Positions 1-35,708 of a DNA stretch of 35,708 nt are shown in pieces; within the stretch, counting starts at the first letter, position 1; each line of letters starts with the position of its first letter. This DNA comes from Nitrospinota bacterium (GTDB taxonomy: Bacteria > UBA8248). The position numbers and the translations under genes are program-made. Location: NCBI GenBank assembly GCA_028820795.1, contig JAPPHK010000246.1:1-35708 (forward strand), in the 5' to 3' direction. Under the pieces are notes generated by a model. The model saw only the letters and a program-made list of their open reading frames with translations, made no database searches and was not told the DNA's origin.

Positions 1-342
1 ACAAACGCTCCTTTCTCAGTCGCGTTTTACCTCCGGCGGCTACTCAGGGTGAGGGCGATACGGCGGCGAAGTGGGGCGAGAAGAACGCCCCCACTCCCAA
101 AACAGGGTTTTTCAACAGCCCCATATGCGTCCCCTACACTCCCTACGGCAAGGTGATATCCCGTCGCCGTCATACAGGGTCTTTTTCAACAGCCCCCTCA
201 AAGGGGGAGTGAATTTCAAAAGCGTCCGTGCAACCAAATTCACTCCACAGGGGTTTTTCAACAGCCCCATATGCGACCCCTACACTCTCTCAGTCAAGGC
301 GGTATCCCGTCGCCGTCATACCGGGTCTTTTTCAACAGCCCC
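1..342. repeat. Cluster of dispersed intergenic repeat fragments
   Basis: No gene is supported here. The motif TTTTTCAACAGCCCC occurs four times in the same orientation, near 107, 183, 254 and 328. Two copies head a longer unit of about 89 bp (about 107-196 and 254-342) that shares ATGCGNCCCCTACACT and ATCCCGTCGCCGTCATAC. A fragment of a second motif, CTACTCAGGGTGAGGG, lies at about 40-55. It recurs inside the elements at 5807-6047 and 12408-12733. The same TTTTTCAACAGCCCC end closes those two elements. This looks like a pile-up of partial copies of one small element family. Confidence 0.6.
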
Positions 343-366
343 GAAAAGGAAGGCTTTGCGCCGCCT

Positions 367-452
367 TCATTCGTCCTCCTCCAGCATATCGCGATATTGC
401 TCATAAGACGGCGGGAACCCGCCCGAGTAATTCAGCCAGTTCGTCACTGGTC
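367..452 (-). pseudogene. Duplicated 3' tail of the neighbouring DUF169 gene
   Basis: On the minus strand, positions 367-452 encode a near copy of the last 27 or so residues of the DUF169 protein at 561-1337 (key residues VTNWLNYSGGFPPSYEQ, then MLEEDE and a stop). The real gene ends in MLEEE. The two DNA copies differ at only a few bases over about 80 bp and lie 194 bp apart. No start codon or N-terminal part accompanies this copy, so it is a detached gene tail produced by a local duplication. The intervening DNA (453-560) carries small GAGGGTTCG repeats. Confidence 0.75.
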
Positions 453-560
453 GAACCCGACCAATGCGGGAGGGTTCGACGCCGCCCCCGCCTTGTGTGC
501 TGAACCCGACTGAGCAAGCAGGGTTCGCCGACCGATGCGAGAGGGTTCGCGGGGCCTTCA

Positions 561-1337
561 TCATTCCTCCTCCAGCATATCGCGATATTGTTCATAAGAA
601 GGCGGGAAGCCGCCCGAGTAATTCAGCCAGTTCGTCACCGGATAGCGCGCCGCCCCCGCCTTGTGCGTGGCCTCGAGACCCTCGAGAATCTCCTCGGTCG
701 CCGCGAAGGGAAACGAAAACGCCACCTCGTGGTCCTGCACCTGCCCGAAGATGCGGTCTCCCGTGCAGGGCACGACCATCTGGGGCTCTCCGCTCGTGTG
801 CGGGGCGATGGCGAGGTCCGCGCAGTCGATTCTGCCTCGGAACGCGCTCTCGAGCGTCCCCCCGCGCTTCCAGAGCCACGCCTGCCCCAGGCGCATGATC
901 TGCGCACCGTTGCCGTAGATGACGATCGAGTCGGGCGTGAACGCCGCGCGGTGGAGCGGCGCCACCAGCACGCCCACGTATTTCCCCTCGGGCAGCCGGG
1001 GCACGCTCTCCTCGCTCAGACGGCCCGCTTCGATATTCTCCGTATAGAGGTCGATGCACAGGTTGCCCTCGGTGTAATGCGGCAGGCGCTTTTCGAGGCC
1101 CAGCGCCATCGCGCCCAGCACGCAGCTGCTGTCCTCTCGCCCGAGCGCGAGCGCCCACCCGTAGCGCCGCGCCATGGAGATCGCCTGGCAGGTGGTGAAC
1201 CGGTTCCCCAGATGTTCTTTGGGCCGTTTCGTCCGGGGCGGAACCTCCTCCCAGGATTCCAGGAACTTCACCGCGACGGGAAACGAGGCGAGGCGCAGGT
1301 ATTGATTCAGCTTCTTTTCGAATTCGGAATTTTCCAT
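561..1337 (-). CDS. DUF169 family protein
   Basis: This encodes a 258-residue soluble protein with no signal peptide or membrane segment. Its overall pattern matches the DUF169 family, whose biochemical role is not established: an N-terminal FPVAVKF-type segment, a CQAISMARRYGW helix, DSSCVLGAMALG, GVLVAPL, and a C-terminal GGFPPSYEQYRDML. The start is supported by AAGGAG about 6 nt upstream of the ATG. Cysteines in the CQA, DSSC, NLCID, DCAD and VPCTGD contexts are visible and could bind a metal or cofactor, but that is inference. Some DUF169 proteins occur near redox or one-carbon genes; no such partner is adjacent here. The gene stands alone, with its own TATAAT box upstream and a copy of its 3' tail downstream. 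Confidence 0.8.
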   Translation of the reverse strand: MENSEFEKKLNQYLRLASFPVAVKFLESWEEVPPRTKRPKEHLGNRFTTCQAISMARRYGWALALGREDSSCVLGAMALGLEKRLPHYTEGNLCIDLYTENIEAGRLSEESVPRLPEGKYVGVLVAPLHRAAFTPDSIVIYGNGAQIMRLGQAWLWKRGGTLESAFRGRIDCADLAIAPHTSGEPQMVVPCTGDRIFGQVQDHEVAFSFPFAATEEILEGLEATHKAGAARYPVTNWLNYSGGFPPSYEQYRDMLEEE

Positions 1338-1388
1338 CGGCTTCTCCTTTCGCGCCGTCTCGCCATCGGTTCATGTCGCGTATGGGGA

Positions 1389-1394
1389 ATTATA
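1389..1394 (-). promoter_or_regulatory. -10 box (TATAAT) of the DUF169 gene
   Basis: A perfect TATAAT reads on the minus strand about 52 nt before the DUF169 start codon, leaving a leader of about 40-45 nt. No good -35 hexamer is visible at the usual distance; CGTGAT or GTGATC are the nearest candidates. The call rests on the -10 box and its position. Confidence 0.4.
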
Positions 1395-1418
1395 TCATTA
1401 TCACGCGGGGTGATCACG

Positions 1419-1447
1419 AAATAAAAAAAGCGCGCCCCGTGACGCGG
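1419..1447 (-). terminator. Possible weak terminator on the minus strand
   Basis: On the minus strand a GC-rich segment (CGCG, TCACGGGG, CGCG) is followed directly by seven T residues. The stem is short, about 4 bp. An alternative pairing of TCACGGGG with a downstream CCCC-GCGTGA segment is possible. It lies just upstream of the DUF169 promoter and would stop any transcript coming from the 1460-1900 region. Confidence 0.25.
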
Positions 1448-1459
1448 AGTGCCCGGAAG

Positions 1460-1920
1460 GTGAATGGGGCGATATTCGCACTCCCGTGGCCGGACTGACC
1501 GAAAAAGAGGGTTGAACCCGTTGCGAAGATGCTGCAGTCCGGGCTTTACGCCCATTCGCGCCGAAACGGCAGCGCGCGTCTTCATGGCGGTGCGCAACGC
1601 GGACATAAAGGAGGCTCGGCGCAAACCATAAAGACGCCTTGCAGCGCCGCGAGTCGAGGAGGCGAACTTCCGGCCCTGTCGAGCCGCAAAGGGCTTGAAC
1701 GCGCGAGGCGGATGTGGTAAAGCAGAAGGGAATTCATGATTTTGTTGCGGCAGGAACTTTCGCATGAAACATTTGCGCGGGAGTGGTATCGGGCCACACG
1801 ATCATGAGGGTCGGAGAGCGCCGGGAGGCCGGTAACACTGAAGAAAGGAGGTTGGATATCGGAAAAGGCTGAGGCAGGCGCTGAATGACCCGTGTTTTCG
1901 CTTCATGCAGTCGCAGTTTT
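1460..1920. other. Intergenic stretch with no supported gene
   Basis: Open frames exist on both strands (about 63 codons on plus near 1529-1720, and a longer minus frame). None has a clear ribosome site, a recognisable domain or conservation-like composition. GC content resembles the surroundings. No RNA gene was recognised. Confidence 0.4.
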
Positions 1921-2336
1921 TTGGTCACGGGGTTCTGGATGGAATTTGACTCCGGGATCGGAATCATGGCAGTCTGATTTTCTGGTAGCAAGGGAGGCCT
2001 TCTCATGGAGGCCTTGTCACGACGATGTGGAGGACTCACTCGATGCTGTTCCGCACGAACCGTTGTTCCGTACGAAAACCCCCGACAATAAATCGCATGT
2101 TTTTGAACCGGCGTCTCGGTACGCCTGGCCACAGGGGCCGGGGCGGGCTTTGACTCCATGATCAGAAGGATGGGAATTTGATTTTCTAGTATCACACGGG
2201 AGGCCTTCTCTCAGGAGGCCTCATACGGGGGCCTTCTCAAGGAGGCCTTATCACGACGATGAGGAGGACTCACTCAATGTTGTTCTGCGCAAAAACACCC
2301 ATCAACAAGTTGTATGTTTTCACAATGGCGCTCCTG
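1921..2336 (+). repeat. Tandem imperfect duplication of the lipoprotein leader
   Basis: Two copies of one leader sequence lie in direct order, about 1921-2105 and 2125-2336. Shared blocks are TTTGACTCC (1945 and 2149), GATTTTCT, GGGAGGCCTTCTC, CACGACGATG, GGAGGACTCACTC-ATG and a weakly similar start of coding sequence. In the upstream copy the ATG (2043) opens a frame with no lipobox that does not continue as a gene. The downstream copy gives the real start at 2277. Spacing between copies grows from 204 to 234 bp because the downstream copy has an additional GGCCTTC hairpin. The upstream copy is best read as a remnant of a duplicated gene start. Confidence 0.65.
2201..2247 (+). promoter_or_regulatory. 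Tandem hairpins in the lipoprotein 5' leader
   Basis: Two stem-loops built on AGGCCTTC and GGAGGCCT arms occur at 2201-2221 and 2230-2247, with loops of 4-5 nt. A related hairpin sits in the upstream duplicate at 1995-2014. They end about 14 nt before the GAGGAGGA ribosome site of the lipoprotein gene, so they could affect mRNA stability or translation. No T tract follows, so they do not read as terminators. A regulatory role is inferred. Confidence 0.4.
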
Positions 2337-4058
2337 CTCGCGGTAACGCTGGCCGGTTGCGGCAGCAGTAACGGCGGAAGCGCCGACACGTCCGAGCCGC
2401 CGGTCACGATGCCGGACCCGGCTCTGCAGGCGGCTGCGGACGCGGCGTCTGCTGCTGCGGATGCGGCCGAAGCGGCTGCGGATGCGGCGGAGAACGCGGC
2501 GGCCGATACATCCACGCATGCCGCCGCGGCTATGGACAAGGCGGCTGCGGATGCGGCCGCCATGGCGGCGCGCGCTGCGGCGACCGAGGCGCGCGCGGCT
2601 GCAGTAGCGGCGCAGGCGGCGGCGGAGGATGGCGACCTGGCGGCTGCGCAGGCTGCGCAGGGGAATGCCGAAGCCGCCCGGACGACTGCGGAGACGGAGA
2701 GGGGCAACGCCGAAACCGCGATGGCGGACGCAGCCACGGCGGAGGCTGAAGCAATCGCGGCGGAAATGGAGGCCGAAGCCGCCAGGATAGCGGCGGCGAC
2801 CGAAGCGGCGAAGACGAAATCCCAAGCCATCATCAATGAGGCCGCGGGGAGCACCACGGCGCCCTTCGACTCTTTGACCGCCGGTGAGAACTACACGGTA
2901 ACCGCGGAAATCGAGGACGGCGTCGTGGTCGCCAAGATCGCCATTCCCGGAGCGGCCATGGACGATCCGGAGTTCATGAGAACCGGCGCGCTGCCGGCCA
3001 TCGGGGACTGGGACGGAAGCATGTATACGCTCGGCCCCAACGATGACGGCGAGACGGAAGTCATAGGCGTCTATACCGACATCGCCGTGCCGACGGTCAC
3101 GGATTTCGGGGATGTGTATACACTGAACGTCGACCTCGATGCTGCAGTGGACGCCGATGACGACGGCACCGCCAACAACGACTACACCGCGCTCGCGATT
3201 GATCAAACCGATGCGGGTGTCCGCAGCCGCGTCGAGTCGGATGCGTTTACCGCCGTCACGTCGGCTACGCTGACATTTGCCAATGACGATACTTCGACCG
3301 GCGATATGAACGAGGGGTTTGAAGCCGCGGGCACCTACGCCGGACACATGGGCCGGTACAGGTGTTTTGGTTCCAGCCAATGTGAGGTCGTACTCGACGC
3401 GGACGGCGAAATAACCAGTATGACCAGTGGCTGGATATTCATTCCCGATGCGGGCGTCACCATCGACGTGCAGGACTCCGTTTACTTCTATTACGGCTTC
3501 TGGGTGAAGAGCACGGAGGAAGAAGGCGCCACCACCTACGATGCGGTGCAAACCTTCGCGGGCGGAAGCGGAATCGATCTGTTCCCCGGCACCGAAATGG
3601 CCAATGTCCTGGGCACGGCGAGTTACGAAGGCGGCGCCGCGGGCGTGTTCACGAAGGGGGTGTTCACCCCCGAGGGCACGATCGATACCTCCACTTCCGG
3701 CACCTTCACGGCGGACGTGAGCCTGACGGCGTATTTCGGCGGGGGCGACGTGGCGGTCAACAAGCAGTATTCCGTCGAAGGGAGCGTTTCGAACTTCGCC
3801 TTGTCCGGGGGCGAGGAGAACGCCTGGAGCGTCAACCTGAAAGCCGATTTCACTTCCTCCGATAACTTTTTCAGAGGCACGGCCAATGGCGGCGGAGCCG
3901 AAAAGTCGTGGCACGGCGCCTTCTACGGGGCCGCGGCGGATACTCCCGCCACCGACGACGGCAGCGCCAAGCAGCATCCAGAAGGCGTGCTCGGCGAGTT
4001 CAACGCCAATTTCTCGAACGGGCGCGTGGCCGGCGCGTTCGGCGCGCACAAGCAGTAG
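2277..4058 (+). CDS. TbpB-like surface lipoprotein with alanine-rich stalk, probable Slam client
   Basis: This encodes a 593-residue lipoprotein. The start at 2277 is preferred over 2259 because GAGGAGGA lies 8 nt before it. The signal peptide ends in a lipobox LAGC with the lipidated cysteine at residue 28. Residues of about 45-200 are an extreme alanine-rich region with heptad-like AAADAAE units and regular charged residues, expected to form a long helix or coiled coil. The C-terminal part looks like the beta-barrel of TbpB/Slam-dependent lipoproteins: GxYxCxG start, GWIFIP, a YYGFW strand, LGTASYEGGAAGVF, FTADVSLTAYFGGG, WHGAFYG, and the terminal GVLGEFNANFSNGRVAGAFGAHK. The next gene is a Slam homologue, so export to the cell surface is the likely fate. 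The ligand is unknown and no TonB receptor is nearby. The stalk may hold the barrel away from the membrane (inference). Confidence 0.8.
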   Translation: MLFCAKTPINKLYVFTMALLLAVTLAGCGSSNGGSADTSEPPVTMPDPALQAAADAASAAADAAEAAADAAENAAADTSTHAAAAMDKAAADAAAMAARAAATEARAAAVAAQAAAEDGDLAAAQAAQGNAEAARTTAETERGNAETAMADAATAEAEAIAAEMEAEAARIAAATEAAKTKSQAIINEAAGSTTAPFDSLTAGENYTVTAEIEDGVVVAKIAIPGAAMDDPEFMRTGALPAIGDWDGSMYTLGPNDDGETEVIGVYTDIAVPTVTDFGDVYTLNVDLDAAVDADDDGTANNDYTALAIDQTDAGVRSRVESDAFTAVTSATLTFANDDTSTGDMNEGFEAAGTYAGHMGRYRCFGSSQCEVVLDADGEITSMTSGWIFIPDAGVTIDVQDSVYFYYGFWVKSTEEEGATTYDAVQTFAGGSGIDLFPGTEMANVLGTASYEGGAAGVFTKGVFTPEGTIDTSTSGTFTADVSLTAYFGGGDVAVNKQYSVEGSVSNFALSGGEENAWSVNLKADFTSSDNFFRGTANGGGAEKSWHGAFYGAAADTPATDDGSAKQHPEGVLGEFNANFSNGRVAGAFGAHKQ

Positions 4059-4104
4059 AATCGGCGGCGGAAAGAAGTTCGCAGAGGAACAATCCACAGT
4101 ATGC

Positions 4105-4132
4105 GGGAAGGCGGCCTCCCGGCCGCCTTCCC
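4105..4132 (+). terminator. Perfect 12-bp hairpin between the lipoprotein and slam genes
   Basis: GGGAAGGCGGCC and GGCCGCCTTCCC pair perfectly around a TCCC loop, 47 nt after the lipoprotein stop. No T tract follows, so it may work as a Rho-type or partial terminator, or as an mRNA-stabilising structure that sets a higher level of lipoprotein than of Slam. It is the strongest hairpin in this part of the window. Confidence 0.5.
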
Positions 4133-4210
4133 CTGGACTTGAAAGTGAGTTACACTTCGCGCGCTCCTGCTTTTGGTAAGCCACGGTAAAGACCGCCAAC
4201 CAGGGAGAGC

Positions 4211-5632
4211 ATGAGGGAGAGCGCAAGGGAGCGTGCTCGCCTCACGTCCAACGCCATGAAAAAAACCATTCTGCTCATCATCTGCATCACCATCTTTGCG
4301 CTTGCGCACCTGACGGCCGGGGAGGCTTTCGCTGCCCGGCCTCACCTCTCCAAGGACCCCAAGGTCCAGGCCGCGCGCGGGCTGCTCAAACAGCGCCGCT
4401 ACACAGAGGCGCTTGAACTTCTGCGCCCCATCGTCAGAGAGTCGAAGGGCCGCGCCGACAGGACGGACGTGCTGTTCCTCGCGGGTCTTTCGGCCATCGA
4501 GGCCTCGCGGCGCCTGCCGCCGGCGAATGTGGAGGAAATAACGGCGCTTCTCGATGAGGCCATCGCCGCGCTCCGGGACATCCTCATCACGCAGCCCGGC
4601 CTCGTGCGCGTGCGGCTCGAACTCGCGCGCGCGTTCTTCTACAAGCAAGAGGATAATCTCTCTCGCCAGCACTTCGATCGCGTTCTCGCCGGCAAACCGC
4701 CCAAGGCGATGGTCTCGAACATCAACCGCTTCCTGCGCATCATGCGCGCGCGCAGGCGCTGGAACGCGTATTTCGGGTTTTCCATCGCGCCGGACACGAA
4801 CATCGGCGCGGTGTCGGATTCCGAGGTCATCTACATCTTCGATCTGCCCTTCCGCCGCAACAATTTCGAGGGCGCGAGTTCGGGCCTTGGTTTCGTCTTC
4901 TGGGGCGGATTCGAGTATCAGCACCCCCTTGAAAAGCGCCTGCGCCTGCGCGTGGGGACGGATATCTCCCGCAGGGAATACGAGGGGAGCCGCTTCGATC
5001 AAATGACGGTCTCCCTCCATGCCGGGCCGCGCTGGTGGATGAGCCCCAACACCGAGATGAGCCTGCTCGCCAGCGCGCGGCAGCGCCGGAGCGGCGGCTT
5101 CGTCCACAGCCACGAGTTCGGCGTGCGCTACGAGCTCGAACACCGCCTCACGCGCCGCATCCGCCTGAGCGGGCGCGCATCCTGGCACGAGCGCAACTAC
5201 GAGCGCGACAAGCATTTCGACGGCCCGCTGCTGGATCTCGCGCTGGTGGGTTCGTGGGTGCTCACGCCGACGCTCCAGGTCCGGGGCGGAATCGGCTACG
5301 CGGCGGATAACCCCGAATTGCTCAGGAGCAGGAACCGCAGCCGGTGGGGACGTCTGGGCGCGTCGATCGCTCTTCCCTTGGGTTTCACCGTCGGGGCGAA
5401 CGCGGAGCTTCGCACGACGAATTATAAGGGATCGTGGCCTCCCTTCACCCCCAATGACGTGTTGCGCGAGGACGAAGTGCGCATATACAGCGCCTCCGTC
5501 TTCAACCGGGGCTTCACGGCTTTCGGCTTCAGCCCCCAGCTCATCGTGGTGAACGAGGAGCGCGAGTCCAACGCCCAGCTCCACGACTACAAGCGCACCC
5601 GCGCCGAGCTTCGCTTCGTGCGGCAGTTCTAG
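4211..5632 (+). CDS. Surface lipoprotein assembly modifier (Slam, DUF560)
   Basis: This encodes a 473-residue outer-membrane protein. A hydrophobic signal peptide (about residues 17-41, ending AFA) is followed by a TPR-like helical region (about 45-165; repeats such as LLKQRRYTEALELLRPIV and LELARAFFYKQEDNLSRQHF). The Slam hallmark hinge NINRFLRIMRARRRW (about 171-185) and FSIAPDTNI lead into a C-terminal beta-barrel ending in an aromatic (VRQF). In Neisseria, Slam proteins move TbpB-, LbpB- and fHbp-type lipoproteins across the outer membrane. The adjacent TbpB-like lipoprotein fits as client. The start at 4211 has GGGAGA just upstream; the ATG at 4256 gives a more normal signal peptide but no ribosome site, so either is possible. 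A 152-nt gap with a strong hairpin separates it from the client gene. Confidence 0.85.
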   Translation: MRESARERARLTSNAMKKTILLIICITIFALAHLTAGEAFAARPHLSKDPKVQAARGLLKQRRYTEALELLRPIVRESKGRADRTDVLFLAGLSAIEASRRLPPANVEEITALLDEAIAALRDILITQPGLVRVRLELARAFFYKQEDNLSRQHFDRVLAGKPPKAMVSNINRFLRIMRARRRWNAYFGFSIAPDTNIGAVSDSEVIYIFDLPFRRNNFEGASSGLGFVFWGGFEYQHPLEKRLRLRVGTDISRREYEGSRFDQMTVSLHAGPRWWMSPNTEMSLLASARQRRSGGFVHSHEFGVRYELEHRLTRRIRLSGRASWHERNYERDKHFDGPLLDLALVGSWVLTPTLQVRGGIGYAADNPELLRSRNRSRWGRLGASIALPLGFTVGANAELRTTNYKGSWPPFTPNDVLREDEVRIYSASVFNRGFTAFGFSPQLIVVNEERESNAQLHDYKRTRAELRFVRQF

Positions 5633-5689
5633 GCCAGGCTTTCCCGAGGAGGGGAAGGATCGGCGGTGCTCATCTTTCAAAATTGAGTC

Positions 5690-5779
5690 GTAGGGACAGG
5701 CCCCTGTGCCTGTCCTGTCGGAGGACGCTCAGCAGGGACAACCACAGGGGACAGGACAACCCGAAAGGGGTGTCTCTAC
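5690..5779. repeat. Small palindromic repeat with GTAGGGACA ends
   Basis: This roughly 90-bp element begins GTAGGGACA and ends TGTCTCTAC, an imperfect terminal inverted repeat. Inside are complementary CAGGCCCCTGTGCCTGTCC and AGGGGACAGGACA stretches. Such elements are common intergenic repeats in high-GC environmental genomes. It has no coding content. Confidence 0.5.
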
Positions 5780-5806
5780 AACAAACACCATAAACCCTCC
5801 CGCGCC

Positions 5807-6047
5807 GGGGCTGTTGAAAACCCGGTTTCGGAAGAGGGCGTCTTTGACATTCCCTCATCGGTTTTGTTCGACTCTCGTCTCGCTTGGCAGCGGAGCTCCC
5901 CGATACCCCGTAACCCTGAGTAGCTGCGAAGCCGCGTATCGAAGGTCAATCCCGATTGAAGAATGAGGGATTGCGTCCGTCCCTCGATACCGCGCGCGAG
6001 CGCGCCTACTCGGGATGAGGGAGGGGTGGGGCTTTTTCAACAACCCC
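5807..6047. mobile_element. MITE-like element, copy 1
   Basis: The left end GGGGCTGTTGAAAA and right end TTTTTCAACAACCCC form a terminal inverted repeat bounding 241 bp. Inside are two oppositely oriented units of a second palindromic motif: CCCTGAGTAG-N-CGTATCGAAGG at 5914-5945 and CCTCGATAC-N-CCTACTCGGGATGAGGG at 5982-6021. The first 50 bp match the left part of the element at 12408-12733 (CCCGG...GGGCG-CTTTGACA). It encodes no transposase, so mobility in trans is inferred. No target-site duplication was evident. Confidence 0.55.
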
Positions 6048-6065
6048 TCACCGCTTAGATCAGAC

Positions 6066-6548
6066 TCAGGGCTTGTGCACGCCGCAGCCGAAGATGTAGC
6101 CCTTGTGGAGTACGACCCATGAGGACTTGGGCGCGACCTTGCCCGTGAGGGGGTCTTTCCAGCCGTAATCGACCCATACGCCCTCGGGTTTCACCTTATC
6201 GAGAATGGCGCGGCCGATGCTGAGGCCGCCCGGGTCGATGAGCGTCGAGGCGTTCGTGCCGATGAGCAAGCGGCTTTGGGCATGGGAGACGATGCGCGCG
6301 CCCTTCTCCGCCCTCAGAACGAAAATGTAGAGGTCCAGGTGATTGAATTCCGCGCCCGGCCGATTGGTGAAGCGATCGAAAGCCGCCTTCATGCCTTCCT
6401 TCTCGAACAGGGCGACGGCTTTCGCCACCATGGCCTGCGCCTGGGCGGGCGTGCCGCGCTTTTTCTTCTGTTCATCCGCGAAAGCGGGCGCTGCGAGGAG
6501 CAGTACAGAGACGATGAGCGCGATTTTTACGGTGATGTTGTTTTTCAT
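6066..6548 (-). CDS. Secreted single-Cache-domain protein
   Basis: This encodes a 160-residue protein with a clear signal peptide (MKNNITVKIALIVSVLLLAA then PAFA, cleavage near residue 24). The mature part resembles small Cache domains: an AMVAKAVALFEKEGMKAAFDRF helix, a YIFVLRAEKGARIVSHAQSRLLIGTN strand segment, a PGGLSIGRAILDKV segment, VDYGWKDPLTGKVAPKSSWVV, and a final YIFGCGVHKP. Cache domains bind small ligands in the periplasm. Free-standing secreted copies are known but their role is poorly defined. The start at 6548 is chosen because AGAGGA lies upstream and the signal peptide begins there; an in-frame start 26 codons earlier would disrupt it. It is divergent from the toxin-antitoxin pair downstream. 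Confidence 0.7.
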   Translation of the reverse strand: MKNNITVKIALIVSVLLLAAPAFADEQKKKRGTPAQAQAMVAKAVALFEKEGMKAAFDRFTNRPGAEFNHLDLYIFVLRAEKGARIVSHAQSRLLIGTNASTLIDPGGLSIGRAILDKVKPEGVWVDYGWKDPLTGKVAPKSSWVVLHKGYIFGCGVHKP

Positions 6549-6651
6549 GGATTGGAGTCCTCTGTTGGTTTTGCCTTTCAACTCCTGAGCGTGGAGGAAA
6601 ATAGAAAGGTTTTGGGAATCTGTCAATTCAGGGGTGATTTGTGGGCGTGTT

Positions 6652-6679
6652 CGTCATTTCGGCATGCGCCGGAGTGACG
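6652..6679. repeat. Short palindromic intergenic repeat
   Basis: CGTCATTTCGGC and GCCGGAGTGACG pair with two wobble positions across a short ATGC centre. This resembles the GTCATTCCGGC-type palindromes scattered in many high-GC genomes. It lies between divergent genes. Confidence 0.4.
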
Positions 6680-6768
6680 GGCGAAAACTACCCGCCCTTA
6701 CGAAGCTGCAGACGATCCCTCCCTCTTCGGTCGCAATTCCTCCTTCTTCAGGCGGAATTGACCTCCGT

Positions 6769-6797
6769 TTGTCTCGCCCATGCGGTTGTCTTATCAT
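6769..6797 (+). promoter_or_regulatory. Predicted sigma-70 promoter of the mntA-hepT pair
   Basis: The -35 TTGTCT (6769-6774) and -10 TATCAT (6792-6797) are separated by 17 nt. Transcription would start about 6804, giving a leader of about 28 nt before the GTG start at 6832. The same -10 hexamer is used by the VapBC promoter at 9035. Confidence 0.45.
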
Positions 6798-6831
6798 CAA
6801 GAAGAGAACGCATTGCGATGAGGATAAGAAA

Positions 6832-7146
6832 GTGAATTCGCAAGTTTCCATCCCCAAAGAGAGGCTCGCTGCATTTTGCCGCGCGCACGGCGTGAAGCGT
6901 TTCGCCGTCTTCGGCTCGGCGCTGCGTGAGGATTTCGGACCCGAGAGCGACGTCGACGTGCTCGTCGAGTTCGAACCGGGCCGCGCGCCGGGGCTGCTGG
7001 GCGTGGCCGGCATGGAGCGGGAGTTGTCGGACCTCTTCGGCGGGCGGAAGGTGGACCTGATCGAACGCAGCGCCGTCGAAGCAAGCCGGAACTACATTCG
7101 CCGTGAATCGATACTACATTCCGCCGAGACCATCTATGCGGCGTGA
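6832..7146 (+). CDS. mntA: MntA-type minimal nucleotidyltransferase antitoxin
   Basis: This encodes a 104-residue protein starting at GTG 6832, with GAGG upstream. It is a minimal nucleotidyltransferase: the motif G28-S29-x10-D40-V-D42 (FGSALREDFGPESDVDVLV) is intact, and KVDLIE later provides the third acidic residue. In characterised MntA-HepT systems this enzyme transfers AMP to a tyrosine of the HEPN toxin and so neutralises it. The gene overlaps the HEPN gene by 11 nt, which couples their translation. The ATG-initiated extension upstream of GTG runs through repeat DNA and is not credible. Confidence 0.8.
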   Translation: MNSQVSIPKERLAAFCRAHGVKRFAVFGSALREDFGPESDVDVLVEFEPGRAPGLLGVAGMERELSDLFGGRKVDLIERSAVEASRNYIRRESILHSAETIYAA

Positions 7147-7477
7147 CGACGCCTGGCTGCTCGACATGTTGCTGGCTGCGCGCGACGTGGTGGATTTCGC
7201 TCGTGGTCGGACGCGGGACGATCTGAACACGGACCGCCAGTTGGTCTTGTCACTGGTCAAATCTATCGAAATCATCGGCGAGGCCGCCGCCCGCATCAGG
7301 CAGGAGACCAGAGAGGCTCACCCCGAGATTCCCTGGCCGAAGATCATCGCCATGCGGAATCGACTCGTGCATGCATATTTCGAGATCAATCTGAGGCGCG
7401 TGTGGGAAGTTGTGCAAAATGACCTTCCCGACCTGATCTCCCTCCTCGAACCGCTCGTCCCGCCGGAGAAGACGTAG
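7136..7477 (+). CDS. hepT: HepT-like HEPN (DUF86) ribonuclease toxin
   Basis: This encodes a 113-residue all-helical HEPN protein. The active-site motif is complete as R74-N-R-L-V-H79-A-Y81, the RX4HXY form in which the tyrosine is the AMPylation target of MntA. The start at 7136 gives the usual MRRDDAWLLDMLLAARDVV family N-terminus and overlaps the antitoxin gene; an ATG at 7103 would add 11 unlike residues. The pair is expected to act as a toxin-antitoxin or phage-defence module: the toxin cleaves RNA (tRNA in studied cases) unless modified. No other defence genes are adjacent. Confidence 0.82.
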   Translation: MRRDDAWLLDMLLAARDVVDFARGRTRDDLNTDRQLVLSLVKSIEIIGEAAARIRQETREAHPEIPWPKIIAMRNRLVHAYFEINLRRVWEVVQNDLPDLISLLEPLVPPEKT

Positions 7478-7515
7478 CGGACAGGGAATCACCAAACACA
7501 GCCGGGAGGAAATGA

Positions 7516-8415
7516 ATGTCCAAGACGACAGTTGGTTTCGTGGGCCTGGGCCTGATGGGAAAGCCGATGGCGCGGCGGTTTCTGGCGGCGGGGTATCCGC
7601 TGGCGGTCTCGAGCCGCAGCCGTCCGCCGGTGGACGAGATTGCGGGGGAGGGCGCCAGGGCGTGCGGTTCGCCCGCCGAGGTGGCCGCGCACTCGGAAGT
7701 CGTCTTCACCATGCTGCCCGACGCGCCCAACCTGAGAGACGTGGTCTACGCGGAAAACGGCCTGTTGAATGCCATGAAGCCGGGGGGCGTTCTCGTGGAT
7801 TGCACCAGCAACGACCCGGCCTTCTCCGCCCAGGTCGCGGAGGCTCTCTCGGAGAAGGGCGTCGGGATGCTCGACGCGCCGGTATCGGGCGCGCCCGAAG
7901 GGGCGGCCGGCGGCACGCTCGCCATCATGGCCGGGGGTCCCAAAGACGTCTTCGCGCGCTGTAAGCCCCTGCTCGACGTACTGGGGGGGAAGGTGGTGCA
8001 CGTGGGAGAGGCGGCGGGCTCGGGGTGCATCGCCAAGCTCGCGAACCAGATTCTCGTGGCCGTCACTTTCCTCGGCGTGGGCGAGGCGCTCGTATTCGGG
8101 GCCAAGGCCGGTCTCGACCCCGCGGCGCTCGTGGACGTGATGGGCGCAGGCCTCGCGCGCTGCGGGGGGCTGGAGGTCAAGGCGCCGAAAATCCTCTCGG
8201 GCGATTTCTCCCCCGGCGGGAAGATAACGAGCCACGTGAAGGACTTGCGCTACGCGCTGGAGCAGGCGCGCGAGCGCGAGGTGGCGCTTCCGGGCGCATC
8301 GCTCGTCGCGCAGATATTCAACTCCCTGGTGGCGAACGGGGAGGGGGAACTCGACCACATCGCCATCGTCAAGGCGCTCGAGCGCATGGCGGGCGTGGAA
8401 GCGCGGGCGCTTTAA
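7516..8415 (+). CDS. NAD(P)-dependent beta-hydroxyacid dehydrogenase (3-hydroxyisobutyrate dehydrogenase family)
   Basis: This encodes a 299-residue protein. The N-terminal Rossmann fold has GLGLMGKPMA (about residues 10-19). The substrate signature DAPVSGAPEGAAGG-TLAIM lies near residues 118-137. The catalytic lysine sits at K174 in IAKLANQ. The C-terminal helical domain follows, with HVKDLRYAL as the typical KDL segment. The family oxidises or reduces small beta-hydroxyacids such as 3-hydroxyisobutyrate or tartronate semialdehyde; substrate cannot be assigned from sequence. GGAGGAA lies 8 nt before the ATG. It starts 38 nt after hepT but is probably a separate metabolic gene. Confidence 0.85.
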   Translation: MSKTTVGFVGLGLMGKPMARRFLAAGYPLAVSSRSRPPVDEIAGEGARACGSPAEVAAHSEVVFTMLPDAPNLRDVVYAENGLLNAMKPGGVLVDCTSNDPAFSAQVAEALSEKGVGMLDAPVSGAPEGAAGGTLAIMAGGPKDVFARCKPLLDVLGGKVVHVGEAAGSGCIAKLANQILVAVTFLGVGEALVFGAKAGLDPAALVDVMGAGLARCGGLEVKAPKILSGDFSPGGKITSHVKDLRYALEQAREREVALPGASLVAQIFNSLVANGEGELDHIAIVKALERMAGVEARAL

Positions 8416-8539
8416 TATGGCCTTCGGTACATGCCTTATGAAATCCTCGGGGGGAATCTGCGCAACGCGCCGGTATGATGATATTGCTCTGAGATGGCCT
8501 GCGCGGGTATCTGTGCGCTCGTGATGACGGGAAAGCGCC

Positions 8540-8986
8540 TTGCCAGAAACAGAAGGCTGCTTTAATAAGACCCTCGAAAGTTTTATCTGGGACACTTTCC
8601 AACGCCGCTTGAACGAGCAGGATGAACGAGACGAGGAGAAGCCGTTGAAGCACGAACCCGTTTTGGCGAAGCTGAACGAACTCAGAAAAGACGCGCAGGG
8701 CGAGGGCGGCGTCGAGGAGAAGGCGCTCTATCACGCGTTCTGCTTCATCTCCTACGAGGTGGGCGCATTCGCGGACTTCGTGGAGAAGGAGGCGGCTCCC
8801 TCGGAGAAAAAGGATACCGCCGCAGGCCCCGAGGCCGAGGAATATCTCGACGTCCTCACGGAGCTCAGGGACGAGGTCGCGGACGACCCCGAGGACATTG
8901 AGTTCATCGCGCTCGATCGCGCCGCGGCGTTCATCTCGCAGATCAGCGGAGATTTCCAGGCTTACCTCGACGAGGCGGGGGAGTAA
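8540..8986 (+). CDS. Acidic hypothetical protein
   Basis: This encodes a 148-residue protein that begins at TTG 8540; an in-frame TGA at 8525 rules out a longer form, and no ATG or GTG suits. It is strongly acidic (EEK, DERDEE, ADDPEDIE) and predicted largely helical, with no signal peptide or membrane segment. The part from ALYHAFCFISYEVGAFADFVEK to the end (FIALDRAAAFISQISGDFQAYL) looks like a compact helical domain. I do not recognise a family. It stands alone between a dehydrogenase and a toxin-antitoxin pair. Codon use is like its neighbours, so it is probably real. Confidence 0.6.
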   Translation: MPETEGCFNKTLESFIWDTFQRRLNEQDERDEEKPLKHEPVLAKLNELRKDAQGEGGVEEKALYHAFCFISYEVGAFADFVEKEAAPSEKKDTAAGPEAEEYLDVLTELRDEVADDPEDIEFIALDRAAAFISQISGDFQAYLDEAGE

Positions 8987-9011
8987 GCACGTTCGCCACC
9001 GTCGATTTGGC

Positions 9012-9042
9012 TTGCATGTCCCGATTGTAAATGATATCATTT
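9012..9042 (+). promoter_or_regulatory. Promoter with overlapping palindromic operator of the VapBC pair
   Basis: The -35 TTGCAT (9012-9017) and -10 TATCAT (9035-9040) are 17 nt apart. The -10 lies inside a perfect 14-bp palindrome, AAATGATATCATTT (9029-9042). Ribbon-helix-helix antitoxins of this kind repress their own operons by binding such palindromes, so this is the likely autoregulatory operator. The antitoxin start is 44 nt downstream. Confidence 0.6.
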
Positions 9043-9085
9043 TGATGGCATTTGATTTTGAGAAAAGCAGAACTTGGAGGCAATC

Positions 9086-9343
9086 ATGGCGACCGTCAAT
9101 GTGCGAAAACTCAAAGAGAATGTAGTGCGATGTCTTAAACAGCGCGCGGAGGCGAATAATCGTTCCTTGGAGAGCGAGGTGCGTCACATTCTCGCCGCCG
9201 CCGCTGAAGATGACATGATGGCGAAACGTAAATCCTTCCTGGAGTTGTCTCTGAAACTTCGCCAGAAGACGAAAGGCCGCGTGCGGGTACCCTCGGAAGT
9301 CCTCATCCGTGAAGATCGAGAGAGCGGGTATCGGAATATCTGA
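9086..9343 (+). CDS. FitA/VapB-like ribbon-helix-helix antitoxin
   Basis: This encodes an 85-residue protein. The N-terminal MATVNVRKLKENVVRCLKQRA and NNRSLESEVRHILAAAA form an Arc/FitA-type ribbon-helix-helix DNA-binding domain. The C-terminal half, which wraps the toxin in this family, is basic and helical. The start at 9086 follows TTGGAGG at good spacing. The stop codon overlaps the ATG of the PIN toxin by one base (TGATG), so the two are translated together. The palindrome at 9029-9042 is its probable operator. Confidence 0.78.
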   Translation: MATVNVRKLKENVVRCLKQRAEANNRSLESEVRHILAAAAEDDMMAKRKSFLELSLKLRQKTKGRVRVPSEVLIREDRESGYRNI

Positions 9344-9774
9344 TGCGTTTCGTGGTGGACGCCAGTGTCGCGGTCAAGTGGCTGATCGAGGAAGAGGGGT
9401 CTGAATCAGCGAAGTGGTTGCTCGAAGGCGAGCATGAATTACATGCGCCGCGTTTGATGGTGTCCGAAATCGCCAACGCACTGCGGCGCAGGACTCGGAT
9501 GGGCGATGTTCAGCTTGGCGAGGCGGGTGAACTGGTTTCCATTGTTCCTGAAATGCCTCTCCACTGGGCGGATGATGAAAAAGTCTGCGCGGACGCGGTT
9601 CGTATTGCGATCGCACTCGATGCGTCGGTTTATGATTGCATCTACCTCGCGCTTGCGCATCGCGTCGGCGCAAAACTGGTGACGGCGGACGATCGTTTTG
9701 TAAACGTCGTGGCGGCGACCGAGCATGGTGGCGCTGTGACGACACTCGCTGACTTGGCCGTGGAATCGGAGTGA
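9343..9774 (+). CDS. vapC: VapC-like PIN-domain ribonuclease toxin
   Basis: This encodes a 143-residue PIN-domain protein. The acidic metal-binding residues are present: D6 in VVDASVAVKW, E42 in SEIANAL, D98 in YDCIYLALA, and D116/D117 in TADDRF. PIN toxins cleave RNA, often tRNA or rRNA, when their antitoxin is lost. It is translationally coupled to the ribbon-helix-helix antitoxin. Nothing is missing, so the pair should be functional. Confidence 0.82.
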   Translation: MRFVVDASVAVKWLIEEEGSESAKWLLEGEHELHAPRLMVSEIANALRRRTRMGDVQLGEAGELVSIVPEMPLHWADDEKVCADAVRIAIALDASVYDCIYLALAHRVGAKLVTADDRFVNVVAATEHGGAVTTLADLAVESE

Positions 9775-10030
9775 CCTCATCGGCCGAAACAAACCCTTTC
9801 TCCTTTGGTCGGCAGCCATCCCTCCCCCCTCGGCAATCGTAACCTCTTCCATCGCAACAGCGCTTTCGCCTTGTCATCCTCAAAATCGATGGTGTATTGT
9901 CATTTCTCCTTTCGTGGTTTCGCATGGACCCATTCGTCGAGAAACCGCTAGAGCCGCGAGGGCGTTGGGCTGACCTCCGTCATGCCTGTCGCCTCGTTTG
10001 ATAAGGCATGATTTTTTGGGGAGTCATAAA

Positions 10031-11209
10031 ATGGCGCTTCCGCTCGACGGCGTTCGAATCGTTTCGCTGGGGGTATCCATCAGCGGGCCGGTGGGGCTGC
10101 GCCATCTGGCCGATTTCGGCGCGGAGGTGCTCAAGGTCGAGGTCCCCGGCACGGGCGACATGGTGCGCCTCTGGGACGACGCGGTCTTCGGCGAGGGGGC
10201 GGTGCACTTCTGGGTGAACCCCAACAAGAAGAGCGTGACGCTCAACCTGAAAGACGAACGCGGCAAGAAGATTTTACGCGAGATGCTCGAGGGCGCGGAC
10301 GTCTTTCTCGAGAACTTCAGCCCCGGCGCAATCGACAGGCTCGGCTTCGGGTATGAGGAAGTGAAGAAGATAAAGCCCGACATCGTCTACATCCACACCT
10401 CGGGCTACGGGCAGGACGGCCCCTACCGCGACATGAAGGCGTTCGACGGCCTCATCCAGGCCGAAGCGGGCATCATGGAGATGACGGGCCCGCCCGAATC
10501 CCCCGCGAAGATGGCCCATTCCATCTGCGACGGGGTGACCGGGCTATTCGTGGCCCTGGGCGCGATGATGGCGCTCAGACACCGCGACAAGACGGGCGAG
10601 GGCCAGGAGCTCGACGTCTCGATGTTCGACTGCATGGTCAGCATGCAGGGCTATTTTCACTTTCACTACTATCTCCACGGCGCCAAGCCGAGCCGCGTGG
10701 GCGTGGGGCATCACTTTCTCGCCCCTTACGGGGCCTATCCCGCCAAGGGGGGGAAACTCATCGGCGTCGCGTGCGGCAACGAGAACACCTGGCGGCTGTT
10801 CGCAGAAGCCCTCGGACACCCCGAGTGGGTGGACGACCCGCGCTTCGCCACCAACGCCGAGAGACACGCGAACAAAGACGCCCTGCTCGAACAGGTGCTG
10901 CCGATCCTCGCCACCAGGGAGCGCGAGGAATGGCGGCGGATTTTCCTGGAGGCCGGCGTCCCCTGCGGGGCGGTGAACGATCTGGGCGAGGTGTGCGATC
11001 ATCCCCAGACGGCGCACCGCGAGATTTTCCCCGAGGTCGAAGGCGAATACGGAAACCTCAGAATGTGCCGCTTCCCGGTCAAGTTCAGCGATATGACGCC
11101 AAAACTCGAGCACCCGCCGGGGCTGAGCGCCCATACCGAAGAGGTGCTGGAGGCTCTCGGCTACTCCCCGGACGACGTGGCGGACCTGCGCCGCGACGGG
11201 GTGATTTGA
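10031..11209 (+). CDS. CaiB/BaiF family (family III) CoA transferase
   Basis: This encodes a 392-residue protein covering the family's full length. The start at 10031 follows GGGGAG. Hallmarks include LDGVRIVSLG, LADFGAEVLKVE, KSVTLNLKDERGK, DVFLENFSPGAIDRLGFGYE, the DIVYIHTSGYGQDGPY segment, and the catalytic aspartate D139 in KAFDGLIQAEAG. These enzymes move CoA between carboxylic acids by covalent aspartyl-CoA intermediates. The substrate is not deducible, although the downstream acyl-CoA dehydrogenase and MaoC hydratase suggest that it activates an organic acid for a short beta-oxidation-like route. It is followed after 45 nt by the dehydrogenase gene, probably in one operon. Confidence 0.88.
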   Translation: MALPLDGVRIVSLGVSISGPVGLRHLADFGAEVLKVEVPGTGDMVRLWDDAVFGEGAVHFWVNPNKKSVTLNLKDERGKKILREMLEGADVFLENFSPGAIDRLGFGYEEVKKIKPDIVYIHTSGYGQDGPYRDMKAFDGLIQAEAGIMEMTGPPESPAKMAHSICDGVTGLFVALGAMMALRHRDKTGEGQELDVSMFDCMVSMQGYFHFHYYLHGAKPSRVGVGHHFLAPYGAYPAKGGKLIGVACGNENTWRLFAEALGHPEWVDDPRFATNAERHANKDALLEQVLPILATREREEWRRIFLEAGVPCGAVNDLGEVCDHPQTAHREIFPEVEGEYGNLRMCRFPVKFSDMTPKLEHPPGLSAHTEEVLEALGYSPDDVADLRRDGVI

Positions 11210-11254
11210 TTTGTAGATAAATTATATTCGTTCACTTTCAGGAAGGAGCGTCCA

Positions 11255-12406
11255 TTGCATTTCGAGTTCACCGAGCTACAGACGAGCGTTCAGCGGATGA
11301 TGAAGGAATTCGTGGACCGCGAGGTCATGCCCATCGCCATGGAATACGAGCTCGCCGACAGATACCCCACGCCCGTCGTGGAGAAGATGCAGGAGCTGGG
11401 TTATTTCGGTTTCACGATACCCGAGGAATACGGCGGGAGCGGCATGGACGAGGTGTGCTACGCCATCGCCATGGAGGAGTTATCCGTGGGCTGGATGAGC
11501 GTGGCGGGCATTCTCGGCACGCACATGATGACCGCCTGGATGATCCTGAACTACGGGACGGACGAGCAGAAAAAGACCTATCTGCCGAAAATGGCCACCG
11601 GCGAGTGGCACTCGGGCATGGCGCTCACCGAGCCGGGTTCGGGCTCCGACGCCGCCGCCCTCAAGACGCGCGCAGTGCGCGAAGACGACCAGTGGGTGTT
11701 GAACGGCTCCAAGATGTTCATCTCGAACGCCGAGCACGGCACCATGTTCAGCGTGTTCGCGCGCACGGATCCCGAAAAGCCCAAGGCGAAGGGCATCTCC
11801 TGCATCCTCGTCCACAAGGGAACGCCCGGTTTTCAGGTGAGCCGTCATTTGAAGAAGATGGGATACCGGGGCATCCGCACGAGCGAACTGGTGTTCGAAG
11901 ACGCGCGCGTGCCGCTCGAAAATCTCTTGGGGCAGGAGAACGAGGGCTTTCCGATGATCATGAGCGGGCTCGAAGGCGGGCGCGTCAACGTGGCGGCGCG
12001 CAGCGTGGGCCTCGCCCGCGCCGCGTTCGAGGATTCGATGCGTTACTCCCAGCAGCGCGAGACCTTCGGCAAGCCGCTCGCGGGGCATCAGCTGATCCAG
12101 GCGAAGCTCGCCGAGATGGGAACGCGCATCCACGCGGCGAAACTGATGACCTACCACGCGGCGAACCTGAAGGCCCGGGGCAAGCGGTGCGACCTCGAGG
12201 CCGGCATGGCCAAGCTCTTCGCCTCGGAGACGGCGGAGTTCTGCGCGAGCGAGGCCATTCAGGTGCACGGCGGCATGGGCTACATTCAGGAGTTGCCGGT
12301 GGAGCGCTATTTCAGGGACTCGAAGCTCCTGGTGGTGGGCGAGGGCTCGAACGAGATTCAGCGCCTCATCATCGCCAAGAGGCTTCTGGAGCAATACCCC
12401 GCCTAG
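11255..12406 (+). CDS. Acyl-CoA dehydrogenase
   Basis: This encodes a 383-residue FAD-dependent acyl-CoA dehydrogenase, starting at TTG after AAGGAG. The signature MALTEPGSGSDAAALKTRA (near residue 125), the FISNAEHG flavin-contact region and the C-terminal IQVHGGMGYIQELPVERYFRDSK are all intact. The catalytic base is Glu363 in VVGEGSNEIQR. It would introduce a trans double bond into an acyl-CoA and pass electrons to ETF. It sits between a CoA transferase and a MaoC hydratase gene, which gives an activation, dehydrogenation and hydration order. A repeat element begins 2 nt after the stop codon. Confidence 0.88.
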   Translation: MHFEFTELQTSVQRMMKEFVDREVMPIAMEYELADRYPTPVVEKMQELGYFGFTIPEEYGGSGMDEVCYAIAMEELSVGWMSVAGILGTHMMTAWMILNYGTDEQKKTYLPKMATGEWHSGMALTEPGSGSDAAALKTRAVREDDQWVLNGSKMFISNAEHGTMFSVFARTDPEKPKAKGISCILVHKGTPGFQVSRHLKKMGYRGIRTSELVFEDARVPLENLLGQENEGFPMIMSGLEGGRVNVAARSVGLARAAFEDSMRYSQQRETFGKPLAGHQLIQAKLAEMGTRIHAAKLMTYHAANLKARGKRCDLEAGMAKLFASETAEFCASEAIQVHGGMGYIQELPVERYFRDSKLLVVGEGSNEIQRLIIAKRLLEQYPA

Positions 12407-12407
12407 A

Positions 12408-12733
12408 GGGGTTGTTGAAAAACCCGGCCTTGGGAGCGGGCGCCTTTGACACCCTCACCCCAGCGCCCCGAACCCTCATCCTGAGTAGGCGCGTAAGCGC
12501 CGTATCGAAGGATGGGAGGCGCGCAAACGCTCCTTCGTCAGTCACGTCAAACGCTCAATCATCAATCGCGTTTGACTCCGCAGGCGTGAACTTCGCCCTT
12601 CGATACGCGGCTTCGCCGCTACTCAGGGTGAAGCAGAGCGGTGCGTTGCTCAGGGGAACGAGATATTACGCGCCGGGGCGTCGAATACGCCACAGGCGGT
12701 TTTCTTTTGAGGAAGGACTATTTCAACAGCCCC
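12408..12733. mobile_element. MITE-like element, copy 2
   Basis: The left end GGGGTTGTTGAAAA and right end TTTCAACAGCCCC bound about 326 bp. The left 50 bp match the element at 5807. Inside, two inverted palindromic units occur: CCTGAGTAGGCGCGTAAGCG-CC-GTATCGAAGG near 12480-12513 and CCCTTCGATACGCGGCTTCG-CCGCTACTCAGGG near 12597-12631. The element starts 2 nt after the acyl-CoA dehydrogenase stop and separates it from the MaoC gene. No coding content is supported. Confidence 0.55.
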
Positions 12734-12838
12734 CCAAAAAAGGGGGGGGCGGGGAAAAAGAGGCGTCCGCAGCGCGGGAGGCGCATTGCCCGGCTGCGTG
12801 CCTTGATTGTGGACGGGAGCATAACGAGGAGAACGAAT

Positions 12839-13342
12839 ATGCCTGATTTTCAGATGGGACGCTGGTATGATGATTTCGTGGTGGGCGAGGTCATCAAGCA
12901 CAGGCCGGGACGCACCATACTCGAATCGGACAACACCTGGTTCACCCTGCTGACGAACAACACCCATCCGATTCATTTCGACGCCCACTATGCGTCCAAG
13001 ACCCAGTTCGGTAAGCCTCTCGTGAATTCGGCACTCACGCTGGCGGTCGTGGCCGGCATGACGGTCACCGACACGTCTTATCGCTCGGTGGCGAACCTCG
13101 AGTGGACCTACATCAAAATGCCCGCCCCCGTCTTCGCGGGCGATACCCTCTACTCGGAATCGGAAATTCTCGACAAGCGCGAGTCGAAGAGCAGGCCGGA
13201 TCGCGGGATCGTCACCATCAAGACACGCGCCTACAACCAGCGCGGGGAACTCGTGATGGAATACGAGCGCAAATCCATGGCCGCCAAGAAGGGCATGGGC
13301 GCCATTCCCGACTACGACAACATCGAGTTGGACGGGGAATAG
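12839..13342 (+). CDS. MaoC-like (R)-specific enoyl-CoA hydratase/dehydratase
   Basis: This encodes a 167-residue hot-dog-fold protein. The hydratase motif NNTHPIHFDAHYA, with D/N and H as catalytic pair, is near residues 39-51, followed by GKPLVNSALTLAVV and APVFAGDTLYSESEIL. The family hydrates enoyl-CoA thioesters, including mesaconyl- and crotonyl-type substrates. GAGGAG lies 9 nt before the ATG. It is the third gene of the CaiB, acyl-CoA dehydrogenase, MaoC series; the repeat element upstream may reduce co-transcription. Exact substrate unknown. Confidence 0.85.
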   Translation: MPDFQMGRWYDDFVVGEVIKHRPGRTILESDNTWFTLLTNNTHPIHFDAHYASKTQFGKPLVNSALTLAVVAGMTVTDTSYRSVANLEWTYIKMPAPVFAGDTLYSESEILDKRESKSRPDRGIVTIKTRAYNQRGELVMEYERKSMAAKKGMGAIPDYDNIELDGE

Positions 13343-13387
13343 GACGAGGCGATCACCCGATTTTTCAGTTGGTCGATTCAGTCGCTT

Positions 13388-13644
13388 CTACTTGCTCGTT
13401 CGCTCGATGAGGGTTCGCAGCGCGAGGCCGTCGTCCTCCGCTCGCTTCATGAGCACATCCAGCGCCTTGTCGCGCGCGATCGCCGCGCGACGCATGAGCC
13501 AGAGCCCGATACCAATGAGCGCGCATTGCGCGAAGCCCACCACGCCAGCCACCCACACGGCGGCGTATTGCACCTCAAGCGAGGATTTTGTAATCCCAGA
13601 GTTGCTTTTTGAAATGCCAGGGTCGCTATTTCGAATTCGGTCAT
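13388..13644 (-). pseudogene. Small membrane protein gene with a likely frameshift
   Basis: One minus-strand frame opens at ATG 13644 with MTEFEIATLAFQKATLGLQ. It then runs into unlikely sequence, while a second frame continues with EVQYAAVWVAGVVGFAQCAL, a membrane segment, and ends in DDGLALRTLIERTSK. Adding one A to the AAAA run at about 13586-13589 joins the two into a coherent protein of about 85 residues: short helix, one membrane span, basic helix. The second frame alone can start at GTG 13573 (61 residues). It could be a frameshift mutation, an assembly error or an alternative start. Function unknown. Confidence 0.4.
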
Positions 13645-13819
13645 CGTTCTGTTTCTTAAAAAAGTTTTCTTCCAGATTGTATGCCGGTTACCCATCCCCA
13701 TATAGGGTTTTCGTAAGAATCCTTGTCAACTCTGCTCACCCGAAGTGCTTCTCGCACCTTTCTCCATGGTGCTCGCGTGATGGTGTACGTGCTTGAACAT
13801 TCCGGCCTGAAGTGGTTTT

Positions 13820-14356
13820 ATGGACGAAGGAAGAGAGAATGCGTTCCATATTCGGTTCAAGTCGCGCCGTCTCGGAAGGGATATTGAATTGAAGAGCGCA
13901 AACCAAGTCGCTCGAAACATAATCGGATCCTCACACGAGCACGGCGACCCCATATCGAATCTCAAGCTCCAAAAGCTGCTTTACTACGCGCAGGCGTGGC
14001 ATCTTGCGCTCTATGACGCGCCTTTGTTCGGGGATCCCATCGAAGCATGGGTCCACGGTCCTGTCGTGCCGTCGGTTTATGGGAAATACAAAGCGTGGTC
14101 GTGGCGGCCAATCGACGTTGAACCGGAGGAAGAAGAATTCGATTCGCGGACGCGGGACCACCTCGACGAAGTCATGGACGTGTACGGAGGGCTGAGCGCC
14201 TACGATCTGGAAAAACTTACCCATCAAGAGGACCCTTGGCGAAATGCGCGTGGGGGTCTGCCGCCGGATGCCCCGTCGAACAACGTGATCTCTCATGAAG
14301 ACATGAGGGACTACTACAGGGCGAGGGTTGATGGCGAAAAAGATCAAGAGAGGTAG
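13820..14356 (+). CDS. Panacea-domain (DUF4065, SocA/GepA-like) antitoxin
   Basis: This encodes up to 178 residues. The DUF4065 core is clear: SANQVARNIIGSSHEHGDPISNLKLQKLLYYAQAWHLAL, LFGDPIEAWVHGPVVPSVYGKYK, then LDEVMDVYGGLSAYDLEKLTHQEDPW and VISHEDMRDYY near the end. Family members usually begin at the SANQVA segment, and GGAAGG precedes TTG 13889, so that codon may be the real start (156 residues). The ATG at 13820 adds 23 unlike residues. Panacea domains serve as antitoxin modules paired with very varied toxins. The next gene overlaps by 26 nt and is the likely toxin. Confidence 0.75.
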   Translation: MDEGRENAFHIRFKSRRLGRDIELKSANQVARNIIGSSHEHGDPISNLKLQKLLYYAQAWHLALYDAPLFGDPIEAWVHGPVVPSVYGKYKAWSWRPIDVEPEEEEFDSRTRDHLDEVMDVYGGLSAYDLEKLTHQEDPWRNARGGLPPDAPSNNVISHEDMRDYYRARVDGEKDQER

Positions 14357-14777
14357 TATTCCGCGTCTCGCCCGGAGCATTCCGCCTGCCTCCCCACCAC
14401 CTGACGCGGACTCGCTCCGGTTCTCTTTCAAGTATCTGGATCTTGTGGGCAACGCAAAGTTCAGTATCGAGCGTTGCCGGGACGGGTATCTGAAGACTTT
14501 TCTGGAGAGACTGAGAGATTTATCGCGCCTGACCGCAAAAGAATTTCGGACGAGCAGATCGAGAGCCCTGCGGTCCCATGCCATTGATTTTAGCGAAACC
14601 ACGGAACCCCAGGGGTTTCACGCCCTCAACGAGCAGCTTCGCGCCGAGCAGGCGTGGCAGTTTCAACTCACCGCGAACGAACATGGGCGCGTTCACGGGA
14701 TACTGTTGTTGGACACTTTCTACGTCGTGTGGATCGATCTCGATCACGAGCTTTATCCTGCCCGGAGGCAATGCTGA
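14331..14777 (+). CDS. Putative toxin partner of the Panacea antitoxin
   Basis: This encodes a 148-residue protein starting at ATG 14331, overlapping the antitoxin gene by 26 nt. A basic N-terminus (AKKIKRGSIPRLARSIPP) is followed by DADSLRFSFKYLDL and a region with FSIERCRDGYLKTFLERLRDLS. The C-terminal part contains ALRSHAIDFSETTEPQGF, QAWQFQLTANEHGRVHGILL and DTFYVVWIDLDHELYP. I do not recognise a characterised catalytic domain, but the HGR-HGxLLDxxFxVVWxDxxHxLYP layout is like proteins seen next to DUF4065 genes. Toxin role is inferred from overlap and order. Confidence 0.6.
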   Translation: MAKKIKRGSIPRLARSIPPASPPPDADSLRFSFKYLDLVGNAKFSIERCRDGYLKTFLERLRDLSRLTAKEFRTSRSRALRSHAIDFSETTEPQGFHALNEQLRAEQAWQFQLTANEHGRVHGILLLDTFYVVWIDLDHELYPARRQC

Positions 14778-14860
14778 CCTGACCCGTCCGCACAAACCGG
14801 GACATCACCAAGACGGATGAAATGCGCGGCTTGGATTTACGTTTCCTCCTTCTACTCATC

Positions 14861-14887
14861 CCCCGTCCCCCTTTGCGGGGGTTGGGG
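14861..14887 (+). terminator. GC-rich hairpin after the Panacea pair
   Basis: A CCCC-GT-CCCCC arm and a GGGGG-TT-GGGG arm surround a TTTGC loop. Two central positions are a wobble and a mismatch. It is 84 nt after the toxin stop and could end that transcript, though there is no T tract. It may also be a dispersed repeat. Confidence 0.35.
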
Positions 14888-14991
14888 CGTGTGGTAGTAT
14901 CTCGCGGTCGTATTTCGGAACGAGGGGCCAAGTGCGAGGGTCAGAGGCTTCTCATCCATTCCAAACACCTGATTCGAGCGAGGGAAAAGTC

Positions 14992-16173
14992 TTGTCTGAA
15001 GAGCTGAATCCGCATCTGCGTTTGCTGCTGGGGCCCGGACCCAGCCCGGTTCACCCGAGAATCCTGAAAGCCATGAGCACCCACGTGGTGGGCCATCTGG
15101 ACCCCGATTTTCTCTCCGTCATGGACGATTGCCAGGTGATGCTGCGCGATCTGTTCAACACGGAGAACCAGGTGACCTTCCCCGTATCGGGCACGGGCAG
15201 CGCTGCGATGGAGGCTTCCGTCTGCAACATCGTCGAGCCGGGCGATAAGGCCATCATCTGCGTGAACGGCGTGTTCGGCGGAAGGATGAGCGACGTGGCG
15301 TCGCGCTACGGGGCGGATGTCGTCACGGTGGAGGCTCCCTGGGGGCAGCCCATCGACCCCGGGGACGTGAAGGCCGCGCTCGACGCGAATCCCGACGCCG
15401 TGATGGTGGGGCTCGTCCATGCGGAAACGAGCACGGGCGTGCTCCAGCCGATGGAGGAAATCGGCGCGATGTGCCGCGAACACGGCGCGCTCCTGCTGCT
15501 CGATTGCGTCACCTCCCTGGGCGGCGTGCCCGTGGAACTCGACAAATGGGGCGTGGAGGTCGCCTACAGCGGCACGCAGAAATGCCTGGCGTGCCCCCCG
15601 GGCGTCGCGCCCGTCACCTTCAGCGAACGAGCGCTCGGCAAGGTGCGCGAGCGAAAATCCAAGGTCACGAGCTGGTATTTCGACGTGAGCATGGTGGAGA
15701 AATACTGGGGCAACGAGCGCGTCTATCACCACACGGGTCCCATCTCCATGAACTACGCCATAAGAGAAGCGCTCCGGATCATCTTCGATGAAGGCCTCGA
15801 GGCGCGCTTTGCCAGGCACGCCCTGGCGAGCAAGGCCCTCCAGGCGGGCGTTGAGGCGCTCGGTCTTTCCATGTTCGCCCAGGAGGGCGCGCGCACGCCC
15901 ACGCTCAACACCGTCGCGCTCAAGGACGGTATGGACGACGGCGCCGTTCGCAAGAGTCTGCTCAACGATTTCAACATCGAGATCGGCGGCGGATTGGGTG
16001 CTGTGGCCGGCAAGATATGGCGGGTCGGGATGATGGGCCACGGGGCCACACAGGCGAACGTGGTCTACCTTCTTTCCGCGCTGGAAGTAATTTTCTCCAA
16101 ATTGGGGTATATTACACGGACTGGAGATGGTGTCGGGGCCGCGACGCAAGTTTACGCAGACGCGGCTTCCTGA
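14992..16173 (+). CDS. Class V aminotransferase (alanine/serine-glyoxylate aminotransferase type)
   Basis: This encodes a 393-residue PLP enzyme. The start is placed at TTG 14992 after GAGGGAAAA, which gives the typical N-terminus ending in LLLGPGPSPVHPRIL; a GTG at 14932 would add 20 unlike residues. Other hallmarks are FPVSGTGSAAMEA, VHAETSTGVLQP, the cofactor-contact LLLDCVTSLGGVPVELD and the PLP lysine K197 in SGTQKCLACPPG. Family members transfer amino groups between alanine or serine and glyoxylate, or handle hydrophosphonates. It may link to the dehydrogenase/CoA genes upstream only loosely. The tatA gene follows after 23 nt. Confidence 0.85.
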   Translation: MSEELNPHLRLLLGPGPSPVHPRILKAMSTHVVGHLDPDFLSVMDDCQVMLRDLFNTENQVTFPVSGTGSAAMEASVCNIVEPGDKAIICVNGVFGGRMSDVASRYGADVVTVEAPWGQPIDPGDVKAALDANPDAVMVGLVHAETSTGVLQPMEEIGAMCREHGALLLLDCVTSLGGVPVELDKWGVEVAYSGTQKCLACPPGVAPVTFSERALGKVRERKSKVTSWYFDVSMVEKYWGNERVYHHTGPISMNYAIREALRIIFDEGLEARFARHALASKALQAGVEALGLSMFAQEGARTPTLNTVALKDGMDDGAVRKSLLNDFNIEIGGGLGAVAGKIWRVGMMGHGATQANVVYLLSALEVIFSKLGYITRTGDGVGAATQVYADAAS

Positions 16174-16196
16174 GCGTTCGCCATAGGAGTTTTTCG

Positions 16197-16397
16197 ATGT
16201 TTCCGATGAATATGGGCATTCCCGAGCTTCTGGTCATCCTCGCGATATGCGTGCTGGTCTTCGGCGCGAAGCGTCTGCCCGAGATCGGCTCGGGCCTCGC
16301 TCGCGGTATCAAGAGCTTCAAGAAGGGGATGAGCGACGAGCCGGAACTGCCCGAGAAGAAAGAGGCGTCCGCCGCCGGAGAGGGCGACAAGGGCTGA
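16197..16397 (+). CDS. tatA: Sec-independent translocase subunit TatA
   Basis: This encodes a 66-residue protein with one N-terminal membrane helix (MGIPELLVILAICVLVFG), the FG-x-KRLPEIGSGLARGIKSFKKG hinge and amphipathic helix, and a charged, flexible tail. TatA forms the pore of the twin-arginine pathway, which exports folded proteins, including many molybdenum enzymes. AGGAG precedes the ATG at 16197. No tatB or tatC is in the window. Its location directly before the molybdenum-cofactor genes fits with Tat export of Mo enzymes. Confidence 0.92.
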   Translation: MFPMNMGIPELLVILAICVLVFGAKRLPEIGSGLARGIKSFKKGMSDEPELPEKKEASAAGEGDKG

Positions 16398-16456
16398 AGA
16401 GCCGGTTCGCCTTTAGGCCCGCGCGTGAATTCCGAGGCGTCGCGTTCCTCATCGGC

Positions 16457-16598
16457 GGGGCGTTTTCTCAGACAGGAGATGTCGGGTCCGCGTGCTTTGT
16501 AAACAGCAGCGGGTGATGGGTGGGTAGAGCCTCGCGGGATGCGGCGCTGTTCTCCGCCGTCAAGGGGCGCGCCGGTTGAAGCCTCCCGCGAACGCCCC
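16457..16598 (+). ncRNA. Structured leader RNA upstream of moeA, candidate cofactor riboswitch
   Basis: A 142-nt domain is closed by a perfect 8-bp stem: GGGGCGTT (16457-16464) with AACGCCCC (16591-16598). Inside it, three arms can form. The first is GACA/TGTC at 16471-16483. The second pairs CCGC-G-TGCT with AGCA-GCGG around TTGTAAAC (16488-16513). The third is a perfect 7-bp stem CGCGGGA/TCCCGCG (16533-16539 with 16584-16590), enclosing a CGGCG/CGCCG hairpin (16542-16559). It is followed by an intrinsic terminator and then moeA. This is the layout of a riboswitch. The Moco RNA motif is the obvious known candidate, but I cannot confirm identity from sequence alone. Confidence 0.5.
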
Positions 16599-16611
16599 TT
16601 ATGTTTTGCGA

Positions 16612-16646
16612 CCAGCCCTGCGCGCGCAGCGGTTGGTTTTTCTTTT
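16612..16646 (+). terminator. Intrinsic terminator between the leader RNA and moeA
   Basis: CCAGCC (16612-16617) pairs with GGTTGG (16631-16636), continued by TGC/GCA inside, and is followed immediately by TTTTTCTTTT. The arrangement is a standard Rho-independent terminator only 14 nt before the moeA start and 14 nt after the structured domain. It would switch moeA transcription off unless an alternative fold forms. Confidence 0.6.
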
Positions 16647-16659
16647 CCGGAGATGTTCG

Positions 16660-17901
16660 ATGGAATTCTTCAAGGTCGTATCGCCCGAAGAAGCAATAAG
16701 CGCACTTCAGGGCTTCCGTGCTTTGCGGATGGAGAGCGTCTCTTCTTTCGACGCCGTGGGCCGTGTCCTGGCCAGTGACGTTCACTCTCCCGTCGACCTG
16801 CCCGATTTCCCGCGCGCCACGATGGACGGCTATGCTTTGAGAGCCTCTGATTCCTTCGGCGCGGGCGATGCCATTCCCGCCTATCTCGATATCATCGGGC
16901 AGGTGCCCATGGGGGAGGCGCCCGGTTTTTCGGTAGGCCGGGGCGAGGCGGCGCGCATCCTGACGGGCGGCATGGTGCCGGAGGGCGCCGACGCCGTGGT
17001 GATGGAGGAGTTCACCTCGGCTCCCGACGCGGAGACTTTGGAGGTCCGGCGTCCCGCCGCCGTGGGCGAGAACGTACTTGGCATTGGCGATGATCTCGAA
17101 AAAGACGAGTTGATCCTGGGGGCGGGCGCGCGCTTGAGGAGCCAGGACGTGGGCGCGCTCGCGGGCGTTGGGGTCACGTCGGTGGAAGTCCACCGCCGTC
17201 CCAGGGTGGCGATACTGCCCACGGGCGATGAATTGGTCGACCCGCGCGAGGCGCCCCGCGCGGGCCAGGTGCGCGACATCAACCGCTTCTCCCTCGCGGC
17301 GGGGGTGGTCGAGGCGGGTGGCGAACCCGAGACCGAAGATATCCTCCCGGACGATCTCGAAGTCATCAAAGAGCGTCTCGACCGAGCGGTGAATCGCGCG
17401 GACGTCGTGCTCATCTCGGGCGGAAGCTCCATGGGGCTGCGCGACTACACGGTGGAGGCCATCGACTCTCTGGGCGAGCCGGGCGTTCTGGTGCACGGCA
17501 TATCTATCAAACCCGGCAAGCCGACCATCATCGGTCGCATCGTACGTGGCGGGGAGGACAAGGCCGTCATCGGCATTCCGGGGCATCCGGTTTCAGCGCT
17601 CATGATCTTTCACGCTTTCGTGCGGCCCGTCATCCGGCAGTTGAGCGGCGAAGTCGCCCGCACCGAAGCGGAAAGAGAAGGACTTGCAGCCACCCTGTCG
17701 AGGAACGTGTCCTCCGCTCCCGGTCGCGAGGATTTGGTTCGCGTCTCGCTCGAAGAGGGCGAGAACGGGCGTGTCGCCCATCCCCTGATGGGCAATTCCG
17801 CGATGATTTCGACCATGACGAAGGCGGACGGCTACATCACGATTCCCCTCGAAGCCGAGGGGCTGCGCGAGGGAGCGCAGGTGCGCGTGCATCTGTATTG
17901 A
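16660..17901 (+). CDS. moeA: Molybdopterin molybdenumtransferase MoeA
   Basis: This encodes 413 residues, the usual MoeA length. The start at 16660 has GGAG 8 nt upstream. Motifs are complete: PRATMDGYALRA near residue 51, GGMVPEGADAVVMEE, VAILPTGDELVDP, ISGGSSMGLRDYT, GISIKPGKPTI and GIPGHPVSALMIF. MoeA inserts molybdate (or tungstate) into adenylated molybdopterin to make Moco. It is the first of two MoeA paralogues here, followed after 42 nt by a MoeA-PBP fusion and then moaA. The structured leader and terminator upstream suggest control at the RNA level. Confidence 0.92.
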   Translation: MEFFKVVSPEEAISALQGFRALRMESVSSFDAVGRVLASDVHSPVDLPDFPRATMDGYALRASDSFGAGDAIPAYLDIIGQVPMGEAPGFSVGRGEAARILTGGMVPEGADAVVMEEFTSAPDAETLEVRRPAAVGENVLGIGDDLEKDELILGAGARLRSQDVGALAGVGVTSVEVHRRPRVAILPTGDELVDPREAPRAGQVRDINRFSLAAGVVEAGGEPETEDILPDDLEVIKERLDRAVNRADVVLISGGSSMGLRDYTVEAIDSLGEPGVLVHGISIKPGKPTIIGRIVRGGEDKAVIGIPGHPVSALMIFHAFVRPVIRQLSGEVARTEAEREGLAATLSRNVSSAPGREDLVRVSLEEGENGRVAHPLMGNSAMISTMTKADGYITIPLEAEGLREGAQVRVHLY

Positions 17902-17943
17902 TTGCATCTTTAAGCGTTTTTCTCATCGAATCAGGTGTAGACA

Positions 17944-19893
17944 ATGATCGATTTGCCCCTGGCCCAGGGGGGCCGGAAAATTTATCTCGAAAACATCCCG
18001 CGCGAAGAGGCGCTCTCGCGTCTTCTGGAGAAAGTGGCTGATTTCCGCTTAGGTGAAGAGGAAATCCCGACTCCAGAAGCACTCGGGCGCGTGACCTCGC
18101 GCGCCGCCTACGCAAGCATTTCCAGCCCGCATTTTCACGCCGCCGCCATGGACGGCTACGCTCTCGCCTCGGCGGAAACTTCAGGCGCCACGCCCGTTGC
18201 GCCCAGGGAGTTTCTCCTGGACGAGCAAGCCTACCCCCTCGATACGGGCGACCCGATGCCCGAGGGAACGGACTGCGTCGTCATGATCGAGCACGTTCAC
18301 GAGGCGACACCCGGCGCAATCCGCATCGAGGCGGCGCTATCGCCCTGGCAGAACGTGCGCGTGGCGGGAGAAGACGTTGTCGAAGGCCAACTCATCCTCA
18401 CGGCGGGGCACGTTTTGAGGCCCTATGATCTGGGCGCGCTTTTGGCTGCCGGGATCACGCGGGTGTGGGTGCGGCGGCGTCCACGGGTGGCCATCATCCC
18501 CACCGGGGATGAACTCGTTGAAGCGGGGGCCGATCTCAAGCCCGGCGATCTGGTGGAGTTCAACTCGAGCGTTCTGGCGGCCTTCATCACGGAGTGGGGG
18601 GGAGAGGCGCTTCCCGCCCCGATTCTGGAAGACAGATTCGAGGCCATAGAGGGTGCGGTTCGAGACGCGCTGGAAAGCGCGGACATCGTCCTGGTGAACG
18701 CGGGATCATCCGCAGGGCGAGAGGACTACACCGCCGCCGTCGTGGAGAGGCTGGGCGAACTCCTCGTGCACGGCGTGGCGATCTTCCCCGGCAAGCCCAC
18801 CATCCTGGGCGTTTGCGCGTCGGAATCGGGCGCGCGCAAGCCCGTTCTCGGGATTCCGGGCTATCCGGTCTCGGCGGTGCTGGCGCTTCAGGAGTTCGTG
18901 CGTCCGCTGATGGCGCACATGGCGGGAGCGGCGCCGGGCGAGGAGGAGCGCATCGGGGCTTTCATGAGCCGCAAGAGCGCCTCGAGGCTCGGGATGGAGG
19001 AGTTCTTGCGCGTGAAACTCGGCCGGGTGGGCGAGCGGATGGTCTGCCTCCCCGCCAAGCGCGGGGCCAGCGTCATCAGCTCGCTCGTGGAGGCGGACGG
19101 GGTGGTGCGCGTGCCCGCCCATTCGGAGGGAATCGAGACGGGCGAGGAGGTGACGGTCGAGTTGTTGAGGCCGCTCGCCGATATCCGGGGCAACCTGCTC
19201 ATGGCGGGCAGCCACGACAACGCGCTGGACCTCCTGGCGGACGAATTGAGAGCGCGCCACCACGACGCGCGTCTATCCGCCTCTGCGGTGGGTTCGCTGG
19301 CGGGCCTCATCGCCGTGCGCGACGGAGAAGCGCATATCGCGGGCAGTCACCTGCTCGACCCCGAGACCGGGGAATACAACTGGTACTATATCGAGCGCTA
19401 CCTCAAGGGCCGAGAGGTCGTGGTGGTGAATTTCGTCCAACGGGAACAGGGCATCCTCACGCCGAAGGGAAATCCCAAGGGAATCACAGGGATAGCCGGC
19501 CTGGGCCGCGGGGATGTCTCCATCGTCAACCGCCAGAGCGGGGCGGGAACGCGGGTGCTTCTCGATCACCTGATGGCGCGCGAGGGACTCACGTCCGGCG
19601 ACGTCAGGGGCTACGAGCGGGTGGAGACCACGCACATGGCGGTAGCCATGGCGGTGTCGGCGGGACGTGCGGACTGCGGTCTGGGGATTTCCGCCGCCGC
19701 CAGGATGTTGAACCTCGATTTCATTCCGCTGGAGCGCGAGCGGTTCGATTTCATCGTCCCGAAAGAGCATTGGGAGTCGCCCGCGATACGAAAGGTGATG
19801 GATATTTTGAGCGATGCGGCTTTTCGGGATGCCGTGGTTGCGCTCGGCGGGTATAATGCTGAGTTGACGGGCCAGGTGATGGCACCACCCTAG
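17944..19893 (+). CDS. MoeA fused to a C-terminal periplasmic-binding-protein-like domain
   Basis: This encodes 649 residues. Residues 1 to about 415 form a full MoeA (AAAMDGYALAS, GDPMPEGTDCVVMIE, VAIIPTGDELVE, VNAGSSAGREDYT, GVAIFPGKPTILG, GIPGYPVSAVLAL). From about residue 418 (IRGNLLMAGSHDNALDLLADEL) to the end, a type-2 PBP-like domain follows (IAGSHLLDPETGEYNWYYI, IVNRQSGAGTRVLLDHLM, VSAGRADCGLGI, FDFIVPKEHW). Without a signal peptide the PBP domain acts in the cytoplasm. In this known architecture it is thought to sense or deliver the oxyanion, but that is not proven. Having two MoeA genes fits separate molybdenum and tungsten handling (inference). Confidence 0.9.
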   Translation: MIDLPLAQGGRKIYLENIPREEALSRLLEKVADFRLGEEEIPTPEALGRVTSRAAYASISSPHFHAAAMDGYALASAETSGATPVAPREFLLDEQAYPLDTGDPMPEGTDCVVMIEHVHEATPGAIRIEAALSPWQNVRVAGEDVVEGQLILTAGHVLRPYDLGALLAAGITRVWVRRRPRVAIIPTGDELVEAGADLKPGDLVEFNSSVLAAFITEWGGEALPAPILEDRFEAIEGAVRDALESADIVLVNAGSSAGREDYTAAVVERLGELLVHGVAIFPGKPTILGVCASESGARKPVLGIPGYPVSAVLALQEFVRPLMAHMAGAAPGEEERIGAFMSRKSASRLGMEEFLRVKLGRVGERMVCLPAKRGASVISSLVEADGVVRVPAHSEGIETGEEVTVELLRPLADIRGNLLMAGSHDNALDLLADELRARHHDARLSASAVGSLAGLIAVRDGEAHIAGSHLLDPETGEYNWYYIERYLKGREVVVVNFVQREQGILTPKGNPKGITGIAGLGRGDVSIVNRQSGAGTRVLLDHLMAREGLTSGDVRGYERVETTHMAVAMAVSAGRADCGLGISAAARMLNLDFIPLERERFDFIVPKEHWESPAIRKVMDILSDAAFRDAVVALGGYNAELTGQVMAPP

Positions 19894-19910
19894 AGAAAAG
19901 GTTTTAGAAA

Positions 19911-20894
19911 ATGGCGTTATTCGATCGCTACGGGCGCGCGCACGATGACTTGAGAATCTCGGTGACGGACCGGTGCAACTTCCGGTGTTTCTACTGCATG
20001 CCCGAGGAGGGCATGACGTGGCTGCCCCACGATGAGGTTCTCAACTACGAAGAAATCACCCGTATCGTGCGCATCACCACCGAACTGGGTTTTACGAGCT
20101 ATCACCTGACCGGCGGCGAGCCGCTCCTGCGCAAGGACTTGCACCGCCTCGTCGAGCAGATGGTGGAAGTACAGCCCGAAATGGACCTGGCCCTGACGAC
20201 CAACGGCGTCTTTCTTCCGAAAATGGCGAAGGATCTCCACGCGGCGGGCCTGAGGCGCGTGAACATCAGCCTCGATTCCATGGACGCGGGCAAGTTCCTC
20301 TTCATGACGCGCCGCGACGTGTTCGGCCAGGTGATGGAGGGCATCGAGGCGGCGGCGGCGGCGGGATTCTCGCCCATCAAGATCAACGCGGTGGCGGTCA
20401 AGGGCCTGAGTGAGGAGGAGTTGCCGCGCTTCGCCAGGTGGTCGCGCGAGACGGGCCACATCGTGCGCTTCATCGAATACATGCCGCTCGATGCGGACCG
20501 CACCTGGGCGCACGAGAAGGTCTTGACTGCGGAGGAGATACTGGAAGGCCTCTCCGTCGAGGGTGAACTAGAACTCGTGAGCGGCCACCCCTCCGACCCC
20601 GCGACGCGCTACCGCTACAAGGACGGCAAGGGCGAGGTGGGCGTCATCGCCTCGGTCACGCGGCCTTTCTGCCAGGACTGCAACCGCATCCGTCTCACGG
20701 CCGACGGCATGGTGCGGACCTGCCTGTTCTCCACCACCGAGCACGACGCCAAGAAGCTGCTCAGGGGCGGCGCGACAGACGATGAGATAAAGGCCTGGCT
20801 CGCCGAGGTGGTGCTCACCAAGACGCCGGGCCACCTCATCGGCCAGAAGGAATTCGTCCAGCCCGAGCGCACCATGAGCGCCATCGGCGGCTAG
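19911..20894 (+). CDS. moaA: GTP 3',8-cyclase MoaA
   Basis: This encodes a 327-residue radical-SAM enzyme that catalyses the first step of molybdopterin synthesis, turning GTP into the 3',8-cyclo compound. The N-terminal iron-sulfur cluster site is C22-x3-C26-x2-C29 (DRCNFRCFYCMPEEG). The C-terminal cluster site is C254, C257 and C271 (FCQDCNRIRLTADGMVRTC). The required C-terminal GG tail is present (MSAIGG). It begins 17 nt after the MoeA-PBP gene and so shares its operon. MoaC, MoaD and MoaE are not in this window. Confidence 0.95.
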   Translation: MALFDRYGRAHDDLRISVTDRCNFRCFYCMPEEGMTWLPHDEVLNYEEITRIVRITTELGFTSYHLTGGEPLLRKDLHRLVEQMVEVQPEMDLALTTNGVFLPKMAKDLHAAGLRRVNISLDSMDAGKFLFMTRRDVFGQVMEGIEAAAAAGFSPIKINAVAVKGLSEEELPRFARWSRETGHIVRFIEYMPLDADRTWAHEKVLTAEEILEGLSVEGELELVSGHPSDPATRYRYKDGKGEVGVIASVTRPFCQDCNRIRLTADGMVRTCLFSTTEHDAKKLLRGGATDDEIKAWLAEVVLTKTPGHLIGQKEFVQPERTMSAIGG

Positions 20895-20939
20895 GCTTCC
20901 CGCATATCGATCTGAATTCGAATACTCAGGCGATGAAAC

Positions 20940-20965
20940 GGCGCCGGATTACGAGCGTCGGCGCC
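20940..20965 (+). terminator. Possible terminator hairpin after moaA
   Basis: GGCGCCG (20940-20946) pairs with CGGCGCC (20959-20965) around a 12-nt loop, 45 nt after the moaA stop. There is no T run next to it, so efficiency is uncertain. It lies at the edge of an AT-rich stretch. Confidence 0.4.
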
Positions 20966-20979
20966 TGTGAAGTTCATAG

Positions 20980-21362
20980 CTTATAGCGAAATTAGTTATC
21001 TTATAATTAAACTATAAATCTCCTAATTTCCTTATAATTCCTGCGCAGCATCCGCTTCAGAACTGATACTCACCTGAAATGGATCGGAACGGGAGTATTT
21101 CCCGAAAACGCGCATCCTGGTAGCAGCATTTCTCGATTATTTTGAAATTATCTATATTATATAATAATTATAACTCTTATAAGATTGTTATAAATTTCTG
21201 CGCTGAATTCAATGGGCAATTCACATGAGCGGTTGGTCGAAACAGAGCACTCGACCGAAAACAACAGACATCCCGGCGAAGAGATTTATTGAATTATTCA
21301 GAAATTAGCTATCTTATGAAGAAATTGTAAAGTATCTAATTTTAATATAAACTCATCACAAC
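20980..21362. other. AT-rich stretch with direct repeats before an orphan ATPase
   Basis: Base composition changes abruptly to AT-rich (TTATAATTAAACTATAAAT, TATATTATATAATAATTAT). A 17-bp direct repeat, GAAATTAGYTATCTTAT, occurs at 20988-21004 and 21301-21317 with one mismatch. The end contains TTGTAA and TATAAA hexamers that could be a promoter for the ATPase gene. No gene is supported. The block could be an integration junction, a promoter region of acquired DNA, or an unwinding region. Confidence 0.5.
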
Positions 21363-22559
21363 ATGGATCCGATACGAAACCCATATGCGCCTGGAGCGGG
21401 CACTCTTCCGCCGGAGTTGGCTGGCCGGGACGAGGTTCGTGAATCCGCGCGAGTCGCCTTGGAGCGGACCAGAATCGGACGCTCGACCAGGAGCTTCATG
21501 TTGGTCGGGTTGCGTGGGGTCGGCAAGACCGTGCTGTTGAACCTCATTCGGGAGCAAGCCGAGGCGAGCGGTATCTACGTTCTATCGATAGAAGCGCCCG
21601 AAAACCAATCGTTGCCCTCTATTTTGGCGCCTCGATTGTATACGGCTTTGCTGAAACTCTCGCGCAGGCGTGCGGCGAAAGAACTGGCGCAAAGAGCCTT
21701 GAGAGGGCTCGCGGGATTCGTGAAAGCCCTGAAAGTCACCTATCGGGACATAGAAGTGGGTTTGGACGTCAGCCCCGAACCCGGTCTGGCGGACAATGGA
21801 AACCTCGAAAGCGACTTGCAGGAATTGTTCGAGGCCATTGGGGCCGCCGCCCGGGCGGATGCGACCTGCGTGGTGTTTTTCTTCGATGAGCTCCAGTACG
21901 TACCCGAAGACCAATTGGAGGCCTTGATCATGGCGTTGCACCGGGTATCCCAACGGCAGCTTCCCGTGACCATGCTGGGGGCGGGGCTGCCCCAGGTGAG
22001 AGGCCGCATGGGAAAGGCGAAATCCTACGCTGAACGACTTTTTGATTTTTCCGAAATCGGGCCATTGTCTCCTGAGGACGCCAGACTCGCGATTGAAAAG
22101 CCCGCCAGAGAAGAGGGTGTGGAGATAGAACCTTTCGCTCTTGATGAAATCGTCTCCAATACTCGATGCTATCCCTACTTTCTTCAGGAATGGGGCAAGA
22201 ACGTGTGGGATGTCGCCAAGGGCTCTCCCATCACAGTTTCCGATGTGGAAATCGCCACCAGACAGGTCATCGCCGCTCTGGATCAGAGTTTCTTTCGAGT
22301 CAGGTTCGACAGACTGTCCCCCACGGAAAAAAGATATCTGCGAGCGATGGCCGATCTCGGTGCGGGGCCACATCGTTCAGGAGACATCGCTCAACAACTG
22401 AACCGCTTGGTAACCTCTCTGGCGCCCATTCGCAGTCAACTGATCAACAAAGGCATGATTTGGAGTCCGAGCCACGGCGATACGGCTTTCACCGTGCCCA
22501 TGTTCGATGAATTCATGCGGCGCATCATGCCCGGGGATGAATGGTTGTCTTCTGCCTGA
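21363..22559 (+). CDS. AAA-type ATPase with C-terminal winged-helix-like region
   Basis: This encodes 398 residues. Walker A is G49-LRGVGK-T56, and Walker B is VVFFFDELQ with D175-E176. A sensor-like segment follows at LPVTMLGAGLPQVRG. The N-terminus (NPYAPGAGTLPPELAGRDE) and the overall order match ORC1/AAA_16-type STAND-related ATPases. The last 100 residues (DRLSPTEKRYLRAMADLG, RSGDIAQQLN, IRSQLINKGMIWSPSHGDTAFTVP) look like a winged-helix DNA-binding domain. The protein is usually found as a single gene of unknown role. The AT-rich DNA in front suggests transfer. No partner gene is adjacent on the same strand. Confidence 0.75.
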   Translation: MDPIRNPYAPGAGTLPPELAGRDEVRESARVALERTRIGRSTRSFMLVGLRGVGKTVLLNLIREQAEASGIYVLSIEAPENQSLPSILAPRLYTALLKLSRRRAAKELAQRALRGLAGFVKALKVTYRDIEVGLDVSPEPGLADNGNLESDLQELFEAIGAAARADATCVVFFFDELQYVPEDQLEALIMALHRVSQRQLPVTMLGAGLPQVRGRMGKAKSYAERLFDFSEIGPLSPEDARLAIEKPAREEGVEIEPFALDEIVSNTRCYPYFLQEWGKNVWDVAKGSPITVSDVEIATRQVIAALDQSFFRVRFDRLSPTEKRYLRAMADLGAGPHRSGDIAQQLNRLVTSLAPIRSQLINKGMIWSPSHGDTAFTVPMFDEFMRRIMPGDEWLSSA

Positions 22560-22737
22560 AATTAGACGTTTCCCATGTCGCATCACACCGTATTCACAGG
22601 TCATTTTTTCTGGAACTTGGTCGTGTCTAAAAGCTGATATCCGTGACTTTGTGCTAAAATCGCGGGCACCGCCGCACAGGATACATCGGGCGAAAGTTTC
22701 GTTTTCGGCTTTCTCTTTTTGGAGGCGCGCGGAAAGG

Positions 22738-24231
22738 ATGACCGGAAGAACATTCGCCGCGCTCGTTCTTGCTCTCCTGATTCTTATGGGCGAGGTCGCC
22801 ACCGCCGAGGCGGGACGTCCCAGGGGGCGGAGAAACCGCATCGTATCGGTTCAGGTGCAGATGGTCGCCGTGGGCCGCCTAGGCAGGAGCGTGGCGGCCA
22901 CGGGAACGCTCCTGGCCCGAAGCGAGGTCAAGCTCATGTCCCGCGCCGAGGGTCAGGCCCAGGAGGTCTTGGTGCGCGAGGGCGCGCGGGTCGTGAAGGG
23001 ACAAAACCTTGCGCGCCTCGATTCCACCATCAAACGAATCGATTTGGAACTCTCGAAGAGCGAACTCGCCGCCGCGCAGGCGAACCTTGCGAAACTGAAA
23101 TCCGGTAGCCGCCCCGAGGAAATCGCGGCCGCTGCGGCCGCCGTCACCCAGGCGGAGGCCACGCGCAAGCGCAGCGAGGCGGAAATCACCTCCGCCCTCG
23201 CCAGACGCGAGGAGGCCGAGGCCAACGCGCTCTCCCTGGGCGCTTTGCATAAAACTGGCGTCATCAGCGCACAGGAGTGGCGCAAGGTGACGACGGAGGC
23301 GAATCGCGCACGCGCGGACGTGGCGGAGCGAAGGGCGCGCCTCGCAGAAGACGCCGCCCGCGTTCGCGCAGCGCAGGAGAGGCTCAAACTCGTGAAAATC
23401 GGCGCGCGCGCCGAGGATCTGGCAATGGCGCGCGCGCAGGTGAGCCAGCGTCGCCAGCGCGTGAGACGGCTCAAGGTGGAACTGGAATACTTCACGGTCC
23501 GCTCGCCCATTTCGGGCGTCGTCACCGCGAGAAGAATCGAGCCCGGCGATCTGGCGGTGAACAGGGCGCATCTGTTCACCATCGCCCAGACGGACACGCT
23601 GCGCGCCCGGGTGCGGGTGAGCGAACTGGATCTGCCGCTGATCAAGATAGGCCAGGGGGCGCGGGTGGAGCTCGACGCCTACCGGGGCCGTACGTTCTCG
23701 GGGCAGTTGACACGGATTTTCCCGAGCGTGGACCCGAGTTCGCGCCAACTCATCGTGGAGGTGGACGTTCAAAATTCCGATTCCTCCTTGCGGCCGGGCC
23801 TTCTCGCCCGGGTGAAGTTCGAACCCCTTCTGGGTAGAGAGGCGATCAACCTGCCTGTTCACGCCGTGCTCTGGGACGGGGACTTGCGTACGAAGACGGG
23901 TGCGGTCTTCGTCGTGAGAAGGTTCCAGCGGGGAGCCGGGATGGGCGGCCCCGGGCGTGGCGGTTTCGGAAGAAGAAGCGAAGCGGGCGGAAGCGGGCAG
24001 GTTGGTTCCGGCAGGAGAGATGCGGCCCGCAGAGGAATGGCCGAGGCGAGCGGGCGCGGCGGCGGAGGGCGCGGCCCGCGCTTCATGGCGGTGCGACGAG
24101 AGGTGCGCCTGGGCGAGATGATTGACGGCCGCATCGAGATTCTCGAGGGCCTTCGCGTGGGCGAGCGGGTGGTGGTGAGCGCCATCAGCCAGTTGAGGGA
24201 CCGGCGGCCCATCCGGGTCGTTGGGCCTTAA
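22738..24231 (+). CDS. RND efflux periplasmic adaptor (HlyD/MFP family)
   Basis: This encodes 497 residues with an N-terminal signal segment (FAALVLALLILMG). The lipoyl half VAATGTLLARSEVKLMSRAEG leads into a long coiled-coil hairpin (residues of about 100-240) rich in AAAQANLAK and AERRARLAEDAARV. The second lipoyl half and beta-barrel follow (FTVRSPISGVVTARRIEPGDL, INLPVHAVLWDGD). Residues of about 397-452 are an unusual glycine/arginine-rich insertion before the last domain (VRREVRLGEMIDGRIEILEGL). It connects the inner-membrane pump encoded 18 nt downstream to an outer-membrane channel; no TolC gene is in the window. Confidence 0.88.
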   Translation: MTGRTFAALVLALLILMGEVATAEAGRPRGRRNRIVSVQVQMVAVGRLGRSVAATGTLLARSEVKLMSRAEGQAQEVLVREGARVVKGQNLARLDSTIKRIDLELSKSELAAAQANLAKLKSGSRPEEIAAAAAAVTQAEATRKRSEAEITSALARREEAEANALSLGALHKTGVISAQEWRKVTTEANRARADVAERRARLAEDAARVRAAQERLKLVKIGARAEDLAMARAQVSQRRQRVRRLKVELEYFTVRSPISGVVTARRIEPGDLAVNRAHLFTIAQTDTLRARVRVSELDLPLIKIGQGARVELDAYRGRTFSGQLTRIFPSVDPSSRQLIVEVDVQNSDSSLRPGLLARVKFEPLLGREAINLPVHAVLWDGDLRTKTGAVFVVRRFQRGAGMGGPGRGGFGRRSEAGGSGQVGSGRRDAARRGMAEASGRGGGGRGPRFMAVRREVRLGEMIDGRIEILEGLRVGERVVVSAISQLRDRRPIRVVGP

Positions 24232-24249
24232 GGGAGAAGGGAAGGCCTA

Positions 24250-27200
24250 ATGCTGAGCCGAAGCTGCATCCGAAGGCCCGTGGGAACCATCATGGGCGTC
24301 GTGTGCGCGCTGGTGCTCGGCTTTTTCGCGCTCACGCGGCTGCCGGTCGATTTCCTGCCCAGGATCGTCTACCCGCGGATTTTCATCGGCATCGATTTCG
24401 AGGGGGCCGACCCCCAGGTGGTCGAAGAGCAGGTGACCAAGGTGGTGGAGCGTGAACTCGCGACCACGCAGGGGGTGGTGCGCATCTTCTCGATCAGCCG
24501 CGAGGGCGCCGCGCGCCTGTGGATGTTCTTCGATTTTAATCGCGACATCGACCTCGCGCTCCAGGACGCCATCACCAAATTCAACGTCGCCCGAAGAAAC
24601 CTGCCGCAGGAGATACAGGATCAACTCCAGAACACGCGAATCTTCAAGTCAGACCCGGCGCAGGTGCCCATCATCGAATACGCGCTGTCTTCCAAGACCC
24701 TCAAAGGGCCGCAGCTTCAGACCTGGGCGCGGAAGGTGCTCATCCCCCAGCTCATGACCGTTCCCGGCATCGCCTCGGTGGAGGCGTTCGGCGGCCAGGA
24801 CGAGGAAGTGCAGGTATTGGTCGATCTGCCGAGGATGCAGGGTCTGGGGCTCGACCTGCCCGCCGTCTTGAGAAGAATGCGCGCCGAGAACATGGATCTG
24901 GCCGCCGGACGGGTGAAGACGGCCCACCGCGAGTATTCGAGCCGAACGGCGGGCAAGCTCAAGAGCGCGGGTGAGCTTTCGCGCCTGATCTTTCCCACCA
25001 AAGACGGTCGCCGGGTCTATCTGCGCGATTTCGCCAAGGTTCAGGATACCGGTAAGGAACGGCGCATATTCGTCTGGCTGAACGGCGATGAGAGCGTCAA
25101 GGTGGTGGCCCTGAAACAGCCCGACGCGAACACGGTCTCGGTCGTGGACGGTCTGCGCGATAGACTCGCCTTCCTGACGCGCTACGGCATTGTGCCGCCG
25201 GACATCACCCTCGTCCCGATTTCGGACCAGAGTTTCTTCATCCGCGCCTCGATCAGGAACGTTCTCTCCTCCGCCCTGGTGGGCGGCACGCTGGCGATAC
25301 TGGTGGTGCTCTGCTTCCTGGGGAGCCTCAGGCGCACGCTGATCATCGGCCTGGCGATTCCGGTCGCTTCGGTCTTCACGTTTTTCCTGATGTGGGCGCT
25401 GGGTTTCACCTTCAACATTTTCAGTCTGGGTGGCGTGGCGCTCGGCGTGGGGATGCTCGTGGACAACGCGATCGTCATGCTCGAGAACATATCGCGCCAT
25501 CAGGCGGAAGGGGGCGACCCCGTGGAGGCGGCGGAACGCGGCTCCGCCGAGGTGGAAAGCGCGATGGTGGCCTCCACGCTCACGAACGTGGCCGCGGTGA
25601 TGCCGTTTCTGCTGGTATCGGGCTACGTGGCGCTCCTGTTCCGCGAGTTGATACTCACCATCACACTGGCGTTCATATGCAGCCTCGTGGTCGGCCTCAC
25701 GGTCGTGGCCATGCTATCGGCCAGGCTCCTGCAGATTCCGATGAGCAGCGGCTTCAGCCGCTTCCCGCTTTTCCGCCTTTTTATCTGGTTTGTCGGCCTC
25801 GCCAACCGGCTGTACCGTTTTCTCTTGAGGCCGGTCCTGACCCTCCGCTGGGTCGTCATCATCCTCGCCCTGGCCGTCTGCGCGAGCAGCTACACGCTCG
25901 TCGGCAAACTGGGCAACGAACTCCTGCCCCAGGTCGATGACGGGCGCATCTCGGTCGACATCCGCTTCTCACCGGGAGGAACGCTCGAATACACCAAACA
26001 GGTGACGCGCGAGATTCACGACATGCTCGTGCGCGACCCTTCCGTGGACAAGGTGTTCGCCACGGCGGGCGGGCGCCTTTTCGGGCGCAACTTCTCGCCC
26101 TCCGCCTCTCGGGGGAGAATCGACGTGACGCTCAAAGACGGCGTGAGCGTGTTCGACTATCTCGGGAAACTGAGGCCCCGCCTCGCGCGGATGACGTATC
26201 CCGATGCGCGGATTTACGCCTTCAAGAGCCGGGTGCGGGGCCTGCGCACCTCCAATACCCGGCACAACAAGAGCTTTTCCCTGGGCGTCCGGGGCGAGGA
26301 ACTGGCGACTCTGAACCGCATCGCAGAAGAAGTCGTGGAGAAGCTCCAGGGTGTGGAGGGGCTTCACAACGTGCAGATGACCGAGGACAGGCCCCGGCCC
26401 GAGTTTCGCATTCAGGTGAACAGGGAGCGCGCGGCGGAGCTCGGTCTCTCCGTCGAGGACGTGGGCGACACCGTGGCCACGGCGGTCGATGGCTCCATCG
26501 CCACGTTCATCAACAGGGTGGATACGCGCGTGCCGGTGCGGGTGAAGTTCTCGGACACCGAGATCAAGAGCGAACAGGATCTGGCGCATCTGCCCCTGTT
26601 TCCCCAGAACCAGAACGGGCGCTCCACGCGCTTGCACCACGTGGCGCAAATTCGCTATGGACAGGGCAGTTCGGTCATCCCCCGCACGGACCAGAACCGC
26701 CTCATCCAGATAACGGGCGACATCCAGGGCCGCTCGCTGGGTGACGTGAGCGCCAATGTTCGCGCGCGCCTGAAAGAGGTCAACGTGCCGAGGGGCTACT
26801 TCATCCTGCCTGGTGAGGATGAAGAGAATCTGAAGAAATCGAACCGCGAGCTCTTCATCCTGGCGCTTCTCGCCATGTTCCTGGTCTATACGGTGCTGGC
26901 CGTTCAGTACGACTCGCTCGTAAACCCTTTGGTCATCATATTCGCCGTTCCGCCTGCGCTCACCGGCGCGCTTTTGGGTCTCTATCTCACCGGTACTCCC
27001 TTCGGCTCGACGGTGCTCATCGGCGTCATCCTGCTGGTGGGCATCGTGGTAAACAACTCCATCGTGATGATCGACTACGTGGAACGCTTGAGAGAACGCG
27101 GGATGGATATCAGAGAGGCCATCATCGAGGGGGCGTCGACGAGGCTGCGCCCGATTCTCATGACAACGCTCACCACCATCATCGCGCTCACGCCCCTGGC

Positions 27201-27390
27201 GAGCGGTTGGGGGAAAGGATCGGAGATGCTCAAGCCCCTGGGGTTGGTCGTGTTGAGCGGGCTTTCGCTCTCCACACTGTTCACGCTCTTCCTCGTGCCG
27301 TGCATCTACCTCGCCGCCCAGAATTTCGTCCGCAGCTTGAGGCGGATGGTGGGCTTGCGCGAGACGAAATACACCGCCCCCGCCGCATAG
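24250..27390 (+). CDS. RND-family efflux transporter, inner-membrane permease (HAE1/AcrB type)
   Basis: This encodes 1046 residues, the usual length. It starts with a first membrane helix (RPVGTIMGVVCALVLGFFAL), has two large periplasmic loops and two sets of membrane helices. In TM4 the segment reads LGVGMLVDNAIVMLENI, with Asp-Asn where AcrB has Asp-Asp. In TM10 it reads GIVVNNSIVMIDY, with Asn where AcrB has its lysine. This variant is known in SwrC-like and related pumps, so it does not imply a broken protein. It forms a proton-driven trimer exporting drugs, lipids or other amphiphiles; substrate is unknown. It is co-transcribed with the adaptor gene. Confidence 0.92.
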   Translation: MLSRSCIRRPVGTIMGVVCALVLGFFALTRLPVDFLPRIVYPRIFIGIDFEGADPQVVEEQVTKVVERELATTQGVVRIFSISREGAARLWMFFDFNRDIDLALQDAITKFNVARRNLPQEIQDQLQNTRIFKSDPAQVPIIEYALSSKTLKGPQLQTWARKVLIPQLMTVPGIASVEAFGGQDEEVQVLVDLPRMQGLGLDLPAVLRRMRAENMDLAAGRVKTAHREYSSRTAGKLKSAGELSRLIFPTKDGRRVYLRDFAKVQDTGKERRIFVWLNGDESVKVVALKQPDANTVSVVDGLRDRLAFLTRYGIVPPDITLVPISDQSFFIRASIRNVLSSALVGGTLAILVVLCFLGSLRRTLIIGLAIPVASVFTFFLMWALGFTFNIFSLGGVALGVGMLVDNAIVMLENISRHQAEGGDPVEAAERGSAEVESAMVASTLTNVAAVMPFLLVSGYVALLFRELILTITLAFICSLVVGLTVVAMLSARLLQIPMSSGFSRFPLFRLFIWFVGLANRLYRFLLRPVLTLRWVVIILALAVCASSYTLVGKLGNELLPQVDDGRISVDIRFSPGGTLEYTKQVTREIHDMLVRDPSVDKVFATAGGRLFGRNFSPSASRGRIDVTLKDGVSVFDYLGKLRPRLARMTYPDARIYAFKSRVRGLRTSNTRHNKSFSLGVRGEELATLNRIAEEVVEKLQGVEGLHNVQMTEDRPRPEFRIQVNRERAAELGLSVEDVGDTVATAVDGSIATFINRVDTRVPVRVKFSDTEIKSEQDLAHLPLFPQNQNGRSTRLHHVAQIRYGQGSSVIPRTDQNRLIQITGDIQGRSLGDVSANVRARLKEVNVPRGYFILPGEDEENLKKSNRELFILALLAMFLVYTVLAVQYDSLVNPLVIIFAVPPALTGALLGLYLTGTPFGSTVLIGVILLVGIVVNNSIVMIDYVERLRERGMDIREAIIEGASTRLRPILMTTLTTIIALTPLASGWGKGSEMLKPLGLVVLSGLSLSTLFTLFLVPCIYLAAQNFVRSLRRMVGLRETKYTAPAA

Positions 27391-27490
27391 GCGCGAGCCG
27401 CACATCGGTCTGCTCTGCACTCTGGATTTACGCATCGGATCCTCGTAGTATCCTCTGCGTCTGAAAGTTGATTCGTTTTGGAGGAGGAGT

Positions 27491-28224
<734 letters not shown>

Positions 28225-28228
<4 letters not shown>

Positions 28229-28827
28229 AGATTGTTCTCGCGAGCGGGAACCCCGGAAAAGCGCGCGAGGTGCGCGCTGCCCTCGAGGGAATGAACGTCG
28301 AGATGCTGCTCCCCGATGAGGCGGGGTTTGAATTCGAAGTCGAAGAGACCGGCTCCACCTATTCGGAAAACGCGCTCATCAAGGCGCGGGCCGCGTGCGA
28401 GGCGAGTGGCCTTCCCGCCCTCGCCGATGATTCGGGCGTGGAAGTGGATGCGCTGCCTGGCGAGTTGGGCGTACGCTCCGCGCGCTTCGGCGGCGAGGGA
28501 CTGGACGATTCGGGGCGCAACGCGCTCTTGCTCGAAAGGATGCGCAATGTGCCTGAAGATCGGCGAGGCGCGCGCTACGTTTGCGTGCTGGCCTACGTGA
28601 AGCCGGATGGGTGGTTCGGTTTTTTCGAGGGTGTGCTGCACGGGCGAATACTGCGCGCGCCGCAAGGGGAGGGCGGCTTCGGCTACGACCCGCTCATGTA
28701 TCTGCCAGAGCACGGCTGCGCCGTCTCGGAGCTCCCGCTTGGGGTCAAAAACCGCATCAGCCACCGGGGTCTCGCACTCGCGGAGTTCCGCGCGTGGCTG
28801 GCCCGAGAGGCGGCGGATGGGGCATAA
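28225..28827 (+). CDS. rdgB: dITP/XTP pyrophosphatase (RdgB/HAM1)
   Basis: This encodes 200 residues. The signature SGNPGK (S7-K12) binds the phosphates, and LADDSGVEVDALPG gives the metal-binding and catalytic aspartates. Further motifs are GEGGFGYDPLM and SHRGLALAEFR. The enzyme removes non-canonical purine nucleotides (ITP, XTP and dITP) from the pool. It overlaps rph by four bases, so the two are translated together. Confidence 0.95.
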
Positions 28828-28935
28828 TGCGAAAAATTGAATGGTATTCGGTTGTGGCCGCTGCAGGGTGAGAGTGGCCGATGATAAGAACGGCGCACAT
28901 GCTTTCATGGAGCGCGAAGACAGGAGATATCAGGA

Positions 28936-29613
28936 ATGTCCAGGATCGAGATGATACAGCCCGAAGAAGCGGACGCCGACGTGGCCCGCTTCTATGAGGC
29001 CACTACCGCCATGCTCGGCCGCGTGCCGCATTCGATGCGGGTGCTGGCCAAAACCCCCCACGTCGCCAAGGCCATGCTCCCCTTCGTGGCGACGCTCCAG
29101 CGCGAGGGCGGCGGCAGCGTGCTCAAGACCAAGATCAAGGAGATGGTGGTCATCAAGACGAGCCATCTCAACGGGTGCGCCTACTGATACGCGCACAACA
29201 CGTCGCTTGGTCAAGCGGCCGGCATCAGCGAAGAGCAGGTGGAAGTCATCGGCACCGACGGCTACATGGAATCGGATCTGTTCACCCCGCGCGAGAAGGC
29301 GGCCATCCTGTGGGCGGAGCACGTGACGCTCAACACCGCGCGCTCGAGAGACGACGTGTTCGAGGAGGTGAAGAAACATTTCTCCGAAGCCGAGATCGTC
29401 GAACTCACGATGGTGAGCGGGCTGTTCAACCTCTTCAACCGCTACATGGATTCGCTCGGCATCCCGCTCGAAGAACAACGAGAGGTCGACAAGATCAAGA
29501 AATCCCTTCACCTCGACGGCGGGAAGGTCAAGACCTACTACAAGACGATGGTGGAGCACTGGCCGGATGAATACCCCGAACCCGATGCCCAGGACCCGAA
29601 CAAGAGCGCTTAA
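28936..29613 (+). CDS. AhpD-like selenoprotein (in-frame UGA at the CxxU redox motif)
   Basis: One reading frame runs from ATG 28936 (AGGA upstream) to 29613 with a single in-frame TGA at 29185-29187. Read as selenocysteine it gives 225 residues. The UGA falls at residue 84, in NGCAYUYAHN, exactly where AhpD/carboxymuconolactone-decarboxylase-like proteins have the second cysteine of their CxxC site (C81 is the first). Sequence continues in family style after it (TSLGQAAGISEEQVE, LFTPREKAAILWAEHVTL, FSEAEIVELTMVSGLFNLFNRYMDSLG). A hairpin with a GGUC loop lies 14 nt past the UGA. AhpD-like proteins reduce peroxides or couple to thiols. Selenocysteine would raise reactivity. A mutated stop is the alternative, but the exact position argues against it. 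Confidence 0.82.
29202..29219 (+). promoter_or_regulatory. Bacterial SECIS-like hairpin
   Basis: GTCGCTT and AAGCGGC pair over 7 bp (one T-G wobble) around the tetraloop GGTC (29209-29212). It begins 14 nt after the UGA codon, with the loop guanines 22-23 nt past its last base. Bacterial SelB binds an apical loop with a G near its start, placed about 16-37 nt downstream; the E. coli fdhF loop also contains GGUC. It lies within the coding sequence, as expected for bacteria. Confidence 0.7.
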
Positions 29614-29629
29614 ACTTTTCTAAACAATG

Positions 29630-29661
29630 AATCGCCCCGGGGCCTCGGCTACGGGGCGGTT
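29630..29661 (+). terminator. Terminator after the selenoprotein gene
   Basis: AATCGCCCCG (29630-29639) pairs with CGGGGCGGTT (29652-29661) over 10 bp with one wobble, loop of 12 nt. It is 16 nt after the stop codon and is followed by CGTTTGTTG, a loose T-rich run. Confidence 0.6.
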
Positions 29662-29807
29662 CGTTTGTTGAAGACTTTTGTATTTCGAAGAAGGGGTTTC
29701 AACCTCGCTCCTTCTGGCGCCCCGCTGGAAATCATACGCTCGAATCATTCATAATATGACTTGATCGCTGCCGCAGGATGCGGCCTCTCCATTCCCGAGG
29801 TTTCCGC

Positions 29808-30272
29808 ATGAAGCGCATCGTCTGTGTCGTCGCATTGCTCGCCTCTTTCGCTTCCGCAAGTGCGGAGACGAACGTGGAAAGTGTGTTCAACTGCCGGGTG
29901 AGCTACACCATCTTGAACGGCTACAAGATAGAGCAGAACGTGCGCATCACGTTGCCTACCAAGGAACGAGATCTGGCTGTCTGGCTGGTGGAGCGCAAAA
30001 AGGGCGAGTTCAAGAAGCTGGCCTATCCCATCGGCGGCGAGGGGGAATTTCTCATCACGAGGCCCTTCAATAAGGACAAATCCGTCACCTATCCCTTCAT
30101 CCTCACCTGGCAGCCCTTCGGCCGCTTCCGCCTCACGGGGTTTTTCCTGTCGAGAAGGTATTCCCATACCGTCGTCGTGCGCGACGAGAAGGCGAAGAGG
30201 GTCATCGAGATATTCCCCGCCTTTCCGGCCCACATCGCCACCAAGATCGCGCGTGGTGAGTGTGAGAAGTAG
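29808..30272 (+). CDS. Secreted hypothetical protein
   Basis: This encodes 154 residues from ATG 29808, with GAGG 9 nt upstream. The signal peptide is clear (MKRIVCVVALLASFASASA, cleaved near residue 19). The mature part is beta-rich with two cysteines (FNCRVSY near the start, GECEK at the end), which could form a disulfide. Further features are VRITLPTKERDLAVWLVERKKG and FFLSRRYSHTVVVRDEK. I do not recognise a family. It is likely periplasmic. It stands alone between the selenoprotein and an AT-rich SGNH gene. Confidence 0.65.
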   Translation: MKRIVCVVALLASFASASAETNVESVFNCRVSYTILNGYKIEQNVRITLPTKERDLAVWLVERKKGEFKKLAYPIGGEGEFLITRPFNKDKSVTYPFILTWQPFGRFRLTGFFLSRRYSHTVVVRDEKAKRVIEIFPAFPAHIATKIARGECEK

Positions 30273-30409
30273 GAGGGAGAGCGCGGCATTTTGTAATGGT
30301 GGACAAGTTTCGAGGGACCAGAAAGATGATGAAAGCTAAGTGATGTCAAATAGTAAATTACCGAGCATAAGATAAGAGACGGAGTCCTAAGCTAAGGGGG
30401 AGAACGAAA

Positions 30410-31432
30410 ATGGCTGAGAGATTCGAACTTCGGCATTTCAAGGATTCGCTAGGAAACGGCACATTACCTATTGATATTTTAGATAATTTTGTTCAGTTCG
30501 ATTCTAAGTCTCCAATTCCTAAATTGATATTCAGACCTGATGCCCCGCTAGATGAAATTGATCCTGAGTACGATGTTGATCGGGCTATCTGGAAGTATTT
30601 GCGAAAAAGACATGACGAAAAACGCATCAAAGTTGCAAAGCTTCAGTCAACAAATTTGAAATCCGTCGTTGCGGAAGGTGATTCCTGGTTTAATCTGCCC
30701 CCATTTATAGGGATTCCACCTGCAATCGCTACTTGCATCAAGAACAATGGCCGATTCGAGATGTATAACATCGCCTATTGGGGCCACACACTGGTCGAGA
30801 TTCTTAAAGATAAGGAATATTTCAAAGTGATGGAGAAGAATACTCCAGATTTTTTTATATTTTCCGCTGGCGGCAACGATATTCGGGTGGGCCTCAAGAA
30901 TTATGTAAAAAATTATAGTAAATATTGGGATTATTCTGATAAGGACCGAAGAATAGAAGAACTAACTTGTATCGAACATCTCAACAGAGCAATGAGTAAT
31001 ATAATCGGTAAAATTAAGGAGGGATACGAGGATATTCTCGATGAGGTCACTAAAGAGTTTTTTGAAATGAAAGTGTTTTGTCATGGGTATGATTACCCTC
31101 GTATTTGCCCCAAAAAAGATGAAAATGAGACTATTGAAGATGAGATAGAAGACGAAGATAAAGTCGAATATATAGGAAATCACTTAAGTGATTTGGAAAT
31201 ACCTTATGACGAAATGGATGCGATACTTAGGCCGATCGTTGATGAATTGAATAAAGCTATTGAAGATGCCGTCGCAGAATACAAGCCTCGAGCCAAATTC
31301 ATCAATTTGAGAGGAGTGGCTTCAATAGCAGAATTTGACTGGATAGACGATATGCATCCGGGAGAGGAAGGATTTAAGGCTCTCGCTGTGAAATTTGAGA
31401 AAGCGATGTCTGAACCCGAACTGCTTGTTTGA
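30410..31432 (+). CDS. AT-rich SGNH/GDSL-family hydrolase
   Basis: This encodes 340 residues from ATG 30410 after GGGGGAG. SGNH motifs are in order: block I AEGDSWF (nucleophile S92), block III SAGGND (N156), and block V DDMHPG (D313, H316). No signal peptide or membrane segment is seen, so it acts in the cytoplasm. A long insertion between blocks III and V (residues of about 165-290) has an acidic run KKDENETIEDEIEDEDKVE. These enzymes are esterases or deacetylases; substrate unknown. Base composition and codon use are markedly AT-rich compared with every neighbour, which points to recent acquisition. The GDSW form recalls SGNH proteins seen in mobile or defence islands (weak inference). Confidence 0.8.
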   Translation: MAERFELRHFKDSLGNGTLPIDILDNFVQFDSKSPIPKLIFRPDAPLDEIDPEYDVDRAIWKYLRKRHDEKRIKVAKLQSTNLKSVVAEGDSWFNLPPFIGIPPAIATCIKNNGRFEMYNIAYWGHTLVEILKDKEYFKVMEKNTPDFFIFSAGGNDIRVGLKNYVKNYSKYWDYSDKDRRIEELTCIEHLNRAMSNIIGKIKEGYEDILDEVTKEFFEMKVFCHGYDYPRICPKKDENETIEDEIEDEDKVEYIGNHLSDLEIPYDEMDAILRPIVDELNKAIEDAVAEYKPRAKFINLRGVASIAEFDWIDDMHPGEEGFKALAVKFEKAMSEPELLV

Positions 31433-31520
31433 TTCATGAGCGTGGGGCCATTGTGCTCCGCACATCAGCGAACTTAAAGATGAGGGTTATCCGTCCGTCA
31501 TAAGTGTCGACTCTTGGATC

Positions 31521-32378
31521 TCACAAATAACACCGCAGCAGCCGGATGCTCCGTTCCGCCGCGACCCGGAAGGCGGGTTTCTGGTCGATCTGCACCGATA
31601 GCACGCCCTCGTAGCCGATTTCCCGGAGCGCGCGGATGAAGTCGCCGAAGTGGATGTGGCCCGAACCCGGATAGCCGCGCGTGGAATCGGCCACGTGCAC
31701 GTATTCTATCCACTCGCGCGCGGCGAAGATGGCCCCGGGGATGGAGGCGTCTTCCGAGTTCATCCAGCAGCTGTCGATCATCAGCGCGAGGCCTGCGTGG
31801 TTCTCCTCTTTAACGTATTCCATGCCCTGGCGCACGGTGTTGATGAAGTTCGTCTCGTAGCGGTTGTAGGGTTCGATGTAGATTTTCATGCCGCGCGCGG
31901 CGGCGTAGTCAGCTCCTGCGGTCATCGCGTCGCGCATCCAGCCGTTCGAGGTCTCCCACATCTCGCCGGGGATGCACGTGCCGCGGAACCGGCCGATGTT
32001 CACGCCCATGGCGCCGAGCTTCTCGCCCGCGTCGAGCAGCGAGCGCAGCCGGGCTGCGCCGGCCTCGCGGACCTCGGCGTCGGGGTGGCACATCATCACC
32101 CCGTCCTGGAGCTCGCTGGGGGCCGAGCCTATCATGGTGACCGAAAAGCCCGAGCGGGCGATTTCCGCTTCCACCCCCTGGGCGTCGGGGTCTTCGGGGT
32201 CGCGCATGGCGACTTCGAGCGTGTCGTAGCCCAAATCCTTGAGCACGGCCAGGTTCTCGCCGAAATCACCGCGCACGCCCGGCATCAGGGGCGAGCGCAC
32301 CTCGGGCGTGGTGATGACGTAGCCCACGCTCATGCGGCTGGGTTCTGAGTATTCGGCGGCGTGAAGGGATATCGGCAT
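31521..32378 (-). CDS. Sugar phosphate isomerase/epimerase-like TIM-barrel protein
   Basis: This encodes 285 residues of the xylose-isomerase-like TIM-barrel family. Metal-site segments are visible: IEPYNRYE (Glu), ALMIDSCWMN (Asp), EYVHVADSTRG (His and Asp) and SGHIHFGDF. The N-terminus MPISLHAAEYSEPSRMSVGY may be trimmed to a later Met, but GGGAG lies 10 nt before the first ATG. Family members isomerise or epimerise sugars, or cleave related substrates; the exact reaction is not deducible. It is transcribed in the same direction as the permease and MarR genes, 137 nt beyond the permease stop. Confidence 0.8.
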   Translation of the reverse strand: MPISLHAAEYSEPSRMSVGYVITTPEVRSPLMPGVRGDFGENLAVLKDLGYDTLEVAMRDPEDPDAQGVEAEIARSGFSVTMIGSAPSELQDGVMMCHPDAEVREAGAARLRSLLDAGEKLGAMGVNIGRFRGTCIPGEMWETSNGWMRDAMTAGADYAAARGMKIYIEPYNRYETNFINTVRQGMEYVKEENHAGLALMIDSCWMNSEDASIPGAIFAAREWIEYVHVADSTRGYPGSGHIHFGDFIRALREIGYEGVLSVQIDQKPAFRVAAERSIRLLRCYL

Positions 32379-32515
32379 TTTCGTATGTCTCCCGGGTGAA
32401 AATATATCGTGAATTTTTTGGGAGATTACGTCTACGAACGCATCTTGTCGAGCGGAGTATGTTTATCGCTCAGGAGAAACGGAACGGCCCCCCGAAGCCG
32501 GGGGGCCATCGAGCC

Positions 32516-33613
32516 TTAAGATTGGACCAGCAGCTGAAATGCGTATCCCGCGACCAGCGAACCCAGTATGCCGCCCGCCAGGTAGATGGCAAGAACTTTT
32601 CGTTTCACCAGCGCCCATACGCCGGCCATGGCGGGGACGCACGTGACGGGACCCGCGATGAGGAAGGCCATGGCCGCGCCCCCGCCCATTCCTGCGGCAA
32701 GAAGCCCCTTGGTGATGGGGATGGCGGCGACGCCCGAGGTGTAAAGCGGAATTCCCACCGCGCTCGCCAGGGGGATCGACCAGGGATTCTCGCGTCCGAG
32801 AATCGCGCCTATCCACGCAGGGTCGATGTAGTGGACGATCAGCGCTTCTAAGAGAAACGCCACGGCCAGCCACTTGGCGAGATAAAGGCCAACGCTCCTC
32901 GCCTGAAGGGCGAATCCGCTCAGAGAAGGCCTGTTCATTCGGGTATCGTCCCGGGCATCTTGCGCCCTCGGCGCGACGATGTTCCTCAACTCGCCATCGA
33001 GCCTCCCGCCCCGCCCGATGAGGTAGGTGGCGTAGCCCGCGGCCGCTCCAAGAACGATGGCGCTGACTAAGCGCGCTATTGCGTAGTCCGTGCCCAGAAC
33101 GCCCGCTGTCAGCACGAATTTCTCGGGACTCATCAGGGGAGAACTGATCCAGAAGGCCATCACGGGTCCCAGCGGCACGCCGCTTGCAAACATGGCGGCG
33201 ATCAGGGGGATGACGCCGCAGGAGCAGAACGGAACCACCGCGCCAACTGCAGACGCGCCGGCGATGGCCATGCCCTGTCGTTTGTCGAACACCGCTTTTA
33301 TCTTGTCCGCGTATCCGGCGACGGTGACCCACGCCGATACCCCCACGCTCAACAGGAAAAAGGGCGCGATGCCCCAGAAGCTGTTCAGCATGAAGAGGAG
33401 ATTTCGTTTGATCTCGGCGGTAATGTGGCCGGCGGAAACCTCGCGAACCGATCCTGTCCACAACATGAGCGCCAGCAACACAACCATCGAAATGAAGCCC
33501 CACAAATAAGGAGAAGTCCATCTGGCTTTCGGTTTGGGCGCGCAGCAGGAGGCCTCATCAGCAGGCGAAGCAGTAGTATCAGCCGCAGGGGCTGTTTTGA
33601 TTTCGGTTATCAT
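32516..33613 (-). CDS. UPF0718 (DUF318/ArsP-type) permease
   Basis: This encodes 365 residues from ATG 33613, with AAGGAG 9 nt upstream. About eight to ten membrane helices are seen. The signature GAVVPFCSCGVIPLIAAMFA with its Cys-Ser-Cys-Gly motif is typical of this permease family, which includes ArsP (organoarsenical export) and related metal transporters. The N-terminus carries SCCAPKPKAR, another possible metal site. The ATG overlaps the marR stop codon by three bases (TCAT on the plus strand), so the regulator and permease are coupled. Together they form a probable metal- or metalloid-responsive efflux pair. The exact substrate is unknown. Confidence 0.82.
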   Translation of the reverse strand: MITEIKTAPAADTTASPADEASCCAPKPKARWTSPYLWGFISMVVLLALMLWTGSVREVSAGHITAEIKRNLLFMLNSFWGIAPFFLLSVGVSAWVTVAGYADKIKAVFDKRQGMAIAGASAVGAVVPFCSCGVIPLIAAMFASGVPLGPVMAFWISSPLMSPEKFVLTAGVLGTDYAIARLVSAIVLGAAAGYATYLIGRGGRLDGELRNIVAPRAQDARDDTRMNRPSLSGFALQARSVGLYLAKWLAVAFLLEALIVHYIDPAWIGAILGRENPWSIPLASAVGIPLYTSGVAAIPITKGLLAAGMGGGAAMAFLIAGPVTCVPAMAGVWALVKRKVLAIYLAGGILGSLVAGYAFQLLVQS

Positions 33614-34095
33614 GAAGAAAACTCCTTGGCGGCGCGCGCGAGTTTTTCTATCGCGCTGACGATTTCTATTTGCTCTTCGGGAGAGAACCTCTCGAGGAGC
33701 GCGCCGTCCTCGAGCGCACAGCCTTCCGATATGGTCGTGTGAAGCGCCTCGCCCGCTTCGCTCAGACTCAAGCAGCACACGCGGCGGTCTCCTTCCTTCA
33801 TACAGCGTTCAATCAGTCCGCGTTCGACAAGCGGGTCCGCGCAACGCGTTACCCCGCTCGGAGTAAGGCGCATTCGCCGGGCGATCACTCCCATGGAGAT
33901 AGGGCCCGCATCCGCGTCCGCGAGCATGTGGAGAAGCGTCCACTGGTTGTGGGTGATATCGTGGCGGCACACAGCTTCTCTATCTGCGGGTTTTTTCTGA
34001 TGGAATAGAAGGTTGAGCGCCACGTGAAGACGCGCGCCGAGGTCGTGGGTTTCAAGCGCTGTCCCCTCGCAACAGGCTTGCGGCGTGATGTCCAT
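33610..34095 (-). CDS. Cysteine-rich MarR-family regulator
   Basis: This encodes 161 residues from ATG 34095, with AGGGGAG upstream; a TTG start at 34182 would add 29 unlike residues. The winged helix is clear (ISMGVIARRMRLTPSGVTRCADPLVERGLIERCM and DRRVCCLSLSEAGEALH). Cysteines are abundant, with CC near the N-terminus (C8, C9) and RC, RC and CC in the DNA-binding domain, which suits thiol-, metal- or arsenic-sensing. It is coupled to the UPF0718 permease gene and likely represses that operon through the half-sites at 34179-34218. Confidence 0.8.
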   Translation of the reverse strand: MDITPQACCEGTALETHDLGARLHVALNLLFHQKKPADREAVCRHDITHNQWTLLHMLADADAGPISMGVIARRMRLTPSGVTRCADPLVERGLIERCMKEGDRRVCCLSLSEAGEALHTTISEGCALEDGALLERFSPEEQIEIVSAIEKLARAAKEFSS

Positions 34096-34178
34096 TCTTT
34101 TCGAAACTCCCCTATGAATACGCTCTCGGATAATCGTATACGAATCCTTGCCCGGGTGCTGACTTTTATTAATAATTA

Positions 34179-34218
34179 TCAAATATGAAATAAATCAATA
34201 TTTGACTAACTCAAATAT
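34179..34218 (-). promoter_or_regulatory. Probable MarR operator array
   Basis: Three copies of one 8-bp half-site are seen: TCAAATAT (34179-34186), ATATTTGA (34198-34205) and TCAAATAT (34211-34218). The last two form a perfect palindrome around CTAAC. The first and third begin 32 bp apart, about three helical turns. The array is in the AT-rich DNA 84-124 nt upstream of the marR start. MarR proteins bind such dyads, so autorepression is expected. Confidence 0.5.
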
Positions 34219-34280
34219 ATATTCGTTCAACTTTCCAGTCAAGTGGTTTTTTCATTTTTTCTGAAAGCAGGTGGGTTTCG

Positions 34281-34323
34281 GGAACAAGACCGGCTTGTTC
34301 CATCACATCACCGCCCCTATACT
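34281..34323 (+). promoter_or_regulatory. Promoter and palindromic operator of the dehI-like gene
   Basis: The -35 TTGTTC (34295-34300) and -10 TATACT (34318-34323) are 17 nt apart. An exact inverted repeat, GGAACAAG (34281-34288) and CTTGTTCC (34294-34301) around ACCGG, overlaps the -35. This gives a leader of about 67 nt to the start at 34397. The palindrome differs from the MarR half-sites, so another regulator may bind. Confidence 0.5.
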
Positions 34324-34396
34324 CTGGGCGAATCTTGCAGCGCCTCACCAAGTTGATGTTGCGCTTTTTGTATTTTTGGCCCAGCAGAGGGAGATT

Positions 34397-35287
34397 ATGA
34401 AACCCATCGCTATCGAGGAAATCACAGAAGATTGCGCCACGGGACGGGTCGCGTCGATTTATGAAGATATGCGTCAGGTGCTCCGCAGCACACAGGTGAA
34501 TCTCATCTATCGCACCCTCGCGGTGCATGAGGACTACTTTTGCGCAGCCTGGGAAGCGCTCAGGCCCAACGCCTCCATCGCTTATTTCGAACGCTGCGCG
34601 GACAACCTGAGGATGCGGATGGCCCCGCCCATGCCGCCCGACGTGCCCGACGTCGGGGAGGAGCTGGAAGACGAATTCGACTATTCGCCAGAGGATATCG
34701 ACGTAGTCGACGGCGTGTTGGACATATACAACGACGCCAATCCCAAGAATCTCATCCTCGTTGCGGCGCTCAAAGGCGCCCTCAACGGCATGAAGATAGG
34801 CGGCATTCGCCCCGGTTCCGAGGCGGATACCGATGAGCTTCCCAAGGGGCCACCCGCCTCGATGCGTGCTGAAAGCCTCGTGGACCCGACCAAGGTCGAT
34901 GATTCTTTGGGTGCTCTGTATGAAGAGATTCGCGATGCGACCGGAGGGTTGGGCAGCGTCTGGCGCGCGCTCGGGCATCATCCCGCCTTCCTGGCGCGCG
35001 TGTGGCCGTTTCTCAAAGAAGAGATGGCGAAAGCGGGCTACCGGATCACCGTCACGCAGGCGCAGGGCGCTGCGGCGGCCGCGGCGCAGGAGTTTCCCTT
35101 CGCCGTCGATCTGGGCAGGGAGCGGGTGGCGGCGCTGGGGCTTTCCGAAGGCGAGATCGATGCGATTGATCAGAAGCTCGATCGCTTCATCCACCTCATC
35201 CCCAGAACGAACACCCTGGTTCTCCTCATGAAGGCGGCCCTGGTGGGCGAGGGCAGAGTGCGCAGAAAACCCTTCGAGGGGGAGTAG
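34397..35287 (+). CDS. DehI-like protein (halocarboxylic acid dehydrogenase family)
   Basis: This encodes 296 residues from ATG 34397 after GAGGGAGA. The pattern fits the DehI family: an N-terminal helical repeat (GRVASIYEDMRQVLRSTQVNLIYRTLAV, LRPNASIAYFERCADNLR) and a second, similar half (DSLGALYEEIRDATGGLGSVWRALGHHPAFLARVWPFLK). DehI enzymes remove halogen from 2-haloacids of either configuration. Many genomic homologues have no tested activity, so dehalogenase function here is only inferred. The middle (EELEDEFDYSPEDIDVVDGV) is very acidic. It has its own promoter with a palindromic operator. Confidence 0.72.
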   Translation: MKPIAIEEITEDCATGRVASIYEDMRQVLRSTQVNLIYRTLAVHEDYFCAAWEALRPNASIAYFERCADNLRMRMAPPMPPDVPDVGEELEDEFDYSPEDIDVVDGVLDIYNDANPKNLILVAALKGALNGMKIGGIRPGSEADTDELPKGPPASMRAESLVDPTKVDDSLGALYEEIRDATGGLGSVWRALGHHPAFLARVWPFLKEEMAKAGYRITVTQAQGAAAAAAQEFPFAVDLGRERVAALGLSEGEIDAIDQKLDRFIHLIPRTNTLVLLMKAALVGEGRVRRKPFEGE

Positions 35288-35353
35288 GTTGCCAATACAT
35301 CCGTAACGCTCTCGGCGCGCGCTTCTGAAAAACAGCAAATTCCCCAGCGCCTC

Positions 35354-35381
35354 TGGACATTTCCGATGTTTTCCTTATACT
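35354..35381 (+). promoter_or_regulatory. Promoter of the small RNA candidate
   Basis: The -35 TGGACA (35354-35359) and -10 TATACT (35376-35381) have a 16-nt spacer. The -35 differs from consensus at one base. It reads toward the structured DNA that follows and not toward any coding gene. Confidence 0.55.
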
Positions 35382-35387
35382 GAAACG

Positions 35388-35536
35388 CTCAATATTAAAT
35401 TTGGGGAGAAGGGGGGCGCTCGCGGGGCGGGGCCGTAAGGCCCCTGCGCATGCATTTGCGAGTCTTCTGGTCAGTGCGGTCGTCACTGGCCGTCTTCTCA
35501 TATCCGCCAGAGCGCCGATTGCGCGCTTTTTTCTTT
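35388..35536 (+). ncRNA. Unassigned small RNA candidate
   Basis: About 150 nt lie between a good promoter and an intrinsic terminator with no plausible coding frame. Two strong hairpins are seen: GGGGCC-GTAA-GGCCCC at 35429-35444, with a GNRA tetraloop, and GGTCAGTG/CACTGGCC at 35469-35491 around a 7-nt loop (one wobble). CTCGC (35419-35423) can pair with GCGAG (35458-35462) to enclose the first hairpin. I do not recognise it as 6S, SRP, RNase P or tmRNA. The tRNA-Arg gene follows with its own promoter. Confidence 0.5.
35511..35536 (+). terminator. Intrinsic terminator of the small RNA candidate
   Basis: AGCGC (35511-35515) pairs with GCGCT (35523-35527) around a 7-nt loop, followed at once by TTTTTTCTTT. 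It lies 130 nt after the promoter -10 box and ends the candidate transcript. Confidence 0.55.
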
Positions 35537-35573
35537 CAGACTGCTTGCGTGAGACGGGAGTCCTCAACGAGCG

Positions 35574-35602
35574 TTGTTGACGACCTGGATTTGTGATATT
35601 TT
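35574..35602 (+). promoter_or_regulatory. Predicted promoter of tRNA-Arg
   Basis: The -35 TTGTTG (35574-35579) and -10 TATTTT (35597-35602) have a 17-nt spacer. The tRNA begins 65 nt downstream of the -10 box, leaving a short leader for processing. Confidence 0.4.
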
Positions 35603-35667
35603 CTCAGGCCTTTCGGGCGGAAAGCGGCGCCTGCGAATGGGTCGCCACGGAAGAGTCGCCGAGTCGG

Positions 35668-35708
35668 GCGCCCGTAGCTCAGCCGGATAGAGCAACGGAC
35701 TTCTAATC
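35668..35708 (+). tRNA. tRNA-Arg (anticodon UCU), truncated by the window end
   Basis: The acceptor 5' strand GCGCCCG is followed by TA, the D arm (GCTCAGCCGGATAGAGC), A, and the anticodon arm CGGAC-TTCTAAT with the anticodon TCT. The sequence stops at C just after the loop, so the 3' half is outside the window. The visible half matches the usual bacterial tRNA-Arg(UCU) layout. Confidence 0.92.

Follow-up and report, generated by a model that had tools for sequence, protein, structure and literature searches.

The moeA leader of the window, the whole stretch of 35,708 nucleotides that was analysed, is probably a Moco/Tuco-riboswitch leader that has lost its aptamer and retained a weakened terminator as a constitutive attenuator. 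This reading corrects a likely false riboswitch call made at this leader by an initial annotation, and at the same time ten genomes of relatives labelled Nitrospinota were shown to carry RF01055, the Moco RNA motif or molybdenum-tungsten riboswitch, between tatA and moeA. The two sister lineages form a natural pair, one with aptamer and terminator and the other with the terminator alone, in which the fate of a sensor-less expression platform can be tested; its hairpin might weaken, it might attenuate constitutively, or a different signal might capture it.

The moeA locus and its terminator

The window belongs to a MAG (G000) whose named relatives carry a Nitrospinota or Nitrospinae label, and no similarity to plasmid DNA was found in it. 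The gene moeA was present in all 18 genomes of the family sample, from which 17 leaders were taken, each running from the tatA stop to the moeA start. The sample included the window's genus (7 genomes, the window's own and those of six congeners, five of the seven being 93–97% complete) and the sister genera g2, g3, g5 and g6 (ten genomes in total). Gene mapping gave the order aminotransferase class V, tatA, leader, moeA, moeA-PBP fusion and moaA, where tatA (16197–16397, plus strand, as are the leader elements and the genes behind them) encodes a 66 aa protein of the TatA/B/E family (Pfam PF02416, E 2.9e-14, on an overlapping longer frame) and moeA (16660–17901, with its ATG at 16660) carries MoeA_N, MoCF_biosynth and MoeA_C domains. 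Behind it, in the same direction, lies a second MoeA carrying a fused PBP-like substrate-binding domain (PF12727; 17944–19893), and a domain search identified a radical SAM enzyme at 19911–20894 that resembles MoaA of Moco synthesis. Genes of Moco synthesis or use (moeA, moeA-PBP and moaA) are therefore found downstream of the leader, as membership of RF01055 demands. Several promoter-like sites were observed on the minus strand of the intergenic stretch behind moaA (20895–21362), and moeA of the congener G006 (L046, G006:C210) lay in two overlapping frames, reflecting either a frameshift or an assembly error.

The intrinsic terminator upstream of moeA is real and conserved. It consists of an 11-bp hairpin with one bulged C and a GCGC loop (16611–16637) and a U tract (TTTTTCTTTT, 16637–16646), the complete element being ACCAGCCCTGCGCGCGCAGCGGTTGGT followed by TTTTCTTTT (16611–16646). 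The U tract ends 13 nt before the moeA ATG, and these 13 nt hold the probable ribosome-binding site of moeA (GGAGA, 16649–16653), which lies outside the hairpin and directly 3' of the U tract; both the tract and the binding site were read from the sequence. Hairpin stability exceeded chance for the terminator alone (z −3.2 against dinucleotide shuffles) and when aligned (z −3.6, column shuffling), and pairing was maintained in 100% of cells across the 17 alignable family leaders (14 distinct sequences), with two pairs changed on both sides and a covariation score exceeding that of every slid control. Within the genus 25 of the 27 hairpin positions were invariant, and terminator identity to the congeners G003 and G004 was 0.94–0.97.

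A stable hairpin with a U tract, beyond chance and with conserved pairing, is what characterizes an intrinsic terminator, and the initial annotation was right to place one with a T-rich run just before the moeA start; in a check set beforehand, it was present in all 17 alignable leaders. This conserved terminator also provides the window with an expression platform of the kind expected for RF01055, which is either a terminator or sequestration of the ribosome-binding site. An automated terminator scan missed the hairpin, probably owing to its bulge, and such an absence carries no evidence. A repeated genomic terminator was dropped as an explanation, as the exact hairpin core occurs only once in the genome. 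Hairpin energies ranged from −16.5 to −16.8 kcal/mol in the window's genus in comparison to −19.1 to −22.9 kcal/mol in the sister genera, making the hairpin 2 to 6 kcal/mol weaker in the former.

The leader upstream of the terminator

Between tatA and the terminator (16398–16610), where the sister genera have their RF01055 aptamer, none was detected in the window. The initial annotation had described here a 142-nt domain (16457–16598) with three arms, closed by a perfect 8-bp P1 stem. The letters confirmed this complementarity (16457–16464, GGGGCGTT, with 16591–16598, AACGCCCC), and a functional helix was not supported. A stem of this kind is expected by chance, because shuffled leaders contained on average 0.78 perfect long-range 8-bp stems, and 37% of them had one or more. 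P1 pairing probability was high when the domain was folded alone and approximately 0.0001 within the full leader, and AGGGGCG (16563–16569) is a rival local partner for the 3' arm. Covariation of P1 across related leaders, also a check set beforehand, was absent from the five alignable genomes, where 75% of cells were paired and no compensatory changes occurred; P1 was disrupted in G003, G004 and G005, which are three of the four alignable congeners. The leader region holding the 3' arm was deleted in G002, and the mid-leader sequence of G001 was unlike that of the other congeners.

The domain as a whole gave a similar picture. Against dinucleotide shuffles, folding of the domain gave z −0.49 and that of the whole leader z +0.36 (z 0.58 for 16440–16680), and consensus folding energies in the column-shuffled alignment test gave z +0.1 and +0.18 for domain and leader, respectively. 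The full domain structure had one covarying pair and a covariation score reached by 53 of 500 shuffles. An alternative alifold-derived structure had 94% of cells paired and two covarying pairs, with 4 of 500 shuffles scoring as high, and was derived from the same alignment rows. The multi-arm RNA before the terminator looks like a chance fold, and its description as a structured aptamer was not supported, for want of excess stability, constraint or convincing covariation. Nor was the suggestion of a new aptamer class, as conserved covarying secondary structure was not found in 16457–16598, among few independent lineages that give limited power. A small conserved ORF was also dropped as leader content, since the frames contained stops and had neither a common start codon nor a clear codon-position bias.

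Leader identity to G003 and G004 was 0.71–0.72 in 16481–16608, in comparison to 0.72–0.76 at moeA 4-fold sites, and the pre-terminator leader appears to diverge roughly neutrally, much as these sites do. Among G000, G005 and G006 leader identity reached 97–98%, which was rejected as a sign of selection on the leader, since it is mostly accounted for by a recent tract common to the three genomes. High leader identity alone is not evidence of selection, because 4-fold identity among these three genomes was also raised in the adjacent coding tract (0.89–0.93 in 15880–16170 and 0.71–0.76 further upstream). The three genomes were far more alike in 15880–16660 than just upstream or in moeA (0.68–0.76), with a sharp end at the moeA start, and the interval looks like a recombination tract when judged by these identities. 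In addition, tatA (16197–16397) was nearly identical across the genus even at 4-fold sites (0.91–0.97), exceeding neighbouring genes.

Searches for RF01055 in the sister genera and the window's genus

RF01055 (gathering cut-off 36 bits) was found in ten of ten genomes of g2, g3, g5 and g6 at 50–67.8 bits, with one copy per genome that sits exactly between tatA and moeA and is followed by the homologous terminator. These copies (L034–L042 and L045; for example L039:2828–2960, minus strand) lacked P3 in alignments. Moco RNAs without P3 have been proposed as sensors of the tungsten cofactor (Tuco), and some Moco RNA copies have been described with intrinsic terminators behind them (PMC2408646). 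Folding of the sister-genus leaders gave z −2.0 to −3.7, that of the leaders in the window's genus z −0.5 to +0.4, and consensus folding of the Moco alignment gave z −4.5 under column shuffling (−5.4 for five of its rows). CUCCGAGC, the AGGG...GGAAAC arm, CCUCCCG, UGGAAAGGAG and P1 were near-invariant in the ten copies. Among upstream partners for the 5' arm of the terminator, the 3' strand of the Moco P1 ranked first or second in nine of the ten sister leaders, a pairing that fits an OFF switch in which the ligand holds P1 and the terminator forms.

None of the 7 genomes in the window's genus had an RF01055 match above the cut-off, nor had the AT-rich genome G009, and the covariance-model search of the window leader that the initial annotation had asked for returned no match even at E 5. 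A family-specific covariance model, R1, was built from the ten sister copies and run unfiltered over the loci; it gave 112–114 bits for two true copies and only chance-level values in the window's genus, where the highest-scoring match in the right place and on the leader strand had 5.7 bits (E 8.8; L031). A sequence HMM built on the sister leaders scored −3.3 bits against the window, a value reached by 13 of 200 shuffles. The Moco riboswitch proposed at the moeA leader thus holds for this locus in the sister genera and fails for the window itself, with no RF01055 match. Remnant Moco homology of the pre-terminator leader was rejected, as neither HMM nor Smith-Waterman scores were significant; common descent with the Moco leaders is possible on sequence grounds. 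No Rfam match beyond chance level was obtained for the window leader, those to BjrC68 and sR34 being chance-level, far below gathering, and rejected, and the unlike leader of G001 had no Rfam match at E 5. That leader (L032) contains a possible long stem, GGAAGGCGAT/ATCGCCTTAC, in its unlike mid-leader stretch.

Retention of the terminator after a probable loss of the aptamer

Our preferred reading begins with an ancestor that would have had the standard order of tatA, RF01055 aptamer, terminator and moeA, still found in the sister genera. There, bound ligand would stabilise P1 and leave the terminator free to form, whereas without ligand termination would be blocked when the P1 3' strand (GGAGCGCUGGGC) pairs with the 5' arm of the terminator (GCCAGCCCCGC). 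With both the aptamer and this antiterminator strand presumably gone from the window's genus, the terminator should therefore form at any cofactor level. It would serve as a constitutive attenuator with some leakage, limiting upstream transcription into moeA and the genes behind it, with moeA expression probably supplied by read-through. No replacement antiterminator was found at a conserved place in the leaders of the window's genus. The keeping of a terminator just before the start codon suggests that it still does something, perhaps under another control.

One form of such control would be a different lineage-specific sensor (a new aptamer, a protein-binding leader or another antitermination device) acting on the retained terminator, and the strong conservation of a terminator that every upstream-derived moeA transcript must cross speaks for it, as does the alifold-derived structure within the limits of its same-alignment origin. 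We consider this quite unlikely, as none of the genus leaders nor their alignment showed excess folding stability, G002 has a deletion in the mid-leader and G001 an unlike sequence there, divergence resembles that of 4-fold sites, and there was neither an Rfam match beyond chance nor an antiterminator at a conserved place. We give little credence to the related view that the Moco/Tuco aptamer was swapped for another sensor or antitermination device, specific to this lineage, that drives the same terminator. Alternatively, the hairpin may merely end the tatA transcript, being a strong intrinsic terminator approximately 210 nt after tatA, with moeA served by its own promoter. This is doubtful, as the space between U tract and ATG is just 13 nt and contains the ribosome-binding site, so that any promoter upstream leaves the hairpin in the moeA mRNA, and a scan covering sigma-70-like sites alone found none in the leader.

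Less probable still is a very divergent Moco RNA that still works below covariance-model detection. It would share its place and terminator with the sister copies, short sequences resembling parts of them occur (AAGGGGCGCGCCGG...GCCTCCCG and CCGAG, for example), and alignment scores to Moco leaders slightly exceeded those of shuffles in G000, G005 and G006. However, the RF01055 and R1 searches described above both went without a match in the leader, R1 giving only chance scores, and three features that are invariant in the ten sister sequences, namely the 3' core GGAAAGGAG, the arm with the GAAA tetraloop and the strands of P1, were looked for in vain among the leaders of the window's genus. 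The sister-leader HMM also gave no match in four of the seven genus leaders, with the other three within shuffle range.

The aptamer-less leader could also be ancestral, with the sister clade having gained a Moco aptamer before a pre-existing terminator. Using G009 as an assumed outgroup, the window's genus was sister to the Moco-bearing genera (95.6/94), a topology that makes aptamer gain by the sister clade and aptamer loss by the window's genus equally parsimonious; a distant Bacillota MoeA outgroup left the backbone open. Gain is permitted by the tree and has an appreciable, though minor, chance of being correct. However, both groups have exactly CCAGCC as the 5' arm of the terminator, and the P1 5' strand of most sister copies has this very sequence, so the terminator looks as expected if it had been shaped by switching, and RF01055 is a widespread class (PMC2408646). 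Aptamer loss in the window's genus is most likely, because the terminator sequence common to both groups mimics P1, the tree itself not deciding the matter.

In comparison to known systems, the window shares with RF01055 leaders the place between tatA and moeA, the gene target and a homologous terminator, whereas its genus lacks the conserved core, tetraloop arm and P1. The likeness to P3-less Moco RNAs, the proposed Tuco sensors (PMC2408646), resides in the sister-genus copies, which combine absence of P3 with terminators; the window differs in that the aptamer is absent. What is shown in the window is a G+C-rich hairpin with a U tract, as in an ordinary Rho-independent terminator or constitutive attenuator, from which it differs by its position 13 nt ahead of an ATG and by its homology to the terminator of a riboswitch leader.
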